In this document: piece by piece, positions 1 through 64,000 of the stretch
How positions within the stretch are numbered: the stretch's first letter is position 1
Layout of the letters: each line of letters starts with the position of its first letter
Source: Streptococcus mitis subsp. hohhotensis
GTDB lineage: Bacteria > Bacillota > Bacilli > Lactobacillales > Streptococcaceae
Direction: 5' to 3'
DNA length: 64,000 bases
NCBI RefSeq assembly: GCF_000722775.1
Contig: NZ_JPFZ01000007.1
Location: 2,501 to 66,500, forward strand
Notes under the pieces: generated by a model
Seen by the model: the letters and a program-made list of their open reading frames with translations, nothing else
Told to the model about the DNA's origin: nothing
Database searches by the model: none
Position numbers and translations under genes: made by a program

Positions 1-1232
1 TTAAAGAAAATCCTAAATTGTTTATTGGAGTTGAGCTGGAATATCCTGTTGCAAATTTAGAAGGGGATGCTACAAATGTTGAAGTTATTAAGAACTTATT
101 CAGATACTTAGTTTCCACTTTGGATTTCACTGTAGAAAAGGTAGATTATTTTGGATGTCCTATCCAGTTAGTGGATCAGATAAGTCAGGATGCTATTTTA
201 TTTGAAGTTTCCTATACAACGATTGAGTTTGCATTTGGTAAGGCCGAAACAATTCAGGAGGTCGAAAATCGTTTTAATAATTATATGGATGTAATTCAGA
301 GAAAATTAGGCGAATCCAATCATGCTATCGTTGGCTGCGGTATTCATCCTGACTGGGATAAAAATGAGAATTGTCCAGTGGCTTATCCACGCTATCAGAT
401 GTTGATGGATTATTTGAATTTGAGTAGAAATGTTACTAAATCAGATTTACATCATTTCCCTGAATACGGAGCGTTTATTTGTGGGAGTCAGGTTCAGTTG
501 GATGTTTCAAAGTCTAACTACTTACGAGTGATTAATGCTTTTACCCAAATTGAAGGGGCTAAGGCTTATTTATTTGCAAACTCTGAGTTTACAGGTGCGG
601 ATTGGGATACAAAAATCTCAAGAGATATTTTCTGGGAAGAATCGATGCATGGTATCTATCCAGAGAATGTTGGTGTCAATGCTAGCCTCTTTAAAGATGA
701 GGATGATTTTTTTGATTATCTAGATCATTCTGCAATTTTTACTGCGGGACGTGATGGACAAACCTATTATTTTTATCCGATTCAGGCTAGGGACTATTTG
801 GCTACACCTGAAATCCAAGCATTTTCTCTTAATGGGGATGATATTCTTATTTCCCCTCAAGAGAAAGATTTTGAAACTCATCGTAGTTATCAGTACCAAG
901 ACTTAACGACTCGCGGAACAGTTGAGTTTCGTAGTGTGTGTACTCAATCTCTAGATAGAACCTTCGCTTCAGCAGCTTTTCACTTAGGATTGTTGGTTAA
1001 TTTAGATAAGTTAGAAGATTACTTAGAAACAGCACCTTTCTTTGAAGCATTTGGGAGAAATTATAAGTCTTTAAGACGACAATTTTCTAAGAAAAAGCTT
1101 ACAGATCAGGAAGAAACTGCGATTATAGAGTTTTCAAAAAACTTACTTCTGTTAGCTGAGGAAGGATTGAAGATGAGAAATAAGCAAGAAATGACCTATT
1201 TACAGCCTTTGAAAGAAGAATTGGGACTATAA
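1..1232 (+). CDS. Glutamate-cysteine ligase-like protein (5' end outside window)
   Basis: The reading frame is open to the left edge and reads ...KENPKLFIGVELEYP, so the TTG at 18 is probably internal and the true start lies upstream. The phrase GVELEYPV near the start and the TTRGTVEFRSVC stretch near the C-terminus fit the glutamate-cysteine ligase fold (ATP-dependent joining of glutamate and cysteine, or a related carboxylate-amine ligation). At least 404 residues are visible. I know of a similar gene beside thrC in pneumococcal genomes. The exact substrate cannot be told from sequence. Confidence 0.6.
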   Translation, partial: KENPKLFIGVELEYPVANLEGDATNVEVIKNLFRYLVSTLDFTVEKVDYFGCPIQLVDQISQDAILFEVSYTTIEFAFGKAETIQEVENRFNNYMDVIQRKLGESNHAIVGCGIHPDWDKNENCPVAYPRYQMLMDYLNLSRNVTKSDLHHFPEYGAFICGSQVQLDVSKSNYLRVINAFTQIEGAKAYLFANSEFTGADWDTKISRDIFWEESMHGIYPENVGVNASLFKDEDDFFDYLDHSAIFTAGRDGQTYYFYPIQARDYLATPEIQAFSLNGDDILISPQEKDFETHRSYQYQDLTTRGTVEFRSVCTQSLDRTFASAAFHLGLLVNLDKLEDYLETAPFFEAFGRNYKSLRRQFSKKKLTDQEETAIIEFSKNLLLLAEEGLKMRNKQEMTYLQPLKEELGL

Positions 1233-1270
1233 TTTCTATTATAAAAGGAGAATTTTCTGAAAAATCATGA

Positions 1271-1276
1271 TATAAT
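1271..1276 (+). promoter_or_regulatory. Extended -10 element for thrC
   Basis: TGATATAAT is an extended -10 (TG-n-TATAAT) 32 bases upstream of the thrC start. No good -35 hexamer is visible, which is usual for extended -10 promoters in streptococci. Confidence 0.5.
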
Positions 1277-1307
1277 GGATGAGACTATAGATAAAGGATA
1301 GAGAGTA

Positions 1308-2792
1308 ATGACATTAGTTTATCAATCAACGCGTGATGCCAACAATACAGTAACTGCTAGTCAAGCAATTTTGCAAGGTTTGGCAACGGATGGTGGTTTG
1401 TTTACCCCGCTTACTTACCCAAAGGTAGATTTGGACTTTGACAAATTGAAAGATGCTTCTTACCAAGAAGTGGCTAAGTTAGTTTTGTCAGCATTTTTAG
1501 ATGACTTTACAGCCGAGGAGTTGGACTACTGTATCAACAATGCCTATGATAGCAAATTTGATACTTCAGCTATCGCGCCATTAGTGAAATTAGACGGTCA
1601 ATACAACCTGGAACTTTTCCATGGTTCAACGATTGCTTTTAAAGATATGGCCTTGTCTATCTTGCCATACTTTATGATAACAGCTGCTAAGAAACATGGT
1701 TTGGAAAATAAGATTGTCATCTTGACAGCGACATCTGGTGATACAGGGAAAGCTGCTATGGCAGGATTTGCGGATGTGCCTGGTACTGAGATTATCGTCT
1801 TTTATCCAAAGGATGGTGTCAGCAAGGTACAAGAGTTGCAAATGACTACTCAGACTGGCGACAATACTCATGTTATCGCCATTGATGGTAACTTTGATGA
1901 TGCCCAAACAAATGTGAAGCACATGTTTAACGATGTGGCTCTTCGTGAAAAATTGGCGGCAAACAAGTTACAATTTTCATCTGCTAACTCTATGAATATT
2001 GGTCGTTTGGTGCCACAAATTGTCTACTATGTTTATGCTTACGCTCAGTTGGTTAAGACTGGTGAGATTGTGGCTGGCGATAAGGTCAACTTCACAGTGC
2101 CGACTGGAAACTTTGGAAATATCTTGGCTGCCTTTTATGCTAAGCAAATTGGCCTACCAGTTGGTAAATTGATCTGTGCTTCAAATGATAACAATGTTTT
2201 GACAGACTTCTTCAAGACACGTGTTTATGACAAGAAACGTGAGTTTAAGGTAACAACTAGTCCATCTATGGATATTTTGGTATCTTCAAACTTGGAGCGT
2301 TTGATTTTCCATCTTTTGGGAAATAATGCTGAAAAGACAGCTGAACTTATGAATGCCTTGAACAGGCAAGGACAATATGAGTTGACAGACTTTGATGCAG
2401 AGATTTTGGACCTCTTTGCAGCTGAATATGCGACTGAGGAAGAAACGGCAGCAGAAATCAAGCGTGTTTATGAGTCAGATTCTTATATCGAGGATCCACA
2501 TACGGCGGTTGCCTCAGCAGTTTATAAAAAATACCAAGCTGCTACTGGTGATGCGACTAAGACAGTGATTGCTTCAACAGCTAGTCCATACAAGTTCCCA
2601 GTAGTTGCTGTAGAAGCGGTAACAGGGGAATCAGGCTTGACAGACTTTGAAGCCTTGGCTCAATTACATGAAATCTCAGGAGTGGCTGTGCCACCTGCAG
2701 TTGATGGGCTTGAGACAGCTCCTGTTCGTCACAAGACAACAGTAGCAGCTGCTGACATGCAAGCAGCGGTTGAGGCTTATCTAGGACTTTAA
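1308..2792 (+). CDS. thrC: Threonine synthase
   Basis: PLP enzyme that converts O-phosphohomoserine to threonine, the last step of threonine synthesis, in the cytosol. It has 494 residues, the usual length for the long ThrC type. The N-terminus MTLVYQSTRDANNTVTASQA is typical. The PLP lysine lies in GSTIAFKDMALS near residue 111, and the phosphate-binding loop is the TATSGDTGKAA stretch. It stands alone between an extended -10 promoter and a strong hairpin terminator, so it is probably monocistronic. Confidence 0.95.
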   Translation: MTLVYQSTRDANNTVTASQAILQGLATDGGLFTPLTYPKVDLDFDKLKDASYQEVAKLVLSAFLDDFTAEELDYCINNAYDSKFDTSAIAPLVKLDGQYNLELFHGSTIAFKDMALSILPYFMITAAKKHGLENKIVILTATSGDTGKAAMAGFADVPGTEIIVFYPKDGVSKVQELQMTTQTGDNTHVIAIDGNFDDAQTNVKHMFNDVALREKLAANKLQFSSANSMNIGRLVPQIVYYVYAYAQLVKTGEIVAGDKVNFTVPTGNFGNILAAFYAKQIGLPVGKLICASNDNNVLTDFFKTRVYDKKREFKVTTSPSMDILVSSNLERLIFHLLGNNAEKTAELMNALNRQGQYELTDFDAEILDLFAAEYATEEETAAEIKRVYESDSYIEDPHTAVASAVYKKYQAATGDATKTVIASTASPYKFPVVAVEAVTGESGLTDFEALAQLHEISGVAVPPAVDGLETAPVRHKTTVAAADMQAAVEAYLGL

Positions 2793-2804
2793 GACAGAGG
2801 GAGT

Positions 2805-2838
2805 AAACTCGGTTGGGAAACCAACTGAGTTTCTTTTC
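2805..2838 (+). terminator. Intrinsic terminator after thrC
   Basis: Hairpin with arms AAACTCGGTTGG and CCAACTGAGTTT around a GAAA loop, followed by a T-rich stretch, 12 bases after the thrC stop. Confidence 0.85.
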
Positions 2839-2852
2839 ATCAGGAGGAAGGA

Positions 2853-4133
2853 TTGTTTAAGAAAAATAAAGACATTCTTAATATTGCCTTGCCAGCTATG
2901 GGCGAAAACTTTTTGCAGATGCTCATGGGGATGGTGGACAGTTATTTGGTTGCTCATTTAGGATTGATAGCCATTTCAGGCGTATCAGTAGCAAGTAATA
3001 TTATCACGATTTATCAGGCGATTTTTATTGCTCTGGGAGCTGCTATTTCCAGTGTTATTTCAAAAAGTTTAGGGCAGAAGGATCAGTCTAAGTTAGCCTA
3101 TCATGTGACTGAAGCGTTGAAGATTACATTATTATTAAGTTTCCTTTTAGGAGCTTTGTCCATCTTCGCTGGGCAAGAGATGATTGGACTTTTGGGGACG
3201 GAGAGAGATGTAGCTGAGAGTGGAGGACTGTATCTATCTTTGGTAGGCGGATCGATTGTTCTTTTGGGCTTGATGACCAGTCTTGGTTCCTTGATTCGTG
3301 CAACGCATAATCCACGTTTGCCTCTCTATGTGAGTCTTTTATCCAATGCCTTGAATATTCTTTTTTCCAGTCTAGCTATTTTTATTCTGGACATGGGGAT
3401 AGCTGGTGTTGCTTGGGGGACTATTCTGTCTCGTTTGGTTGGTCTTGTGATTTTATGGTCGCAATTAAAGTTGCCTTTTGAGAAACCGACTTTTGCCTTA
3501 GATAAGGAACTATTGACCTTAGCTTTGCCAGCAGCTGGAGAGCGGCTTATGATGCGAGCTGGTGATGTCGTTATTATTGCCTTGGTCGTCTCTTTTGGAA
3601 CGGAGGCAGTGGCTGGAAATGCAATCGGAGAAGTCTTGACCCAGTTTAACTATATGCCTGCCTTTGGTGTCGCTACGGCAACGGTCATGCTGGTGGCCCG
3701 AGCAGTTGGAGAGGATAATTGGAAAAGAGTAGCTAGTTTGAGCAAGCAAACTTTTTGGCTTTCTCTGCTTCTCATGTTGCCCTTGACGCTTAGTGTCTAT
3801 GCCTTGGGCATACCACTGACTCATCTCTATACGAATGATTCTCTAGCGGTGGAGGCTAGTGTGCTAGTGACACTTTTTTCACTACTTGGTACTCCTATGA
3901 CGATAGGAACAGTTATCTATACAGCAGTCTGGCAGGGTTTGGGCAATGCCCGGCTTCCCTTTTATGCGACAAGTATAGGAATGTGGTGTATTCGCATTGG
4001 AACAGGATATCTGATGGGGATTGTGCTTGGTTGGGGCTTGCCCGGTATTTGGGCCGGAACCCTTTTGGATAATGGTTTTCGTTGGTTATTTCTACGTTAC
4101 CGTTACCAGCATTATATGAGCTTGAAAGGATAG
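2853..4133 (+). CDS. MATE-family multidrug/organic cation exporter
   Basis: Integral membrane protein of 426 residues with about 12 hydrophobic segments arranged as two similar halves, typical of MATE (NorM/DinF type) Na+ or H+ antiporters that export cationic drugs. The TTG start is chosen because AGGAGG sits 6-7 bases upstream and no better in-frame start is near. Four bases separate it from the HAD phosphatase gene, so the two are likely co-transcribed. The substrate is unknown. Confidence 0.85.
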   Translation: MFKKNKDILNIALPAMGENFLQMLMGMVDSYLVAHLGLIAISGVSVASNIITIYQAIFIALGAAISSVISKSLGQKDQSKLAYHVTEALKITLLLSFLLGALSIFAGQEMIGLLGTERDVAESGGLYLSLVGGSIVLLGLMTSLGSLIRATHNPRLPLYVSLLSNALNILFSSLAIFILDMGIAGVAWGTILSRLVGLVILWSQLKLPFEKPTFALDKELLTLALPAAGERLMMRAGDVVIIALVVSFGTEAVAGNAIGEVLTQFNYMPAFGVATATVMLVARAVGEDNWKRVASLSKQTFWLSLLLMLPLTLSVYALGIPLTHLYTNDSLAVEASVLVTLFSLLGTPMTIGTVIYTAVWQGLGNARLPFYATSIGMWCIRIGTGYLMGIVLGWGLPGIWAGTLLDNGFRWLFLRYRYQHYMSLKG

Positions 4134-4136
4134 GAA

Positions 4137-4760
4137 ATGCAAAAAACAGCTTTTATTTGGGATTTAGACGGGACTTTATTGGACTCTTACGAAGCGATTT
4201 TGTCAGGGATTGAGGAAACTTTTACTCAGTTTTCTATTCCTTATGATAAGGAGCAGGTGAGAGAGTTTATACTCAAGTATTCTGTGCAGGATTTGCTTGT
4301 GCAGGTGGCGGAAGAGAGAAAGCTGGATGTGGAAATGCTAAATCAGGTGCGTGCACAGAGTCTGGCTGAGAAGAATGCTCAGGTAGTTTTGATGCCAGGT
4401 GCGCGTGAGGTGTTGAATTGGGCGGACGAATCAAGAATTCAGCAGTTTGTTTACACTCATAAGGGAGACAATGCTCGTACCATTCTCAGAGACTTGGGTT
4501 TGGAATCTTATTTTACAGAGACTTTAACCAGTCAGAGTGGCTTTGCGCGTAAACCTAGTTCAGAAGCGGCTACCTATCTGTTAGACAAGTATCAGTTGGA
4601 TTCTGAGGAGACCTACTATATAGGGGATCGGACTCTGGATGTGGAATTTGCCCAGAATAGTGGGATTCAAAGTATCAACTTTTTAGAGTCGACTTATGAA
4701 GGAAATCACAGGATTCAAGCGTTAGCAGATATTCCCCGTTTTTTTAAGGCTGAGCGATAA
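4137..4760 (+). CDS. HAD-superfamily hydrolase (phosphoglycolate phosphatase-like)
   Basis: Protein of 207 residues with HAD motif I DLDGTLLDS near the N-terminus (nucleophile and acid/base aspartates), a helical cap domain, motif II region VYTHKG, the RKPSSEA lysine region (motif III) and the acidic motif IV YIGDRTLDVE. Such proteins hydrolyse small phosphate esters in the cytosol. It follows the MATE gene by 3 bases and ends before a terminator. The natural substrate is not predictable. Confidence 0.85.
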   Translation: MQKTAFIWDLDGTLLDSYEAILSGIEETFTQFSIPYDKEQVREFILKYSVQDLLVQVAEERKLDVEMLNQVRAQSLAEKNAQVVLMPGAREVLNWADESRIQQFVYTHKGDNARTILRDLGLESYFTETLTSQSGFARKPSSEAATYLLDKYQLDSEETYYIGDRTLDVEFAQNSGIQSINFLESTYEGNHRIQALADIPRFFKAER

Positions 4761-4847
4761 AAAGATTGTGTCAGTTTTGTGACAGAGATCTAACAAACTA
4801 TTTCAAGTAACCGAGTTTGTTACAAGGAATAGACAGTTCTGTTAAAT

Positions 4848-4868
4848 AGGCCCGAGAGGGCTTTTTTT
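4848..4868 (+). terminator. Intrinsic terminator after the HAD gene
   Basis: GCCC-GAGA-GGGC stem-loop followed by seven T residues, upstream of the LysM protein promoter region. Confidence 0.8.
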
Positions 4869-4922
4869 CTACATTTTTTGTGTTATGATAGACAGGTACT
4901 CATTTGAAAGGAATTTGAAAGA

Positions 4923-6110
4923 ATGAAGAAAAGAATATTATTAGCCTCAACAGTAGCCTTGTCATTTGCCCCAGTATTGGCAACCCAAGCAGAAGAAGTT
5001 CTTTGGACTGCACGTAGTGTTGAGCAAATCCAAAACGATTTGACTAAAACGGATAACAAAACAAGTTATACCGTTCAGTATGGTGATACCTTGAGCACAA
5101 TTGCAGAAGCCTTGGGTGTAGATGTCACAGTTCTTGCGAATTTGAATAAAATCACTAATATGGACCTGATTTTTCCTGAAACTGTTTTGACAACGACCGT
5201 CAATGAAGCAGAAGAGGTAACGGAAGTTGAAATCCAAACTCCTCAAGCAGACTCTAGTGAAGAAGTGACAACTGCGACAGCAGATTTGACAACCAATCAA
5301 GTGACGGTTGATGATCAAACTGTTCAGGTTGCAGACCTCTCTCAACCGATTGCAGAAGCTCCAAAAGCGGTAGAAACTACAAGTACAAAAGAAGTAGCAA
5401 CAAGTTCAGAAGTTACAGAGACAGTGACTGCTGCAGAAGAAGTCGCGCCTTCTACAGGAACTTCTGTCCCAGCGGAACAAACAGCCGAAACAAGTAGTGC
5501 AGTTGAAGAAGCATCTCCTCAGGCAATGACTCTAGCTGAGAAGCAGGAAACACAAGCAAGCCCTCAAGCTGAATCAGCAGTGGAAGCAACTACAACGCCA
5601 GTAGAAGAAACAGCAATCGAAACAACTGCAACAAGTGCAGAAGAAGAAAAAGAAGCTACACCAACAGTTTCTACTTATCAACTAGAAGAGAAGAAAACAG
5701 TTTCAACAACTTACGCAGCTCCAGCTGCGCCTGATTATGCTGGACTTGCAGTAGTGAAATCTGAAAATGCAGGCCTTCAACCACAAACAGCTGCCTTTAA
5801 AGAAGAAATTGCTAACTTGTTTGGCATCACATCCTTTAGTGGTTACCGTCCAGGAGACAGTGGAGATCACGGAAAAGGTTTGGCTATCGACTTCATGGTA
5901 CCAGAAAGCTCAGAACTAGGGGATAAGATTGCGGAATACGCTATTCAAAACATGGCCAGCCGTGGAATTAGTTACATTATCTGGAAACAACGTTTCTATG
6001 CTCCATTCGATAGTAAATATGGACCAGCTAATATTTGGAACCCAATACCAGACCGTGGTAGCGTGACAGAAAATCACTATGACCACGTTCACGTTTCAAT
6101 GAATGGATAA
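4923..6110 (+). CDS. Secreted LysM-domain protein with M15-like C-terminal domain (Spr1875-like)
   Basis: 395 residues. Residues 1-24 are a signal peptide (MKKRILLASTVALSFAPVLA, then TQA). A LysM domain with YTVQYGDTLSTIAEALGV at about 50-92 binds peptidoglycan. A long Thr/Glu/Ala-rich linker follows (about 95-265). The C-terminal 100 residues carry GDHGKGLAIDFM and HYDHVHVSM, resembling zinc D,D- or L,D-peptidase (M15-like) metal sites. The pneumococcal counterpart is a surface virulence protein reported in the WalRK regulon. Enzymatic activity is inferred only. It is flanked by terminators and so is a single-gene unit. Confidence 0.85.
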   Translation: MKKRILLASTVALSFAPVLATQAEEVLWTARSVEQIQNDLTKTDNKTSYTVQYGDTLSTIAEALGVDVTVLANLNKITNMDLIFPETVLTTTVNEAEEVTEVEIQTPQADSSEEVTTATADLTTNQVTVDDQTVQVADLSQPIAEAPKAVETTSTKEVATSSEVTETVTAAEEVAPSTGTSVPAEQTAETSSAVEEASPQAMTLAEKQETQASPQAESAVEATTTPVEETAIETTATSAEEEKEATPTVSTYQLEEKKTVSTTYAAPAAPDYAGLAVVKSENAGLQPQTAAFKEEIANLFGITSFSGYRPGDSGDHGKGLAIDFMVPESSELGDKIAEYAIQNMASRGISYIIWKQRFYAPFDSKYGPANIWNPIPDRGSVTENHYDHVHVSMNG

Positions 6111-6134
6111 ACCAGGATTGGTAATATCATTTTG

Positions 6135-6186
6135 ACGAATGAGATCTAGCTTTCGTTATAGGAAGCGAGTCTCGTTCGTTTTTTTA
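6135..6186 (+). terminator. Intrinsic terminator after the LysM gene
   Basis: Long imperfect hairpin with outer arms ACGAATGAGA and TCTCGTTCGT followed by a run of T residues. Confidence 0.8.
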
Positions 6187-6229
6187 TCAATTTGAATGGA
6201 AAATTTTTGCAATGTTTGAAGCATAATTA

Positions 6230-6258
6230 TTGCAATTTATTTTACTTTGCACTATAAT
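6230..6258 (+). promoter_or_regulatory. Promoter of the marR operon
   Basis: TTGCAA, a 17-base spacer, then TATAAT. Just downstream ATTGAT ... ATCAAT form an inverted repeat around the transcription start, a position suited to autorepression by the MarR protein encoded next. Confidence 0.65.
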
Positions 6259-6300
6259 TGATTGGTCAACTATTGATAAATCAATGAAAAAGAGGAAGAA

Positions 6301-6726
6301 ATGATAGAGATTCAAGATTTACTGTATCAACTCCGCTTGTCTGAGCAAGCGAGTACGCAATTGTTTGAAAAAAGGCTTGGGATTAGTTTGACACGGTATC
6401 AGATTTTACTGTTTTTGCTGGAGAATTCTCCTTGTAATCAAATGGGAGTTCAGGAGCGTTTGAAGATTGATCAGGCTGCTTTGACCCGACATTTCAAGAT
6501 TTTGGAAAAGGAAGGTTTGGTGGAGCGTCATCGTAATCCTGAAAATCAGCGAGAAGTGTTGGTAGAGGCTACGAAGTATGCCAAGGAGCAGTTAGTGATG
6601 AATCCACCTCTGCAGCATATCAAGGTTAAGCAAGAGATGGAAAGTATCTTAACAGAGTCTGAAAGAACAGAACTCAGCCGTTTATTAAATAAATTGGTTT
6701 TGGGTATTGAGAATATAGAGATCTAA
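6301..6726 (+). CDS. MarR-family transcriptional regulator
   Basis: 141 residues with a winged helix-turn-helix: the recognition region is IDQAALTRHFKILEKEGLVERHRNPENQREVLVEAT, with the typical D-x-R-like wing replaced by NPENQRE. MarR dimers usually repress their own operon and are released by phenolic or oxidising ligands. RBS AGAGGAAG precedes the ATG. The next gene (DUF1304 membrane protein) starts 10 bases downstream and is presumably co-regulated. Confidence 0.85.
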   Translation: MIEIQDLLYQLRLSEQASTQLFEKRLGISLTRYQILLFLLENSPCNQMGVQERLKIDQAALTRHFKILEKEGLVERHRNPENQREVLVEATKYAKEQLVMNPPLQHIKVKQEMESILTESERTELSRLLNKLVLGIENIEI

Positions 6727-6736
6727 GGAGAAAAAT

Positions 6737-7099
6737 ATGTCAATTATGACAATCATTTTAGCAACAATCGTTGCTTTCGAACATTTTTACATTTTTTATT
6801 TGGAAAGTATTGCAACGCAATCAGAAGCGACTAGCCGTGTCTTTAACATGGACAAGGAAGAACTGGCTCGTCCGTCAGTAAGTTCATTGTTTAAAAATCA
6901 AGGGATATATAATGCTCTGCTAGGAGTCTTTCTCTTGTATGGGATTTATTTCTCACAGAATTTAGAAATTGTGACTATTTTTGTTTTATTTGTGATTGGA
7001 GCTGCGGCTTATGGCTCTCTCACAGCAGATAAGAAAATTATTTTGAAGCAAGGTGGACCAGCTATTCTAGCCTTGATTAGTATTTTCCTCTTTAAATAA
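6737..7099 (+). CDS. DUF1304 small membrane protein
   Basis: 120 residues with four hydrophobic helices. The FEHFYIFYLE motif near the N-terminus and the GIYNALLG segment are characteristic of DUF1304 proteins. The function is unknown. Its tight coupling to the marR gene suggests induction under the same stress. Confidence 0.75.
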   Translation: MSIMTIILATIVAFEHFYIFYLESIATQSEATSRVFNMDKEELARPSVSSLFKNQGIYNALLGVFLLYGIYFSQNLEIVTIFVLFVIGAAAYGSLTADKKIILKQGGPAILALISIFLFK

Positions 7100-7211
7100 A
7101 TTTGAAGGTCGATTCTAATCTCGCTAATCCTTTTCACTCCAGAATAAGAGAAATATGTTATACTTGTTTTTAAGAAAAAAGTCTCACTGAATTAGTTTTG
7201 AGGAGTTAGAG

Positions 7212-7856
7212 ATGAAAGTATTAGTGACAGGTTTTGAGCCCTTTGGAGGGGAAAAGGTCAATCCAGCTTTGGAGGCCATTAAAGGTTTGCCCTCTGAAAT
7301 CCATGGCGCTGAGGTCAGCTGGCTAGAAGTACCAACAGTCTTTCACAAATCGGCCCAAGTATTGGAAGAAGAGATGAGTCGTTATCAACCTGACTTTGTC
7401 CTTTGTATCGGCCAAGCTGGTGGAAGATCTAGCTTGACGCCTGAACGAGTGGCCATTAACCAAGACGATGCACGCATTCCTGATAATGATGGTAACCAAC
7501 CGATTGACCTTCCTATTCGCCCGGATGGTGCTTCGGCCTACTTTAGTAATTTGCCGATTAAAGCGATGGTTCAAGCTATAAAAAAAGAGGGATTGCCGGC
7601 CTCTGTTTCCAATACGGCAGGGACTTTTGTCTGCAATCATTTGATGTATCAGGCCCTCTATTTGGTAGAAAAGAAATTTCCACATGTTAAGGCAGGTTTT
7701 ATGCATATTCCTTATATGATGGAACAGGTGGTGAATCGACCGACTACCCCAGCTATGAGTTTAGTGGATATTAGGCGAGGGATAGAAGCGGCAATCGGCG
7801 CCATTATCGAACATGGAGATCAGGACCTCAAGTTGGTAGGCGGAGAAACTCATTGA
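7212..7856 (+). CDS. pcp: Pyrrolidone-carboxylate peptidase
   Basis: Cysteine peptidase of family C15 that removes N-terminal pyroglutamate from peptides in the cytosol. 214 residues, the standard length. The N-terminal [11 protein letters not shown] motif is diagnostic. Catalytic residues fit Glu in PERVAINQD (about 78), Cys in [10 protein letters not shown] (about 140) and His in GFMHIPY (about 164). RBS GAGGAG lies 8 bases upstream. It converges on the next gene, with a shared bidirectional terminator. Confidence 0.95.
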
Positions 7857-7861
7857 TAGAA

Positions 7862-7892
7862 AAAAGCTTGAGGGAACAACCTTCAAGCTTTT
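7862..7892. terminator. Bidirectional terminator between pcp and the membrane-protein gene
   Basis: Arms AAAAGCTTGAGG and CCTTCAAGCTTTT around a six-base loop give T-runs on both strands, and it overlaps the stop of the leftward gene. Confidence 0.85.
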
Positions 7893-8740
7893 GGACGTTT
7901 TCGAGCCAGTACTGCTCGGTAGAAAATTATTTTATTGATTTGAATGTAGGGTAGGAGTGAAAAACTAGCAATTCCAAAGGTAATCCAATTGAGGAAATAC
8001 CAAGGAAGGAGTTGTAGGTCTAGAATAAAGCGCTGAATTTTGTAACCTTTCATTAAGAAACGGCTGGTTTTAAGGATTTGTCCTGGTTTGGCTTGTCCTA
8101 AGTCTAGGGTGTCACAGAGGAGAAATTCTACCTGCGAATAGGCATAGTATTGTGGAATATAGAGACTATTTCCGACAATCATCAAGAGGATACTTGCTAG
8201 AAAATAGAGACCAAAGGTCATGAGGAAACGCTCCGTTTCAACTGACGAGAGATCCAGATTGGGAAATTCAGGATGGATTGCAACGAATTTCTTTGCTAGA
8301 AAGCTACTGTAAAAAAGGAGGTAAATCCCAAGCAAACTAGGAATGCTCCATAAGAAGAGATAGAAACGTTTGAGAAGTAGAGTCAAAAAGGTTTGTGAAA
8401 AGTGTACTTCGTTAAAGAGAGTAAGACTATTTTTGACGGATAGTTCTGTATCTGGATTCTTGATGAGTTTTAGGGTTGTATAGACTGAACTGGTTAGAAG
8501 AATAGCTCCGATAAAGGAGACTAATAGTGGAAAAAGGTAGGCTTGGAATACATGGCCAAACACGCTTACAAAGGGTTGTTCTAAAACACTCTCGTTGATG
8601 CGCTCTAAGGGATTGAGGAAGCCAGACAAGATGACCAGTATACTAGGTAAGAGATAGACGAGAAAGAGGCGGGGATTTTCAGATTGAAATTGTCTAGCCT
8701 GCAGACGAACGGTTTTTAAATCAATTTTTGGGTATTTCAT
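7883..8740 (-). CDS. DUF975-like multi-pass membrane protein
   Basis: 285 residues from the ATG that begins MKYPKIDLKTVRLQARQ, with about six hydrophobic segments, fitting DUF975-type membrane proteins of unknown function. An in-frame ATG further upstream (8767) lies upstream of the -10 box and is unlikely to be used. The TATAAT at 8747-8752 is only six bases before the chosen ATG, so the mRNA would start at or next to the start codon and lack a ribosome-binding site. The prophage begins at this promoter. Confidence 0.7.
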   Translation of the reverse strand: MKYPKIDLKTVRLQARQFQSENPRLFLVYLLPSILVILSGFLNPLERINESVLEQPFVSVFGHVFQAYLFPLLVSFIGAILLTSSVYTTLKLIKNPDTELSVKNSLTLFNEVHFSQTFLTLLLKRFYLFLWSIPSLLGIYLLFYSSFLAKKFVAIHPEFPNLDLSSVETERFLMTFGLYFLASILLMIVGNSLYIPQYYAYSQVEFLLCDTLDLGQAKPGQILKTSRFLMKGYKIQRFILDLQLLPWYFLNWITFGIASFSLLPYIQINKIIFYRAVLARKRPKA

Positions 8741-8746
8741 TCTCTC

Positions 8747-8755
8747 ATTATACCA
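8747..8755 (-). promoter_or_regulatory. Extended -10 promoter of the membrane-protein gene
   Basis: Read on the minus strand this is TGGTATAAT (TG-n-TATAAT), six bases upstream of the ATG. It overlaps the candidate phage attachment core, so the essential promoter bases are kept after integration. Confidence 0.55.
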
Positions 8756-8757
8756 TA
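8748..8757. repeat. Candidate attL core (TTATACCATA)
   Basis: TTATACCATA recurs at 51953-51962, immediately before the intact tgt promoter, and both copies lie outside all phage genes. The shared identity is only 10 bp, so this is a candidate rather than proof. Confidence 0.4.
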
Positions 8758-8768
8758 AATAGTACATA

Positions 8769-8788
8769 GCTTGCTAATCGTTTGAAAT
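8769..8788 (+). repeat. Prophage-end repeat, left copy
   Basis: Matches 18 of 20 bases with 51374-51393, a GCTTG-x-TAATCG-x-TTGAAAT pattern. Possible integrase arm site or a diverged attachment sequence. Confidence 0.35.
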
Positions 8789-8817
8789 CAGTGGGTTTCT
8801 AGCGTGTTAAGTAAAAG

Positions 8818-8838
8818 TGAATACGAAATTGAATACGA
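8818..8838 (+). repeat. Left arm repeat: two GAATACGA units 12 bp apart
   Basis: Two GAATACGA octamers start 12 bases apart (8819 and 8831), nine bases beyond the integrase stop. The same pair with the same spacing and orientation is at 51830-51850 near the right end. This suits arm-type sites bound by the N-terminal domain of the integrase. Confidence 0.5.
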
Positions 8839-8846
8839 CACTACTT

Positions 8847-9992
8847 TTAGCTGGAGCGGATGAAATCCATGAGCTGATTAACGACTTCAACACGTTGATT
8901 ATCGTTGATGTGGGTATACATATCAAGGGTAGTTTGAACATTATTATGACCTAATCTGTCCGAAATAATTTTGGCTGTAATACCAGCTTCAAATAGGAGA
9001 GAAGCGTGCGTATGTCTAAACCCGTGAGGCGAAATTTTTTTAAGATTATTGTGTTTACGAAAGAATCTTAAAAGTTTCACTTTCATAGTTGCAGCTAAAA
9101 GCCATCCCCCGCCATTGTTCGTAAAAATATAATTCGAATCATGTTTATAAGGCACACCAGCCTGGAAATATTCTTTTATTTGCTGTCGTTTCCAGAGTTT
9201 TAATACATTCAGAGTTTCATCATCTAAGGTGATAACCCTCTTACTCCTTTTGGTTTTAGGATCCTGAACAGTTTGTTTTTTACCAATCACGACAGCCGTG
9301 CGAGAAATGCTTAACAACTTATTTTCAAAGTCAACATCTGACCACATGAGGCCAATTGCTTCTCCAGTTCTCAATCCAGAAAAAGCGAGTAAGTGGAAAA
9401 AAGTGTAGTCTACTGGTTTACAATTTGCTTTGTAAACTTTAAGAAACTCGGTTAGTTCCTGTTTTGTATAGTAGTTTTCTTTGCCCTTTAATGGCCTATT
9501 TTTAGGCTTGATAATCTTGTCTAAAGGATTTGACTTAATGATGTCAATAGAAGTGGCATACTTGAAAATACGGCTGATTACAGAGTAGTAATTGGCATAT
9601 AGGATATAGCGATTACTTAATTTGATAGCAACCTTCTGACAATAAGCTACACTGATCTGCTGAATCTTCATATCTGTAAAATATGAGTCAATCATAACAT
9701 CAAGTTTCTTCTTAGTATTCTGATAAGTTGTTGGTTTTACAGTGCTCTTATAGCTATCAAGCCATAACTCAGCGACTTCAGCAAAAGTAGGGTTCTGGAA
9801 ATCTTCATTGTTTGAAAAACCATTTTCTTCAACATCTAAGAGAAGGTCACGTTCGGCTGCTTTAGCTTCTTTAATGGTTTTAAACCCACGGCGTGTTGTA
9901 CGCTTTTCTTTTCCAGTAGCAGGGTCTATGCCCAGGTATGTTTGAAAGAGATATCTAGTCTCTCCTTTTTTTGTAATATATTTTTTTATCAT
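8847..9992 (-). CDS. int: Tyrosine recombinase / phage integrase
   Basis: 381 residues. Residues 1-60 resemble the AP2-like arm-binding domain (KKGETRYLFQTYLGIDPATG), about 65-165 the SAM-like core-binding domain, and about 175-380 the catalytic domain. Catalytic residues visible are Arg in FSGLRTGEAIGL, His-x-x-Arg in HGFRHTHASLL, His in LGHNNVQTTL and the Tyr in DMYTHI. It joins phage and bacterial attachment sites. RBS AAAGGA precedes the ATG. It is transcribed leftward toward the candidate attL, the usual arrangement. Confidence 0.95.
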   Translation of the reverse strand: MIKKYITKKGETRYLFQTYLGIDPATGKEKRTTRRGFKTIKEAKAAERDLLLDVEENGFSNNEDFQNPTFAEVAELWLDSYKSTVKPTTYQNTKKKLDVMIDSYFTDMKIQQISVAYCQKVAIKLSNRYILYANYYSVISRIFKYATSIDIIKSNPLDKIIKPKNRPLKGKENYYTKQELTEFLKVYKANCKPVDYTFFHLLAFSGLRTGEAIGLMWSDVDFENKLLSISRTAVVIGKKQTVQDPKTKRSKRVITLDDETLNVLKLWKRQQIKEYFQAGVPYKHDSNYIFTNNGGGWLLAATMKVKLLRFFRKHNNLKKISPHGFRHTHASLLFEAGITAKIISDRLGHNNVQTTLDMYTHINDNQRVEVVNQLMDFIRSS

Positions 9993-10015
9993 AAAAAAGT
10001 CCTTTCTTTTCGATT

Positions 10016-10032
10016 GCTTGCCCGCATAGTTG
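10016..10032 (+). repeat. 17-bp repeat GCTTGCCCGCATAGTTG, copy 1
   Basis: Identical to 15706-15722 and nearly identical, inverted, to 51791-51814. This copy is in the integrase leader, 24 bases upstream of its start codon. Confidence 0.6.
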
Positions 10033-10080
10033 AAAAGGTGTAGAACTTATGATAAACTATAGTTGTATTTTTTTATCATC

Positions 10081-10157
10081 CTTTCCATTGCTTGCTTGAT
10101 GGAAAGTTTAATCCTCACACTCAGAGTCGCCAAACTTTGCGAGTGTGGGGATTTTTT
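10081..10157. terminator. Two hairpins between integrase and membrane protein
   Basis: A perfect 8-bp inverted repeat CTTTCCAT/ATGGAAAG (10081-10106) is followed by a 10-bp stem CCTCACACTC/GAGTGTGGGG (10113-10150) with six T residues on the plus strand. The second is a good rightward terminator. On the minus strand it lacks a strong U-tract, so leftward read-through into int is possible. Confidence 0.6.
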
Positions 10158-10167
10158 GTTGTCTTTT

Positions 10168-10764
10168 TTACTCTAGACCTGAGCTGACTTTAGAAGTCAA
10201 CAAGAAAGAACCGTCGTCTTGTTTTGAAAACGAAAGAATAACGCTCTTGTATTTGCTACCAGTAGAAGTATATGATACTGTCTTGCTGTCGTGGTCATTT
10301 ACTGAACTAGTTGTTACATTGTTAGGTTCTCCGTGAACGCTAGCAACGTCATCGTAGTTAGTTCCACCAGCTCCATAGTTGATAATATCGCCAACTTGAA
10401 GCGCATCAAACTGTTCTTTTGTCCAGTTAAATTTAGCATCTTCCTCTTTTTGAGATGATTCGATAGAAGAACTTACAGAGCTAACAGTCTCTTCAACGTT
10501 TTTACCTAGTTCTTTCAATGATTTAGCGTACATTGCTTGAGTTACTAATACAATAGCAATAGACACGACTGCTAGAACCGTCCCAATAATAGCTAGTGTT
10601 TTTGGTCTTTTTCGATTTACTGCAAAACCAATTAAACCGAAGATAAGAGCTAAAATAGCCAAAATGAATGAAAAATTATTGATGATAGGCATCCATGAGC
10701 CAAGTAGAGCCAGCGCTCCAAAAATAATAGCTAAAATACCTAAAACCTTGCGTTCTTGTTTCAT
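10168..10764 (-). CDS. Two-helix membrane protein with C-terminal extracytoplasmic domain, lysogeny module
   Basis: 198 residues. The N-terminus has hydrophobic helices at about 8-45 and 55-78 (DUF4190-like pair, GILAIIFGALALLGSW). A linker rich in Ser/Glu follows. The C-terminal 90 residues (WTKEQFDALQVGDI... VASVHGEPN... YTSTGSKYKSVILSF) resemble the SmpA/BLIP-like fold of small surface proteins. It sits between integrase and repressor, where streptococcal phages carry lysogenic-conversion or superinfection-exclusion genes. That role is inferred from place and topology. Confidence 0.6.
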   Translation of the reverse strand: MKQERKVLGILAIIFGALALLGSWMPIINNFSFILAILALIFGLIGFAVNRKRPKTLAIIGTVLAVVSIAIVLVTQAMYAKSLKELGKNVEETVSSVSSSIESSQKEEDAKFNWTKEQFDALQVGDIINYGAGGTNYDDVASVHGEPNNVTTSSVNDHDSKTVSYTSTGSKYKSVILSFSKQDDGSFLLTSKVSSGLE

Positions 10765-10829
10765 AATGAAACCTCTCTATCAGCTTTTAGTGTGGATCAG
10801 TTGTTGCACATATTTATTTCCGTTTTACG

Positions 10830-10856
10830 CAACTATTTCCAAAATGGAAACAGTTG
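10830..10856 (-). repeat. 27-bp palindrome, copy A
   Basis: Core TTTCCATTTTGGAAA flanked by CAACT/AGTTG arms, 25 bases after the PemK-like stop and upstream of the membrane-protein gene. Copies B and C have the same core and the same orientation relative to the preceding gene. Confidence 0.6.
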
Positions 10857-10880
10857 ATTTTTACTATTGTTCGTTGGAAA

Positions 10881-11315
10881 TTAGTATAAATCTAACCCAA
10901 GAACTTCTTTTATCTTGTCTAATAGTTTTTTATGGTCGTTTGTATCTAGCTTGTAAGCTGGTCTGTAAACTTTATCATATAACTCTTTTCCTGCTGCATC
11001 TAGCATTACTTGTCCATCACTATCAGTCTTTTTCTTTGTTTTATAGACGATTTTCCGTTTGTCTATTTCTTGGATTTTTCGGACATAAGCATAGGCTTTG
11101 GGCTTGGACGGAGTGTTTTGATATTTACTATTTTCAATCGTGATACCACCACGATATTTCTTTCCTGATTTTTTACCAGTTAAAGGTGCTACTAGTAGTG
11201 TTCCATCGGCTTTGTCAGGAGTTGTTAAGATGATAGCGTAGTGTTTTCCGTAAAATTCATTCCCACCTTTTTGTGGGAAGTTGATTAGATAAACTTCGCC
11301 TTGTTGAAATTTCAT
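10881..11315 (-). CDS. PemK/MazF-like protein (type II toxin family)
   Basis: 144 residues from the ATG at 11315 (MKFQQGEVYLINFPQKGG), preceded by GGAG at good spacing. A longer open frame to 11594 has no RBS. The GEVYLINFP start, HYAIILTTPD and LLVAPLTGKK segments fit the PemK/MazF fold of ribosome-independent mRNA interferases. C-terminal residues are Lys/Asp-rich. No obvious antitoxin gene adjoins it: upstream is the CI repressor and downstream the membrane protein. It could be a non-toxic homologue, or its control may be at the promoter and leader. Confidence 0.65.
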   Translation of the reverse strand: MKFQQGEVYLINFPQKGGNEFYGKHYAIILTTPDKADGTLLVAPLTGKKSGKKYRGGITIENSKYQNTPSKPKAYAYVRKIQEIDKRKIVYKTKKKTDSDGQVMLDAAGKELYDKVYRPAYKLDTNDHKKLLDKIKEVLGLDLY

Positions 11316-11338
11316 ATAATGCTCCAGATAATAAAATA

Positions 11339-11429
11339 AGGTGTACCTCTTAGAAGTACACCAGACCGTTTTGTCCTTGACGAACAAGGCTTTATAAGTA
11401 AATATCGTATCCTTGACGAACAAGGCTTT
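11339..11429 (-). promoter_or_regulatory. Structured leader of the PemK-like gene with duplicated hairpins
   Basis: A 20-base sequence containing the inverted repeat CCTTG-N5-CAAGG occurs twice, perfectly, 36 bases apart (11374-11393 and 11410-11429). A third hairpin GGTGTAC/GTACACC lies at 11339-11362. All fall between the promoter and the start codon, so the transcript would begin with three hairpins. Confidence 0.55.
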
Positions 11430-11439
11430 TGACATTATT

Positions 11440-11468
11440 AGTGTACTTCTTTTTTTATTTTTTGTCAA
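11440..11468 (-). promoter_or_regulatory. Promoter of the PemK-like gene
   Basis: On the minus strand: TTGACA (11468-11463), 17-base A-rich spacer, TACACT (11445-11440). Palindrome copy B ends two bases upstream of the -35. Confidence 0.6.
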
Positions 11469-11469
11469 G

Positions 11470-11496
11470 TAATTGTTTCCAAAATGGAAACAGTTG
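11470..11496 (-). repeat. 27-bp palindrome, copy B
   Basis: Same TTTCCATTTTGGAAA core as copies A and C, 3 bases after the CI stop codon and directly upstream of the PemK-like promoter. Confidence 0.6.
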
Positions 11497-11499
11497 GTT

Positions 11500-12264
11500 T
11501 TATTCCCCTCTATACACCCCGACAACTGCATAGATTTTGATGTGTGTGTCTTCGGCTGGTGGGAAGTCAAGGATGATATCTTCATACTTGTCATTGAGTG
11601 ACACTAGGCGTAAGCGTCCGTTTTCGGTATATATCTTCTTGAAGTAAGAACGGTCTCCGTATGCGATAACTGCTAGGTTTCCGTTGTAGGTAGTCAGTCC
11701 TTTGTCTACTAAATAGAGAATATCTCCGTCTTGGTAGTCAGGTTGCATGGAGTCTCCGCTTACCCTGGTCGCAATATCGTGGCGTGGTGGTTGCTCGTCA
11801 ACCTCTATAGTCTCTCTGTCTGTATCGTCGTAACCGAATCCATAGTTGAATCCGCTAGCTGCAGCCGTCTCAGATACAACCTCAACTTGGTACAAGTCGA
11901 TAACTTTCTCCGATACTTCGTTTATCTTCGCTTTTCTTCGTTTCTCTTGTTCGTCACGTAATTTTTCAGCGTATGTGATAACTTTTCTTTGTCCAGGTGG
12001 TTCTAGTTTGTCGTAGATGGATTGGATGGGGGAAGTGGTAGGAGTGGTTTCAATAGATGAAGGTTTGGCTAGGTCAAATAGATATTGAGGAGAAACTTCT
12101 AAAGCCTGAGCGTATATTCTAATATCCTTTTCATCTAACTGTCTATTTCCGTTTTCATGGTTAGAAATTGTATTTTGCTTAAAACCTGTCAGCTCGGCAA
12201 GTTTTTTTTGAGTTAATTTCTTGGATTTTCTTACTTCTTTAATTGAGCTACCTAGTATATTCAT
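11500..12264 (-). CDS. CI-like prophage repressor with LexA/S24 self-cleavage domain
   Basis: 254 residues. Residues about 5-65 form an XRE helix-turn-helix (IKEVRKSKKLTQKKLAELTGFKQ). The C-terminal S24 peptidase domain has a likely cleavage region near AAASG, the serine nucleophile in SGDSMQPDYQDGD and the lysine in YFKKIY. It should hold the lysogenic state and be inactivated by RecA-stimulated self-cleavage during SOS. The ATG at 12264 is preferred over the TTG at 12273 because AAAGGAG would abut the TTG. It is divergent from the early promoter. Confidence 0.9.
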   Translation of the reverse strand: MNILGSSIKEVRKSKKLTQKKLAELTGFKQNTISNHENGNRQLDEKDIRIYAQALEVSPQYLFDLAKPSSIETTPTTSPIQSIYDKLEPPGQRKVITYAEKLRDEQEKRRKAKINEVSEKVIDLYQVEVVSETAAASGFNYGFGYDDTDRETIEVDEQPPRHDIATRVSGDSMQPDYQDGDILYLVDKGLTTYNGNLAVIAYGDRSYFKKIYTENGRLRLVSLNDKYEDIILDFPPAEDTHIKIYAVVGVYRGE

Positions 12265-12288
12265 ATTAAACAACTCCTTTCATTTCTT

Positions 12289-12294
12289 ATTATA
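12289..12294 (-). promoter_or_regulatory. -10 box of the leftward repressor promoter
   Basis: TATAAT on the minus strand, about 25 bases before the repressor start. Its -35 region is poor, which fits a promoter that is weak or activated. Confidence 0.5.
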
Positions 12295-12324
12295 TACTAA
12301 CGTGACAAAAAAATAAATAAAAAA

Positions 12325-12340
12325 ATCTCAAAAAGTGATA
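12325..12340. promoter_or_regulatory. Possible second repressor half-site
   Basis: ATCTCA and TGATA half-sites in the divergent region, resembling the perfect operator at 12358 but with five bases between the halves. Confidence 0.3.
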
Positions 12341-12348
12341 AAAAATTA

Positions 12349-12377
12349 TTGACAAATATCTCAAGATGAGATATAAT
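12349..12377 (+). promoter_or_regulatory. Early rightward promoter
   Basis: Consensus TTGACA, 17-base spacer, TATAAT. The spacer and -10 contain a perfect operator palindrome, so repressor binding would block RNA polymerase. Confidence 0.85.
12358..12372. promoter_or_regulatory. CI operator ATCTCA-N3-TGAGAT
   Basis: Perfect 6-3-6 palindrome inside the early promoter. An identical pattern recurs at 14213-14227. Confidence 0.65.
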
Positions 12378-12424
12378 TAAATCAAGCTTAAGGAAATAAC
12401 AAAAACAAAGCGGAGGGAAACACA

Positions 12425-12700
12425 ATGAATAAAGGACTTACAACACAAGAACAAATCGCACTAGCAAAAGAAATCTTACAAGTTAAGAACCGCAGAGAAC
12501 GCTCACTTAAATTAGGAGAAATCCTAGATCGTGAAAAACTATCGTCAGATGATATGTACGAATTGTATAACACACTATTGACAACAATTAGAGTTTACGG
12601 CGATGTTATCGGATTTGATGATAAAGATTTTCAAGAAATGGCTCTTACAATCTTAGTTCTTGAAAAGGTTGAAGAAGCCAAACAAGCTAGGGTAGCGTAG
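12425..12700 (+). CDS. Early phage protein of unknown function (first early gene)
   Basis: 91 residues, mostly helical and charged, with no helix-turn-helix that I recognise, although it occupies the cro position. RBS GGAGGG is 8 bases before the ATG. Being first under the early promoter suggests a role in the lytic decision or host takeover; that is inference. Confidence 0.7.
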   Translation: MNKGLTTQEQIALAKEILQVKNRRERSLKLGEILDREKLSSDDMYELYNTLLTTIRVYGDVIGFDDKDFQEMALTILVLEKVEEAKQARVA

Positions 12701-12763
12701 AGAGGTGCGATTCCTCTCCTAGCTATTGCTCCAAGAGCAAAATAAAAAAAGGAGGTAAGGCAA

Positions 12764-12901
12764 ATGATGGAACACATCATAAAAAGCCTAGCAACCAAGG
12801 ACACTGCAACCGTCATCTTGGTACTAGGCTTAATCAGAGAAGCACGTTTGTGGCACAAACAAATCTTAGAACACAAACGTAAGCTTCAAAACAAAAAGTA
12901 G
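12764..12901 (+). CDS. Small early phage protein, 45 aa
   Basis: Starts MMEHIIKSLATKD after a strong AGGAGG (8 bases upstream). One hydrophobic stretch (TVILVLGLI) then a basic tail (HKQILEHKRKLQNKK) suggests a membrane-peripheral peptide. Not recognised. Confidence 0.6.
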   Translation: MMEHIIKSLATKDTATVILVLGLIREARLWHKQILEHKRKLQNKK

Positions 12902-12962
12902 AGAAAGGGGCAGAAGCTCCAACCTCTACTTGATAGTGTACCATCATTTGCCGTGAAAAGCA

Positions 12963-13067
12963 ATGGATGAAAATGTTGGATTGATAATCCTAGCAGGATT
13001 TGTGATTGTGTCTTTTACTATCCGTCAGATAGTGAAGTACCGATGTTATAAAAAAGATAAGGAGTAG
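12963..13067 (+). CDS. Small membrane protein, 34 aa
   Basis: MDENVGLIILAGFVIVSFTI followed by a basic tail: a single membrane-spanning helix. The ribosome-binding site is weak, but it ends 12 bases before a clear RBS and gene, in an array of small early genes. Confidence 0.4.
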   Translation: MDENVGLIILAGFVIVSFTIRQIVKYRCYKKDKE

Positions 13068-13079
13068 GAAGGAGATATC

Positions 13080-13262
13080 ATGGAATCATTGATAATTTCA
13101 ATTTTAACATCTTTGATTGTGACATCTACTATGATGCATTACCACATTTATAAAGTAAATGAACTATACAAAAAATATATGGATTTTGAAAAATCAAGTG
13201 TAGAAGAATTTGCTAAATCAATTACAAGCAGACTTCCAAAAAATTCTTCCCAAGAGGAGTAG
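13080..13262 (+). CDS. Small membrane protein, 60 aa
   Basis: N-terminal hydrophobic helix (SLIISILTSLIVTS), then a helical charged tail ending SRLPKNSSQEE. RBS GGAAGGAG is 6 bases from the ATG. Unknown function. Confidence 0.6.
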   Translation: MESLIISILTSLIVTSTMMHYHIYKVNELYKKYMDFEKSSVEEFAKSITSRLPKNSSQEE

Positions 13263-13331
13263 AAAATATGAACGAACTACGAACCTTTGCCAGAAATGGC
13301 GGAATTTATACGAGTTAGGAGGGGAAATAAA

Positions 13332-13457
13332 ATGATTCACCATTATATTACAAAGTATGAAGAAAAAGGGCGATATTATGCTGAAGCATGGCTTCAAATT
13401 GATATTTTAGGAAAAAGTTTTTGTTTATCAAAAAAACGCATCCGTTTAGATGCGTAG
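13332..13457 (+). CDS. Small early phage protein, 41 aa
   Basis: MIHHYITKYEEKGRYYAEAW start, after a strong AGGAGGGG. Its last codons form a hairpin that works as the terminator of the convergent gene. It looks like small streptococcal phage proteins of unknown role. Confidence 0.55.
   Translation: MIHHYITKYEEKGRYYAEAWLQIDILGKSFCLSKKRIRLDA
13430..13455 (-). terminator. Leftward terminator of the YjzC-like gene
   Basis: On the minus strand ACGCATC-N6-GATGCGT followed by six to seven T residues, 13 bases after the stop of the leftward gene. Confidence 0.75.
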
Positions 13458-13467
13458 AGTGATCAGA

Positions 13468-13635
13468 TTATTGTTTAACCCAACCATTACCTGGTTTTTG
13501 AGTTGGTGGTAATCTGTCACCTTTATCGATATGAACGACACGGCCACCAGGTACATTACCGCCACGAGGACCTTTTTCGATATAAGTTCCTGCAGGTTGA
13601 TTATCTGTTCCAGGTTTTATTGGAGTATTTGCCAT
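13468..13635 (-). CDS. YjzC-like small protein, antisense to the early operon
   Basis: 55 residues starting MANTPIKPGTDNQPAGTYIE and rich in Gly/Pro (KGPRGGNVPGGRVVHIDKGD), a pattern I associate with the YjzC family of small Firmicutes proteins of unknown function. RBS AAAGGAG is 8 bases upstream. It has its own promoter, a hairpin in its leader and its own terminator, so it is an independent unit read against the early genes and could be expressed in the lysogen. Confidence 0.7.
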   Translation of the reverse strand: MANTPIKPGTDNQPAGTYIEKGPRGGNVPGGRVVHIDKGDRLPPTQKPGNGWVKQ

Positions 13636-13661
13636 ACTATCTTCTCCTTTCTATTGGAATT

Positions 13662-13705
13662 TTGACTAAAACGGGGAGAGGTCTTAGTCAAGAATGATTA
13701 TAGCA
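13662..13705 (-). promoter_or_regulatory. Extended -10 promoter and leader hairpin of the YjzC-like gene
   Basis: TGCTATAAT on the minus strand (13705-13697) is an extended -10. Downstream, TTGACTAA/TTAGTCAA arms (13662-13691) can form a stem in the 5' leader, ahead of the RBS. Confidence 0.6.
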
Positions 13706-13778
13706 CAATCTAAATTAAATAACAATATGTAGTGTTTTTATATGTTTAAAACACAATATATTGGGAAAGGAGCAATGT

Positions 13779-13955
13779 GTGTGGAAGAAGTTTAAGCATT
13801 TATTGATTGAAAAAGGGATGACACAGAAGGCATTAGCTGAAAAAGCTGGTATCAGTCCAAATACAATCAGAAATATCAAAACCGAGCGTATTTCTTTTAA
13901 GAATATGTGCAAAATCGCTGATGCACTGGAAGTCAGCTTAGACGAATTAAGATAA
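13779..13955 (+). CDS. XRE-family DNA-binding protein (Cro-like)
   Basis: 58 residues, almost entirely a helix-turn-helix: MTQKALAEKAGISPNTIRNI is the HTH and the C-terminus ends in SLDELR, as in short Cro/XRE proteins. The GTG start at 13779 is chosen because AAAGGAG lies 6 bases upstream; the earlier TTG is within the RBS. It probably antagonises or tunes CI. The next regulator follows 12 bases later. Confidence 0.8.
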   Translation: MWKKFKHLLIEKGMTQKALAEKAGISPNTIRNIKTERISFKNMCKIADALEVSLDELR

Positions 13956-13967
13956 GGGGGTGAGGGC

Positions 13968-14204
13968 GTGCAGGAACTTACAAAAAAGCAAAAGTTAAAA
14001 AAGCAAGAATTGAAGCCGAAAATAAAGCTTAGAAAAGAGAGAAAAAAACATGAACTTACGACAGTTTTTATGGCAGATTTAATTGGTTTGAAAAATCGCA
14101 GACAATATGAATTAAAAGAAAATGGCAAAGCTCCATTTCATGATTATGAGATATCTATTATTTCTAATTATTTTCACAAATCAGAGAGTGAATTATTTTT
14201 TTAA
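13968..14204 (+). CDS. Second small DNA-binding-like protein
   Basis: 78 residues, GTG start after GGGGGTGAG. Very basic N-terminus (KKQKLKKQELKPKIKLRKERKK), then an XRE-like fold (MADLIGLKNRRQYELKENGKAP) as in phage C1/Cro-type regulators. Its stop lies 8 bases before a CI-type operator. Confidence 0.6.
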   Translation: MQELTKKQKLKKQELKPKIKLRKERKKHELTTVFMADLIGLKNRRQYELKENGKAPFHDYEISIISNYFHKSESELFF

Positions 14205-14212
14205 AATAAAAT

Positions 14213-14227
14213 ATCTCAATTTGAGAT
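14213..14227. promoter_or_regulatory. Second perfect CI operator
   Basis: ATCTCA-ATT-TGAGAT, the same 6-3-6 palindrome as at the early promoter, 20 bases upstream of the frameshifted initiator-like gene. Confidence 0.6.
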
Positions 14228-14246
14228 TAAAAAGAAAGGAGAACTT

Positions 14247-14649
14247 ATGACAGATTTTAAAAACTTGAATCTTCAATTAATCTTTCAGAAATGCGACGGA
14301 TGATTACACTGCAGTCAAAAATGATTTTCTGAGAGATCCAAAGCTTGAGCCGGCAACAATTGGGATATTGATGGTTGTTCTCAGTAATAAAGAGAATTGG
14401 CTTGTCTATCCAGAGGAAATAGCTAGACGGTTGAATATTAGCCGCGAAATGGTTTTAAGGCATTTCAAAAAGATTGAAAAAGCTGGATATTTACGGACTG
14501 TCAAAAAAAGCCTCGGCAGAGGGAGAGGAGTTCAGACTTTCAGATTCTTCTCAGATACAAAAATAACTGATTTTCAATTTGAAATTATGTTGCAACGCCT
14601 TGATGAAGCGATAGCTATGAAGAAGTCTGAGTTATCCACAATTACTTAA
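14247..14649 (+). pseudogene. Frameshifted helix-turn-helix replication-initiator-like gene
   Basis: The ATG at 14247 (RBS AAAGGAG) opens MTDFKNLNLQLIFQKCDG and stops at 14301. The +1 frame continues from about 14302 as DYTAVKNDFLRDPKLEP and runs to 14649 with a winged-helix region (YPEEIARRLNISREMVLRHF, then GRGRGVQTFRF). Removing one G in GACGGATGAT restores a single 133-residue protein like the HTH proteins at phage and plasmid replication regions. An ATG at 14368 could give a short C-terminal product. The iterons directly downstream support an initiator role. Confidence 0.7.
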
Positions 14650-14656
14650 TACAAAG

Positions 14657-14701
14657 TTGCGTTTTACAACATTGTATTTTGCAACATTGCATTTTACAAC
14701 G
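14657..14701 (+). repeat. Three tandem 15-bp iterons (candidate origin)
   Basis: TTGCGTTTTACAACA, TTGTATTTTGCAACA and TTGCATTTTACAACG stand head to tail, followed by a partial fourth (TTGTAAAAT). Each junction forms CAACATTG or CAACGTTG. They directly follow the initiator-like gene and precede AT-rich DNA. Confidence 0.65.
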
Positions 14702-14830
14702 TTGTAAAATAAGGCACTAATAAATATTAACTAACAACAAGTATTAAATAACAATAAATATTAAAAGACAACAAGTCCTACTTATCTAAATAAATAAAAG
14801 AGAGGGTAGAAAAATAAATACAAAGGAGAA
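14702..14830. other. AT-rich, gene-free segment after the iterons
   Basis: Contains repeated AATAAATATTAA and GACAACAAGT-like words and no open frame. Suits a DNA-unwinding region of an origin. An RBS for the next small ORF is at its end. Confidence 0.4.
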
Positions 14831-14834
14831 AGAA

Positions 14835-14960
14835 ATGAGACCAAGACGATATCCGTATAGTGGGGAAATAAAAAAGCCTATCAATTTTCAGATAGACTTA
14901 GAAAAATTCAAGCGTCTTAGCTATGAAGCCATTCATGATACTTCTCAAGTAACTCAATAG
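14835..14960 (+). CDS. Truncated-looking early phage protein, 41 aa
   Basis: Starts MRPRRYPYSGEIKKPINFQI after AAGGAG. The MRP-x-RYP opening recurs at 24600, where it ends after 11 codons. The 3' end here overlaps the convergent gene by 44 bases, which suggests the original C-terminus was replaced when the antisense gene came in. Unknown function. Confidence 0.45.
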   Translation: MRPRRYPYSGEIKKPINFQIDLEKFKRLSYEAIHDTSQVTQ

Positions 14961-15108
14961 TAGTTATTGCAGAAGTTAAACTACTGACCATCCCAAGTTG
15001 CAATCCGTCTGTATGGTCAATCTGTTTAGTAGCTTCATTAGCTTTAGCAGCAATATCTTGCATATCTTCAGCTGTTAAAGATTCTCGAAATTCTTTAAAG
15101 GATTTCAT
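14917..15108 (-). CDS. Antisense moron-like protein, 63 aa
   Basis: MKSFKEFRESLTAEDMQDIA opening, an acidic helical protein. RBS AAAGGAGG 8 bases upstream and an extended -10 TGCTATAAT 17 bases before that. It has the same promoter-RBS layout as the antisense gene at 15335-15574. Product unknown; small acidic phage proteins are often inhibitors, which is speculation here. Confidence 0.7.
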   Translation of the reverse strand: MKSFKEFRESLTAEDMQDIAAKANEATKQIDHTDGLQLGMVSSLTSAITTIELLEKYHEWLHS

Positions 15109-15131
15109 AACATTACCTCCTTTCTGACTAT

Positions 15132-15140
15132 ATTATAGCA
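15132..15140 (-). promoter_or_regulatory. Extended -10 promoter of the first antisense gene
   Basis: TGCTATAAT on the minus strand, about 24 bases before the start codon, with no -35 consensus. Confidence 0.6.
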
Positions 15141-15171
15141 GAAATGGAGATTAGAGACAGAAAGGAGCAGG

Positions 15172-15342
15172 ATGAAAGAAAAACTAAACGAATTTTTAAA
15201 ATTCAGAAGTCAATTTACAAAACGAGAATGGATTGAAATTAACCAAGTTGTTGAAGCTCGTTTAAATGAAAAAGCCGACCAGTTGAAACTGGACGACTCA
15301 GATGTAGAAATCATTTCTAAAAGACTAGAAAGAGTTATCTAG
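15172..15342 (+). CDS. Small early phage protein, 56 aa
   Basis: MKEKLNEFLKFRSQFTKREW opening, charged and helical, RBS AAAGGAG. It overlaps the 3' end of the convergent antisense gene by 8 bases. Not recognised beyond being a typical streptococcal phage early protein. Confidence 0.6.
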   Translation: MKEKLNEFLKFRSQFTKREWIEINQVVEARLNEKADQLKLDDSDVEIISKRLERVI

Positions 15343-15574
15343 AAACGATTTGAATAAAGATTGGATGGATACGATAGTCAGCACCACGATAGTGAATGTA
15401 GATATAATCCTGATGGTACATCGAGTTTGCTTCAGGTTTAGAAATTGGTGAGTAGAGTTCTGCATTTTCTTCCCACCAAATGTAAGGACTAGCCATATTT
15501 GGTCCCATTACACAATCGTCGTCGGCTGATAGGTTCACCCAATTTCCGCAAAGACATGCGTGAATTTCAGTCAT
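15335..15574 (-). CDS. Antisense moron-like protein, 79 aa
   Basis: MTEIHACLCGNWVNLSADDD opening, two close cysteines, many aromatic residues (SPYIWWEENAELY, YIYIHYRGADYRI). RBS AAAGGAGG and extended -10 TGCTATAAT as in the neighbouring antisense gene. Unknown function. Base composition is slightly richer in GC than the flanking early genes. Confidence 0.7.
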   Translation of the reverse strand: MTEIHACLCGNWVNLSADDDCVMGPNMASPYIWWEENAELYSPISKPEANSMYHQDYIYIHYRGADYRIHPIFIQIVSR

Positions 15575-15597
15575 AATATTACCTCCTTTCTGCTTAC

Positions 15598-15606
15598 ATT
15601 ATAGCA
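15598..15606 (-). promoter_or_regulatory. Extended -10 promoter of the second antisense gene
   Basis: TGCTATAAT on the minus strand. From here to the ATG the sequence differs from the first antisense leader at only a few positions. Confidence 0.6.
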
Positions 15607-15641
15607 GAAAAAGAGGGAAGGATAAGAAGATTGAGTAGAAT

Positions 15642-15670
15642 AAAAAAGCACCTAACAGGAGTCAGGCGCT
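15642..15670 (-). terminator. Leftward terminator-like hairpin
   Basis: On the minus strand a GCGCCT/AGGTGC stem (one mismatch) is followed by six T residues. It would stop leftward transcripts before they reach the antisense genes. Confidence 0.45.
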
Positions 15671-15705
15671 TACTAAAACAATTTAGACCATTATATCACA
15701 AAAAT

Positions 15706-15722
15706 GCTTGCCCGCATAGTTG
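15706..15722 (+). repeat. 17-bp repeat GCTTGCCCGCATAGTTG, copy 2
   Basis: Identical to the integrase-leader copy. Here it lies just upstream of the DUF771-like start codon, and the bases after it (AGAGGATG) may serve as its RBS. Confidence 0.6.
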
Positions 15723-15737
15723 AGAGGATGTAAAAAA

Positions 15738-16028
15738 ATGGAAGGTATAACCCTACAATTACGATTGGATGGCGAAAGTGCTGAATTGTTCACAAACCAA
15801 TTACTGGCCTTTGCTGAAAAGCAAGTCAAGGAGCAGTTAGAGAATGATCGCATGCCAATCAATCAACAAGCCTTGATGAAGAAGTTCGGCTTTACTCATG
15901 GCTATGTAAAGAAGTTAGAACGCAAAGGATTAAGATTTCGTAAGCAAGGGAAAGATATTATGTACGATGTCAATGATGTTTATGAGATTTTGGAATTAGA
16001 GAAAGAAGTACGAAAATTAAGAGGGTAA
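15738..16028 (+). CDS. DUF771-like phage protein
   Basis: 96 residues. N-terminal half helical; the C-terminal half MPINQQALMKKFGFTHGYVKKLERKGLRFRK looks like a winged-helix DNA-binding domain, then VNDVYEILELEKEVRKL. DUF771-type proteins lie in the early region of streptococcal and lactococcal phages and may bind DNA, possibly as excisionase-like factors. The ATG at 15738 is preferred over an upstream in-frame start inside the 17-bp repeat. Confidence 0.65.
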   Translation: MEGITLQLRLDGESAELFTNQLLAFAEKQVKEQLENDRMPINQQALMKKFGFTHGYVKKLERKGLRFRKQGKDIMYDVNDVYEILELEKEVRKLRG

Positions 16029-16041
16029 GGAGAGAGAAGAA

Positions 16042-16368
16042 ATGTTTGAACCACCGATTTTAGACCAGCTGATGGGTGTTGGAGCATTGCTGCTTGGATT
16101 TGCAGGGCTTTGCTGTCATATCAAACTACAAGAGGAGCGCAAGGAAGAAGAGAGACAAAAAGAGCAAGAATTTGCGTCTATGTTTATCAAAGGCTACAAT
16201 CACGCATTCGAACGTGGTAGAGAGGACAAATGGCAAGAGGTTCGCAAGAATATTCGCCGTGAGTTCAAAGGCTTCACATTTGACAACGAACCGCCTGTAG
16301 GCTTGCGTCCTGAACCATTAGCATTACCAGAACCACGAAGAACACGCTATACAAAGCGTTTGGGATAG
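16042..16368 (+). CDS. Membrane-anchored phage protein, 108 aa
   Basis: One N-terminal hydrophobic helix (MGVGALLLGFAGLCCHI), then a Lys/Glu-rich coiled-coil-like region and a Pro-rich basic tail. RBS GGAGAG. Common type in streptococcal phage early clusters; function unknown. Confidence 0.6.
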   Translation: MFEPPILDQLMGVGALLLGFAGLCCHIKLQEERKEEERQKEQEFASMFIKGYNHAFERGREDKWQEVRKNIRREFKGFTFDNEPPVGLRPEPLALPEPRRTRYTKRLG

Positions 16369-16384
16369 AGCAAAGGAGACGCAA

Positions 16385-16591
16385 ATGACTAGAATTGAAC
16401 TTGAAAACCGTGTGTGGCTTTTGGCCAATCATGAAGAAAAAACGAATTGCTGGAACTTGGAAAGGTGTATGCTCATGTTTGATTATGACAGAGATATAAT
16501 GCAACCGCCTGAGCCACGAGAAGAACTCGACCCAAGCCAGTACATCTATGTTGGATGTGGGCAGTATCGATATGTGGGTGATGAAATATGA
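16385..16591 (+). CDS. Small early phage protein, 68 aa
   Basis: MTRIELENRVWLLANHEEKT opening, acidic and aromatic-rich. RBS AAAGGAG. Its TGA overlaps the next ATG (ATGA), showing translational coupling. Unknown. Confidence 0.6.
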   Translation: MTRIELENRVWLLANHEEKTNCWNLERCMLMFDYDRDIMQPPEPREELDPSQYIYVGCGQYRYVGDEI

Positions 16592-16767
16592 TTGAGGAAC
16601 TACTTGCAGAAATCGACAACTGGCGAGCTGAGTATATGCATCTTGGCCGAGAACTCGGAGAAATCATCAATGACCAACAGGATATTATTTTGAAATTACA
16701 AAACGAAAATAGACGTATAAAACGTGAAAATTGGAATTTGAAGAAGACGAAAGGAAGAAAGAAATGA
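16588..16767 (+). CDS. Small coiled-coil phage protein, 59 aa
   Basis: MIEELLAEIDNWRAEYMHLG start, heptad-like leucines and charged residues through the length, basic C-terminus. Coupled to both neighbours by ATGA overlaps. Unknown. Confidence 0.6.
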   Translation: MIEELLAEIDNWRAEYMHLGRELGEIINDQQDIILKLQNENRRIKRENWNLKKTKGRKK

Positions 16768-16946
16768 AAAAACGATTATATTACAAAAAATGGAAACAAG
16801 AACTTAGAGAGGCAATGAGAGAAGAAATTGATGGCGATTATCTAACCGAGAAAATGGTTAGAAAAATGAGTATTAGCGATATGTCACACTATTTGAACCG
16901 ATTAGCATTAGAAGAAGCTGGATACTGTGGGACAATGTTTAATTAA
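16764..16946 (+). CDS. Small early phage protein, 60 aa
   Basis: ATG at 16764 (ATGA overlap with the gene before, RBS AAAGGAAG). MKKRLYYKKWKQELREAMRE opening, basic then acidic. An upstream GTG/TTG extension has no RBS. Unknown. Confidence 0.55.
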   Translation: MKKRLYYKKWKQELREAMREEIDGDYLTEKMVRKMSISDMSHYLNRLALEEAGYCGTMFN

Positions 16947-16967
16947 TAAAAGAAAGATGGGAATAAA

Positions 16968-17105
16968 ATGAGTTACGAGCAAATATCAGAATCAACATAC
17001 TTTCAAAACATGAGCTACTGGAACCAAGTTGCACAAAATTATAGAGCGTTAGGCGGTCTAGGAATTTGTGATGATGAAACAGGCGAAGAGCTTTACACAA
17101 TTTAA
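16968..17105 (+). CDS. Small early phage protein, 45 aa
   Basis: MSYEQISESTYFQNMSYWNQ opening, ends DDETGEELYTI. RBS AAAGATGGG. Located just before recT. Unknown. Confidence 0.5.
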   Translation: MSYEQISESTYFQNMSYWNQVAQNYRALGGLGICDDETGEELYTI

Positions 17106-17118
17106 GGAGAAGAACAAA

Positions 17119-18048
17119 ATGACAAACGAACTAACACAGAAGCAAGTTACATCAAATGTTGCAACACGAATCGAAGCAATGAAGGGCGAAGGACTCTTAA
17201 TCGCACCGAATTATAGCGTTAGCAATGCACTGAGTTCAGCATATTATGCTCTAAAAAACTCCAACAGTGGGAATTTGCTCCAGCAATGCACTCAAGACAG
17301 CGTTTATAACGCGTTATTAGAAATGGTAACCCAAGGACTAAGCCCGGCTAAAAAGCAATGTTACTTTATCAAATATGGCTCTGACGTCCAATTGAGAATG
17401 TCTTATTTTGGGACCATTAAAGTTACTAAAGATTTGCAAGAGGTGAAAGACGTTACTGCTAATGTTGTCTACGAAGGGGATACGCTAGAGGTATCAGTTG
17501 AGAACGGGCGTAAGAAGTTAGTCAAACATGAGACAGATTGGCAGAACGCAGATAATCCAATAATCGCTGCTTATTGCATCATCACTCGAACTGACGGAGA
17601 AGAGTTCTTTGAAGTCATGACTAAAAAACAAATTGACAAGTCATGGTCTAAGGCGAAAACGAAAAATGTCCAAATCGACTTCCCTGACCAGATGGCTATG
17701 AGAACGGTTATCAATCGTGCGGCTAAAATGTTTATCAACACAAGCAATGACAGCGACTTGTTCGCTGGAGCAATCAATAACACAATTGCTGACGAGTATG
17801 ACAATGGTCGTCAAATGAAAGAAGCTGAGCCAGTGAGAGAAGAGGCTGAAACATTAGATAGTATCCTTGGAGCTTCTGAAGAAGTGACTGAAAAATCAAA
17901 AAAAGAGGTTATCAACCAGGAATTGACGACCACAGATACAAGCTACCCAGCAGATGAAGTTCCAGATTTTGATAAAGAAACGGGCGAAGTAATTGATAAG
18001 GAGCCAGAAAATGGTCAAATAGACATGCTAGAAGGGGAGGATTTCTAA
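17119..18048 (+). CDS. recT: RecT-family single-strand annealing protein
   Basis: 309 residues from the ATG after AAGGAG at 17119. The RecT core is clear: NALLEMVTQGLSPAKKQCYFI, RMSYFGTIKVTK, IAAYCII and FPDQMAMRTVINRAAKMFIN. RecT anneals complementary strands during phage recombination and replication. The Glu-rich C-terminal tail is typical. It forms an operon with the DUF1351 and nuclease genes, a RecT/RecE-like arrangement. Confidence 0.92.
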   Translation: MTNELTQKQVTSNVATRIEAMKGEGLLIAPNYSVSNALSSAYYALKNSNSGNLLQQCTQDSVYNALLEMVTQGLSPAKKQCYFIKYGSDVQLRMSYFGTIKVTKDLQEVKDVTANVVYEGDTLEVSVENGRKKLVKHETDWQNADNPIIAAYCIITRTDGEEFFEVMTKKQIDKSWSKAKTKNVQIDFPDQMAMRTVINRAAKMFINTSNDSDLFAGAINNTIADEYDNGRQMKEAEPVREEAETLDSILGASEEVTEKSKKEVINQELTTTDTSYPADEVPDFDKETGEVIDKEPENGQIDMLEGEDF

Positions 18049-18049
18049 A

Positions 18050-19231
18050 ATGGTTGAAGAATTAAAAGATGTGACAGATAGCTTAGAACTTGTTCCAGTA
18101 ACAGATTTAGAGATTGGTTTTACTCTAAAAGCCGCTGAAATCGAAATCCAAGGTAAAGAAGTTCTGGAGCAAGCTTTAGAGTCTTACAAAAAGAAATACG
18201 CTGGCTATATTGTTACAGAAGAAACTTTATCAGATGACATTAAAGTCAAAGACGAGTTGGGACGAGTACAGCGTCAAATTGAACAAGAACTTAAAAACCA
18301 GCTTTCAGAATACTCTAAACCTCTTGACGAAGCAAAGGCGTGGGTTGAAAGCATATTAGACCCTATCAAAACTTTGCAGACAGACATTAAAAATCAAATC
18401 AGGGAGTTTGAGGAGAGAGAAACAGAAGCCCGAAAGGAAACGGTCAGAGAAGCTTTTGAATCTGCAATCGCAGAAAGTGGTACAGAACTTGACATCAAAT
18501 TATTTGCTATTTACTTTGACGATTTCAGCAAGAAGAAGTGTTTTATGGCCGACAATGTGCGAATCAATCAAGCTACCTCTAAGATGATCGTCGGATTGGT
18601 TGCAGAAGAAGCTACTAAGAAGCAACAACGTGAAGCTGGACTTATCCAGATTACAGAAGCGGCAGCTAAAGCTGGTCTCGGACCTACTGTCTACATTCGT
18701 AGTTATGACAAGGGAGCGAAACTTGCTGATGTTTTGCAAGCAATTCTTGATGATAAGGCATTAGCTGAAAAAACTAAAGCGGAAACCGAACTAAAAAAGC
18801 GTATTGATGAAATGACTGCTATCGCGGTAGCTAAAGGTTTGAACCCTGAAAAGTACGTTGATTTGCTAAGAGAGGGTCGCTCTGCTTTGGATACTATCGA
18901 TATCTTACATGCAGACGCAGATGAGCTTAGACGGACCAAAGCAGAAGCAGAACAAGAAGCTCAGAGTCGATTCTGCGCCCAAAATCAGCCTGAATTTAGG
19001 TCAGAAAGCAGTTCAGGGGGTAATCATACCCTAGAGCAAGAAACAGGCCGAAAATCGCAAAATATGGCTTCTGAGGATGGCGTTAAAAAATATGGTTACA
19101 AATTTACTGTAGATTTAATTTTTCCGGCAGAAAATGCAAAGGAAATAAAGGAGCAATTCAAAGAATGGCTTAACGCTAACGGTGTTCAATTTGAGCCACG
19201 AACAAAATCAGTAAAGGTGGAAATGGAATGA
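18050..19231 (+). CDS. DUF1351 phage protein
   Basis: 393 residues, one base after recT. Long helical protein with coiled-coil regions (about 60-150 and 230-310) and DLEIGFTLKAAEIEIQGKE near the N-terminus, as in DUF1351 proteins that sit beside recT in Gram-positive phages. The last 60 residues (YGYKFTVDLIFPAENAKEIK) form a separate small domain. Likely helper of recombination or replication; mechanism unknown. Confidence 0.75.
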   Translation: MVEELKDVTDSLELVPVTDLEIGFTLKAAEIEIQGKEVLEQALESYKKKYAGYIVTEETLSDDIKVKDELGRVQRQIEQELKNQLSEYSKPLDEAKAWVESILDPIKTLQTDIKNQIREFEERETEARKETVREAFESAIAESGTELDIKLFAIYFDDFSKKKCFMADNVRINQATSKMIVGLVAEEATKKQQREAGLIQITEAAAKAGLGPTVYIRSYDKGAKLADVLQAILDDKALAEKTKAETELKKRIDEMTAIAVAKGLNPEKYVDLLREGRSALDTIDILHADADELRRTKAEAEQEAQSRFCAQNQPEFRSESSSGGNHTLEQETGRKSQNMASEDGVKKYGYKFTVDLIFPAENAKEIKEQFKEWLNANGVQFEPRTKSVKVEME

Positions 19232-20040
19232 CAATGGATTTACTTGGAGAAGATTACTACTCAGCAGCTTCCGCACGTCAATACTGGTCTATCTCGCAAT
19301 ACAAGCGATTTAGAGAGTGCGAAGCACGGGCATTGGCAGAGCTAGAGGGAGAGTGGGAAGACCAACGAGATAACACAGCTCTTTTGGTTGGTAACATGGT
19401 TCACAGCTATTTTGAAAGCCCAGAAGCACACAAGAAGTTTATGGATGAAAATGCGGATGCCATGATTTCGAAAGCTGGGAAAACCAAAGGTCAGTTAAAA
19501 GCTGACTTCTTAGTCGGCCAGCGAATGATTGAGCGACTGGAAGCTGACAAACAGTTCATGGACTATTATGTTGGCCAAAAAGAGGTTGCTGTCACAGGCA
19601 AAATCGAAGGGGTGGAATTTAAAGGCAAGATTGACTGCCTCAATGTCGAAAAGGGCTATTTTGTAGACATTAAGACTACAAAATCAGACATTGACAGCAT
19701 GGTATGGGTTCAGGATGAAGCAAGCGGACGAAATATTCAAGTCCGCTGGTTCGAAGCTTGGGGATATATATTGCAGATGGCAGTGTATAAGAAAATGCTA
19801 GAAGAGAAGTATGGCAAGAAGTTTACCCCTGTTATCTATGCCGTGACTAAAGAATCTACTCCTGATACCCGAGCGATTGTTTTTCAATCTCAGGAAAAAC
19901 TTGATTACGAGTTATCTGAGTTATCTATGCTTATTAAGCGTCTTGACGATGTTAAAAAAGGTAAAGAATGGGTAACACCATGTGGTCATTGTGAATACTG
20001 CAAAACAAAAGCTTTGAGTCAACGTGTGGAGGTAATCTGA
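19228..20040 (+). CDS. PD-(D/E)XK nuclease (RecE/Cas4-like exonuclease)
   Basis: 270 residues, ATGA overlap with DUF1351. Nuclease core: GNMVHSYFE (helical His), EVAVTGKIEGVEFKGKIDCL with the active Asp, and VDIKTTKSD (D-x-K). Three C-terminal cysteines (CGHCEYC) could take part in an Fe-S or zinc site as in Cas4/AddB-like members. It likely resects double-strand ends to feed RecT. Confidence 0.8.
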   Translation: MTMDLLGEDYYSAASARQYWSISQYKRFRECEARALAELEGEWEDQRDNTALLVGNMVHSYFESPEAHKKFMDENADAMISKAGKTKGQLKADFLVGQRMIERLEADKQFMDYYVGQKEVAVTGKIEGVEFKGKIDCLNVEKGYFVDIKTTKSDIDSMVWVQDEASGRNIQVRWFEAWGYILQMAVYKKMLEEKYGKKFTPVIYAVTKESTPDTRAIVFQSQEKLDYELSELSMLIKRLDDVKKGKEWVTPCGHCEYCKTKALSQRVEVI

Positions 20041-20264
20041 TGATCTATCTCTACGAAAATCATCTCGGTGGCTGGTACACGCTAGATCAATATGAAGAGC
20101 CAGATTACTGCGAAACACGCAGGGAATGTGATGAGTACATCGGCTCATTTCGTAGCATGGAAGGTGTTGCTCTGAAGCTATTGAAAGAGGATGCTTCAGA
20201 CGAGGAAATTCATCGAGTCACTGGATTGAAAGTGATTATTAAGTTTGAAAAAGTGAGGAAATAA
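20040..20264 (+). CDS. Small early phage protein, 74 aa
   Basis: MIYLYENHLGGWYTLDQYEE opening, acidic. Its ATG overlaps the stop of the nuclease gene (TGATG). Unknown function. Confidence 0.6.
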   Translation: MIYLYENHLGGWYTLDQYEEPDYCETRRECDEYIGSFRSMEGVALKLLKEDASDEEIHRVTGLKVIIKFEKVRK

Positions 20265-20265
20265 A

Positions 20266-20514
20266 ATGATTAAAACAGTATTTCTATCATCCGACTACCC
20301 ATCTGACGAGGCGATTGATAATCAAATAAATAGCTGGTTTGAAGAGAATCCAGACATTAAGTTGATTGACATCAAATTTCAATCAAACGTATCTGCTGTT
20401 GCTGACAGTGGATTCAGCGCTGAATATTGGCATACGTCAGCATTGATTATTTACAAAGTTCCCTCAGAGAACAATATAAAAAGTATCAAATCAAAAGAAA
20501 AGATAAAAAAATAA
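20266..20514 (+). CDS. Cse60-like (DUF2758-type) small protein
   Basis: 82 residues. KTVFLSSDYPSDEAIDNQIN and WHTSALIIYK are features of the small Cse60/DUF2758 proteins found in Bacillus and in phages. Function unknown. Palindrome copy C lies 7 bases after its stop. Confidence 0.55.
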   Translation: MIKTVFLSSDYPSDEAIDNQINSWFEENPDIKLIDIKFQSNVSAVADSGFSAEYWHTSALIIYKVPSENNIKSIKSKEKIKK

Positions 20515-20521
20515 CCAAAAC

Positions 20522-20548
20522 CAACTATTTCCATTTTGGAAACAACTC
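20522..20548 (+). repeat. 27-bp palindrome, copy C
   Basis: CAACTA then TTTCCATTTTGGAAA then CAACTC. Same core and same gene-relative orientation as copies A and B; here on the plus strand between the Cse60-like gene and the methyltransferase. Confidence 0.6.
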
Positions 20549-20602
20549 AAAAACCAACAAGCCGTGCATTCTTGTAAAACTGCGAACTAGAAAACGTCAG
20601 TA

Positions 20603-20672
20603 AAGGTCATGTGACCTTGGACGAGCGACTGCCCGTATTTAGCCAATTCTCACAAAGGCAGTCGCATTTTTT
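20603..20672 (+). terminator. Terminator/attenuator upstream of the methyltransferase
   Basis: A 9-bp perfect stem GCGACTGCC/GGCAGTCGC (20625-20665) followed by six T residues, preceded by an AAGGTCA/TGACCTT inverted repeat (20603-20618). It stops early transcripts or acts as an attenuator for the gene beginning 11 bases later. Confidence 0.7.
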
Positions 20673-20682
20673 AGATAAACAG

Positions 20683-21768
20683 ATGAAATTTTTGGATTTA
20701 TTCGCTGGCATCGGCGGTTTTCGTCTTGGTATGGAGTCCGCCGGGCATGAATGCGTTGGATTTTGTGAAATAGACAAATACGCTAGAGCCAGTTATAAAG
20801 CGATACACAATACAGAGGGAGAAATTGAATTACATGACATTACAAGAGTCACAGATGAGTCTATTCGAAGATTCGGAAGTGTGGACGTTATCTGTGGGGG
20901 CTTTCCGTGCCAGGCTTTCAGCATTGCGGGACACAGACGAGGTTTTGAAGATACACGAGGAACTTTGTTCTTTGAAATCTGTAGGTTCGCATCTGTTCTC
21001 AGACCTAAATATTTATTCCTTGAGAACGTCAGAGGACTCCTCAACCATGACGGAGGGGCTACATTTGAAACCATCATCCGAACCTTGGACGAATTGGGGT
21101 ATGATGTGGAATGGCAAGTGCTTAATAGCAAGAATTTTGGTGTCCCCCAAAATCGGGAGCGTGTGTTCATTATCGGACATCTTAGAGGAGAACGTACCAG
21201 AAACGTTTTTCCTATCAGCGGAGAAAGTGAACAATCTGATCATCAACCACCAAAAATAGAAATTATAGGCAATACTAGAAATCCGAATGGCACAAGTAAA
21301 GGAACTAAAAGCGTGGTCTACGGTTCAGGTGGTGTAGTGGGAACTTTAACCGCAACAGATTACAAAGAGCCTAAGCAGGTCGCTATAAAACAGTTCGGAA
21401 TCCTGCAACCCAATTTTAATCAATGTGGAGTGGTTTACGAAACAGACGGCATCGCACCAACAATCCGAGCCTATCAAGGTGGAGGTCTTGAACCTAAAAT
21501 CATCCAACGTGGTCATGGGTATAATAAAGGCGGAGAATATGACATCGCTCCTACTTTAACTAGCAATGGCTATCACGAAAACAATCATTTATCAGATGGA
21601 TTTAGAATTAGAAAACTAACGCCACGAGAGTGCTGGAGATTGCAAGGATTCCCAGACTGGGCTTTTGATAAAGCGCAAGAGGTCAACTCAAACAGTCAAT
21701 TATACAAGCAAGCAGGAAACAGTGTGACAGTCAATGTCATTGCTGAAATAGCAAAGGAGTTACAATGA
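20683..21768 (+). CDS. DNA cytosine-5 methyltransferase
   Basis: 361 residues from MKFLDLFAGIGGFRLGMESA. Conserved C5 motifs: FAGIGG (SAM binding), GGFPCQAFS with the catalytic Cys, ENVRGL, RERVFIIG and QAGNSVTV (motif X). It methylates cytosine in DNA, probably to protect phage DNA from host restriction; no cognate nuclease is nearby. A GTG at 20611 would add 24 residues and place the terminator hairpin in the coding region, so the ATG is favoured although its RBS is poor. Confidence 0.88.
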   Translation: MKFLDLFAGIGGFRLGMESAGHECVGFCEIDKYARASYKAIHNTEGEIELHDITRVTDESIRRFGSVDVICGGFPCQAFSIAGHRRGFEDTRGTLFFEICRFASVLRPKYLFLENVRGLLNHDGGATFETIIRTLDELGYDVEWQVLNSKNFGVPQNRERVFIIGHLRGERTRNVFPISGESEQSDHQPPKIEIIGNTRNPNGTSKGTKSVVYGSGGVVGTLTATDYKEPKQVAIKQFGILQPNFNQCGVVYETDGIAPTIRAYQGGGLEPKIIQRGHGYNKGGEYDIAPTLTSNGYHENNHLSDGFRIRKLTPRECWRLQGFPDWAFDKAQEVNSNSQLYKQAGNSVTVNVIAEIAKELQ

Positions 21769-22280
21769 AAAATCTGACCTTATCGTTAGACATTTCAACT
21801 ACTGCGACAGGCTGGGCCGTATTTCACGGCTCTGACCTTGTCCAGAGTGGTGTCTTAAAACATAAAAGCAAATCGTTCTTTGAACGTGGGCGGTTCATGG
21901 CTAGTGAATTGCGAGCGATTCAATCGAGAGCGCTCCAGAAGTACGACTGCCATTTTGAATCGATTGTGGTCGAGAAGAATTCAGTCATGGGACCAAATCA
22001 GCAGTCTATGATCAGCATCGGAATTGTGACAGGTATCATCCTTGGCCGACTGATTGCTGACAATGTGTACTTCGTGAACGTGTCGACCTGGCGCAAGTAC
22101 TGGAAGTTTAGTTACAAGGACCGAAGTAAAAAGTCGATGAAGCTGCAGGCCGTTGCTAAGGTTGCGGATGAATTCGACCTGAACGTCAAAGACGATGAAG
22201 CTGACGCTATCCTGATTGGTTCATATTTTGTAAACCATGGCCAAGAATTTGGAAATTTGGAAAGCCACAAGGTGAGTTGA
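21765..22280 (+). CDS. RuvC-like Holliday junction resolvase
   Basis: 171 residues with an RNase H-like fold: LTLSLDISTTATGWAV (first Asp), VVEKNSVMGPN (Glu) and the C-terminal DDEADAILIG acidic pair. Matches phage RuvC proteins of lactococcal and streptococcal phages that cut branched DNA before packaging. ATGA overlap with the methyltransferase gene. Confidence 0.85.
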   Translation: MKNLTLSLDISTTATGWAVFHGSDLVQSGVLKHKSKSFFERGRFMASELRAIQSRALQKYDCHFESIVVEKNSVMGPNQQSMISIGIVTGIILGRLIADNVYFVNVSTWRKYWKFSYKDRSKKSMKLQAVAKVADEFDLNVKDDEADAILIGSYFVNHGQEFGNLESHKVS

Positions 22281-22291
22281 GGAGTTAGAAG

Positions 22292-22806
22292 ATGAATAAA
22301 GATAAAATTTATATCGAAGGGTATGAAGTTGGATTTTCAGTAGACACAACGGGGGCTAGGGAAAAGAAAATTCAAGTCGCCAGTGGAGAAATCGTGAGCA
22401 TAGACGAGAGATTCATTTACAAATCAATTGAACCAGAAAAAGTCAAAGTTCCGCAGTGTGTGGCGGATTGGTATGAGAAGAAAAAACATGATTTAAACCA
22501 TTATATTTGGGATTACATCTATAATTGGAATCATCAAGAGGAATCGGAATTTAAAAGATGGATGAACTGTTCAATAATCTCATTTCAAACCCTCGTCAAC
22601 ATGCACCAGTTCGGCTACGAGGTCGAGAAAGAGAAACGGTATTTTGTGAAGATTAGAGCGACAAAACACTACATTGCTAAAGATGGAACTGGGAAAATAT
22701 TTTTTCTTTAGCATACAAAGAAAGTTTTACAAAAAAAGAACTAGAAGAAGCTGGCTTCGGCTGGGTATTCGATTGCCCAGGAATTGAGATTGAGGAGGTG
22801 GAGTGA
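22292..22806 (+). pseudogene. DUF1642 phage gene with a C-terminal frameshift
   Basis: The frame from 22292 encodes 139 residues (MNKDKIYIEGYEVGFSVDTT) and stops at 22709. Another frame continues directly as LAYKESFTKKELEEAGFGWV to the TGA at 22804. FTKKELEEAGFGWVFDC is the normal C-terminal signature of DUF1642, so one base was lost or gained in the T-rich tract near 22700. The shortened protein may keep partial function. DUF1642 has no known role. Confidence 0.7.
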
Positions 22807-22964
22807 TGATACAACTATTCTGCCCAAATTGTAATTCAACGTCTTCAGTACATCACCATACTGATTGGCGACATTTCGATAATTCGACCGGTCGATTGAA
22901 ACCGGTCAGCGTTGTGCTATGCTTAGACTGTAAAACGCTATTTATAGACGATAGATCTTGGTAA
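22806..22964 (+). CDS. Small zinc-ribbon phage protein, 52 aa
   Basis: MIQLFCPNCNSTSSVHHHTD start with CPNC and a second CLDC pair 33 residues later: a treble-clef or zinc-ribbon metal site. ATG overlaps the DUF1642 TGA. Probable nucleic-acid or protein binder. Confidence 0.65.
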   Translation: MIQLFCPNCNSTSSVHHHTDWRHFDNSTGRLKPVSVVLCLDCKTLFIDDRSW

Positions 22965-22993
22965 AATAAATATCTAAAAAGGGAGGTCACAGA

Positions 22994-23254
22994 ATGAAAC
23001 GATTCATTACAGTATGTATCCTCGTCTCTGCTGGACTAAACATCTGGCAGATGGACAGGATTCGAGATTTGGAAGAGAAGAAGCCTATGATTATCTACAA
23101 GACGGATAATCAAGGCGCTGAGATATTTGGCAAGGTTGTCGAGAAAGGACGACATGGGAAGCTATACACACTTACGATTCGTGACTATGGTGTGTTTGTG
23201 GTTACGAAGGACGTGTATGACAAGGTGAAGATAGGAGATGAGGTTTTATTATAA
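22994..23254 (+). CDS. DUF1372 protein with N-terminal membrane/signal segment
   Basis: 86 residues; MKRFITVCILVSAGLNIWQM is a signal-like helix, then a beta-rich domain (GKVVEKGRHGKLYTLTIRDY) typical of DUF1372 proteins of streptococcal phages. RBS GGGAGG. Unknown function at the membrane. Confidence 0.65.
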   Translation: MKRFITVCILVSAGLNIWQMDRIRDLEEKKPMIIYKTDNQGAEIFGKVVEKGRHGKLYTLTIRDYGVFVVTKDVYDKVKIGDEVLL

Positions 23255-23709
23255 TGGACGATGTTTTACAAGCTTTAGCAAAAATGCTGAATATGACAGT
23301 TGACGAAGTAAGTTCTTTGCTTACAACATTTAAAGGAAATGCACCACAGATTTACGAACAGCTTATGAGAGAATGGACTTTGTACAATGTACTTGATAAC
23401 ACCTCTATAGCTATGATTTTGCTTAGTGCTATCCTAACAGGAGTTCTTGTGTATGTAGTAGTTCGAATCAAGGTAGATTCCGATAGTTTGAGTTATAGGT
23501 ATATTCCAGAAGGTTTTACTAAGCTTGAATATGCAGAGAAACTTACAAAGGAGAACCTTAAAAACTCTAAAGGAACTATAAAAAAGCTAATTGTTGGTAT
23601 TACACTAGCATTGATATTGGCTTTTGCTTCCAATATTGGTCGGTATCTTGTAGCACCAAACTACTTATTTATCGTAAATGAAATTGTACCAAAACTGACA
23701 AATAGATAG
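23254..23709 (+). CDS. Two-helix phage membrane protein, 151 aa
   Basis: Membrane helices at about 48-70 (IAMILLSAILTGVLVYVVV) and 112-135 (LIVGITLALILAFAS). TAATG overlap with the DUF1372 gene implies coupling. Unknown function; holin-like topology but in the early cluster. Confidence 0.6.
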   Translation: MDDVLQALAKMLNMTVDEVSSLLTTFKGNAPQIYEQLMREWTLYNVLDNTSIAMILLSAILTGVLVYVVVRIKVDSDSLSYRYIPEGFTKLEYAEKLTKENLKNSKGTIKKLIVGITLALILAFASNIGRYLVAPNYLFIVNEIVPKLTNR

Positions 23710-23717
23710 GAGTTATC

Positions 23718-24224
23718 ATGAACACAATAGACAAAGTGAAACAATGGTTTATAGACCGTGACCTTGAAAACGGTGGACGACTAGACAAGCAATCTTTGAA
23801 ACTCAGCGAAGAGTTCGGTGAGTTATGCGCCGGCTATCTCAAGAAGAATGAGCAACTGACCAAGGATAGCATAGGAGATTGTGCAGTCGTGATTGTCGGA
23901 TTAGCCTTGCTGATAAAAGAGGATGTGCATAAGATTTTTGAGGAAGTAAGTTTCATTGAACATGAAGATGTGATGGATTCCTTTAAATGGTTAAGTGCTA
24001 ACATTAGTAGTTTTCAATTGAATCAGGATATAGTCGGCAAGAAAATGTGTCGATATAATCTAGCGCATTCAATCGGTTATCTAAAATCAATCAGCAAGTC
24101 GCTAGGTTATGATTTTGAAGAATGTTTCGAACTGGCTTACCAAGAAATCAAAGACCGCAAGGGTCGTTGGATTGACGGTACGTTTGTCAAAGAGGAGGAT
24201 TTGCCGAATGAAACTAAAATTTAG
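23718..24224 (+). CDS. MazG-like nucleotide pyrophosphohydrolase
   Basis: 168 residues. KLSEEFGELCAGYLKKNEQ provides the E-x2-E metal ligands and DSIGDCAVVIVGLALL the downstream E/D-x2-D helix of the all-alpha NTP pyrophosphatase fold. Phage MazG proteins adjust nucleotide or alarmone pools. The C-terminal extension (IGYLKSISKSLGYDFEECFE) repeats helical elements. Confidence 0.75.
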   Translation: MNTIDKVKQWFIDRDLENGGRLDKQSLKLSEEFGELCAGYLKKNEQLTKDSIGDCAVVIVGLALLIKEDVHKIFEEVSFIEHEDVMDSFKWLSANISSFQLNQDIVGKKMCRYNLAHSIGYLKSISKSLGYDFEECFELAYQEIKDRKGRWIDGTFVKEEDLPNETKI

Positions 24225-24603
24225 AGCGTGGCTAAAGAAAAAGCAAAAAATGGACAATTATATTGACCACATCAGTTGGCTTGAAGATGAGCTATATTGT
24301 ATTGGAGATGGAATTACTTATATGGTTTCAGCGGAAGATTTAGTCCTCATGCAATCAACAGGACTCAAAGACAAGAACGGGGTGGAGATTTTCGAGGGGG
24401 ATGTTGTCAGAATGCGAAATCCTAGAGATAGGAGACAGATTGGGATGTTCCAAGTGGTGAGGGTTGCAAACTCACCTATGCTAGGTTTACTTGATAAGAA
24501 GCTTACCACAGAAATCTTTAATCTTTATGAGCACATGAGCAATTACTATGAGGTCAAAGGCAACATCTACGAGAACCCAGAGCTTTTGGAGGATAAGGAA
24601 TGA
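24208..24603 (+). CDS. YopX-family phage protein
   Basis: 131 residues from ATG 24208 (RBS AGAGGAGG), overlapping the MazG-like gene by 17 bases. The YopX signature is clear: MQSTGLKDKNGVEIFEGDVV and GNIYENPELL. Function unknown; widespread in Gram-positive phages. Confidence 0.8.
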   Translation: MKLKFRAWLKKKQKMDNYIDHISWLEDELYCIGDGITYMVSAEDLVLMQSTGLKDKNGVEIFEGDVVRMRNPRDRRQIGMFQVVRVANSPMLGLLDKKLTTEIFNLYEHMSNYYEVKGNIYENPELLEDKE

Positions 24604-24635
24604 GACCAAAAAGATACCCTTTCAGTTGGAGGTAA
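24600..24635 (+). CDS. 11-codon remnant similar to the 14835 ORF
   Basis: MRPKRYPFSWR then stop, preceded by AAGGA and overlapping the YopX stop (ATGA). It matches the opening of the ORF at 14835, so both look like remains of one gene family. Confidence 0.3.
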   Translation: MRPKRYPFSWR

Positions 24636-24638
24636 TAG

Positions 24639-24950
24639 ATGAAAAACGAAAATAAATACTCCTTACCACAAGTGTTAGGCGGTTGCCTAGGTATGATACT
24701 AACCTTATTTATCACTCTATGGCTCGCAGGAGTAGTCATTCAGTATGGTTGGAACAACATCATTGCAGCAACATTTGAAATCCAGAGAATAACATTCTGG
24801 CAGGCTGTCGGAATCGACTTGCTCATTACTGCGATTACTGGAAATCCGAAAGGTGATACAGAAAAATCTTGGTTTGAGATTCTGGGGAAAGTTATTTACT
24901 GGTATCTTGTTCTTTGGGCTCTAATGTGGATTGTAGTGATCGTTTTGTAA
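24639..24950 (+). CDS. Three-helix phage membrane protein, 103 aa
   Basis: Hydrophobic helices at about 12-35, 48-65 and 82-103. RBS TTGGAGG. Unknown function; similar proteins occur before the ArpU gene in streptococcal phages. Confidence 0.6.
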   Translation: MKNENKYSLPQVLGGCLGMILTLFITLWLAGVVIQYGWNNIIAATFEIQRITFWQAVGIDLLITAITGNPKGDTEKSWFEILGKVIYWYLVLWALMWIVVIVL

Positions 24951-25025
24951 AATAAAAAAAGCCAAGACACGCTCTGCCTCAGCTATAATCTCAATAATAT
25001 TATTATATCACAAAGGAGACAGAGA

Positions 25026-25445
25026 GTGAACAAGGCTAAAGAGCTATTGAAAGAATTACAAGACCTTGACATGGACATCCAAAGCCGTATAGATGAAATC
25101 AATGAGCTTGAGGCAGGTTTGCTCTCAAGTCCTAAGTGGTCAGGTGTCAAAGTCCAAGGTGGACAGACTAGAAAAGTTGATGATGTCTATACTCAGCTTG
25201 TCGTGATGAAAGAGGCTATAGAGCAGGATACTAAAGAGGTTATCAACAGAAAACTTGAATTAGGTAGAATGATCAACAGGCTTAAAAATCCAAAAAGTAG
25301 GTCTGTCCTTAGAATGACTTACATTACTAAGACTTACATTGAGGATATTTGCGACAATTTGAGAATTAGCAAGGCAACTTATTACAGATTGCGCAAACAG
25401 GCTGAATCCGAACTAGAGGAGATAATCATAGACAAAGTGAGCTAA
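25026..25445 (+). CDS. DUF1492/ArpU-type late gene regulator
   Basis: 139 residues, GTG start after GGAGACAGAGA. Helical N-terminus and a sigma-4-like helix-turn-helix at the C-terminus (YIEDICDNLRISKATYYRLR). Such ArpU/RinA-like proteins switch on the late operon. It is the last early gene before the RNA region and terS, the expected position. Confidence 0.75.
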   Translation: MNKAKELLKELQDLDMDIQSRIDEINELEAGLLSSPKWSGVKVQGGQTRKVDDVYTQLVVMKEAIEQDTKEVINRKLELGRMINRLKNPKSRSVLRMTYITKTYIEDICDNLRISKATYYRLRKQAESELEEIIIDKVS

Positions 25446-25500
25446 AGTGAATGCGCATGAAGTCTAAAATCTGTTAGAATGGTAGTGTCAAGAATTGAAA

Positions 25501-25581
25501 AGAGAGGTCTCAGAATTGGTAGATGGTTACCTGTAATCAGGGTGTCGTAAAGGCGTTGAGGGTTCGAGTCCCTCCCTCTAT
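25501..25581 (+). ncRNA. tRNA-like element 1 (81 nt)
   Basis: Acceptor arms AGAGAGG/CCTCTAT (one mismatch) enclose a canonical T arm GAGGG-TTCGAGT-CCCTC and a GGTAG D-loop-like word. The D and anticodon stems do not pair convincingly; the length fits a long-variable-arm tRNA. It may be a decayed or specialised tRNA, so no amino acid is assigned. Confidence 0.5.
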
Positions 25582-25621
25582 TTCGTTCATTGACGTCTCC
25601 TTTATCTTTATTATATTTTTT

Positions 25622-25641
25622 CGAGGCTTCGGTCTCGTTTT
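25622..25641 (+). terminator. UUCG-loop hairpin with short T-run
   Basis: CGAGGC-TTCG-GTCTCG followed by TTTT, between tRNA-like elements 1 and 2. Weak terminator or RNA-processing hairpin. Confidence 0.5.
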
Positions 25642-25702
25642 GGCGGTGACAGGTAAGTGGTTTCTATCCTATGTTTCCTTCGGTTCGATTCCGGGCATCG
25701 CC
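25642..25702 (+). ncRNA. tRNA-like element 2 (61 nt)
   Basis: Seven-base acceptor pair GGCGGTG/CATCGCC and a canonical T arm TTCGG-TTCGATT-CCGGG. Only about 30 bases lie between them, too few for both D and anticodon arms, so one arm is missing. Confidence 0.5.
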
Positions 25703-25774
25703 GTTAATGACTACAAAAAATAAATCAGAAAATTTATTTCTAATTAACACGCAAGGTAGTAGTCGCCTTGCAGT

Positions 25775-25852
25775 TGGAACGTAGCTCAGTTGGTGGAGCG
25801 ATATGACTATAAAGGGTCTGAAACGTAGGCAGGTTCGAGTCCTGTCGTTCCA
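25775..25852 (+). ncRNA. tRNA-like element 3 (78 nt)
   Basis: Perfect acceptor TGGAACG/CGTTCCA, canonical TA at positions 8-9, perfect D arm GCTC-AGTTGGTG-GAGC and T arm GCAGG-TTCGAGT-CCTGT. The 29 bases in between form no standard anticodon stem-loop. The most tRNA-like member of the array. Confidence 0.55.
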
Positions 25853-25857
25853 ATTGT

Positions 25858-25934
25858 ATCTCTGTGAGTAGCTATCACAATAGGGGTACAGGGCGGTAAT
25901 TAGATTTAGGCTGATTAACCTGTAGGACAGAGAT
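25858..25934 (+). ncRNA. Possible fourth tRNA-sized element (77 nt)
   Basis: Perfect terminal pair ATCTCTG/CAGAGAT at tRNA length, six bases after element 3, but no recognisable T arm inside. Could be a different structured RNA. Confidence 0.3.
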
Positions 25935-25987
25935 AAAGTAGCGCTATATAAGGCTCTGGTGGGGGAGGCACCCACTTACCGCATACA

Positions 25988-26010
25988 GTCACTCTTTGAG
26001 TGGCTTTTTT
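25988..26010 (+). terminator. Terminator closing the tRNA-like region
   Basis: GTCACTC-TTT-GAGTGGC followed by six T residues, 33 bases before the terS start. Late transcription must read through or start after it. Confidence 0.8.
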
Positions 26011-26043
26011 GATTTACAAAACGGACAAATAGGAGGTAATAGG

Positions 26044-26760
26044 TTGGGCAGAGCACGAGACCCAAACCGAGATAAAGCTTTTGAGATTTATAAGCAGAAT
26101 AACGGAAACATCACTAACCGCAAGATTGGTGACATGTTGGGTGTGCCTGAAAAAACTATCTCAGTTTGGAAGTTAAGAGATAAATGGAGCGAATGTAGTA
26201 CTTCAAAAGATGAATGTAGTACTACAAAAAGGAAACGGGGAGCGCAGAAAGGCAATAAGAACAGCAAAGGCGGAAGTATAGGTAATCAAAACGCCCTTAA
26301 ACACGGCCTGTTTGCTAAGTATCTACCGCAAGGAGTGCATGAGATATACGAGCAACTGGCAGATAAGCAACCAATTGATATTCTTTGGGAGAACATTCAG
26401 CTAACCTATGCTAATCTTTTGCATGCCCAGCGCATTCTGTACGTTCAGGACGTTGATGATACAACCACTATGCTTATTGCAAGCACAGCAAAAGGCGGAG
26501 AAAGCTATGAAGTTCACACCGCTTGGGATAAGCAGGGTAAGGCGTTAGCTGCAATTGCAAGAATACAGTCAGAACTTAGAAATATGATTAAAACATATGA
26601 TGAATTGACTCGCTCAAGCCTTGCTACAGAGGAGCAGAGATTGAGAATTGAGATTCTGAAATCTAAACTGCCTGACAATGAACCTGAGAACGTTCATGAT
26701 GATGGTTTTATCAAAGCATTAGAAGGGATAGTCGAAGAAACGTGGCGAGAAGAAAAATAA
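26044..26760 (+). CDS. terS: Terminase small subunit
   Basis: 238 residues from the TTG at 26044 (AGGAGG 7 bases upstream; an earlier in-frame TTG lies inside the terminator). N-terminal helix-turn-helix DPNRDKAFEIYKQNNGNITN ... MLGVPEKTISVWKLRDKW binds the packaging site; the GAQKGNKNSKGG stretch is typical of PBSX/phBC6A51-type TerS. It overlaps terL by 19 bases. Confidence 0.88.
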   Translation: MGRARDPNRDKAFEIYKQNNGNITNRKIGDMLGVPEKTISVWKLRDKWSECSTSKDECSTTKRKRGAQKGNKNSKGGSIGNQNALKHGLFAKYLPQGVHEIYEQLADKQPIDILWENIQLTYANLLHAQRILYVQDVDDTTTMLIASTAKGGESYEVHTAWDKQGKALAAIARIQSELRNMIKTYDELTRSSLATEEQRLRIEILKSKLPDNEPENVHDDGFIKALEGIVEETWREEK

Positions 26761-28022
26761 AGACCAGTACATTCGAATTCCAACCTTTTAGCAGAAAGCA
26801 GAATAAGGTGCTAAGTTGGTGGCTTTGGAACTCTCCAGTTCATGAGTCAGAAGGCATTATTGCTGATGGCGCTATCCGTTCTGGCAAGACTGTTTCTATG
26901 AGCCTAGCTTTCGTTATCTGGGCGATGACATCATTCAATCATCAGAACTTTGCGATGTGCGGAAAGACAATCGGCTCTTTCAATCGTAACGTCCTGAAGC
27001 TATTACTGGTCATGATACAGTCAAGAGGTTTTAGCTACGTCTATCATCGGACTGATAACCTGATAGAAATCACAAAAGGCGACGTGTCGAATGATTTTTA
27101 TATCTTTGGTGGTAAGGACGAAAGTTCGCAGGATCTTATTCAAGGTTTAACGCTGGCAGGTATCTTTTTCGATGAAGTGGCGCTTATGCCTGAGTCCTTT
27201 GTTAACCAGGGCACAGGGCGGTGCTCTGTGACAGGCTCTAAGTGGTGGTTCAACTGCAACCCAGACGGGCCTTATCATTGGTTTAAAGTTAACTGGATAG
27301 ACAAAGCAGAAACAAAGAATATGCTTTATCTGCATTTTGATATGGACGACAACCTTTCTCTTTCAGAGAACATCAAGAAGCGTTATAGAAGTCAATATCA
27401 AGGTGTTTTCTACCAACGATATATACAAGGTCTTTGGACGGTGGCAGAAGGTATTGTCTACGATATGTTCAGTAAAGATAAGCATGTTGTATCAACTTTG
27501 CCAGAAATGAACAAACTGGGCAAATATGTTTCGGTCGACTACGGTACGCAAAATGCGACCGTTTTTCTTTTGTGGGAAAAAGATATCAATGGCAAGTATT
27601 ACTTGACAAGGGAATACTATTACTCAGGTCGTGACGAGAACGTACAGAAGACCAATGCTGAGTACGCTGATGATCTAACTGCTTGGCTAGGAGATACGAA
27701 CATCGAACGTATTATTATTGACCCGTCTGCTGCATCATTCATTGCTGAATTGAAGAAGCGAGGATATAAAATCAAAAAAGCTAGAAATAATGTCCTTGAA
27801 GGCATTCGTTTTGTTGGGTCTATGCTAGGCCAAGAGAAAATAGCAGTGCATGAGAGCTGTGTGAATACGTTGAAAGAGTTCCACGCTTATGTCTGGGACG
27901 AGAAAGCCTCTGCGAATGGCGAGGACAAGCCTATCAAGCAATTTGACCACGCAATGGACGCCCTGCGTTATTTCTGCTATACAGTATTATTCAAGTCAGG
28001 AGGTATGACTGTTTGGAAATAG
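26742..28022 (+). CDS. terL: Terminase large subunit (PBSX family)
   Basis: 426 residues, GTG start. ATPase motor with Walker A GAIRSGKT (about 43-50) and Walker B IFFDEVALMPE; the C-terminal RNase H-like nuclease has VSVDYGTQN, IIIDPSAASF and DHAMDALRY. It translocates DNA into proheads and makes headful or cos cuts. Confidence 0.93.
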   Translation: MARRKIKTSTFEFQPFSRKQNKVLSWWLWNSPVHESEGIIADGAIRSGKTVSMSLAFVIWAMTSFNHQNFAMCGKTIGSFNRNVLKLLLVMIQSRGFSYVYHRTDNLIEITKGDVSNDFYIFGGKDESSQDLIQGLTLAGIFFDEVALMPESFVNQGTGRCSVTGSKWWFNCNPDGPYHWFKVNWIDKAETKNMLYLHFDMDDNLSLSENIKKRYRSQYQGVFYQRYIQGLWTVAEGIVYDMFSKDKHVVSTLPEMNKLGKYVSVDYGTQNATVFLLWEKDINGKYYLTREYYYSGRDENVQKTNAEYADDLTAWLGDTNIERIIIDPSAASFIAELKKRGYKIKKARNNVLEGIRFVGSMLGQEKIAVHESCVNTLKEFHAYVWDEKASANGEDKPIKQFDHAMDALRYFCYTVLFKSGGMTVWK

Positions 28023-29428
28023 AAGTAATTAAAAAAATAATCACGTCGCAGATGGTTAAGCACGGAAAGTTTGTCTCACAAGCAGCTGAAGCTGAGAAAT
28101 ACTATCGCAACGAGAATGATATTAAACGAAAGCGTAAGCCTGCCGATAAAAAAGGCGCTGAGAATGAAGCGAAAGCAGAAGATAACGCCTTTCGTAATGC
28201 TGATAACCGTATTAGTCACAACTGGCACCAGTTATTGCTTGACCAGAAAAAGGCTTATGTGTTGACCTATCCTCCTACATTCGACGTGGACGATAAAAAG
28301 GTAAATGATATGATCGTGGATGTCTTAGGAGACGATTATGAACGTATCAGCAAACAGCTTTGTGTGAATGCAGGAAATGCTGGAATCGCTTGGCTTCATG
28401 TTTGGAAAGACGCTAGTGATAAATCGTTTAGATATGCTTGCGTTGACTCAAAAGAAGTGATACCAATTTATTCAAAGTCCTTGGATAAGAAGTTGATTGG
28501 GGTACTGCGAGTATACTCTAGCATTGATGAAACAGATGGTAAGAATTACACTGTTTACGAATATTGGAACGATAAAGAGTGTTCTTTCTATCGTCATGAA
28601 AAAGAAAAGCCACTGGAAGAATTAGAGCCATTCCAAGCAATCTTTTTGGTTGATGCCATGAATGGAGACCAGTATAGTGATAATAGTTTTGAACATGATT
28701 TTGGTCTTGTTCCTTTTATTCCGTTTAGAAATAACGAAATAGAAACTAATGACTTAAAACCAATCAAAGACCTGGTCGACGTGTACGATAAGGTGTTTAG
28801 TGGGTTCGTCAATGATACAGACGATGTCCAAGAGGTTATCTTTGTCCTTACAAACTACGGTGGGCAGGACAAGCAAGAGTTTCTTGAGGATTTGAAACGC
28901 TACAAGATGATTAAGATGGACAACGACGGCATGGGAGACCAATCAGGAGTTACAACCATTGCTATTGACATTCCAACCGAAGCCAGAAATCTGATTTTAG
29001 AGCGGACTAAGAAACAAATCTTTATCAGCGGCCAAGGGGTTAACCCTGAAACAGATAAACTAGGGAACAGTTCAGGCGTTGCTTTGAAGTTCCTTTACTC
29101 TCTTTTAGAGTTAAAAGCTGGGAATATGGAAACTCAGTTCAGAAGTGGATATGCCACACTCGTTAAGATGATCTTGAAACATCTAGGGTTATCCGATAAA
29201 CTCAAAATCAAGCAAACATGGACACGGAACTCAATCAATAACGATACAGAAATGGCTCAAGTAGTTTCTACTCTTGCAACTATCACATCAAGAGAGAACG
29301 TAGCTAAATCGAATCCAATTGTAGAAGATTGGCAGGATGAACTACGCTTGCAGAAAGCTGACCAAGAGGAACGCCCTGAAAAAGCCTACGATATGGAAGA
29401 GTTAGAGCATGAGTCGGAAGCTGAATAA
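28013..29428 (+). CDS. Portal protein (SPP1 gp6 type)
   Basis: 471 residues from the TTG at 28013 (AGGAGG upstream). Forms the dodecameric DNA gate at one capsid vertex. Features of phage_prot_Gp6/SPP1 portals: NRISHNWHQLLLDQKKAYVL near the N-terminus, the long YEYWNDKECSFYRHE beta region and the acidic C-terminal tail. It overlaps terL and the head protein gene. Confidence 0.88.
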   Translation: MEIEVIKKIITSQMVKHGKFVSQAAEAEKYYRNENDIKRKRKPADKKGAENEAKAEDNAFRNADNRISHNWHQLLLDQKKAYVLTYPPTFDVDDKKVNDMIVDVLGDDYERISKQLCVNAGNAGIAWLHVWKDASDKSFRYACVDSKEVIPIYSKSLDKKLIGVLRVYSSIDETDGKNYTVYEYWNDKECSFYRHEKEKPLEELEPFQAIFLVDAMNGDQYSDNSFEHDFGLVPFIPFRNNEIETNDLKPIKDLVDVYDKVFSGFVNDTDDVQEVIFVLTNYGGQDKQEFLEDLKRYKMIKMDNDGMGDQSGVTTIAIDIPTEARNLILERTKKQIFISGQGVNPETDKLGNSSGVALKFLYSLLELKAGNMETQFRSGYATLVKMILKHLGLSDKLKIKQTWTRNSINNDTEMAQVVSTLATITSRENVAKSNPIVEDWQDELRLQKADQEERPEKAYDMEELEHESEAE

Positions 29429-30962
29429 AGAAGAGAAAATTGCCTTTATCGAATCACTTGACGACCTCAGCCGAGAAGAGAAAGACAGATTGCTATACGA
29501 GCTGGCTCAGATTGACGACCTCGGCGAGATAATAGACTACATCGATAATTTATACCACAGAACACTAAAACGCATTACAGGGCGTTTAGAGGCGTTTGAG
29601 AGGGTATCTAAAAATCGTAGCGACTCATTACCATTTTATCTGTTATCCCTGACTAAGGCTGACCAATTAAAAACTAAGCAAGAGATTGCTGGTTTTGTTA
29701 AGAAACATCCTGATTTAACAGAGTGGTCAAGGTCAATAAAAGTCAAAACAAATGCAGATGCCTTGTTTGCTGGTGTTGAGATGGATATCGCTGAAATGAC
29801 TGGCAAAATCAACAAGCGAATAGAAACACATCTCAAACAAACCTACCAAGAAACCTACTTAAATCGTGCTTACAACTACCATAAGCAGACCAAAAGAGAA
29901 CCGAATTTCAAGCCTGAGCGTCTAGAAGAAGAGTATCTTCAAAAGGCAATCAACGAAAACTTCAAAGGTAAGCGGTTCTCTGAGCGTGTTTGGGGCAGCA
30001 ATATGGATGAATTGGTTAGTAGAGTAGAATCGCTTGTAACCAATGATTTAAACCGAGGCTATCCGATAGACCAGTCTAGTAAGCTTCTAGCAATTGAGTT
30101 CGAACGTGCTCGTAATCGTGCAGTGACTGTTTTGCAGACGGAAACGAACGGAATTCAGGCTCAGGCAACATTAGATGAATACCAAGACGACAATATCAAG
30201 AAGTACAGGTATCTAGCGACCTTAGAAGTTCACACATGCCCTATTTGTGGAGAGTTAGACGGCAAGGTATTTCCTGTTAAGGATGCAGAAAAGGGTGTGA
30301 ATTATCCTACTATGCACCCTCACTGTCGATGTACGACGGTTCCTGCCTTAGAAAAAGGTGGGAAACGCTATGCAAGAGATATTGAAACAGGTAAAGGCTA
30401 TGAGGTGGAAAGTGGTCAGACCTTCAAGGATTGGCGAAAGCAGCAGCTTGATAAGTATGGTCAGACTGCCATCAAAGACAAGCTACAAGCTGAACGATTG
30501 GAAAGGGACAGAGTCCGCAGAACCAAGGAGCAGTTCATCGCTTATAGGCAGGTTTTAGGCTCTCAAAATATGCCCAAAACATTTGCAGGCTTCTATAATT
30601 TGAAGTATAATGATGTTGAGGGATACAAGGAACTAAAAGACCGCATCAGATGGGCAAAGTCCAAGTTTCCTACTGAGAAATCTTTAAATGGACATTTCAA
30701 AAGTCATGGGAAAGAGTTCGGAGCGGAAAGCCCTGAAGAATATCAACAATTGGCTAGAAATTTATTATCTTCTGTTGTCTCTAAAAATATTATAGGTTAT
30801 GATACTGGAGAAAGAAGAGTTCGATTTAATCGAGAAACGGGGACAATTGCGATTGGAAAAAGAAATGCCTCAGGAAAAGCGAGAATAACAACTATGTTTA
30901 AGCCAGATGATGGAGAGGAATATTACCATGACGACTATAAAAAAGAATATAATAATGATTGA
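29409..30962 (+). CDS. Minor head protein (SPP1 gp7/MuF) with C-terminal toxin-like domain
   Basis: 517 residues, longer than a plain MuF head protein. Residues about 1-340 form the head-morphogenesis domain, with the zinc-binding-like HTCPICGELDGKVF and MHPHCRCTTVP motifs. After a linker, residues about 395-517 form an added domain (WAKSKFPTEKSLNGHFKSHG ... RRVRFNRETGTIAIG ... TMFKPDDGEEYYHDDY) resembling the phage-borne barnase/EndoU/colicin/RelE-like (PBECR) nuclease tails. The CPCC gene overlapping its 3' end fits an immunity partner. Confidence 0.75.
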   Translation: MSRKLNKEEKIAFIESLDDLSREEKDRLLYELAQIDDLGEIIDYIDNLYHRTLKRITGRLEAFERVSKNRSDSLPFYLLSLTKADQLKTKQEIAGFVKKHPDLTEWSRSIKVKTNADALFAGVEMDIAEMTGKINKRIETHLKQTYQETYLNRAYNYHKQTKREPNFKPERLEEEYLQKAINENFKGKRFSERVWGSNMDELVSRVESLVTNDLNRGYPIDQSSKLLAIEFERARNRAVTVLQTETNGIQAQATLDEYQDDNIKKYRYLATLEVHTCPICGELDGKVFPVKDAEKGVNYPTMHPHCRCTTVPALEKGGKRYARDIETGKGYEVESGQTFKDWRKQQLDKYGQTAIKDKLQAERLERDRVRRTKEQFIAYRQVLGSQNMPKTFAGFYNLKYNDVEGYKELKDRIRWAKSKFPTEKSLNGHFKSHGKEFGAESPEEYQQLARNLLSSVVSKNIIGYDTGERRVRFNRETGTIAIGKRNASGKARITTMFKPDDGEEYYHDDYKKEYNND

Positions 30963-31134
30963 CGGATGGGAACATGTGCATTGCCCCGTATGTGGAAATT
31001 TAGTAGAAACTTATGATATTTGTGATGTTTGTCATTGGCAAAATACGGGAGCATTTAATATCGATGGCGGTCCAAATAAAATGACGCTTGCAGAGGCTAA
31101 AGAAGCTTACGCAAAAGGTTTACCGATTAGATAA
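30928..31134 (+). CDS. CPCC-type cysteine-rich protein (candidate immunity)
   Basis: 68 residues from the ATG at 30928, chosen because GGAGAGG lies 9 bases upstream. HVHCPVCGNLVETYDICDVC gives four cysteines for one zinc; the following GGPNKMTLAEAKEAYAKGL matches the CPCC-domain C-terminus. CPCC proteins are predicted immunity proteins of polymorphic toxin systems. It overlaps the toxin-tailed head gene by 35 bases, implying coupled translation. Confidence 0.7.
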   Translation: MTTIKKNIIMIDGWEHVHCPVCGNLVETYDICDVCHWQNTGAFNIDGGPNKMTLAEAKEAYAKGLPIR

Positions 31135-31137
31135 ATA

Positions 31138-31164
31138 AGCACCTAGAGAAATCTAAGTGCTTTT
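31138..31164 (+). terminator. Terminator after the CPCC gene
   Basis: GCACCTAGA-GAAA-TCTAAGTGC followed by TTTT and further T-rich sequence, 3 bases after the stop. Confidence 0.8.
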
Positions 31165-31193
31165 CTTATTTTTAATTTTTTTCAAAAAACCTC

Positions 31194-31239
31194 TTGACTT
31201 TGTTGCTACAAAGTTATATACTGACATTGTAGCAACAAA
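31194..31239 (+). promoter_or_regulatory. Promoter with 13-bp inverted-repeat operator
   Basis: TTGACT, 17-base spacer, TATACT. A perfect inverted repeat TTTGTTGCTACAA (31199-31211) and TTGTAGCAACAAA (31227-31239) brackets the -10, so a repressor dimer pair would close the promoter. The RHH protein encoded next is the natural candidate. Confidence 0.8.
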
Positions 31240-31254
31240 AAGGAGGTGAGCAAA

Positions 31255-31434
31255 TTGCTTGCACGAAAAGAACAATTCAAAGATAAGCCTAAAAATACTA
31301 TGTTGCGAGTTCGAGTTGATGACGAAACGGTTGATAAACTTGAAGAAATTGCAAAAAAAACGGATAGCACGAAATCTAGTGTTATCCGAAAGGGTATTGA
31401 CAAGTTATATCAAGAATTAAATAAACAAAAATAG
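31255..31434 (+). CDS. Ribbon-helix-helix (Arc/CopG-like) regulator
   Basis: 59 residues from the TTG at 31255, 8 bases after AGGAGG (the GTG at 31246 touches the RBS). NTMLRVRVDDETVDKLEEIA is the DNA-contacting strand plus helix A, and STKSSVIRKGIDKLYQEL helix B. It is expected to bind the inverted repeat in its own promoter. It stands upstream of the antirepressor gene, as Arc does in P22. Confidence 0.8.
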   Translation: MLARKEQFKDKPKNTMLRVRVDDETVDKLEEIAKKTDSTKSSVIRKGIDKLYQELNKQK

Positions 31435-31492
31435 CCTAGAACCCACTAACGCCAATCAGACGGTTCTAAGCTATCACCACAGAAGTGTTTCT

Positions 31493-31513
31493 GCATGAAA
31501 TATTATATCATGC
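31493..31513. promoter_or_regulatory. Inverted repeat in the leader of the 82-aa gene
   Basis: GCATGA-N9-TCATGC with TATTAT inside; possible second operator/promoter. Upstream, TAGAACC ... GGTTCTA (about 31437-31468) can form a longer stem. Confidence 0.4.
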
Positions 31514-31554
31514 TGAGACGCTCTTTTCAAGGTACACGAAGGAGTGTTTTTATT

Positions 31555-31803
31555 ATGGCAAAAATTGAACTTTTAGACAGTTACGAAGATTTACTAAACT
31601 ATGTTGAAGAAATCCGTGAGAGTATGGATTTGATTCACAATTGGCTAGCAAAAGAGCCAGATTGGGATAGTCAGTGTGACTTATATGAATTTATTGCTCA
31701 ACATAGCTCACAATTCGCTGTATTGAATCTTATCATGTACAGGCTGGATAGTCTTAAAGATGAGCATCGTACCATTATTGATAATTATATTAAAGGAGCA
31801 TAA
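31555..31803 (+). CDS. Small acidic protein between RHH and antirepressor, 82 aa
   Basis: MAKIELLDSYEDLLNYVEEI opening; ATG at 31555 after AAGGAG, the upstream extension lacks an RBS. Helical, acidic, no recognised domain. It ends 2 bases before the antirepressor start, so the two are co-translated; it may modulate the antirepressor. Confidence 0.6.
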   Translation: MAKIELLDSYEDLLNYVEEIRESMDLIHNWLAKEPDWDSQCDLYEFIAQHSSQFAVLNLIMYRLDSLKDEHRTIIDNYIKGA

Positions 31804-31805
31804 AA

Positions 31806-32564
31806 ATGGAACTACAAATTTTTAAAAATGAACAATTCGGAGAAGTAAGAACGACAGAAGTTAATCAAGAAGTTTATTTTAATTTGAAAGATTGCTGTCA
31901 GGTTTTGGAAATTAAAAATCACAACGACGCACTAAAACGGCTAAATAAGGATGGGGTCGTTACTACCGACCTCACCGACAGTCTAGGACGAACTCAACAA
32001 GCCAACTTCATCAACGAAGCTAATTTCTATAAGCTTGTTTTTCAATCTCGTAAACCAGAAGCAGAGAAATTTGCTGATTGGGTCACTAGTGAAGTTCTCC
32101 CCTCTATTCGTAAGCATGGCGCTTATATGACCGACCAAGTGGCTTATAATATCACGCACAACAAACAAGCCTTAGCAGACTTGCTCCTTATGGCTGGTAA
32201 TCAACTGAAAGAAAAAGAAGCAGTCATTAAACACTTGGAAGCTGAAAAAGCTGTACTTTCCGTTGAAAATACCATAATGAAGCCGAAAGCAGACTATTTC
32301 GATGAACTAGTAGATAGAAACTTACTGACCAGCTTCAGAGAAACGGCAAAACAATTAAAAATCAAAGAACGTAAGTTTATTGACTTCTTGATGGAGAAAA
32401 AATACATCTACCGAGATAAGAAAGGTAAGCTCCAACCAACAGCCAATAAAAACGATGGTTTGTTTGAAGTCAAGGAAACACTCAACGAAAAAACACAATG
32501 GTCTGGTACACAGACTCTCATCACCCCTAAAGGCCGTGAAACCTTTAGACTACTTTTTATCTAA
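31806..32564 (+). CDS. Phage antirepressor (Bro-N + KilAC/ANT domains)
   Basis: 252 residues. Residues about 1-105 are the Bro-N domain (MELQIFKNEQFGEVRTTEVN, FADWVTSEVLPSIRKHGAYM). About 150-250 are the ANT domain (YFDELVDRNLLTSFRETAKQ, GTQTLITPKGRETF). Antirepressors inactivate phage repressors and promote induction. Its position between head genes, far from CI, is unusual outside P22-like immI regions. Confidence 0.88.
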   Translation: MELQIFKNEQFGEVRTTEVNQEVYFNLKDCCQVLEIKNHNDALKRLNKDGVVTTDLTDSLGRTQQANFINEANFYKLVFQSRKPEAEKFADWVTSEVLPSIRKHGAYMTDQVAYNITHNKQALADLLLMAGNQLKEKEAVIKHLEAEKAVLSVENTIMKPKADYFDELVDRNLLTSFRETAKQLKIKERKFIDFLMEKKYIYRDKKGKLQPTANKNDGLFEVKETLNEKTQWSGTQTLITPKGRETFRLLFI

Positions 32565-32573
32565 TTATGCTTT

Positions 32574-32640
32574 AACCGCATCGAAATCGAGGCGGTTTTC
32601 TTATGCTCTAACCGTATGGAATCCCGTACGGTTTTCTTTT
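32574..32640 (+). terminator. Tandem terminators after the antirepressor
   Basis: AACCGC/GCGGTT with TTTTCTT (32574-32599) and AACCGTA/TACGGTT with TTTTCTTTT (32610-32640). They close the inserted regulatory cassette. Confidence 0.8.
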
Positions 32641-32760
32641 CGCCCTGGGCATGGCGTTAAAAGGTTCAAACATTGGACAAGTCCGTAGTCCTAACAAAAG
32701 CGGAGCGACTGGTGATGGAGAACACCTAAAAAGCCTAGCGTAGAGGAAAGGATTTTCAAA
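32641..32760 (+). promoter_or_regulatory. Gene-free leader before the scaffold gene
   Basis: About 120 bases with short stems (GGAC-AA-GTCC, GGTG ... CACC) and an AGGAAAGGA RBS. No clear promoter consensus was found; it may be a processed 5' leader for the very highly expressed scaffold and capsid genes. Confidence 0.35.
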
Positions 32761-33342
32761 ATGAAAAAAGAACAACTAGCAAACATCGGCTTAACTGAAG
32801 ACCAAATTTCTCAAGTCTTCGCTTTGCATGGTGCGGATATCCAAAAGTTAAAGGATGATGTGGCAAGTAAAGAAAGCGAATTAGAGAGCGTTCGTGGACA
32901 GCTGACACAACGTGACAAAGACTTGAATGATTTGAAGAAAAAAGGCGCAGATGTTGAAGATATTCAGCAAAAGCTAGCAGACTTACAAGCTAAGTACAAA
33001 CAAGATACAGAAGCGCTTGAGACGAAACTAGCAGACGAGAATAAATCTCGCTTAATCGATGCTGAATTGACAAAAGCTGGCGTTCGAGACGCAGAAATTT
33101 TTGGAAAAATCTTAAACAAAGACGAAATCTCTGTAAAAGATGGCAAATTGATTGGCTTGACTGAGCAAATCGAGGCTCAGCGTGCTAAGAGTCCATATCT
33201 CTTTAACGGGGAGAAACAAGCCCAATACACGCCAAATCAAGGCGATGGGCAAGGTGCTAATTTAGGGAATTGGGAAACTGCTATGAGCAATCTTGACTTT
33301 AACCTAACTCAATTTTTAGAACAACAAGGAGAAAATAACTAA
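32761..33342 (+). CDS. Capsid scaffold protein (GP20-like)
   Basis: 193 residues, strongly coiled-coil through about 30-100 (VASKESELESVRGQLTQRDK) and a C-terminal capsid-binding helix. Matches GP20/phage scaffolding proteins that shape the procapsid and leave. Its TAATG overlap with the capsid gene gives matched expression. Confidence 0.85.
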   Translation: MKKEQLANIGLTEDQISQVFALHGADIQKLKDDVASKESELESVRGQLTQRDKDLNDLKKKGADVEDIQQKLADLQAKYKQDTEALETKLADENKSRLIDAELTKAGVRDAEIFGKILNKDEISVKDGKLIGLTEQIEAQRAKSPYLFNGEKQAQYTPNQGDGQGANLGNWETAMSNLDFNLTQFLEQQGENN

Positions 33343-34334
33343 TGGCTAATGAACTTACAAAAATTCTAGACACGATTACACCTCAACAGTACAATGCCTA
33401 CATGCAACAGTACACTGCTGCTAAATCTGCTTTCGTTCAAAGTGGTATCGCAGTATCAGACGAACGTGTCTCTAAAAACATTACATCTGGTGGTCTGTTG
33501 GTCAACATGCCTTTTTGGAATGACCTTACTGGCGATTCTGAGGTTCTCGGAAATGGCGACAAAGCCCTAGAAACTGGAAAAATTACTGCTGGAGCAGACA
33601 TTGCCTGCGTTCTTTATCGTGGACGTGGTTGGGCTGCCAACGAATTGACTGGTATTGTAGCTGGTTCTGACCCAGTACGTGCTATCTTGAACCGTATCGG
33701 TGCTTATTGGCTACGTGAAGACCAAAAAGCCTTGATTGCTACCTTGAATGGTATCTTTGCTACTGGAACAGGTGGTGAGAAAGGTGCGCTTGAAGAAACT
33801 CACGTATCAGACCAATCAAAAGCGTCTAGTGGTATCGATGCAGGTATGGTGCTTGACGCCAAACAATTGCTTGGGGATTCTGCTGATCAAGTTACTGCGA
33901 TTGCTATGCACTCAGCGGTTTATACAAAACTACAAAAAGATAACTTGATTCAATACATCCAGCCAACAACTGCGACTATCAACATTCCAACCTACCTTGG
34001 TTACCGTGTCATTATTGATGATGGTATTGCACCAACAGGAGATGTATATACATCATATCTTTTCCGCACAGGTTCAATCGGTCTTAACACAGGAAATCCA
34101 TCAGGATTGACTACGTTTGAAACTTCTCGTGAAGCAGCTAAAGGTAACGACATGATTTACACTCGTCGTGCCCTTGTGATGCACCCTTACGGTGTGAAAT
34201 GGACTGGCGCAGAAGTGGCTGAAGGAAACATCACTCCATCAAACGCTGACTTGGCTAAATTCAAAAACTGGCAACGTGTTTACGAGCCTAAGAACATCGG
34301 TATTATCGCTCTGAAACACAAAATTGGCAAATAG
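33342..34334 (+). CDS. Major capsid protein
   Basis: 330 residues, Gly/Ala-rich: ITPQQYNAYMQQYTAAKSAF start, the GRGWAANELTGIVAGSDPVR helix and KGNDMIYTRRALVMHPYGVK near the C-terminus are typical of the HK97-fold coat protein of SPP1/PBSX-like phages. It follows the scaffold gene and has the codon-optimised look of a highly expressed gene. Confidence 0.88.
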   Translation: MANELTKILDTITPQQYNAYMQQYTAAKSAFVQSGIAVSDERVSKNITSGGLLVNMPFWNDLTGDSEVLGNGDKALETGKITAGADIACVLYRGRGWAANELTGIVAGSDPVRAILNRIGAYWLREDQKALIATLNGIFATGTGGEKGALEETHVSDQSKASSGIDAGMVLDAKQLLGDSADQVTAIAMHSAVYTKLQKDNLIQYIQPTTATINIPTYLGYRVIIDDGIAPTGDVYTSYLFRTGSIGLNTGNPSGLTTFETSREAAKGNDMIYTRRALVMHPYGVKWTGAEVAEGNITPSNADLAKFKNWQRVYEPKNIGIIALKHKIGK

Positions 34335-34349
34335 ATTGGGTAACAGAAT

Positions 34350-34745
34350 ATGATTCAAGAATTGAAACAAGACAACACAATGTACTTGATCTCATGCGTT
34401 CGGAAAATGCGTCAGGATAATTATTTCAAAGACATGGAAGTTCTCCATTACGCTTTAACCCAAGCAGAAAACGAGATTTTGAATTATATTCACCAAGACA
34501 GTGTGCCTGGACGTTTAGAGAACGTATGGATAGACATGACCAACGACTTACTGGACAAGGTCAAGGAGCAAAGTGTGCTTGCTGAAAAAGCAGACGCAGA
34601 CGACTTTTCGGTCAAGAGTATCAAAATGGGTGATACGACAATCGAAAAGGTTAGTCCTTATGAAATGATTCAACGAATGAAACAAGTGCCGTCATCACTT
34701 GAGCGCTACAAGCGTCAGTTGAATCGTTTTAGGAAGCTACTATGA
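34350..34745 (+). CDS. Head-tail connector protein 1
   Basis: 131 residues, all-helical (MRQDNYFKDMEVLHYALTQA), directly after the capsid gene: the place and size of SPP1 gp15-type adaptors that dock on the portal. ATGA overlap with the next gene. Assigned mainly by position. Confidence 0.6.
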   Translation: MIQELKQDNTMYLISCVRKMRQDNYFKDMEVLHYALTQAENEILNYIHQDSVPGRLENVWIDMTNDLLDKVKEQSVLAEKADADDFSVKSIKMGDTTIEKVSPYEMIQRMKQVPSSLERYKRQLNRFRKLL

Positions 34746-35098
34746 CCGAATATGCTAAGACGGTCTTTGATTGCTTGTATGACTGTAAAATGACGGTTAA
34801 AGGTTATACAGAGCAAGAGATAGACGGTTTGACCAGTATGTCAGAAAGCGTGCTATTAGAGGGCATTCCTTGCAGGATTTCGCAAATGAGCAATAGTTCA
34901 ACGAACGGGAGCGACTATCAAGCTAACGGCTATGATATGAAACTCTTTTGCTCCGTTGTCTATGATATTCCTGCAGGTTGCAAGATTGAGGTGACTGATA
35001 GAAATGGGCACGTTAAAGTGTTTACACGGTCTAATGTGCCTATTGATCAGTATTGGTCACATCAAGAAATTGCTATAAAGTTAGAGGGCAAGTCATGA
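34742..35098 (+). CDS. Head-completion/closure protein
   Basis: 118 residues, beta-rich (ILLEGIPCRIS-like core, YDIPAGCKIEVTDRNGHVKV). Size and position fit the SPP1 gp16-type stopper. Overlaps both neighbours. Confidence 0.55.
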   Translation: MTEYAKTVFDCLYDCKMTVKGYTEQEIDGLTSMSESVLLEGIPCRISQMSNSSTNGSDYQANGYDMKLFCSVVYDIPAGCKIEVTDRNGHVKVFTRSNVPIDQYWSHQEIAIKLEGKS

Positions 35099-35586
35099 GT
35101 GGCAGTTTTGATTATCGCAGTTTCGCTAAGTTTGCTAACAACTTCAACAGGAATGCGAATCATGCGAGAGTAGACCGATTTATGAGACAGACCTTGAATT
35201 ACGAAGGTACAGAATTGAAATCTAAAGTGAAAGAGAGAACACCCGTCGGTGTTTATACGGATCATTGGGTGGAGTTCACAACCAAAGATGGCAAACACGT
35301 CAAATTTTGGGCAAGTGCTCATGGTAAACAAGGCGGAACCTTGCAAAAAAGCTGGTCTAAAAGCCATATTGATGTATCTGGGCGGACTTATAAGCAGAAA
35401 GTTTATAACAAGGTCTACTATGCCCCACACGTTGAGTACGGGCATAAGACAGTCAATGGTGGCTTTGTTCCAGGGCAGTTTTTTCTTCATAAAACGGTTG
35501 AAGATACTAAAAGCGATATGGAAAAGCGTGTCCGTGATAAGTATGATGGCTTTATGAGAAAGGTAGTGTTAGGAAATGGCAAATAA
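35095..35586 (+). CDS. HK97 gp10-like head-tail joining protein
   Basis: 163 residues from the ATG at 35095 overlapping the previous stop. ERTPVGVYTDHWVEF, LQKSWSKSHIDV and YYAPHVEYGHKTVNGGFVPGQ fit HK97 gp10. It helps connect head and tail. Confidence 0.8.
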   Translation: MSGSFDYRSFAKFANNFNRNANHARVDRFMRQTLNYEGTELKSKVKERTPVGVYTDHWVEFTTKDGKHVKFWASAHGKQGGTLQKSWSKSHIDVSGRTYKQKVYNKVYYAPHVEYGHKTVNGGFVPGQFFLHKTVEDTKSDMEKRVRDKYDGFMRKVVLGNGK

Positions 35587-35992
35587 AGGCTTTCGGTTGG
35601 TTGAGGAGTTAGTTAGTCATATCAAGGGCTTATATCCTGACATCAGGATTTATCTGGATGAAGTAGAGCAAGGTTTTAAAGAACCTTGTTTTTTTATCCA
35701 TGTGGTTGATACTAAGTACACTCCAGAAGCCAATAAGCATGTGAAAGTACGTTCTAAAGTGGATTTGTCTTATTTTCCTCCTAAGAAAAAGCGTAGCGAG
35801 TGTTTAGCAATGCAGGAAGAATTGAGTTATAAACTCTTACACTTACCGACGATTCATTTATTTGACCGTCAGTATGAAGTGGTTGACAACGTTCTGCATT
35901 GTATTTTTAACGCAAGCACACGCTTGAAGTTAGAAGAGGAAGATATCAAACAACGTGAATTGAAAGTGAAAGAAGAGGTAAAAGATGGATAA
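35576..35992 (+). CDS. Phage tail terminator protein
   Basis: 138 residues; FRLVEELVSHIKGLYPDIRI and the KVDLSYFPPKKKRSECLAM core match the tail-terminator family that caps the tail tube in PBSX-like phages. Overlaps its neighbours on both sides. Confidence 0.7.
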   Translation: MANKGFRLVEELVSHIKGLYPDIRIYLDEVEQGFKEPCFFIHVVDTKYTPEANKHVKVRSKVDLSYFPPKKKRSECLAMQEELSYKLLHLPTIHLFDRQYEVVDNVLHCIFNASTRLKLEEEDIKQRELKVKEEVKDG

Positions 35993-36155
35993 TGTAGATG
36001 GAATTGTGTTCCCTACTGCGGACATTTTGGAAAGTAGCGCTTTTACCAACGGAGAAAAAGACATCTTGGGGGCTATTTTAGACCCAGAAGAGTCTTATAG
36101 CTTGGAAGAAGCAAGAGCAAAACTAGAATACGAACTAGGAAGGAAGATTAACTAA
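35985..36155 (+). CDS. Small phage protein before the sheath, 56 aa
   Basis: MDNVDGIVFPTADILESSAF opening, ends YELGRKIN. RBS AGAGGTAAAAG. TAATG overlap with the sheath gene. PBSX-like phages have a similar small ORF here; unknown function. Confidence 0.6.
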   Translation: MDNVDGIVFPTADILESSAFTNGEKDILGAILDPEESYSLEEARAKLEYELGRKIN

Positions 36156-37468
36156 TGGCAGGTGGAATTTGGAAACGCCAAAATAAAGTAAGACCAGGTG
36201 CTTACATCAACGTCAAATCAAAAGACATCGCAATGACTCGCCTAGGTGGCGATGGTGTCGTAACAGTACCGTTGGCACTCAGTTTCGGTCAATCAAAGAA
36301 ATTGATGAAAATCCGACGTGGTGAAGACCTATTTAAGAAGCTAGGTTATGAGCAAGAAAGCCCACAACTCTTGTTGCTAAATGAAGCATTCAAGCGTGTG
36401 AGTGAAGTCTTGCTTTATCGTCTGAATACGGGAGAAAAGGCAAACGTAAGCCTTTCAGACAACGTAACGGCTCAAGCTAAATATAGCGGTGTCCGTGGGA
36501 ATGACATTACAGTAACGGTCAAAACAAACGTAGACGACCCAAGTTCATTTGATGTTGTCACATTCCTTGATACTGTTGTTATGGACTCGCAAACTGTAAA
36601 AGTCTTGGCTGATTTGAAAAACAATGATCTAGTTGAGTTTTCAGGAACAGGCGAACTGCAAGCGGTGGCTGGTGCTAAATTGACTGGTGGTACTGACGGA
36701 ACAGTCTCAACTCAAGACTACTCAGAATACTTCAAAGCGCTTGAAACAGTTGAATTTAACTATATGGCTTTGCCAGTAGAAGACGCTTCTATCAAGAAGG
36801 CGGCTATCAACTTCATCAAACGTATGCGTGAAGATGAAGGACTTGGAGCCCAATTGGTTGTTGCGGACTCTGACGCAGACAGTGAAGCAGTAATCAACGT
36901 TAAAAATGGCGTTATCTTGTCCGATAAGACAGTTATTGATAAGACGAAAGCGACTGTATGGGTTGCAGCAGCAAGCGCAAATGCTGGTGTTGAAAAATCA
37001 TTGACTTATGAGAAGTACGAAGATTCTGTTGATGTTGTGGGTCGTTTGAGCCATACAGAGACAGAAGATGCGCTCTTGAAAGGACAGTTTGTCTTCACCG
37101 CTCGTCGTGGTCGTGCGGTGGTTGAACAAGATATCAACTCACACGTCAGCTTCACGATTGAGAAGAACCAAGACTTCCGTAAGAACCGTATCTTGCGTAC
37201 CTTGGACGATATCGTGAACGATACTCGTTATGCTTTCTCTGAGTATTTCCTTGGAAAGGTAAGCAACAACGAAGATGGACGTCAAGCGTTCAAAGCGAAC
37301 CGTATTCGCTACTTCAAAGACCTTGAGGCTCGTGGTGCTATTGAAGACTTCAAAGTGGAAGACATCGAGGTGCTTCGTGGTGAGTTGAAAGAGTCTGTAG
37401 TGGTTAACGTCAAAGTGAAACCAGTAGACAGCATGGAAAAACTGTACATGACAGTTACAGTAGAGTAG
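36155..37468 (+). CDS. Contractile tail sheath protein (XkdK-like)
   Basis: 437 residues beginning MAGGIWKRQNKVRPGAYINV; P-G-x-Y-I-N is characteristic of sheath N-termini. The C-terminal third (FVFTARRGRAVVEQDINSHV, NRILRTLDDIVNDTRYAF) is the conserved inner sheath domain. It shows the phage has a contractile tail that drives the tube through the envelope. Confidence 0.92.
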   Translation: MAGGIWKRQNKVRPGAYINVKSKDIAMTRLGGDGVVTVPLALSFGQSKKLMKIRRGEDLFKKLGYEQESPQLLLLNEAFKRVSEVLLYRLNTGEKANVSLSDNVTAQAKYSGVRGNDITVTVKTNVDDPSSFDVVTFLDTVVMDSQTVKVLADLKNNDLVEFSGTGELQAVAGAKLTGGTDGTVSTQDYSEYFKALETVEFNYMALPVEDASIKKAAINFIKRMREDEGLGAQLVVADSDADSEAVINVKNGVILSDKTVIDKTKATVWVAAASANAGVEKSLTYEKYEDSVDVVGRLSHTETEDALLKGQFVFTARRGRAVVEQDINSHVSFTIEKNQDFRKNRILRTLDDIVNDTRYAFSEYFLGKVSNNEDGRQAFKANRIRYFKDLEARGAIEDFKVEDIEVLRGELKESVVVNVKVKPVDSMEKLYMTVTVE

Positions 37469-37481
37469 GAAAGGAGATAGT

Positions 37482-37946
37482 ATGGCTTTTTTAAAAGGTC
37501 GTGACGTAATCAGCGGTCAGGAAGGTACCGCTTTTATTCACATCGACGGTAGAAATGAGTTCATGTTCTATGTAAAGGAACTTGAAGCGACAGTTAAGAA
37601 AAACAAAGAAGAAGTCCGCACCCTTAACAAACGTGGTACGCAATCAAAATCGACTGGTTTCAAGGGAGAAGGTAAGATGACCATCTACGGTGTCACTTCA
37701 ACATTCAAGGAAATGATGTTGGACTACATGAAGAATGGTCGTGATACATTCTTTGATATCCAAGTGACTAATGATGATGCGACAAGTTCAATCGGTCGCC
37801 AAACAACTATCTTGCGTGAATGTAACCTTGATGAAGTTGTGATGGCTCAACTAAAAGTTGAGGACGATTTCTTGGAAGAAGAAGTCAACTTTACTTTTGA
37901 AGATGTGGATATCTTAGAAAAATTTAATGCGCCTAAATTAGGTTAG
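37482..37946 (+). CDS. Tail tube protein (XkdM-like)
   Basis: 154 residues; DVISGQEGTAFIHIDGRNEF and STGFKGEGKMTIYGVTSTF fit XkdM/phage core tail proteins, which polymerise into the inner tube. RBS AAAGGAGA; 13 bases after the sheath gene. Confidence 0.88.
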   Translation: MAFLKGRDVISGQEGTAFIHIDGRNEFMFYVKELEATVKKNKEEVRTLNKRGTQSKSTGFKGEGKMTIYGVTSTFKEMMLDYMKNGRDTFFDIQVTNDDATSSIGRQTTILRECNLDEVVMAQLKVEDDFLEEEVNFTFEDVDILEKFNAPKLG

Positions 37947-37961
37947 AAAGAGGATAAATAA

Positions 37962-38366
37962 ATGGCAATTTCAGACTTTTTACTAGAAAACGTTCAGCAG
38001 GAGGAAACAAAGGAAGTACACCTTAAGCGTTTCAAATCTCCTTTTGTCATTCGCAGTATTGACGAAAGTCTAAATGATACGTTGAAAAAACGTGCGACAA
38101 TCAAGAAGAAAAACCGTCAAGGTGTGGCTATTCCTGAGTTCAACAACGATAAGTACATTGACTCTTTGATGTCTGCCTGCGTTGTTACGCCGGACTTGAA
38201 AGATGCTCAACTACAAGAGTCTTATCGCACAGTTGGGGATGAAGCAGCAACCTTGAAAGCTATGTTGAAGATTGGGGAATATGCTACCCTAATGCAAGAA
38301 ATTCAGTCTCTTAATGGCTTTGATGAAGATATCAATGATCTTGTCGAAGAAGCAAAAAACGACTAG
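37962..38366 (+). CDS. Tail assembly chaperone, short form (XkdN-like)
   Basis: 134 residues: FLLENVQQEETKEVHLKRFK, then a helical domain (YIDSLMSACVVTPDLKDAQL). Acts as a chaperone that coats the tape measure before tube assembly. Its last codons contain a slippery A-AAA-AAC heptamer, giving a longer form by -1 frameshifting. Confidence 0.85.
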   Translation: MAISDFLLENVQQEETKEVHLKRFKSPFVIRSIDESLNDTLKKRATIKKKNRQGVAIPEFNNDKYIDSLMSACVVTPDLKDAQLQESYRTVGDEAATLKAMLKIGEYATLMQEIQSLNGFDEDINDLVEEAKND

Positions 38367-38557
38367 AGGACGGGGATGCAGAGTTGAGTTATGCTTACTA
38401 CTGTTTGCATCAATTCAACTGGACTCCGTCCTTTTTGGATAGTTTATCTAAACGTGAAAAAGCCCTGATTTTTGCCTTTATCGATATCCGAGTAGAGGCA
38501 GAAGAAAAGGAACACAAAGAAATGGAAAGAAAAAGCAGAGGAAGGAGGAGACGGTAG
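37962..38557 (+). CDS. Tail assembly chaperone, -1 frameshift fusion (G/GT type)
   Basis: Ribosomes slipping back one base at 38354-38360 read on as RLEDGDAELSYAYYCLHQFN to the TAG at 38555, adding 65 residues, about 198 in all. This second open frame has no start of its own and fills the space between chaperone and tape measure, as in lambda G/GT and Mu-type phages. The extension would recruit the tape measure. Confidence 0.75.
38354..38360 (+). promoter_or_regulatory. Slippery heptamer A-AAA-AAC
   Basis: In the zero frame the codons are GCA AAA AAC, the classic -1 programmed frameshift layout. A TAG follows two codons later in the zero frame. Confidence 0.75.
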
Positions 38558-38560
38558 AAG

Positions 38561-40801
38561 ATGACTACATTAATGCAAACACTGGCGCTTAGAGATAATT
38601 TCTCAAGCCCTTTAAATCGAATTAACAGTACGATTAACAGGACTATTGCTAAGTTCGGCGAGTTGGATAGACGTGTCAAGAAGATGACGCAAACTGCAAC
38701 GATTAAAGTCAAAGCAGATATGCCTAAGAATTTAACTGCGCCCAAAGCTACTAGCCCTGTAGCTCCTAAAATGGCGACACCTATCTCTCCTAAACTTCCT
38801 TCGACTGGGCCTCTTGTTGGTGGCTTAGGCGTTGCTACATCCATGCTTGGTCGAATGACTTCTATTTCTCGCGCTTTAAATTTCATGGTTGCTATTCAAG
38901 CCTTGAGGCAAATGGCTAATTTAATGAGTGGTCTGATTAAGTCAGGCGATGATTATATTCAGACTATGGCAAGGCTTAAGACGATAGAAGACGGATCTAA
39001 GACAGGCCAAGAACTCCAAGACGGTATCATGGCGGCAGCACAACGCTCAAGGACTGGCTTCGGTATCATGGCAGACTCAGTGGCTAAACTACGCTCACAA
39101 GCTGGAGAAGCCTTTAAAAGCAATGATGAAGCTATTGCATTCGCTGAACAGTTGAACAAGCTGTATAAAATTGGTGGTGCAAGTTTAGAGCAACAAAAAG
39201 CAGGGACGCTTCAAATCACACAGGCGCTTGCTTCAGGGGTTCTTCGTGGTGATGAGTTTAACTCTATGATGGAGAACGCTCCGCTTGTTGCCCAAAAACT
39301 AGCTAGACACCTTGGTGTCAGCGTTGGTCAACTGAGGGGAATGGCTAAAGATGGCCAATTAACAGGAGATACTCTTAAGAACGCTTTGCTTGGTTCAGCA
39401 GTTGAAACAAACGCTGAATTTGCGAAAATGCCGATGACCTTTGCTGATATGATGACTCAGATTGGCAACGTTGCTTCATACGCATTTCAGCCTTTGATTC
39501 AAGCATGGCAAGAGTTCATTAATAGTACCGCTGGACAAAACTTCATGGCAGGTTTAGAAACCGCTATGTTTGCGATCGGCCAGATAGCTCTGTGGCTCTT
39601 TAATCTCTTTGTTGAAGGCTGGGACTGGGTGACAGAGAACATCAATATAGTTATGACTGCATTAATACTTCTTGCAGCAGTTGCTCTTATAGCAGGTGTA
39701 GCAATGTTTGTAGCAGGTTTGATGGCAGGAGCTCCTTGGGCTTGGCTAATGCTGATACTGATAGGTGTAATTGGGATCGCGCTCTTAATCGCTACAGCTC
39801 TAAACGCTATGGGGATTTCATTCTTAGACGTTGCAGCTGCTATCGTTGCAGCCTTTGTCTTTGTCGGAACGGTAGTTTATGACATTATTATGTTCGTTAT
39901 TAATCTTGTTATGTATATGATTGCACCGATTGTAAACATCTTCATAGGTATTTACAACATTGGTGTAGCAATTGCAGAGTTTTTGAGAAATGTTTTTAAG
40001 CACCCGATATATTCCATCAGAAAGTTATTTTATAATCTTGTTCGAACTGTATTAGATTATTTTGCTTCGTTTGTTGATGGGGTAGTAAATGTAGCACAAT
40101 CTATCGGTAATGCTTTTATAGCTGGTGCAAACATGGCTATTAAGGCTATTAACTGGATTATAAAAGCAATAAATAAAATCCCAGGTGCTCCTAAAATAGG
40201 AGAGGTTGGTGAAATGGGCTACATGTCTAATGACGGTAGTTTTGCCAATGGTATTCGTGCGATGTTTACTCCAGGAGAGGCTCCTGATGATTATGAATCT
40301 TTTGACGGCATGCGCGCTAACATGATGACTCCAGGCAGTTTGTGGGATGGAATGAAAAATCCTTTCTCAACTGCTGGCAATGCTTTTAGTGGTACTAAGG
40401 CTTTTGGTCAAGGCGTTGGTGATGCTATGCAAGGCTTCGCTGATAAGATGAAAGGTCAAGATGAACTTGCTTCTAAATTTGACCAAATGAACCAAACGCC
40501 GGCAGGGGCTGGTGCTCCTTCTGGTGGTGCTGGTGGTCTTGGCGACAAGCTAGGCAAAGGCAAAAACATTGGTAACGTCGGTAAGATTGAAGATGAAGTC
40601 AAGTTGAAAGATGAAGATATCAAGATGATGCGTGATGTTGCAGAACGAAAATACATCATTGATTACCAAGTCCTAACACCTCAAGTTAGTGTTAAATATG
40701 AGTCTAAAAATAGCGCTACTGAGCAGGATATCGACGATTTGGTCGGTAAGATTGAAGATAAGATTATCGGACTGGTCGATAGCGACCTAGGAATTGCGTA
40801 G
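38561..40801 (+). CDS. Tail tape measure protein
   Basis: 746 residues. N-terminal region, then the tape-measure core (GVLRGDEFNSMMENAPLVAQ, LGVSVGQLRGMAKDGQLT), several hydrophobic segments at about 360-500 that could insert into the host membrane, and a Gly-rich stretch near 640-680. It sets tail length and may help DNA entry. ATG 3 bases after the frameshift product stop. Confidence 0.9.
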   Translation: MTTLMQTLALRDNFSSPLNRINSTINRTIAKFGELDRRVKKMTQTATIKVKADMPKNLTAPKATSPVAPKMATPISPKLPSTGPLVGGLGVATSMLGRMTSISRALNFMVAIQALRQMANLMSGLIKSGDDYIQTMARLKTIEDGSKTGQELQDGIMAAAQRSRTGFGIMADSVAKLRSQAGEAFKSNDEAIAFAEQLNKLYKIGGASLEQQKAGTLQITQALASGVLRGDEFNSMMENAPLVAQKLARHLGVSVGQLRGMAKDGQLTGDTLKNALLGSAVETNAEFAKMPMTFADMMTQIGNVASYAFQPLIQAWQEFINSTAGQNFMAGLETAMFAIGQIALWLFNLFVEGWDWVTENINIVMTALILLAAVALIAGVAMFVAGLMAGAPWAWLMLILIGVIGIALLIATALNAMGISFLDVAAAIVAAFVFVGTVVYDIIMFVINLVMYMIAPIVNIFIGIYNIGVAIAEFLRNVFKHPIYSIRKLFYNLVRTVLDYFASFVDGVVNVAQSIGNAFIAGANMAIKAINWIIKAINKIPGAPKIGEVGEMGYMSNDGSFANGIRAMFTPGEAPDDYESFDGMRANMMTPGSLWDGMKNPFSTAGNAFSGTKAFGQGVGDAMQGFADKMKGQDELASKFDQMNQTPAGAGAPSGGAGGLGDKLGKGKNIGNVGKIEDEVKLKDEDIKMMRDVAERKYIIDYQVLTPQVSVKYESKNSATEQDIDDLVGKIEDKIIGLVDSDLGIA

Positions 40802-40814
40802 GAGGTAGAAAGAA

Positions 40815-41507
40815 ATGGCGATTGGTATTTTTGTAGAGTACAAAGGTCAAGTCACACAACTTCCTGTCAATCCAGAAGAACTGAAAACGAAGAATAGCGC
40901 AAATAACGAGTCAACAACGAGTATTGCACTAGGAGAAATAACCCAGATGAGTTTTCCTAAACTCTCTGAGGTTACTTTCACTTCATTCTTCCCTAGAGAC
41001 ACTTTCCGCTCTTATGTCCTGAATAAATCAGGAACGCCTGAAACCTATGTTCGACTCCTAAAAAGAATCATGGACGGGAAAGAACCTTGTCGCTTGATTA
41101 TCTCTGGAGTGGGTATCAATATGCTTGCGACAGTTGAGAGTTTCGAGCAACAAAGAAAAGCTGGTATTCATGAGGATGTTTACTACGACATCACTTTCAA
41201 AGAGTACAAGATGGCCAAGGCTCGGTTTGTAAAAATCGAAAAGAAGGTATCAGAAGAGAAGAAAGCTAGTCAGCCTCAGAAAGAGCAAGCCCCTTCGACT
41301 AAGAAAGAAGTGACTATCGGTGCAAAGGTGCTCGTCAATGGGCAGCTGCATAGAGATAGCTACGGAGAAGGGCCTGGTCAAACTGAGTCAAACGCAACTA
41401 GACTTGTCAATTATATCAATATGAAAGGGTCGCATCCTTATCACGTTACCATGTTGGATGGTGGTTGGCGTGGTTGGGTTACTGCTGATTCGGTACAAGT
41501 CCTATGA
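40815..41507 (+). CDS. XkdP-like tail/baseplate protein
   Basis: 230 residues. The N-terminal half (QLPVNPEELKTKNSANNEST, then LPKLSEV-like strands and SFFPRDTFRSYVLNKSGTPE) matches XkdP/Mu gp53-type proteins that bind the baseplate hub; the C-terminus (GAKVLVNGQLHRDSYGEGPG) looks like an SH3-like domain rather than the usual LysM. Overlaps XkdQ by 4 bases. Confidence 0.8.
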   Translation: MAIGIFVEYKGQVTQLPVNPEELKTKNSANNESTTSIALGEITQMSFPKLSEVTFTSFFPRDTFRSYVLNKSGTPETYVRLLKRIMDGKEPCRLIISGVGINMLATVESFEQQRKAGIHEDVYYDITFKEYKMAKARFVKIEKKVSEEKKASQPQKEQAPSTKKEVTIGAKVLVNGQLHRDSYGEGPGQTESNATRLVNYINMKGSHPYHVTMLDGGWRGWVTADSVQVL

Positions 41508-42472
41508 TGGAATTTCTGATTCAAGATGTGAATGACGGTAAAGTCTTTGATATCACTGAGTTGGTCGGAGGTGTCAAATGGGAAACCAGTATTGATTTTC
41601 AGCCGGGAAAACTTGAGTTTGATATGATTATAGACTCGCAGGTTGCTTGTAACTTTGGGGATGTTATTCGCTTTAAGGTAGATGATAAGGGCATTTTTTA
41701 CGGCAAAGTTTTTAAGAAAAAGCGGAAATCAGCCAAGAAATGGTCGGTTACTGCTTATGACAGAATGAGGTACCTGAAAAACACTGACACAATCGTGTTT
41801 GAAGCCTCTAAAAGTCATGAAATCTTTAGTAAGATTTGCGAAATCTCAGAACTTGAGTACAAGGTTGTCGATGAGGGAAACTGGACGTGCCCGGAGAAAA
41901 TCGAAGATAAGAAAACCTATTTTGCGATGATCCAAAACGCTTTGGACTTAACTTTGATTCATGGCGGCATGTGGTACATCATCAGAGATAACTTTGGGAC
42001 AGTCGAGCATATAGCCTTAAATTCGCTGATTACTGACTTAGTGATTGGTGATGATAGCGTAGCTAAAGACTTTGACTATGAAGGCTCTATCGATGATAGT
42101 TTCAACTATGTGAAGCTGACTAAAGACAACAAGCAGAGTAAGAAGCGTGAAGTGTACGTCGTGAAAGACTCTAAGAATGTTGCTCTTTGGGGCAAGTTGC
42201 AGTACCACGAAAAAGTGGATGAAAAGATGAATGAGAGTCAGATTCAACAAAAGGCTGAACTCTTATTAAAAGCTAAGAATCATCCTAAAAAGACTTTTAA
42301 AGTCCCTTGCCTTGGACATCTTGGAATCAGTGCAGGCAACAGTGTTGTGCTGGATTTTGCAGATTTAGAGTCTGAAGGGATTAAGAAGAACAGTCTTGGC
42401 ATCATCTCTAAATGTACCCACAAGTGGGACAAGGTGCATACAATGGATTTAGAATTGAGGACGCTGGAATAA
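41504..42472 (+). CDS. XkdQ-like baseplate hub protein
   Basis: 322 residues with gp27/gpD-like hub folds: VKWETSIDFQPGKLEFDMII, VIRFKVDDKGIFYGKVFKKK and SVTAYDRMRYLKNTDTIVFE. Forms the central hub that joins tube and spike. TAATG overlap with the next gene. Confidence 0.85.
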   Translation: MMEFLIQDVNDGKVFDITELVGGVKWETSIDFQPGKLEFDMIIDSQVACNFGDVIRFKVDDKGIFYGKVFKKKRKSAKKWSVTAYDRMRYLKNTDTIVFEASKSHEIFSKICEISELEYKVVDEGNWTCPEKIEDKKTYFAMIQNALDLTLIHGGMWYIIRDNFGTVEHIALNSLITDLVIGDDSVAKDFDYEGSIDDSFNYVKLTKDNKQSKKREVYVVKDSKNVALWGKLQYHEKVDEKMNESQIQQKAELLLKAKNHPKKTFKVPCLGHLGISAGNSVVLDFADLESEGIKKNSLGIISKCTHKWDKVHTMDLELRTLE

Positions 42473-42774
42473 TGGCAGGAGAGTTATTAGCACGCCTTTT
42501 GGCGCAAGGAGTAGATGATGGGACAGACAGAACAGATATTGTTTTTGGCTCTGTCACATCTGTTTCTCCTTTAACAATCAAGGTTAATAATAAACTTGAA
42601 ATCCCTGAGTCCTTTTTAGTTCTAAGTCCGATGGTTAAAGAACTGCGTACTGGAGATACTGAAGGGGACAACAAGAGATGGATTGTTTTTCGTGATCTTG
42701 AAGCAGGAGACAAAGTCTTAATGATTAAAGCCCAGAACGGGCAATTATACTACGTTTTACAAAGGATGGAGTGA
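42472..42774 (+). CDS. DUF2577 (XkdR-like) baseplate protein
   Basis: 100 residues from the ATG overlapping the XkdQ stop. IVFGSVTSVSPLTIKVNNKL and LEAGDKVLMIKAQNGQLYYV are typical of DUF2577, an OB-fold baseplate component. Confidence 0.8.
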   Translation: MAGELLARLLAQGVDDGTDRTDIVFGSVTSVSPLTIKVNNKLEIPESFLVLSPMVKELRTGDTEGDNKRWIVFRDLEAGDKVLMIKAQNGQLYYVLQRME

Positions 42775-42776
42775 AG

Positions 42777-43169
42777 ATGGTAGATATACGAAACATTGAA
42801 GAAGTTGTTTTGCCATCCTACACTTATCAAGTGAAAAATGGCAGAATACACGGATATATTGATGGCTTAGAAGCCATGAGGCAAGCTGTTGAAAAGATTT
42901 TACTTACAGAACGGTTTGAGTGGGTTATTTACTCTTCGAACTACGGAGTAGAATTGGATCGCTTGATTGGAAAGCCTTATGATTTTGTAAAAGCAGACCT
43001 TGAGAGAACAATTTCTCAAGCCTTGTTAGTTGATACAAGAATTAAAAGTGTTCAAAATTTCTTCATCGAGCAGCAAACCAAGGACAGCTTGCTTTGTATC
43101 TTTGAAGTTCATACTATATCCGGTTTATTTAAAGTTGAAAAGGAGGTGACGCTGATTAATGATAGGTGA
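42777..43169 (+). CDS. DUF2634 (XkdS-like) baseplate wedge protein
   Basis: 130 residues from the ATG at 42777 (GGAG 5 bases upstream); a GTG at 42771 is an alternative. Gp25/lysozyme-like fold: EWVIYSSNYGVELDRLIGKP is the conserved core. Connects hub and wedge. Confidence 0.82.
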   Translation: MVDIRNIEEVVLPSYTYQVKNGRIHGYIDGLEAMRQAVEKILLTERFEWVIYSSNYGVELDRLIGKPYDFVKADLERTISQALLVDTRIKSVQNFFIEQQTKDSLLCIFEVHTISGLFKVEKEVTLINDR

Positions 43170-44286
43170 TTTCTTAGAAAAATACACGTTTGATTATCTG
43201 ATGAATGACGCTCTTTCTCGCGTCAATGAAAATATTGATACACGGGAAGGCTCTATCATCTATGACGCATTGGCGCCTGCTTGTTACGAGTTAGCTGGTT
43301 TTTATTTGCGGTTGAAAAATCTACTGCTAGATACATTTCCACAGACTGCTATTGGCCAATACCTAGACTACAAAGTGGAAGAGTTCGGTCTACATCGTTA
43401 TCCGTCAAAAAAAGCGGTACGCTTTGCGGAGTTTAAAAACGAGAGAAAAGAAGGCGTACAAATCGCTTTAGGTTCTCGTTTTGCGACAATTGACGATGCT
43501 GCACTCATCTACAAGGTAGTTCGTGCAACTAATGTAGCTGGCAAGTATGAAGTAGAGTGTGAGACGACTGGTGTTGTCGGAAATCGCTACTATGGTAATA
43601 TCTTGCCCTTGGAAAACTACAGAAACCTAGCTACTGCAGTCTTAGGGGAAATCGTCACATCTGGGCAAGATGAAGAAACTGACGATGAATTGCGGAAGCG
43701 TTTCTTGATTTACGTCAATGAGAAACCTTTTGGCGGTAACTTCATTGAGTACGTTCAGCGTGTCCGGGAAATTGACGGTGTTGGCGCAGTTCAGGTCTAT
43801 CCAGTTTGGAATGGCTCAGGAACGGTTAAAGTCGTTGTTTTAGACAACGACTTAAACTTGGCATCTACCGAGACAATCAAGAAGGTGCAAAATGTTCTGG
43901 ATCCACTAGAATATACTGGAAAAGGCGTTGGACTTGCTCCTATCAATCATCGTGTGACGGTTACGACTGCGACACGCTTCCCAATTGATATTGAGTTTAA
44001 ACTTGAGTTGATGACAGGATATCAGCTAAATCAAGTAAAAGAACTGGTAGACAAGGCTCTAGACCAGTATTTCTTGGATTTGAGAAAGAACTGGGCGCAA
44101 TACTCAGATGTCAATACCTACAGTATGAAAATCTATCGCTCGCAGTTAATGGCCAGACTACTGACCATAAACGGTGTTGCAAACGTTGATAAGATGAAAT
44201 TGAATAACCGCGAGGCTGATTTAGCGCTTGTTTTTACAGGACAATTACAACAATTGCCGTATAAAGGAACAGTGAGGACGGTTTAA
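43159..44286 (+). CDS. Baseplate J-like protein (XkdT)
   Basis: 375 residues; REGSIIYDALAPACYELAGF start motif, GVVGNRYYGNILPL and the DDELRKRFLIYVNEKPFGGN segment define Baseplate_J. Builds the baseplate wedge. Overlaps XkdS and XkdU. Confidence 0.9.
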   Translation: MIGDFLEKYTFDYLMNDALSRVNENIDTREGSIIYDALAPACYELAGFYLRLKNLLLDTFPQTAIGQYLDYKVEEFGLHRYPSKKAVRFAEFKNERKEGVQIALGSRFATIDDAALIYKVVRATNVAGKYEVECETTGVVGNRYYGNILPLENYRNLATAVLGEIVTSGQDEETDDELRKRFLIYVNEKPFGGNFIEYVQRVREIDGVGAVQVYPVWNGSGTVKVVVLDNDLNLASTETIKKVQNVLDPLEYTGKGVGLAPINHRVTVTTATRFPIDIEFKLELMTGYQLNQVKELVDKALDQYFLDLRKNWAQYSDVNTYSMKIYRSQLMARLLTINGVANVDKMKLNNREADLALVFTGQLQQLPYKGTVRTV

Positions 44287-44855
44287 TGGTAAAAGAAGTA
44301 AACTTATCTGAATACGTTCCAGATTACTACGAGGGCGTCAAAGATATGAAAGAACTGGTTCGGGTTGAAAATGCTCTGTTTAAAGACGGTACTATCTCAT
44401 TAGAACAGTTCATCAAGAATCAGTTCATTATGCTCTGTGATATCCCTACCTTAACGAAATTTGAGGAAGTCTATGGCATTGTTGCACACGCTGACGATAC
44501 GTTGGAGTGGAGAAGAGAGCGTGTTTTGTTGCGGATCAATATGAGACCACCATTTTCATGGTGGTTTTTAATTCGCAAATTAGACGAGCTTTTCGGAAAA
44601 GGAAAGTACAAGGCTTCAGTAGATTTCGCTAATCAGGTCTTACTGATTGAGTCTGGAGCAGAAACGAGTGGACTTTTTAGAGAGTCAGTTATCTTTGTCA
44701 ATGCAATCAAACCAGCAAATATGGGGTATACACATATCCCGACAGTGACAGAACGAGTCAAGATGAAAGAACGGTTATTCAAGACATCAGTAGATTTCGC
44801 TAGAGCAGGTTATGCAGTTGTAGGTGTGACACCTTTTGAGTATGAAGGACCATAA
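44286..44855 (+). CDS. DUF2313 (XkdU/YmfQ-like) tail protein
   Basis: 189 residues; YVPDYYEGVKDMKELVRVEN and RRERVLLRINMRPPFSWWFL are the family core. Wedge protein that links the baseplate to fibres. Confidence 0.82.
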   Translation: MVKEVNLSEYVPDYYEGVKDMKELVRVENALFKDGTISLEQFIKNQFIMLCDIPTLTKFEEVYGIVAHADDTLEWRRERVLLRINMRPPFSWWFLIRKLDELFGKGKYKASVDFANQVLLIESGAETSGLFRESVIFVNAIKPANMGYTHIPTVTERVKMKERLFKTSVDFARAGYAVVGVTPFEYEGP

Positions 44856-44871
44856 GAGGAGGTTTTATTCA

Positions 44872-45147
44872 ATGATTAAAGAAGCGTTACTAAATACAGT
44901 TACAGAAACCGTACTAGCTAAAATAAACAAAGCAAGGTTGAACAATAATCAAATTGTGACGATACAGAAGCGACGAGAGCAGCGTTTTGTGTTGATTGAT
45001 TTCTTGATCCCAGACTCAATCAGAGAAATCAATAAGATTGAGTTGCTAGACAGTTCAAACGTACCTCAGTCTGTCATTGATGTATACGTTCCTATTGAAA
45101 CAACAACACGATTCAAATATAGACTGGAGGTGCTAACAGATGGCTAA
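44872..45147 (+). CDS. Phage tail-tip associated protein, 91 aa
   Basis: ATG at 44872 after AGAGGAGG. KEALLNTVTETVLAKINKAR opening, beta-rich C-terminus (VYVPIETTTRFKYRLEVL). Found between XkdU and fibre genes in myophages of Firmicutes; function unknown. Confidence 0.6.
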   Translation: MIKEALLNTVTETVLAKINKARLNNNQIVTIQKRREQRFVLIDFLIPDSIREINKIELLDSSNVPQSVIDVYVPIETTTRFKYRLEVLTDG

Positions 45148-45685
45148 AATCTGGAGGTCAAGAGATATCATCGGCGTTGAAGATGCGCAACGATGGGAAA
45201 ACAAAGCTGATTCAAGTCACAGGCACAAGGTTGCAGACATCGACGGTCTTCCCGAAAAGATCGACGAGGTCACTAGAAGCAAGGCTGAGAAGGTTGACCT
45301 AACTGGTCACATCAACAACCGAAACAACCCACACGGTGTCACTAAACAACAAGTGGGGCTAGGGAATGTTACGAATGTTGAGCAAGCAAGTAAGCAAGAT
45401 TTTCAAAATCACTTAAACAATCACAACAATCCGCATAATGTGACTAAGCAACAGGTTGGGTTAGGTAACGTAGACAACGTCAGACAAGCAAGTTATGAGT
45501 CAGTAGAGGCTTTGAAGCTTGAGTTCCAGGAACACGAAGATAGACTAAATGCTATCGAGTATATGTTCTTGCAGAACGACTTCACTGCTCCAATCCGTAC
45601 AGAAGACGGTACAGAACATACCTTGCTTGCTGATGAAAACGGTCATGTGATTGTTGCAGATTGGAAATACATTATGGAGGTATAA
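45140..45685 (+). CDS. Tail fibre protein with NPH-VTK-QVGLGNV repeats
   Basis: 181 residues. Two copies of a repeat reading NNPH-x-VTKQQVGLGNV (about residues 58-78 and 93-113), also visible as a DNA repeat spaced about 105 bp. Such repeats form trimeric fibre shafts and commonly recombine between phages. C-terminal domain GTEHTLLADENGHVIVADWK. Confidence 0.75.
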   Translation: MAKIWRSRDIIGVEDAQRWENKADSSHRHKVADIDGLPEKIDEVTRSKAEKVDLTGHINNRNNPHGVTKQQVGLGNVTNVEQASKQDFQNHLNNHNNPHNVTKQQVGLGNVDNVRQASYESVEALKLEFQEHEDRLNAIEYMFLQNDFTAPIRTEDGTEHTLLADENGHVIVADWKYIMEV

Positions 45686-45686
45686 T

Positions 45687-46166
45687 ATGGCAGTAATTAG
45701 TACACAGACGCGAAAAGTAACTGATTTGCCACAGGCTAGTCAGGTTAACAACTCGGACAACATCATGATTCATGATGGCCGTGGGTTGAAAAAAGTGTCT
45801 GTGCAGACATTAAAGAATGGAATCAGTAGCAATGTATCAGTAGCTACGTCGAGTTCGAACGGGATTGTCAGGCCAGATAATCAGACAACAGAGGTTTCAA
45901 ATGGTGTGATGAAAGCCAAGACTGCGACTAGTGGGCAGGCTGGTGTGGTGCGACCTGATAACTCAACGATTACAGTCGATAGTTCGGGTGTTTTGCGAGT
46001 AAACAGGTTAGCTTTAAATATCCCAAGCTTACCGTCTGAAAACGTAGCCCACAAACTGATTAACCAGAACGGAAATCAGCAAATGAAGTACTGGTATGGG
46101 TCTAAAACACAATATAATGCAATCAGCACAAAAGACCCCAACACAATCTATGATGTGTATGAGTAG
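45687..46166 (+). CDS. Tail fibre/upper baseplate protein, 159 aa
   Basis: ATG at 45687 after GGAGG. KVTDLPQASQVNNSDNIMIH opening, two GIVRPDN/GVVRPDN repeat units, and the C-terminus YGSKTQYNAISTKDPNTIYD, the YGxxxQYxA...P-x-T-I-Y motif typical of phage fibre tips. Confidence 0.7.
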   Translation: MAVISTQTRKVTDLPQASQVNNSDNIMIHDGRGLKKVSVQTLKNGISSNVSVATSSSNGIVRPDNQTTEVSNGVMKAKTATSGQAGVVRPDNSTITVDSSGVLRVNRLALNIPSLPSENVAHKLINQNGNQQMKYWYGSKTQYNAISTKDPNTIYDVYE

Positions 46167-46174
46167 GTGATGCT

Positions 46175-46564
46175 ATGGCTACAAGAGAAGGAATCTATGT
46201 CGGAGGACATGAGATTGTAGAACGATATGTTGGTTCAAGATTGGTTTGGGAGAAGTCGATGTTTGTAAAACAAATAGACGTCTCAGAAGAAATTTCGATT
46301 AGTGGTGGCGGAGAACTGACTGTTTCTTTGGTAGTGGAACGGAATGAATATAGAAATACAGGTCGTTGGGGCAATGGTAAGTTAATCACTGCAGGTCGAA
46401 CAATATTAATCAAGTCAGCGACAGCGGAAATTTATACCGACAGCTGGAACAGCAGGTCTTACTACAAAGTTACTTTAGAGTTTTACAATCAGGCAGATAA
46501 AAATTATTTTTTGTCTAATCGTAATAATCGTTTTCAATTTTATTCTAAAAAGGGAAAGAGGTAA
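46175..46564 (+). CDS. Phage structural protein of unknown function, 129 aa
   Basis: REGIYVGGHEIVERYVGSRL opening is common in streptococcal phage minor structural proteins downstream of fibre genes. Beta-rich, basic C-terminus (YSKKGKR). Confidence 0.55.
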   Translation: MATREGIYVGGHEIVERYVGSRLVWEKSMFVKQIDVSEEISISGGGELTVSLVVERNEYRNTGRWGNGKLITAGRTILIKSATAEIYTDSWNSRSYYKVTLEFYNQADKNYFLSNRNNRFQFYSKKGKR

Positions 46565-46570
46565 TTAAAC

Positions 46571-47248
46571 ATGGAATTTGTATTAGTAAATAAATTTTTT
46601 AGAGTTGGCAAGACGGAAGTCTCTATTCAATGTGACAAGCCGTTTACTTTCTTCACTCGTGAGTTGGAGGGTGACCACTTGGGTGATACGGACGAAACGC
46701 TCATTGAAGCAGTCAAAGAGATTCTACGAACTGAACTTGACCCAACTAGTGCTATCGTTAAGAACCAAGAACAATTGGCTAAAACGACTGCAGCACTTGA
46801 ACAAGCCAACCAGCTTATGGAAGGTATGCAGAAGGTCAGCTTGCATAATACTGATGATATCGAGGAAATCTTTGCACGCTTGGAAGTGCTTGAGAAACAC
46901 AATGGTATCGATCATGAGCATGAGGATGAAGCAGAGGGACATGAAGAAACACCTCATGTTGCCGAGCCAGAAACACACTCTGTTGAACCTGCTCCAGTAA
47001 CTCCACCGGTTCAACCAGAACCCCAACCAGCTACAGAAGTGGCTACAAACGGAGTTCCCAACGTGGTCGTATCTGAACCAGCACCAGTTCCAGCGCAACC
47101 AACTACTGAACAACCAGCAGCAGAACCACGTATCCAACCTGCACCAGCAGTAGAACAACCAACAGAAAGCGAGACAGAACATGAAATTCCTACACCGACA
47201 AGCGAAGCGAGCACTAGTGAAAACAATGGAGGTAGCAACAATGAGTAA
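46571..47248 (+). CDS. DUF1366-like protein with Pro/Glu-rich tail
   Basis: 225 residues. Residues 1-115 form the DUF1366-like domain (MEFVLVNKFFRVGKTEVSIQ; a coiled coil at 65-110). The rest is Pro/Glu/Thr-rich low complexity (PVTPPVQPEPQPATEVA). Probably a structural accessory. Confidence 0.65.
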   Translation: MEFVLVNKFFRVGKTEVSIQCDKPFTFFTRELEGDHLGDTDETLIEAVKEILRTELDPTSAIVKNQEQLAKTTAALEQANQLMEGMQKVSLHNTDDIEEIFARLEVLEKHNGIDHEHEDEAEGHEETPHVAEPETHSVEPAPVTPPVQPEPQPATEVATNGVPNVVVSEPAPVPAQPTTEQPAAEPRIQPAPAVEQPTESETEHEIPTPTSEASTSENNGGSNNE

Positions 47249-47393
47249 AATTACATTAGACCAAGCTAAAATCGATATGTACATCAATCTATTGAAACGT
47301 GGAGCGATTGACTTTTCATTTGTCAACAAACGTTTCCGAGATCGTGTGCGTAAAGAATTGGAACGCCTTGGCTTGAGCAATTTGGCGAACTAG
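47241..47393 (+). CDS. Small phage protein, 50 aa
   Basis: MSKITLDQAKIDMYINLLKR opening after GGAGG, overlapping the previous gene by 8 bases. Basic, helical, XkdX-like in size and place. Unknown. Confidence 0.6.
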   Translation: MSKITLDQAKIDMYINLLKRGAIDFSFVNKRFRDRVRKELERLGLSNLAN

Positions 47394-47403
47394 CGAGGTG
47401 TTT

Positions 47404-47841
47404 ATGGATGTCTTTGAGAAAATAGAACACTTTTTCACTAGCGTAATGCCAGTGCTAACTCCAACAATCATTGCTTGGATAAGCTATCGGTTACCGAAAA
47501 AAGCCAAAGAAGAAACAGATAAAATTGTCTCGGAACTAACCGATGTCAAGAAACAGATTGAAGATGTCCAGACTACCGCTAAAGATAGCAATTCCAAAAT
47601 CGACGAAGTGCAAGAAAAATTAAAAATTCACGATGAGGCGCATCTAAATACGATGAAGTTGCGCCTTGGTCGTGATATGCGACAGGCTATTAACAGAGGA
47701 TATACCTCTAGAGATGAATTTTCCCTAGTAGAAAGTATGCATAAAAGCTATAAAACTCTAGGAGGTAATGGCTACATAGACCGTTTATTCAGCGATTTTG
47801 AAAAATTGGATATCAAAGAAGGCATCTTAATAGATGATTAG
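47404..47841 (+). CDS. Membrane-anchored coiled-coil phage protein
   Basis: 145 residues from ATG 47404 (GAGG 5 bases upstream). One N-terminal hydrophobic helix (VMPVLTPTIIAWISY), then a coiled coil (about 35-80). Similar genes flank the lysis module; might be a holin accessory. Confidence 0.5.
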   Translation: MDVFEKIEHFFTSVMPVLTPTIIAWISYRLPKKAKEETDKIVSELTDVKKQIEDVQTTAKDSNSKIDEVQEKLKIHDEAHLNTMKLRLGRDMRQAINRGYTSRDEFSLVESMHKSYKTLGGNGYIDRLFSDFEKLDIKEGILIDD

Positions 47842-47854
47842 AAAGGGGCGCAGA

Positions 47855-48331
47855 ATGGTCTGTAATCTCAATACGACCAATCTCGCACAAGTGGATGGCG
47901 GTTACCTCATAAAACAAGGTGATGTGGCTTCTACCTTTGGATTTGTCCTCCTAGACGAAGATTATCGAGCCGTCCCCTCTCTAGAAGGGGAGGTGGCGGT
48001 CGTTAGTCTGACAATGGGCAAGTACCAATGGAAGAAGAGCGTAACTGTCACAAACTCAGGCGTGATTTTTAACCTGGACACTATCTTACCAATCGGGAAA
48101 TACCGCTTAGAGATTAGCGCTGGTGGGTATATTTTCCCAAGTGACAAAGAAACCCACATCAAGATAGTGGCTTCAGATAAAGAATTGGTCACAGAGGAAG
48201 TCCATGCTCTTAAGGAGCTGGATATCGCAAAGGAAGTTGAGAAACAACTTTCAGAAAAAACAGTAACAGATGGTGGAGTATGTCCGGAATTCCCAGATCT
48301 ACTCTTTTTTTACAACTTGGGGAAGGTATAG
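47855..48331 (+). CDS. BppU-like baseplate upper protein
   Basis: 158 residues from ATG 47855 (AAAGGGG). NLNTTNLAQVDGGYLIKQGD, FGFVLLDEDYR and LPIGKYRLEISAGGYIFPSD fit the BppU N-terminal domain that fixes receptor-binding proteins to the baseplate. Directly upstream of fibre and SGNH genes. Confidence 0.75.
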   Translation: MVCNLNTTNLAQVDGGYLIKQGDVASTFGFVLLDEDYRAVPSLEGEVAVVSLTMGKYQWKKSVTVTNSGVIFNLDTILPIGKYRLEISAGGYIFPSDKETHIKIVASDKELVTEEVHALKELDIAKEVEKQLSEKTVTDGGVCPEFPDLLFFYNLGKV

Positions 48332-48337
48332 AAAAAA

Positions 48338-48670
48338 ATGGAAACTACAAAATTAACAGAATTTGCCCGCACATTGGGAGAGGATAACAAACGAGTTAAC
48401 GAAGAATTAAAAACCAAGGTTAGTACTACAGCAATGACGCAAGCTATCTCTCAGGCAGTCACTCAAGCTAAAACGGAAGTTAAGGCTGAAATCTTGGGTG
48501 AAGGAACGCCTGAGAATCTTGATACGCTGAAAGAAATTGCGGACAAAATCACAAATATGGGGCAAGACGAAAATGGTGCTCTTCTCGGCAAAGTAACCGA
48601 AGTCAGCGGACGTGTAGACCAGATTGCCAATGTTGACTTGGTAGCAACTTACAACGCAGCGAAAGCGTGA
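48338..48670 (+). CDS. Fibre-linked coiled-coil protein, 110 aa
   Basis: METTKLTEFARTLGEDNKRV opening; the GEGTPENLDTLKEIADKITN segment is a common phage fibre linker motif. Its stop overlaps a GTG start of the SGNH gene. Confidence 0.6.
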   Translation: METTKLTEFARTLGEDNKRVNEELKTKVSTTAMTQAISQAVTQAKTEVKAEILGEGTPENLDTLKEIADKITNMGQDENGALLGKVTEVSGRVDQIANVDLVATYNAAKA

Positions 48671-48675
48671 TATCT

Positions 48676-50142
48676 ATGAATAACCTTGAAAATCTAGCAA
48701 CGGAAATCGGTAAGGATATCAAGGATATCAAGACGCGTTACGCAACTAAAGAAGAGCTTCATGAGGCAACTGAGATAGATTATTCTCAGATTGTCACACA
48801 TGAAGAATTAGACGGCAAGCATTATCTGACAGAACATCAATCGCTTGAAGAGTATGCTAAGAAATCTGAAACGCCAGTTTTTCGGTTTGCTAAAGGGGAT
48901 ATCCCAAGTGGCGGTGTAGGTGCAACTGCAACGATTACTACCGCAGACCTAATGAATCCTGACAGTGTTAAGGTCGGAGATATCATTGAAGATTACTGGA
49001 GTGGAGCTACAGGTGCTAACCGAGGAATTTGGAAGGTGACAGCAGTTAATGGGACTAATGTCTCTGTTCAAGGAATTGGTGCGAGATTTTTACCAACACC
49101 TTACAACGACACTGAATTGAAACAAAGGATTTCAACTCTTGAAAGCCGTCCAAGCTCAGGAAGTGGTGGTCTCGGTACTGAAGAAATAGCTACTTATAGC
49201 AATACAGTCATCTATATTCCGAACGGGAATATCGTATACAACAAGAGCTTAAAGAAATTATCTTTCCCAAAATGCAATGTAAAAATCGGGAAGTCCAATT
49301 ATTGGTGTGAGGCTCAAGAGGTTTCTATTAATGGTAGTGCAGGATTTATCGTGTTTAACAAGGCTCAAAAACGAATTGTTGGAGGCGAGGTTAACACGAC
49401 TAATGATGTATTACTTGGATATTACGACAACAATGCTGGTAATTACTACATCAATACTTTTAGTAAAACGACAAAGACCAAAAAAATTGCTTGTTTGGGT
49501 GATTCGATTACTGAAGGTGTTAACGCTGGAGGTTGGCAATGGCACCGCTACATTGACACTTGGTGCAAAAGCAACGGTATTAATAGCATCGTCACGAATT
49601 TAGGAATTGGCGGAACATCTGTCTGTACTTCAAGTTATGTGACAGATAGATTGAAGCCGTTTGTAAACAGACTCGATACAATACCAGCTGATGCGGACAT
49701 TGTAGTTATCTTTGGAGGAACGAATGACTGGGGGAATAATGCAACTTTAGGAAGCATTATAGATACAGGGACAAGTTCGTTTTATGGAGCATACAAGTAC
49801 ATTCTTGAATGGCTTGCTGTCAATCGTCCAAATGCGAAAGTGATGACAATGACACCTCTGAAACGATATTTTAGAGGTGGTGGTACGACTTGGGTGAATG
49901 CTCAGACAACACCAAATAACAAAGGAAACCTGTTGCAAGACTATGTTCGAGCGGTAAAAGAAGTATCTGAAATGTACGCTATCCCTTGCGTTGATCTGCA
50001 TAATAAGTCAGGTTTAAATCCTGTCTTAGAGAGTGTCAGAAATCGTTTCATTGGAGACGGTCTACATCCTACCGCAGAAGGAAATAAGAAGATGTATCCG
50101 GTCATTTTGGACAAGATGCGTCCATTCTTAGAATATGATTAG
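48676..50142 (+). CDS. SGNH/GDSL hydrolase tail protein (receptor-binding candidate)
   Basis: 488 residues from the ATG at 48676 (a GTG at 48667 is possible). The N-terminal 60 residues are helical fibre linkers, about 75-150 a beta domain (VGDIIEDYWSGATGANRGIW), then a binding domain. The C-terminal 215 residues are an SGNH hydrolase: GDSITEG (Ser, about 276), GIGGTS, GGTNDW (Gly/Asn) and DGLHPT (Asp-x-x-His). It probably trims ester groups on a cell-surface polysaccharide during ad-sorption. Confidence 0.85.
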   Translation: MNNLENLATEIGKDIKDIKTRYATKEELHEATEIDYSQIVTHEELDGKHYLTEHQSLEEYAKKSETPVFRFAKGDIPSGGVGATATITTADLMNPDSVKVGDIIEDYWSGATGANRGIWKVTAVNGTNVSVQGIGARFLPTPYNDTELKQRISTLESRPSSGSGGLGTEEIATYSNTVIYIPNGNIVYNKSLKKLSFPKCNVKIGKSNYWCEAQEVSINGSAGFIVFNKAQKRIVGGEVNTTNDVLLGYYDNNAGNYYINTFSKTTKTKKIACLGDSITEGVNAGGWQWHRYIDTWCKSNGINSIVTNLGIGGTSVCTSSYVTDRLKPFVNRLDTIPADADIVVIFGGTNDWGNNATLGSIIDTGTSSFYGAYKYILEWLAVNRPNAKVMTMTPLKRYFRGGGTTWVNAQTTPNNKGNLLQDYVRAVKEVSEMYAIPCVDLHNKSGLNPVLESVRNRFIGDGLHPTAEGNKKMYPVILDKMRPFLEYD

Positions 50143-50155
50143 AGAGGAAAATAAT

Positions 50156-50413
50156 ATGATTAACTGGAAATTACGACTAAAAAATAAATTCTTTTGGCTG
50201 ACTGCAATCCCAGCCTTCTTGCTTGTCTTGCAAGCTGGTGCAGCAGTCTTTGGATATCACCTAGATTTGGGTGATATCGGTAACAAGCTGATTTTGCTTG
50301 TCAATGCAGTATTCGTGTTCTTGACTGCTATCGGTCTGGTCAATGACCCGACGACTAGCGGAATCACAGACAGCACACGAGCGCTAGAATACAAGAAACC
50401 AAGTGAGGAGTAG
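50156..50413 (+). CDS. Holin (phi-LC3 type)
   Basis: 85 residues from ATG 50156 (AGAGAGGAA upstream). [20 protein letters not shown], two membrane helices and the [14 protein letters not shown] motif are diagnostic of phi-LC3 holins. Forms the membrane hole that releases the lysin. Confidence 0.92.
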
Positions 50414-50415
50414 GT

Positions 50416-51282
50416 ATGTCTAAAAAACAAGAAATGATTCAATTCTTCATCGACAAGGTCAACGCTGACGATGGAGTGGACAATGATGGAGCTTATGGCT
50501 TTCAGTGCGCTGACGTACCTTGTTATGGGTTACGTCATTGGTACGGTGTGACGCTTTGGGGCAACGCTTATGACTTACTTGAGTCAGCACGTTCTCAAGG
50601 CCTGAAAGTCGTGTATGACGCTGACTATCCAAAGGCTGGTTGGTTCTTCGTGAAATCCTACGTAGCTGGTGACGGCGTCAACTACGGGCATACTGGCCTT
50701 GTCTATGAAGACTCAGACGGATATACCATTAAGACGATTGAGCAGAATATCGATGGCAATTGGGACTATTTAGAAGTAGGTGGCCCTTGTCGTTATAACG
50801 AGCGTTCTGTAAGTGAAATCGTTGGGTATATCGTGCCGCCTGAAGAGGTTGAAACTGGCTGGCAACAGAACCAATATGGTTGGTGGTGGGTTCGCGAAGA
50901 CGGCTCATACCCAACCGATAAATGGGAGAAGATCAATGACGCTTGGTACTATTTCGACGAAAAAGGATTCATGAAACGTAGTACCTGGTTGAACTACAAG
51001 GACGCTTGGTACTGGTTCACGGATTTAGGATCTATGGCCACTGGCTGGGCTCGTATCAATAATGCTTGGTATTACTTCGATGAAGACGGTAAGATGGTTA
51101 CTGGCTGGATTAAGCACAAGCTGACTTGGTACTACCTTGATAGTAAGAATGGAAACATGGTATCTAACTCATTTGTCCAATCAGCTGATAAGACAGGCTG
51201 GTACTACCTCAAGGCAGACGGAACACTGGCAGATAAGCCAGAATTTAAAATTGAGCCAGACGGCTTGATTACGACTAAATAA
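50416..51282 (+). CDS. Endolysin: CHAP amidase with choline-binding repeats (Skl-like)
   Basis: 288 residues. The CHAP domain covers about 1-140 with Cys31 in [10 protein letters not shown] and His92 in [11 protein letters not shown]. Residues about 150-275 hold roughly six choline-binding repeats ([35 protein letters not shown]). It cleaves peptidoglycan after anchoring to phosphocholine on teichoic acid. This architecture is like Skl of S. mitis. Three bases after the holin stop. Confidence 0.92.
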
Positions 51283-51328
51283 TTTTAAAAAATAAATAGA
51301 AAGGAAACTTTTCTAAAATGTTTATCTA

Positions 51329-51357
51329 CCGCAGGCTGTTTGGCTTGCGGTTTTTTT
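51329..51357 (+). terminator. Terminator of the late operon
   Basis: CCGCAGGC-N6-GCTTGCGG stem followed by seven T residues, 47 bases after the lysin stop. Confidence 0.9.
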
Positions 51358-51373
51358 GTTTGCTCTGAAATAC

Positions 51374-51393
51374 GCTTGATAATCGCTTGAAAT
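51374..51393 (+). repeat. Prophage-end repeat, right copy
   Basis: 18/20 match to 8769-8788. Confidence 0.35.
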
Positions 51394-51472
51394 TCCTGAA
51401 AAACATTTATAGATATAGGGTTAGGAGTGTTCTTTTTCGCTTGAATATTCTTTATTTTGCTCTGAAATTGTC

Positions 51473-51488
51473 TTGTTGACATCAACAA
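51473..51488. promoter_or_regulatory. Operator-like near-palindrome 1
   Basis: TTGTTGACATCAACAA, symmetric except at the centre. A sister site is 46 bp away. Confidence 0.4.
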
Positions 51489-51518
51489 ATAGCTTTATAA
51501 AGAGCTTGGTTGCCAATT

Positions 51519-51534
51519 TTGTTGACGTTAACAA
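51519..51534. promoter_or_regulatory. Operator-like near-palindrome 2
   Basis: TTGTTGACGTTAACAA, the same half-sites as site 1. Confidence 0.4.
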
Positions 51535-51654
51535 AATTAGAGTTTGTATTTCTATTTTGCAAAAACACGCAATTTGAACGATTAGAAACAGAAATTACAA
51601 TCCTATCGTTCAAAAAATTGCTTTCTTGAAGAATAGAGAGGAGAATGGCAGGGT

Positions 51655-51721
51655 ATTATTGTCAAAAACGCCATTTTGTTAATAATAGATCCTTTTTATT
51701 TTTTGATTATTGTCAAAAACG
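51655..51721 (+). repeat. 16-bp direct repeat pair
   Basis: ATTATTGTCAAAAACG occurs at 51655-51670 and 51706-51721, 51 bp apart, with further shared words (GATCCTTTT) downstream of each. Confidence 0.5.
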
Positions 51722-51790
51722 GTGTTTTGTCAAAAATAAAAACAGTGAAATTAGTCACTGATCCTTTTGTAAACTATTAGAATTAAATTG

Positions 51791-51814
51791 CAACCTTCTC
51801 AACTATACGGGCAA
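51791..51814 (-). repeat. 17-bp repeat, copy 3 (inverted)
   Basis: On the minus strand TTGCCCGTATAGTTGAGAAG, one base different from copies 1 and 2 over the shared 15 bases and also matching copy 2 beyond it. Confidence 0.5.
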
Positions 51815-51829
51815 ATATGAGTGTGAAAA

Positions 51830-51850
51830 TGAATACGAAGATGAATACGA
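51830..51850 (+). repeat. Right arm repeat: two GAATACGA units 12 bp apart
   Basis: Same octamers, orientation and spacing as at 8818-8838; 19 of 21 bases match. Confidence 0.5.
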
Positions 51851-51952
51851 TTTAAAAAAACGATAGAAATTAATGAAAATGATTTAAAAGAGAAAATAAG
51901 CAAAAAATAAACTATCAACAAGCAATGGAAAGTACTTGTAAACACAAATTCT

Positions 51953-51962
51953 TTATACCATA
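51953..51962. repeat. Candidate attR core (TTATACCATA)
   Basis: Matches 8748-8757 and lies four bases before the tgt -35 box. Confidence 0.4.
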
Positions 51963-51966
51963 GTTC

Positions 51967-51995
51967 GTGACAGTTCCAGCTTTTTTTGATAAAAT
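51967..51995 (+). promoter_or_regulatory. Promoter of tgt
   Basis: GTGACA, 17-base spacer ending TGA, then TAAAAT (extended -10). The prophage left it intact. Confidence 0.6.
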
Positions 51996-52058
51996 CATAC
52001 AGTATGCCCTTGGGCACAAAGTATGAACTGGGACTGTCTTTCCCAGCTTCGGAGGTAA

Positions 52059-53204
<1,146 letters not shown>

Positions 53205-53223
53205 AACGGAATAGATATAAGCT

Positions 53224-53253
53224 AAAAATCCTAAGTTTTCTCTTAGGATTTTT
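53224..53253. terminator. Terminator after tgt
   Basis: AAAAATCCTAAG / CTTAGGATTTTT stem with T-rich tail on the plus strand. Confidence 0.85.
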
Positions 53254-53304
53254 CTTCTTTTTTTGATAGAATAAAGTGTACAATGAAAGGAAGAATAAAC
53301 TCGT

Positions 53305-55122
53305 ATGCGCATTAAATGGTTTTCCTTGATTAGGATTACAGGTTTACTTTTGGTACTCTTGTATCACTTCTTTCAGACCATCTTTCCTGGAGGATTTTTC
53401 GGGGTAGATGTCTTTTTCACATTTTCAGGTTTCTTGATTACGGCTCTACTCATCGAAGAATTTTCTAAAAATCATGAAATTGATTTGGTTGGATTTTTTA
53501 GGAGACGCTTTTATCGTATCGTGCCACCTGTGGTTTTGATGGTCTTGGTAACCATGCCCTTTACCTTTCTAGTTCGCCAAGATTATGTGGCTGGAATTGG
53601 GGGTCAGATTGCGGGTGTTTTAGGCTTCATGACCAACTTCTATGAACTTCTAACAGGTGGGAGTTATGAATCACAGTTCATTCCTCATTTGTTTGTTCAT
53701 AATTGGAGCTTGGCCGTTGAGGTTCACTACTATATTCTATGGGGATTGGCAGTTTGGTTCTTATCCAAACAGGCTAAATCAAATGGTCAGTTGAAGGGGA
53801 TGGTCTTTCTTTTATCTGCTGCTGTCTTCTTGATCAGCTTCTTCTCCATGTTTATTGGTAGTTTTCTAGTGACCTCTTATTCCTCTGTTTACTTCTCCAG
53901 TTTAACTCATGTCTATCCATTCTTTTTGGGAAGTATCCTAGCAACGATTGTAGGCGTTCGTCAGACGACTTCCCTCGTCAAGCAGTTGGATAGAATCTGG
54001 GATTTACGAAAGACCCTGTTGGTTTTTGGAGGAGGTTTTGGCTTCTTACTCATTTTGACCTTCTTTGTCAAATTTACCTATCTCTTTGCCTATCTTATTG
54101 GCTTCTTACTTGCCAGCCTTGCAGCCCTTGCTATGATTCTGGCGGCGCGTGTCTTACATGAAAAGACACATCATATACAGGAGCCAAAAATTATCAGCTT
54201 TTTAGCGGATACTAGCTATGCGGTTTATCTTTTCCATTGGCCTTTCTATATCATTTTTTCACAGTTGACCTCAAATCTTCTTGCTGTGTTACTGACTCTG
54301 ATTTTTTCTTATGGATTTGCCAGTTTTTCATTTTATGTATTGGAGCCGTGGATTGCAGGAAAGAGCACACCTATTTTACAAACTCTTCGTCCCCTGCCTT
54401 ATATTCACACAATCCTTGCAACAAGTACAGGAATCTTGGCCTTCATTGTCCTCTTAGTGACTTTGTTGGCACCACAAGTGGGAGCGTTTGAGACAGACTT
54501 AACTGTCAATGGCTTGAAGCAAGCCGCAACAAATATTAGCCAGACCAAGGTGATGACAGAACGAGCAGAAGCTGATAGTTTAGGGATTGCTGATGGTACT
54601 ATGTTAATTGGTGATTCGGTGGCTTTAAGGGCAAATACAGCCCTGCAGACAGCCCTTCCTGGAGCACAGATTAACGCGCAAGTCAGCAGAACAACCAAGA
54701 CCGCCAATGAAATCATGCTAAATAATAGCCAGAATAAATTTCTACCAAAGATGGTGGTTATTGCAACAGGTGTGAATAATCCTGAAAATTATAAGGAAGA
54801 CTGGGACAGTATCGTGAAAAATCTTCCTAAGGGCCACCATATGGTTTTGGTGACTCCTTATGAGGGAGATAAGACAAAAGAGACCTATGCAATCGTTGAG
54901 AAGGCGGCTGCCTATATGAGAGAATTGGCAGAGAAGACACCTTATATCACAGTTGCTGATTGGAATCAAGTTGCTAAGGAACATCCAGAAATCTGGGCAG
55001 GTACAGACCAAGTCCATTTCGGAAGTGACACTAGTACTATTGAAGCAGGAGCAAAATTGTATGCAGATACCATTGCTACAGCCTTGCAAACAGCTCAAGA
55101 CAAACCAGTCAAATCAAAATAA
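53305..55122 (+). CDS. OatA/Adr-type acyltransferase with SGNH domain
   Basis: 605 residues. Residues about 1-390 form an acyltransferase-3 membrane domain with ten or more helices (LLYHFFQTIFPGGFFGVDVF, HNWSLAVEVHYY). About 430-600 is an extracellular SGNH domain: LIGDSVALR (Ser), ATGVNN (Gly/Asn) and DQVHFG (Asp-x-x-His). Such proteins move acetyl groups across the membrane and O-acetylate peptidoglycan, giving lysozyme and antibiotic tolerance. Assignment to peptidoglycan rather than another polymer is by similarity. Confidence 0.85.
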   Translation: MRIKWFSLIRITGLLLVLLYHFFQTIFPGGFFGVDVFFTFSGFLITALLIEEFSKNHEIDLVGFFRRRFYRIVPPVVLMVLVTMPFTFLVRQDYVAGIGGQIAGVLGFMTNFYELLTGGSYESQFIPHLFVHNWSLAVEVHYYILWGLAVWFLSKQAKSNGQLKGMVFLLSAAVFLISFFSMFIGSFLVTSYSSVYFSSLTHVYPFFLGSILATIVGVRQTTSLVKQLDRIWDLRKTLLVFGGGFGFLLILTFFVKFTYLFAYLIGFLLASLAALAMILAARVLHEKTHHIQEPKIISFLADTSYAVYLFHWPFYIIFSQLTSNLLAVLLTLIFSYGFASFSFYVLEPWIAGKSTPILQTLRPLPYIHTILATSTGILAFIVLLVTLLAPQVGAFETDLTVNGLKQAATNISQTKVMTERAEADSLGIADGTMLIGDSVALRANTALQTALPGAQINAQVSRTTKTANEIMLNNSQNKFLPKMVVIATGVNNPENYKEDWDSIVKNLPKGHHMVLVTPYEGDKTKETYAIVEKAAAYMRELAEKTPYITVADWNQVAKEHPEIWAGTDQVHFGSDTSTIEAGAKLYADTIATALQTAQDKPVKSK

Positions 55123-55133
55123 CTTGTATTAAA

Positions 55134-55168
55134 AAGAGAAGAGTTGGAGAAATCCAGCTCTTTTAAAA
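55134..55168 (+). terminator. Terminator after the acyltransferase gene
   Basis: GAGTTGGA-GAAA-TCCAGCTC stem followed by TTTT. Confidence 0.75.
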
Positions 55169-55183
55169 TATCTCCAGAAAATA

Positions 55184-55193
55184 GGTCTATACC
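55184..55193. promoter_or_regulatory. NagR (dre-type) operator
   Basis: GGTCTATACC inside AAATAGGTCTATACCATTT resembles the GGTATAGACC core bound by GntR-family NagR/YvoA repressors that control amino-sugar genes. It touches the nagA -35 box. Confidence 0.6.
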
Positions 55194-55194
55194 A

Positions 55195-55223
55195 TTTACA
55201 AATAAAAAAGAAAGGTTTATAAT
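55195..55223 (+). promoter_or_regulatory. Promoter of nagA
   Basis: TTTACA, 17-base spacer, TATAAT, 50 bases before the start codon. Confidence 0.7.
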
Positions 55224-55273
55224 GTAATTGACATAATAAATTGTAGAATAAATCTTTTAAGGAGGTTAACATT

Positions 55274-56425
55274 ATGCCTAACTATATTAAAGCGGATCAG
55301 TTTTTCTACCCACACGGAGTTCGTCGTGGTGGTTACTTGGAACTTGTGGACGGCAAGTTTGGAAAACATGTAGAGCAGATTCCTGAAGGAGCAGAGGTAA
55401 TTGACTATACAGGTTATAGCATTGCTCCAGGACTTGTGGATACCCACATTCATGGATTTGGCGGTGTGGATGTCATGGATAATAACATCGAAGGAACCCT
55501 TCATACCATGAGTGAAGGACTACTTAGTACAGGTGTCACCAGCTTCTTGCCAACCACTTTGACATCAACTTATGAGCAATTGCTTGCGGTAACAGAAAAT
55601 ATCGGTGCTCGTTACCAGGAAGCAAGTGGAGCGAAAATTCGTGGAATTTATTTTGAAGGGCCTTATTTCACAGAGAAATACAAGGGAGCTCAAAATCCTG
55701 CCTATATGAAAGATCCTCGTATGGATGAGTTTCGTGCTTGGCAAAAAGCAGCCAATGGCTTGCTAAATAAAATTGCCCTTGCGCCAGAACGTGAAGGTGT
55801 AGAAGACTTTGTACGTACAGTTACGGGAGAAGGCGTAACAGTTGCTCTAGGACATTCAAATGCAACTTTTGATGAGGCTAAAAAGGCAGTTGATGCTGGA
55901 GCTAGTGTATGGGTACATGCCTATAATGGGATGCGTGGTTTAACACATCGCGAACTAGGTATGGTAGGAGCTATGTATGAGCTCCCACATACTTACGCAG
56001 AATTGATTTGTGATGGTTATCACGTAGATCCAAAAGCTTGTGAGATTTTACTTAAGCAAAAGGGGACAGAAAACATCGCTCTTATTACGGACTGTATGAC
56101 AGCTGGTGGGCTTGAAGACGGTGACTATATGTTGGGAGAATTTCCAGTAGTGGTTGCCAATGGAACTGCACGCCTCAAATCGACAGGTAACTTGGCAGGT
56201 TCTATCCTCAAACTTAAAGATGGTATGAGAAATGTAGTCGAGTGGGGTATTGCGAATCCACATGAAGCAGTCATGATGGCCAGCCTCAACCCAGCTAAAT
56301 CCGTTCATATTGACGATGTCTGTGGTCAAATCCGTGAAGGTTATGATGCGGACTTTATCGTACTAGATAAAGATTTGGAATTGGTAGCAACCTACCTAGA
56401 CGGTGTGAAACGTTATCAAGCATAA
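55274..56425 (+). CDS. nagA: N-acetylglucosamine-6-phosphate deacetylase
   Basis: 383 residues, amidohydrolase fold. Removes acetate from GlcNAc-6-P, feeding glucosamine-6-P to cell-wall synthesis or glycolysis. Metal and catalytic motifs: PGLVDTHIHGFGG, YFEGPYF, LGHSNA, HAYNGMRGLTHRE and LITDCMTAGG. RBS AAGGAGG. Control by the NagR-like operator upstream is expected to relieve repression on amino sugars. Confidence 0.96.
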   Translation: MPNYIKADQFFYPHGVRRGGYLELVDGKFGKHVEQIPEGAEVIDYTGYSIAPGLVDTHIHGFGGVDVMDNNIEGTLHTMSEGLLSTGVTSFLPTTLTSTYEQLLAVTENIGARYQEASGAKIRGIYFEGPYFTEKYKGAQNPAYMKDPRMDEFRAWQKAANGLLNKIALAPEREGVEDFVRTVTGEGVTVALGHSNATFDEAKKAVDAGASVWVHAYNGMRGLTHRELGMVGAMYELPHTYAELICDGYHVDPKACEILLKQKGTENIALITDCMTAGGLEDGDYMLGEFPVVVANGTARLKSTGNLAGSILKLKDGMRNVVEWGIANPHEAVMMASLNPAKSVHIDDVCGQIREGYDADFIVLDKDLELVATYLDGVKRYQA

Positions 56426-56430
56426 GAGAG

Positions 56431-56465
56431 AAAGCAGAAGTTAGAGACTAGCTTCTGCTTTTTAT
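56431..56465 (+). terminator. Terminator after nagA
   Basis: AAAGCAGAAG / CTTCTGCTTT stem with T-tail. Confidence 0.8.
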
Positions 56466-56586
56466 CTATATTGCTTTACCGGTAAATAAAAAAGTTAAAA
56501 AAATCACAAAAAAACTTGAAGAAACAAATGAAAAGGCTTACAATTATGTTATAAATAGTACAAATAAAAAAACGGAGGAGTACTTT

Positions 56587-57645
56587 ATGAAAGCTTATAC
56601 TTATGTTAAACCAGGACTTGCTTCTTTTGTTGATGTAGACAAACCAGTTATTCGCAAGCCAACAGACGCTATTGTGCGTATCGTAAAAACCACTATTTGT
56701 GGAACAGACCTCCATATCATTAAAGGAGATGTTCCTGCTTGTCAAAGTGGTACCATTCTTGGCCACGAAGGAATTGGGATTGTTGAAGAAGTTGGGGAAG
56801 GAGTTTCTAACTTCAAAAAAGGCGACAAGGTCTTGATTTCTTGTGTCTGTGCCTGTGGTAAATGCTACTACTGTAAAAAAGGAATTTATGCCCATTGTGA
56901 AGACGAAGGGGGCTGGATTTTCGGTCACTTGATTGACGGTATGCAGGCTGAGTATCTACGTGTCCCTCATGCAGATAATACTCTTTATCATACTCCAGAA
57001 GACTTGTCAGATGAAGCCTTGGTTATGTTATCAGACATTTTGCCTACAGGATATGAAATTGGTGTCTTGAAAGGAAAAGTAGAACCTGGTTGTAGCGTAG
57101 CCATTATTGGTTCAGGTCCAGTTGGATTGGCTGCTCTTTTGACGGCTCAATTCTACTCACCAGCTAAATTGATTATGGTGGACTTAGACGATAACCGCTT
57201 GGAAACTGCTGTATCATTTGGTGCGACTCATAAGGTTAATTCTTCAGACCCTGAAAAAGCCATTAAAGAAATTTATGATTTGACAGATGGTCGTGGTGTA
57301 GATGTTGCTATCGAAGCTGTTGGTATTCCTGCAACATTTGATTTCTGTCAAAAGATTATCGGTGTAGACGGAACAGTTGCCAACTGCGGTGTGCATGGTA
57401 AACCAGTTGAATTCGATTTGGACAAACTTTGGATTCGCAACATCAATGTAACAACTGGTTTGGTATCTACAAATACCACTCCACAATTGTTGAAAGCTCT
57501 TGAAACTCATAAGATTGAACCAGAAAAACTGGTAACTCATTATTTCAAACTAAGTGAAATTGAAAAAGCATATGAAGTCTTCAGTAAGGCAGCAGACCAC
57601 CATGCAATCAAAGTCATTATCGAAAACGATATTTCTGAAGCCTAG
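56587..57645 (+). CDS. Zinc-dependent alcohol dehydrogenase family protein
   Basis: 352 residues of the medium-chain dehydrogenase family. Catalytic zinc ligands Cys in TTICGTDLH and His in LGHEGIGIVEEVG; structural zinc cysteines in CVCACGKCYYCKKGIYAHC; NAD(P) loop SGPVGLAALL. Oxidises small alcohols or diols with NAD+; butanediol or threonine-type substrates are possible. RBS GGAGGAG. Confidence 0.9.
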   Translation: MKAYTYVKPGLASFVDVDKPVIRKPTDAIVRIVKTTICGTDLHIIKGDVPACQSGTILGHEGIGIVEEVGEGVSNFKKGDKVLISCVCACGKCYYCKKGIYAHCEDEGGWIFGHLIDGMQAEYLRVPHADNTLYHTPEDLSDEALVMLSDILPTGYEIGVLKGKVEPGCSVAIIGSGPVGLAALLTAQFYSPAKLIMVDLDDNRLETAVSFGATHKVNSSDPEKAIKEIYDLTDGRGVDVAIEAVGIPATFDFCQKIIGVDGTVANCGVHGKPVEFDLDKLWIRNINVTTGLVSTNTTPQLLKALETHKIEPEKLVTHYFKLSEIEKAYEVFSKAADHHAIKVIIENDISEA

Positions 57646-57683
57646 GTAGTAAAAAGATTTTGGAACATAAGCAAATAGAAATT

Positions 57684-57712
57684 CAGTCATCCATCAGATG
57701 GCTGGATTTTTT
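57684..57712 (+). terminator. Terminator after the dehydrogenase gene
   Basis: CAGTCATC-N5-GATGGCTG stem then T residues. Confidence 0.8.
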
Positions 57713-57795
57713 ATCTGGAAATTAAGAAATGAGCATATTTCTTTCCTTGTTTGGCGGAATTGGTTATAATATACGGTACAAAGGAATGAATGAAT

Positions 57796-58161
57796 ATGTA
57801 TCGTGTTATAGAAATGTACGGAGATTTTGAACCTTGGTGGTTCTTAGAAGGTTGGGAAGAAGATATTGTAGCAAGTAGAAAATTTGACCAGTATTATGAT
57901 GCTCTCAAATACTATAAAACTTGCTGGTTTAGATTGGAACAAGAATCCCCTCTTTATAAAAGTAGAAGTGACTTGATGACCATTTTCTGGGATCCGGAAG
58001 ACCAACGCTGGTGTGATGAATGTGATGACTATTTACAACAATACCATTCTTTGGCTCTTTTGCAGGATGAGCAGGTTATCCCAGATGAAAAATTACGTCC
58101 AGGCTATGAAAAACAAACAGGTAAGGAAAGGCACCGTTCTTGCCGTATGAAATTAAAATAG
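57796..58161 (+). CDS. DUF1033 protein
   Basis: 121 residues; MYRVIEMYGDFEPWWFLEGW is the family signature, with DPEDQRWCDECDDYLQQYHS near the middle. A conserved streptococcal protein next to the competence pilus operon; function unknown. ATG 57796 preferred (AAGGA 10 bases upstream); ATG 57790 also possible. Confidence 0.85.
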   Translation: MYRVIEMYGDFEPWWFLEGWEEDIVASRKFDQYYDALKYYKTCWFRLEQESPLYKSRSDLMTIFWDPEDQRWCDECDDYLQQYHSLALLQDEQVIPDEKLRPGYEKQTGKERHRSCRMKLK

Positions 58162-58208
58162 AGAAAAAGTAACTTTTTGGAGTTGCTTTTTTTATTTTTC
58201 CAAATCTT

Positions 58209-58216
58209 TGCGAATA
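58209..58216 (+). promoter_or_regulatory. ComX (SigX) cin-box for the comG operon
   Basis: TGCGAATA, one base from the consensus TACGAATA of competence sigma factor promoters, with T-rich DNA upstream and 20 bases before the comGA start. Confidence 0.75.
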
Positions 58217-58236
58217 GTATAGGTGAGGAGGTAAGT

Positions 58237-59178
58237 ATGGTTCAAGAAATTGCACAAGAAATCATTCGTTCGGCTCGGAAAAAAGGGGCACAAGACATTT
58301 ATTTTGTCCCCAAGTTAGACGCCTATGAGCTTCATATGAGGGTGGGAGACGAGCGCTGTAAAATCGGTTGTTATGATTTTGAAAAATTTGCGGCCGTCAT
58401 CAGTCACTTTAAGTTTGTGGCGGGTATGAATGTGGGAGAAAAGCGACGTAGTCAACTTGGTTCCTGTGATTATGCCTATGACGATAAGATGGTTTCTCTA
58501 CGTTTATCTACTGTAGGTGATTATCGAGGTCATGAGAGTTTAGTTATTCGTTTGTTGCATGATGAGGAGCAGGATTTGCATTTTTGGTTTCAGGATATTG
58601 AAGAACTGGGCAAGCAGTACAGGCAACGGGGACTTTATCTTTTTGCTGGTCCAGTCGGCAGTGGCAAGACGACCCTGATGCACGAATTGGCCAAGTCCCT
58701 CTTTAAGGGGCAACAAGTCATGTCCATCGAAGATCCAGTCGAAATCAAGCAGGACGACATGCTTCAGTTGCAGTTGAACGAAGCAATCGGGTTGACGTAT
58801 GAAAATCTAATCAAACTTTCTTTGCGCCATCGACCAGACCTCCTGATTATCGGAGAAATTCGGGACAGCGAAACGGCGCGTGCAGTAGTTAGAGCTAGTT
58901 TGACAGGTGCGACAGTCTTTTCAACCATTCACGCCAAGAGTATTCGAGGTGTTTATGAACGCCTGCTAGAGTTGGGTGTGAGTGAGGAGGAATTGGCAGT
59001 AGTTCTGCAAGGAGTCTGCTATCAGAGATTAATCGGGGGAGGAGGAATCGTTGACTTTGCTAACAAAGACTATCAAGAACACCAGCCGACTAGCTGGAAT
59101 AAACAGATTGACCAGCTTCTTAAAGATGGACATATCACAAGCCTTCAGGCTGAAACGGAAAAAATTAGCTACAGCTAA
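58237..59178 (+). CDS. comGA: Competence pilus assembly ATPase
   Basis: 313 residues from ATG 58237 after GAGGAGG. GspE/PilB-type ATPase that powers the transformation pilus: Walker A GPVGSGKTT, Asp box-like MSIEDPVEIKQDD, Walker B LLIIGEIRD, and the His box STIHAKS. First gene of the late competence cgl operon, driven by the cin-box. Confidence 0.96.
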   Translation: MVQEIAQEIIRSARKKGAQDIYFVPKLDAYELHMRVGDERCKIGCYDFEKFAAVISHFKFVAGMNVGEKRRSQLGSCDYAYDDKMVSLRLSTVGDYRGHESLVIRLLHDEEQDLHFWFQDIEELGKQYRQRGLYLFAGPVGSGKTTLMHELAKSLFKGQQVMSIEDPVEIKQDDMLQLQLNEAIGLTYENLIKLSLRHRPDLLIIGEIRDSETARAVVRASLTGATVFSTIHAKSIRGVYERLLELGVSEEELAVVLQGVCYQRLIGGGGIVDFANKDYQEHQPTSWNKQIDQLLKDGHITSLQAETEKISYS

Positions 59179-60142
59179 GCAAAAAAATATCATCACCTTG
59201 TTTAACAATCTCTTTTCCAGCGGTTTTCATCTGGTGGAGACCATCTCCTTTTTAGATAGGAGTGCCTTGTTGGACAAGCAGTGTGTGACTCAGATGCGCA
59301 CGGGCTTGTCTCAGGGGAAATCATTCTCAGAAATGATGGAAAGTTTGGGATTTTCAAGTGTCATTGTCACTCAGTTATCCCTAGCTGAAGTCCATGGGAA
59401 TCTCCACCTGAGTTTGGGAAAGATAGAAGAGTATCTAGACAATCTGGCCAAGGTCAAGAAAAAACTAATTGAAGTAGCGACCTATCCCTTGATTTTGCTG
59501 GGATTTCTTCTCTTAATCATGCTGGGGCTACGTAACTACCTACTACCACAACTGGATAGTAGCAATATTGCCACCCAAATTATCGGCAATCTCCCACAAA
59601 TCTTTCTAGGCATGGTAGGGTTTGTTTCTCTGCTTGCCCTTTTAGCACTAATTTTTTATAAAAGAAGTTCAAAGATGCGTGTCTTTTCTATCTTGGCCAG
59701 AATTCCCTTCTTTGGTATCTTCGTTCAAACTTATCTGACAGCTTATTATGCGCGTGAGTGGGGGAATATGATTTCGCAGGGAATGGAGCTGACGCAGATT
59801 TTTCAGATCATGCAGGAACAAGGTTCCCAACTCTTTAAAGAAATCGGTCAAGACCTAGCTCAATCCCTACAAAATGGCTGCGAATTTTCTCAGACGATAG
59901 CGACCTGTCCTTTCTTTAAGAAAGAGTTGAGTCTCATTATCGAGTATGGGGAAGTCAAGTCCAAGCTGGGTAGTGAGTTGGAAATCTATGCTGAAAAAAC
60001 TTGGGAAGCCTTTTTTACCCGAGTCAATCGCACCATGAATCTGGTGCAACCACTGGTCTTTATCCTTGTGGCTCTGATTATCGTTTTACTTTATGCGGCA
60101 ATGCTCATGCCCATGTATCAAAATATGGAGGTAAATTTTTAA
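59126..60142 (+). CDS. comGB: Competence pilus platform membrane protein
   Basis: 338 residues from ATG 59126, overlapping comGA by 53 bases. GspF/PilC fold with three membrane helices (YPLILLGFLLLIMLGLRN, ILVALIIVLLYAAMLMPMY) and two cytosolic repeats (NNLFSSGFHLVETISFL, REWGNMISQGMELTQIFQ). Confidence 0.94.
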   Translation: MDISQAFRLKRKKLATAKQKNIITLFNNLFSSGFHLVETISFLDRSALLDKQCVTQMRTGLSQGKSFSEMMESLGFSSVIVTQLSLAEVHGNLHLSLGKIEEYLDNLAKVKKKLIEVATYPLILLGFLLLIMLGLRNYLLPQLDSSNIATQIIGNLPQIFLGMVGFVSLLALLALIFYKRSSKMRVFSILARIPFFGIFVQTYLTAYYAREWGNMISQGMELTQIFQIMQEQGSQLFKEIGQDLAQSLQNGCEFSQTIATCPFFKKELSLIIEYGEVKSKLGSELEIYAEKTWEAFFTRVNRTMNLVQPLVFILVALIIVLLYAAMLMPMYQNMEVNF

Positions 60143-60143
60143 A

Positions 60144-60467
60144 ATGAAAAAAATGATGACATTCTTGAAAAAAGCTAAGGTTAAAGCTTTCACACTTGTG
60201 GAAATGTTGGTGGTCTTGCTCATCATCAGCGTGCTTCTCTTGCTCTTTGTACCTAATTTGACCAAGCAAAAAGAAGCAGTCAACGACAAGGGAAAAGCTG
60301 CTGTTGTTAAGGTGGTGGAAAGTCAGGCAGAACTTTATAGCTTGGATAAAAATGAAGATGCTAGCCTAAGTAAGTTACAAGCAGATGGGCGAATCACGGA
60401 AGAACAGGCTAAAGCTTATAAAGAATACCATGCTAAACAAAATACCAGTCAAACTGTTGCAGATTAA
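60144..60467 (+). CDS. comGC: Major competence pilin
   Basis: 107 residues. Prepilin leader KKAKVKA-FTLVEMLVVLLI with processing before Phe and the Glu at +5. Polymerises into the DNA-binding transformation pilus. Confidence 0.96.
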   Translation: MKKMMTFLKKAKVKAFTLVEMLVVLLIISVLLLLFVPNLTKQKEAVNDKGKAAVVKVVESQAELYSLDKNEDASLSKLQADGRITEEQAKAYKEYHAKQNTSQTVAD

Positions 60468-60864
60468 GGCATTTACCATGCTGGAAAGCCTCTTGGTTTT
60501 GGGTCTTGTGAGTATCCTTGCCTTGGGCTTGTCCGGCTCTGTTCAGTCCACTTTTGCGGCGGTAGAGGAGCAGATTTTCTTTATGGAGTTTGAAGAACTT
60601 TATCGGGAAACCCAAAAACGCAGTGTAGCCAGTCAGCAAAAGACAAGTTTAAGCATAGACGGACAGACCATTAGTAATGGCAGCCAAAAGTTGACCGTTC
60701 CTAAAGGAATTCAGGCACCATCAGGCCAAAGCATCACATTTGACCGAGCTGGGGGCAATTCGTCCCTGGCTAAGGTTGAATTTCAGACCAGTAAAGGAGC
60801 GATTCGCTATCAATTATATCTAGGAAATGGAAAAATTAAACGCATTAAGGAAACAAAAAATTAG
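60430..60864 (+). CDS. comGD: Minor competence pseudopilin
   Basis: 144 residues; prepilin motif KLLQIKA-FTMLESLLVLGL. Overlaps comGC by 38 bases; start codon uncertain because no clear RBS exists. Confidence 0.9.
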   Translation: MLNKIPVKLLQIKAFTMLESLLVLGLVSILALGLSGSVQSTFAAVEEQIFFMEFEELYRETQKRSVASQQKTSLSIDGQTISNGSQKLTVPKGIQAPSGQSITFDRAGGNSSLAKVEFQTSKGAIRYQLYLGNGKIKRIKETKN

Positions 60865-61129
60865 GGCAGTGATTTTACTGGAAGCAGTAGTCGCTCTAGC
60901 TATCTTTGCCAGTATTGCAACCCTCCTTTTGGGACAAATTCAGAAAAATAGGCAAGAAGAAGCAAAAATTTTGCAAAAGGAAGAAGTCTTGAGGGTAGCT
61001 AAGATGGCCTTGCAGACAGGTCAAAATCAGGTAAACATAAATGGAGTTGAGATTCAGGTGTTTTCTAGTGAAAAGGGATTGGAGGTCTACCATGGTTCAG
61101 AACAGTTGTTGGCTATCAAAGAGCCATAA
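60827..61129 (+). CDS. comGE: Minor competence pseudopilin
   Basis: 100 residues; [19 protein letters not shown] is a prepilin-like segment. Overlaps comGD and comGF. Confidence 0.88.
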
Positions 61130-61553
61130 GGTCAAGGCTTTTACCTTGTTGGAATCCTTGATTGCCCTCATTGTCATCAGTGGAAGCTTACTTCTCTTTC
61201 AAGTCATGAGTCAGCTCCTCATTTCAGAAGTTCGCTACCAGCAACAAAGCGAGCAAAAAGAGTGGCTCTTGTTTGTGGACCAGTTGGAGGCAGAATTAGA
61301 CCGTTCGCAGTTTGAAAAAGTGGAAGGCAATCGCATTTATATGAAGCAAGATGGCAAGGACATCGCTATCGGTAAGTCCAAGTCAGACGATTTTCGTAAA
61401 ACAGATGCCAGTGGACGGGGTTATCAGCCGATGGTTTATGGCCTCAAATCCGCACAGATTACAGAGGACAATCAAGTGGTTCGTTTTCGTTTCCAGTTCC
61501 AAAAAGGCTTAGAAAGGGAGTTCATCTATCGTGTGGAAAAAGCAAAAAGTTAA
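61092..61553 (+). CDS. comGF: Minor competence pseudopilin
   Basis: 153 residues from ATG 61092 after [24 protein letters not shown] prepilin motif and the ComGF-like [15 protein letters not shown] region. Confidence 0.9.
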
Positions 61554-61944
61554 GGCGGGTGTTCTCATCTATGCAGTCACTATGGCAGCCATCTTTAGTC
61601 TTTTGTTACAATTTTACTTGAACAGACAAGCTGCCCACTATCAAGACTATGCTTTAAATAAAGAAAGGCTGATTGCTTTTGCCATGGCCAAGCGAACCAA
61701 AGATAAGGTTGAGCAAGAAAGTGGGGAACAGGCCTTTAATCTGGGTCAGGTGAGTTATCAAAATAAGAAAACAAACTTGGTGACGACGGTTCGTACGCCT
61801 AAGAGTCAATATGAGTTCCTATTTTCTTCAGTCAAAATCAAAGAAGAGAAAAGAGATAAAAAGGAAGAGGTAGCGACTAGTTCAAGCGAAAAAGTGGAGA
61901 AGAAAAAATCAGAAGAGAAGCCTGAAAAGAAAGAGAATTTCTAG
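61531..61944 (+). CDS. comGG: Competence pilus protein, last comG gene
   Basis: 137 residues, GTG start overlapping comGF. Hydrophobic N-terminus [20 protein letters not shown] and a Lys/Glu-rich C-terminus. Confidence 0.85.
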
Positions 61945-61976
61945 CCAATCAAACTACTTTGTGCTAAACTAAAAAT

Positions 61977-62564
61977 ATGAAACATGATTTTAACCACAAA
62001 GCAGAAACTTTCGATTCGCCTAAAAATATCTTCCTTGCAAACTTGGTTTGTCAAGCAGTCGAGAAACAGATTGATCTTCTATCAGACAAAGAAATTTTGG
62101 ATTTTGGTGGAGGGACGGGTCTGTTAACCTTGCCCCTAGCCAAGCAGGCCAAGTCTGTAACATTGGTGGATATTTCGGAGAGAATGCTGGAGCAAGCTCG
62201 CTTGAAAGCGGAGCAGCAAGACATCAAGAATATCCAGTTTTTGGACCAAGATTTACTGGAAAAACCCTTGGAGAAAGAGTTTGATCTCATTGTTGTTTGT
62301 CGGGTTCTTCATCATATGCCTGATTTGGATGCGGCTCTCTCACTGTTTCATCAACATTTGAAGGAAGATGGACAACTCCTAATTGCTGATTTTACTAAGA
62401 CAGAAGCTAACCATCATGGATTTGAATTGCCTGAACTGGAAAACAAGCTAATTCAGCACGGTTTTTCATCTGTGCATAGTCAGATCCTCTATAGCGCTGA
62501 AGACCTGTTTCAAGGAAATTACTCAGAGCTCTTTTTAACAGTATCCCAAAAATCACTCGCCTAG
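61977..62564 (+). CDS. SAM-dependent methyltransferase (class I, UbiE-like)
   Basis: 195 residues. Rossmann motif I ILDFGGGTGLLTLPLA, motif post-I VTLVDISERMLEQA, and DLIVVCRVLHHMPDLD. Substrate unknown. No RBS; TGTGCTAAACT about 10 bases upstream could be an extended -10, which would give a near-leaderless mRNA. Confidence 0.85.
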   Translation: MKHDFNHKAETFDSPKNIFLANLVCQAVEKQIDLLSDKEILDFGGGTGLLTLPLAKQAKSVTLVDISERMLEQARLKAEQQDIKNIQFLDQDLLEKPLEKEFDLIVVCRVLHHMPDLDAALSLFHQHLKEDGQLLIADFTKTEANHHGFELPELENKLIQHGFSSVHSQILYSAEDLFQGNYSELFLTVSQKSLA

Positions 62565-62582
62565 TCAGGGAGTGATTTTTTA
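62551..62582 (+). terminator. Terminator overlapping the methyltransferase stop
   Basis: AATCACTC-N11-GAGTGATT then six T residues. Confidence 0.85.
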
Positions 62583-62745
62583 GGTACGACGGGCATGACG
62601 TTCATCTGAGGTGTGAGTCCTCCGTGGGCACCTGCTACCGGTGAACCAAATAGCGATTCCAAAGTCTGATTATCATGAGCTAGTAGAGGGAGGAAGGGAT
62701 AGCGAAATCGTGGCTCTACGAACAGAAAGAGCATAGAAAGTTGTA
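62583..62745 (+). other. Possible group II intron 5' relic or other structured RNA remnant
   Basis: Non-coding, GC-richer than its surroundings, with phrases such as GTGTGAGTCCTCCGTGGGC, CCTGCTACCGGTGAACC and GGGATAGCGAAATCGTGG that recall domain I of bacterial group II introns. No maturase ORF follows. Recognition is from memory and weak. Confidence 0.3.
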
Positions 62746-63026
62746 TACAGTTTTGAAGTCTTTTGCCTGTTTTACTAGTTTTATACCGAAAATATACACA
62801 CTATCTCCGATATATATATATATATATATCAAATAAAGCAATTTGCTGATTTTATTACTATTTTTGGCGTGGTTCGATTTACGGAAATATCAATGTTATA
62901 TAGCCTTATACATAGAATTGAATAATAAAAATTTTTTATAATGAGCTTATATTGAGTTGACTTAATATATTCAAAGAAGTAGAATATAATTAGGGAAAAA
63001 TACCTTTTTAGAAGAAGGAGTTAAAT
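62746..63026. promoter_or_regulatory. AT-rich leader of the adhesin gene
   Basis: Holds a (TA)9 run at 62811-62829, a TATAAT -10 at 62985-62990 with a weak -35, and RBS GAAGGAG before the ATG at 63027. No ORF seen. Confidence 0.5.
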
Positions 63027-64000
63027 ATGTTTTTTAGAAGACAAAAAGGTGAATATAGAGAGACGGATCGTGTGACCCGTTTCAAGTTGATCAAGTCAGG
63101 TAAGCATTGGTTGCGTGCCTCGACCTCTCAATTTGGACTCTTTAAAGTTTTGCGTGGTGGTGTAGATGCTGCTCAGGTAACAACTGAAGTTATCGAAGAG
63201 CAATCAGCAAATACACTAACAGGATTGGATATCCTGAAAGGGATAGCCGCAGCAGGGACGGTACTTGGAGGAGCAGTTGCAACACAAACAACTGTTTATG
63301 CCAACGACGCTCTAGAAAAGACAGTAGAGTCAAATCAAACACTTGCGAATACAGACACAGTAACTTTGGGAACAGTAAAAGATCAGGAGGGGGCTCAAGC
63401 CGACAGCTTATCAGTTTCTGTCAGCCAAAGCCAATCCTTGTCTGAGGAAGCTTCCAAGAATGCAAGTAAGCATCTTTCAGAAAGTGAAAGCCAATCAGTA
63501 AGTACTTCCACAAGTGCTTCTGTATCTGCAAGTACGTCAGCATCAACAAGTGCTGTAGCCTCTGCATCTGCAAGTACATCAGCTTTAGTAAGTGCTTCTC
63601 AATCACAAGCTGGAGTAACTTCTGAACTTGCAAAACCAGTAGCATCAGAAACAGCTTCAAACAAAGAGACATCTGTTCGTAAGGAAGATGCAGCTAATGC
63701 GACAGCTGGCGCAGCTCTTTCAAAAGTTATCACTGAAAGCCTCGCATCTCTACAAGCAGTCGAAACTCGTTTGAGTCAAATCACATCAACGACTTCAAGT
63801 TTGGTGGATACGACGACAACAGCTGCCGTAGCGACTACAGTATCTGCTGAGAGCAACAAGAAAGCTCAAGAAGACCGCAAACGTCTATCTAAAATCTCAG
63901 CGACTATGGGTGAATACCTCGCTAAGTCTATCGGTCTGCCAAATACAGAAGCAGCGGTTGCTAAGGTTAATGCAGCTGTAACAGCTATCGAAGAAGCGCT
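63027..64000 (+). CDS. Serine-rich repeat adhesin, accessory-Sec substrate (3' end outside window)
   Basis: At least 324 residues, still open at the window edge. Residues about 1-90 are a long signal peptide with the KxYKxGKxW-like motif FKLIKSGKHWLRASTSQFGL, a hydrophobic core (LTGLDILKGIAAAGTVLGGA) and a VYA-ND cleavage site, as in SRR glycoproteins exported by SecA2/SecY2. A Ser/Ala/Thr-rich repeat region follows (about 130-205: SASTSASTSAVASASASTSA), then a non-repeat domain. Binds host or bacterial ligands after O-glycosylation. Confidence 0.88.
   Translation, partial: MFFRRQKGEYRETDRVTRFKLIKSGKHWLRASTSQFGLFKVLRGGVDAAQVTTEVIEEQSANTLTGLDILKGIAAAGTVLGGAVATQTTVYANDALEKTVESNQTLANTDTVTLGTVKDQEGAQADSLSVSVSQSQSLSEEASKNASKHLSESESQSVSTSTSASVSASTSASTSAVASASASTSALVSASQSQAGVTSELAKPVASETASNKETSVRKEDAANATAGAALSKVITESLASLQAVETRLSQITSTTSSLVDTTTTAAVATTVSAESNKKAQEDRKRLSKISATMGEYLAKSIGLPNTEAAVAKVNAAVTAIEEA

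What the first reader, a model, noticed from the sequence alone, without database searches (positions are those of the whole stretch)
31138..32640. P22 immI-like antirepressor cassette inserted between head genes
Seen: a terminator (31138-31164), a promoter whose -10 is bracketed by a perfect 13-bp inverted repeat, an RHH (Arc/CopG-like) gene, an 82-aa acidic ORF, a Bro-N/ANT antirepressor, then two tandem terminators (32574-32640). Known: in P22 the RHH repressors Arc and Mnt control the antirepressor Ant in immI, which lies among late genes away from c2. Inference: this is a second, self-contained immunity switch acting on the CI protein 20 kb away, or on repressors of other prophages.
Basis: partly seen in the sequence, partly recalled or inferred. 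Interest (0 to 1): 0.72.

Follow-up and report, generated by a model that had tools for sequence, protein, structure and literature searches.

The report
Antisense-RNA-locked phage antirepressor switch
A bacterial virus carries a small self-contained switch whose repressor-defeating protein appears to be held off twice, by a DNA-binding protein and by an antisense RNA seen here only in the sequence, and the same two-lock design recurs in related viruses and their satellites.

Summary
In detail: front terminator, promoter bracketed by a perfect 13-bp inverted repeat, RHH gene, 82-aa ORF, Bro-N/ANT antirepressor, two tandem terminators. The RHH-to-ORF82 gap (31435-31554) holds a predicted antisense-RNA gene on the minus strand: the only promoter of >=11/12 with extended -10 in 64 kb, then a ~70-nt RNA ending in a terminator hairpin with a UUGGCG loop. 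In 32 sequences its stem is 99.3% paired, with both-sided changes at 12 of 13 pairs, and the G-U bias says the antisense strand is the one selected. Downstream, two mutually exclusive mRNA hairpins suggest attenuation: the antisense RNA covers one arm of H2, freeing H3, which hides ORF82's ribosome site or ends transcription. RHH proteins and operators co-vary; RHH and antisense halves shuffle. The cassette moves among sites, related units occur in satellites and before other genes, and a Streptococcus-trained model finds it, more weakly, before antirepressors in Clostridia. It works like P22 immI (arc-sar-ant) and pMV158 copG-rnaII, but is not P22's by descent and matches no Rfam family. Transcription, repression and the CI target are untested.

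The parts
31137..31172 (+). Front terminator between the CPCC gene and the cassette
31194..31222 (+). Promoter of the RHH-ORF82-ant operon (TTGACT-17-TATACT)
31199..31239 (.). Predicted RHH operator: perfect 13-bp inverted repeat (31199-31211/31227-31239) bracketing the -10
   Evidence: operator changes with RHH type
31255..31434 (+). RHH (CopG-like) predicted autorepressor gene, TTG start; alternative GTG at 31246
   Evidence: profile of 20 such proteins matches CopG of pMV158, E 0.0034
31502..31530 (-). Predicted antisense-RNA promoter TTGAAA-17-TATAAT with extended TG; only site of >=11/12 with TG in the whole window, both strands
   Evidence: such a promoter (10-11/12, TG) in 12 of 12 cassettes
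31426..31495 (-). Predicted countertranscript (ctRNA), about 70 nt (start assumed 7 nt after the -10): short 5' hairpin, terminator hairpin with UUGGCG loop, U-run
31431..31474 (-). Terminator stem H1 of the ctRNA (12 of 13 pairs with both-sided changes); its complement is the mRNA target hairpin
31481..31524 (+). mRNA hairpin H2, predicted anti-attenuator; 5' arm overlaps the ctRNA, 3' arm overlaps H3
31515..31550 (+). mRNA hairpin H3 (31515-31527/31538-31550), predicted attenuator; 3' arm holds the ORF82 Shine-Dalgarno (31539-31544) and ends in UUUU
31555..31803 (+). ORF82, phrog_13592, function unknown; the small ORF at this place differs between relatives
31806..32564 (+). Antirepressor, Bro-N + ANT (KilAC)
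32574..32640 (+). Two tandem intrinsic terminators closing the cassette

Best explanation
A mobile, self-contained antirepressor operon under two trans-acting negative controls. (1) The RHH protein binds the inverted repeat around the -10 and represses its own operon. (2) A ~70-nt antisense RNA made from the RHH-ORF82 gap pairs, starting at its UUGGCG loop, with the leader of the same mRNA; this occupies the 5' arm of H2, frees H2's 3' arm to form H3, and so blocks ORF82 (and the antirepressor behind it) by hiding the Shine-Dalgarno and/or by premature termination. In a lysogen both locks keep the antirepressor off. When the cassette enters a cell without them, or when the RHH protein and the RNA fall, a burst of antirepressor is made and inactivates a repressor, its own or that of another prophage. 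Shown by sequence: the parts, the conservation and covariation of the RNA, RHH-operator co-variation, mobility. Inferred: transcription of the RNA, pairing, the H2/H3 switch, RHH binding, the timing and the target.
For: 12 of 12 cassettes found by DNA similarity to the cassette (not by an RNA model) keep a 114-132 bp gap with a minus-strand extended -10 promoter of 10-11/12. In the window it is the only such site of >=11/12 in 64 kb, both strands. ctRNA stem in 32 sequences: 99.3% of 416 cells paired, 12 of 13 pairs with both-sided changes, slid controls 33-43% (14 of the 32 were found without an RNA model). Non-Watson-Crick cells over 23 distinct stems: 30 C.A in the mRNA strand (= G.U in the antisense RNA) against 3 G.U, so the antisense strand looks like the selected one. 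27 of 37 predicted RNAs carry UUGGCG, 5 more UUGG. H3: 92.8% of 180 cells paired, 7 of 12 pairs with both-sided changes. H3 found in 30 of 31 distinct leaders, H2 the more stable in 27 of those 30; in several diverged members H3 is a classical terminator with UUUUU ahead of the SD. RHH-operator Mantel r 0.78. Loci fetched by the antirepressor protein alone: 22 of 79 viral and 2 of 44 genome loci carry a strong ctRNA match upstream of ant; in 9 of 9 inspected weaker matches an RHH-sized ORF ends within 10 nt of the element.
Against: No transcript data. The free leader's MFE favours H3, not H2, in 13 of 31 distinct leaders, so the switch would have to be kinetic there. In the window's branch H3 is a weak terminator (UAUUAUGG after the stem), so SD hiding may be the real mechanism. 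For H3 the number of further pair types does not exceed shuffles (265/500). The H1 hairpin folds well in the mRNA strand too (z -5.6). Models R1 and R2 contain the promoter letters and the H1 stem, so promoter and pairing among model-found loci are partly by construction. RHH and ctRNA types are also correlated (r 0.39). In 11 of 35 cassettes the script's best inverted repeat was not the one around the -10, and several RHH proteins lie below Pfam cut-offs. Many antirepressor relatives show no element: 53 of 79 viral loci have no match up to E 0.5 (a few of these are cut off just upstream of ant), and Javan173 and Javan210 have no R1 match at E 0.001.
Confidence: 0.75

Rival explanations
1. The intergenic structure is only a cis-acting mRNA leader (attenuator or RNA switch) with no antisense RNA; the minus-strand promoter is fortuitous.
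For: H1, H2 and H3 fold in the mRNA strand and H3 hides the SD.
Against: C.A versus G.U asymmetry 30:3 favours folding of the antisense strand; the minus promoter is kept in 12 of 12 cassettes, with the TG extension in 36 of 37 elements; in the window a U-run follows the H1 stem only on the antisense side.
Confidence: 0.1
2. The antisense RNA acts by directly blocking translation or by RNase III processing, as P22 sar (recalled) or pMV158 RNAII do, without an H2/H3 switch.
For: In the window's branch the SD lies within H3 and the H3 tail is a poor terminator; pMV158 RNAII acts on translation (PMC4485353, abstract and passages).
Against: The predicted 5' end of the ctRNA is about 44 nt upstream of the SD; H3 covaries, and in several diverged members H3 is a separate intrinsic terminator.
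Confidence: 0.3
3. RHH plus ORF82 is a toxin-antitoxin-like or other accessory pair, and the antirepressor is a passenger.
For: ORF82 is of unknown function and relatives occur in satellites without an annotated antirepressor behind them.
Against: The small ORF is replaced by unrelated ones in other cassettes while RHH, ctRNA and an antirepressor are kept.
Confidence: 0.07
4. The cassette is a decayed relic with no function.
For: None found; it is an insertion that splits a late operon with terminators.
Against: Intact ORFs, paired stems with compensatory changes, and recombination that keeps the parts together.
Confidence: 0.03

Closest known systems
P22 immI / ant moron (mnt, arc, sar, ant)
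   Same: RHH autorepressor, antisense RNA controlling the antirepressor, antirepressor, independent unit inserted in the late operon (PMC2629481, passages read; the place of sar in the arc-ant gap is recalled)
   Different: No Mnt; antirepressor is Bro-N+ANT; an extra variable small ORF lies between; the antisense RNA lies upstream of the SD and seems to act through a hairpin switch (sar covering the ant start is recalled); moves to many sites; Streptococcus and other Bacillota
pMV158 copG-rnaII-repB copy control
   Same: CopG RHH repressor co-transcribed with the target, a short antisense RNA ending in an intrinsic terminator that pairs just upstream of the target gene's start signals (PMC4485353 abstract and passages, PMC4387999 passages)
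   Different: Target is an antirepressor, not RepB; RNA is ~70 nt with two predicted hairpins against 48 nt with one; most loops here have a YUNR-type motif, which pMV158 is said to lack
pT181 / pIP501 countertranscript-driven attenuators
   Same: Antisense RNA predicted to prevent an anti-terminator hairpin so that a terminator forms before the gene (mechanism recalled; a pT181 anti-terminator passage of PMC3753616 seen)
   Different: Joined to an RHH repressor and to phage genes; no Rfam family matched in 31190-31600 above threshold
ColIb-P9 Inc RNA
   Same: Same 5'-UUGGCG-3' loop motif (title of a paper seen only in the reference list of PMC10724649)
   Different: Plasmid replication control with a pseudoknot target; no relation shown

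Membership tests
P22 immI | RHH autorepressor co-transcribed with ant | tested here: met
   (sequence only; repression not shown)
P22 immI | Antisense RNA gene in the RHH-to-ant gap | tested here: met
   (sequence only, no transcript)
P22 immI | Second RHH repressor (Mnt) | tested here: not met
   ORF list of the cassette shows one RHH ORF by eye; no second regulator annotated there in Javan336
P22 immI | Ant of the P22 type | tested here: not met
   Pfam up to E 1 gives Bro-N and ANT as the only families above cut-off; that P22 Ant belongs to other Pfam families is recalled
P22 immI | Antirepressor inactivates prophage repressors | not testable with these tools
   needs experiment
pMV158-type copG/ctRNA control | CopG-like RHH protein | tested here: met
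   RHH_1 above cut-off; profile A7 matches CopG 1b01 E 0.0034, with designed helical proteins at similar E-values
pMV158-type copG/ctRNA control | Operator palindrome on the promoter | tested here: met
pMV158-type copG/ctRNA control | Antisense RNA between RHH gene and target, ending in an intrinsic terminator | tested here: met
   (sequence only)
pMV158-type copG/ctRNA control | Target is a replication initiator | tested here: not met
   target is Bro-N/ANT; the gap matched no record of the plasmid collection
pT181/pIP501 attenuators | Mutually exclusive anti-terminator and terminator, switched by the antisense RNA | tested here: inconclusive
   H3 in 30 of 31, H2 more stable in 27 of 30, but free MFE takes H3 in 13 of 31
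Known Rfam family | Gathering-score match | tested here: not met
   none in the cassette gap
Bro-N/ANT phage antirepressor | Both domains above Pfam cut-off | tested here: met

The most novel reading that the evidence does not exclude
A plasmid-style copy-number circuit (CopG-like repressor plus countertranscript attenuator) has become a portable, exchangeable control unit of Bacillota phages and their satellites, with many mutually orthogonal specificities. It measures whether a cognate element is already in the cell, fires the antirepressor only on entry into an unoccupied cell, and acts as a trans-acting second immunity. A single-lock version, the ctRNA alone, controls prophage integrase genes.
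Probability: 0.4. Interest if true: 0.85.

Novelty: new variant of a known kind. Interest (0 to 1): 0.73.

Why it matters
P22 immI is a classic of phage regulation. This suggests that a dual protein-plus-RNA lock on antirepressors, with a copy-control-like logic, recurs across phages and satellites of streptococci and, by weaker evidence, of Clostridia, at places where annotation shows hypothetical proteins. It gives a concrete model for second immunity, for cross-talk between co-resident prophages and satellites, and many naturally varied repressor/operator and antisense pairs. Ten full-text searches of the held library showed, in their capped listings of titles and abstract starts, no paper describing it; most subscription journals are not in that library.

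Tried and rejected
Rfam families for the gap: only sub-threshold matches that look like chance. A plasmid source by DNA similarity: no match among 72,556 plasmids. PDB relatives of the antirepressor or of the window RHH alone: none. A wide spread of the Streptococcus-type RNA through the order and class: order sample 11 of 395 genomes in 2 of 80 genera (the two outside Streptococcus, L055 and L059, are integrase-type), class sample 5 of 398 in 2 of 145 genera (the one outside Streptococcus, G866, E 0.0055, was not inspected). These samples used stricter filters that lose weak matches. Idea that every antirepressor has the module: rejected; 53 of 79 viral loci have no R2 match up to E 0.5. Idea that the module controls antirepressors only: rejected (NUMOD4, ERF-region and unknown genes). 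Position-specific coupling to head genes: rejected. Structure prediction of ORF82 could not be done. PMC6755750 and PMC6356513 looked relevant in a listing; the passages concern other matters.

Full report
What is there. The window is a Streptococcus mitis-type prophage; 30900-32770 is 100% identical to Javan336 from S. mitis SK608. The likely RHH start is TTG 31255, five bases after an AAGGAGGTGA ribosome site.

The missed element. The 120-bp gap between the RHH gene and ORF82 is not spacer. On the minus strand it has TTGAAA-17-TATAAT with an extended TG at 31530-31502, the only site of at least 11/12 with TG on either strand of the 64-kb window. Taking a start 7 nt after the -10, the strand reads a ~70-nt RNA with a short 5' hairpin and a 13-bp stem followed by UUUUUG; the stretch 31495-31420 folds at -28.2 kcal/mol, z -4.85. 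The complementary hairpin in the mRNA also folds well (z -5.63), so folding energy alone does not choose the strand.

Conservation. In 12 of 12 cassettes gathered by DNA similarity the gap is 114-132 bp and holds a minus-strand promoter of 10-11/12 with TG. Model R1, built on 15 sequences found without an RNA model, found 23 places in 19 of 284 Streptococcus genomes; R2, the antisense-strand model built on 32, found matches in 32 of 284. Among 37 elements (34 distinct) 36 have the TG, 27 carry UUGGCG, 5 UUGG, one CGCCAA and 4 none of these. Both models include the promoter letters and the stem, and 18 of the 32 rows were found by R1, so those counts lean. Stem H1 in the 32 sequences: 99.3% of 416 cells paired, 12 of 13 pairs with both-sided changes; shuffles average 77.1%, slid versions 33-43%. 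Over 23 distinct stems (32 rows; L038 and L039 dropped) there are 260 Watson-Crick cells, 30 C.A and 3 G.U in the mRNA strand, and 6 others. C.A in one strand is G.U in the other, so selection seems to have kept the structure of the antisense RNA.

How it may work. In the mRNA two hairpins downstream compete. H2 (31481-31524) uses as its 5' arm sequence that the antisense RNA would cover; H3 (31515-31550) reuses H2's 3' arm and holds the ORF82 Shine-Dalgarno in its own 3' arm. RNAalifold on 15 sequences proposed H1, H3 and three further pairs; 17 of the 28 pairs have compensatory change. H3 alone: 92.8% of 180 cells paired, 7 of 12 pairs with both-sided changes, although further pair types do not exceed shuffles. 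Over 31 distinct leaders (of 40), H3 was found in 30, H2 was the more stable in 27 of those 30, at least 4 U follow in 22, and an SD-like motif lies in H3 in 23; but the free minimum-energy fold takes H2 in only 18. In several diverged members H3 is a clean intrinsic terminator ahead of the SD. I therefore favour countertranscript-driven attenuation, with SD hiding as the likely form in the window's branch.

The RHH lock. In 24 of 35 cassettes the best inverted repeat found by script lies around the -10; in the other 11 it was elsewhere, though in several an imperfect one is visible at that place. Over 30 cassettes (some near-identical) RHH identity and operator identity correlate (Mantel r 0.78, 0 of 5000 permutations), against 0.39 for RHH and ctRNA stem, also 0 of 5000. 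The halves recombine: window and Javan362 share the ctRNA stem with 34% identical RHH proteins; Javan190 (first unit) and Javan197 share the RHH protein with 62% identical stems. A profile of 20 RHH proteins, eight of them from the clostridial or host-unnamed loci, matches CopG of pMV158 (E 0.0034) and ORF56 (E 0.0079) in the PDB, though designed helical proteins score alike. The Javan362-type RHH has no RHH family match in Pfam up to E 0.1.

A mobile unit. The cassette lies between CPCC and scaffold genes in the window and before scaffold in MismyG, between other head genes in Javan326 and Javan166, between TerL and portal in Javan362 and Javan367, by hyaluronidase in Javan119, Javan190 and Javan197, by lysin in phi30c, and in the early region in phiJH1301-1 and Javan570. 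EJ-1 has other ORFs at the window's site. Javan190 and genome G158 have two RHH+ctRNA units in series before one antirepressor; L086 and L144 have two ctRNA matches upstream of ant.

Other clients. Of 22 elements, 21 have an RHH-like ORF upstream by eye (L044 atypical; L036 has none). Downstream are Bro-N or AntA antirepressors and a NUMOD4 protein (Pfam), an ORF of phrog_847 'anti-repressor Ant', an HTH+Bro-N-like fusion (by eye), a region with an ERF-like gene (Pfam 8.7e-5, below cut-off) and unknown genes. Of 17 loci (one, L069, repeats L042), 7 have an RHH-like ORF, 9 have no RHH and lead directly into what reads as a tyrosine integrase gene (by eye; the window's own integrase is Pfam-confirmed), and one is unclear; the integrase-type matches are weak (E 4e-4 to 0.0052). 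The window's own integrase leader has a similar hairpin with the loop in reverse orientation (R2 E 1.9 only). The same genome carries a second RHH+ctRNA unit in satellite Javan337, and 33 phage or satellite records match that satellite stretch, 12 of them over at least 80%.

Beyond Streptococcus. Starting from the antirepressor protein alone, 79 viral loci (the best 80 of 119 relatives) and 44 genome loci were fetched. R2 gives at least 84 bits in 22 of 79 and 2 of 44, each on the minus strand upstream of ant. A separate promoter scan upstream of ant gave at least 11.5 (hexamers plus 1.5 for TG) in these 24, and 9.5-10.5 in five loci without a strong match. Further matches: L087 (Lachnospiraceae, E 1.8e-6), L091 and its copy L155 (Massilioclostridium, E 9e-4 and 0.0016), L153 and L196 (E about 0.002), L095, L107, L112, L108 and L152 (E 0.01 to 0.43). 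In 9 of 9 inspected (all of these but L155; six from named Clostridia, three viral contigs without host) an RHH-sized ORF ends within 10 nt of the element, and a small ORF (8 of 9) and then an antirepressor-like gene follow (by eye). Pfam calls RHH above cut-off in 2 of these 9, weakly in four more, not in three. Three matches up to E 0.5 lie off position (L196 second match, L100, L105). Seven picked loci without a match (L154 repeats L090) show no RHH ORF upstream by eye.

Comparison with the known. P22 immI, read in passages of PMC2629481, has mnt, arc, sar and ant in a late-operon moron: same logic, but no Mnt here and a different antirepressor. pMV158 (PMC4485353 abstract and passages; PMC4387999 passages) has copG, RNAII and repB arranged alike. 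The UUGGCG loop is named in the title of a ColIb-P9 Inc RNA paper seen only in a reference list. YUNR U-turns are described as general in loop-loop antisense systems.

Meaning, inferred. Because both locks would act in trans, a lysogen should silence the antirepressor of an incoming phage of the same type, while entry into an empty cell allows a burst before the locks build up. That is second immunity with copy-control logic. The repressor attacked is unknown; the resident CI-like protein has an HTH and a Peptidase_S24 domain. Nothing here was tested in cells.

Noticed in passing
window 10030-10158: Leader of the prophage integrase gene (minus strand) has a ctRNA-like arrangement on the plus strand: TTGAAA-17-TAAACT with TG, then a terminator-like hairpin (10110-10153, -22.1 kcal/mol) with CGCCAAA in the loop; R2 E only 1.9; 46 phage records match this leader, 16 over at least 80%.
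   Followed up: partly
L085 7662-7830 (own genome, contig C8): A second RHH+ctRNA unit lies in the satellite phage Javan337 of the same genome, with a different stem and RHH type, before a phrog_23024 gene of unknown function; 33 phage and satellite records match.
   Followed up: partly
window 32675-32737: GP20-b RNA (RF03003, 52.8 bits) just upstream of the scaffold gene, right after the cassette.
   Followed up: no
window 30933-31109: The CPCC-gene region beside the cassette is 97.7% identical to DNA of satellite phages Javan325 and Javan339, so phages and satellites share it.
   Followed up: no
L020 2453-2561, L056, L060, window 10110-10153: In a few elements the loop is inverted: the antisense RNA carries CGCCAA and the mRNA carries UUGGCG, perhaps by inversion between the stem arms.
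   Followed up: no
window 10881-11594 (minus): PemK/MazF-like protein (PF02452, 3.9e-10) beside the CI gene.
   Followed up: no
L036 1501-1635: A solitary element with a strong promoter and stem lies next to a host gene that looks stomatin/prohibitin-like by eye, without any RHH gene upstream.
   Followed up: no
window 25774-25854: Possible tRNA of unclear anticodon ahead of the terminase genes (ARAGORN; Rfam RF00005 40.1 bits).
   Followed up: no
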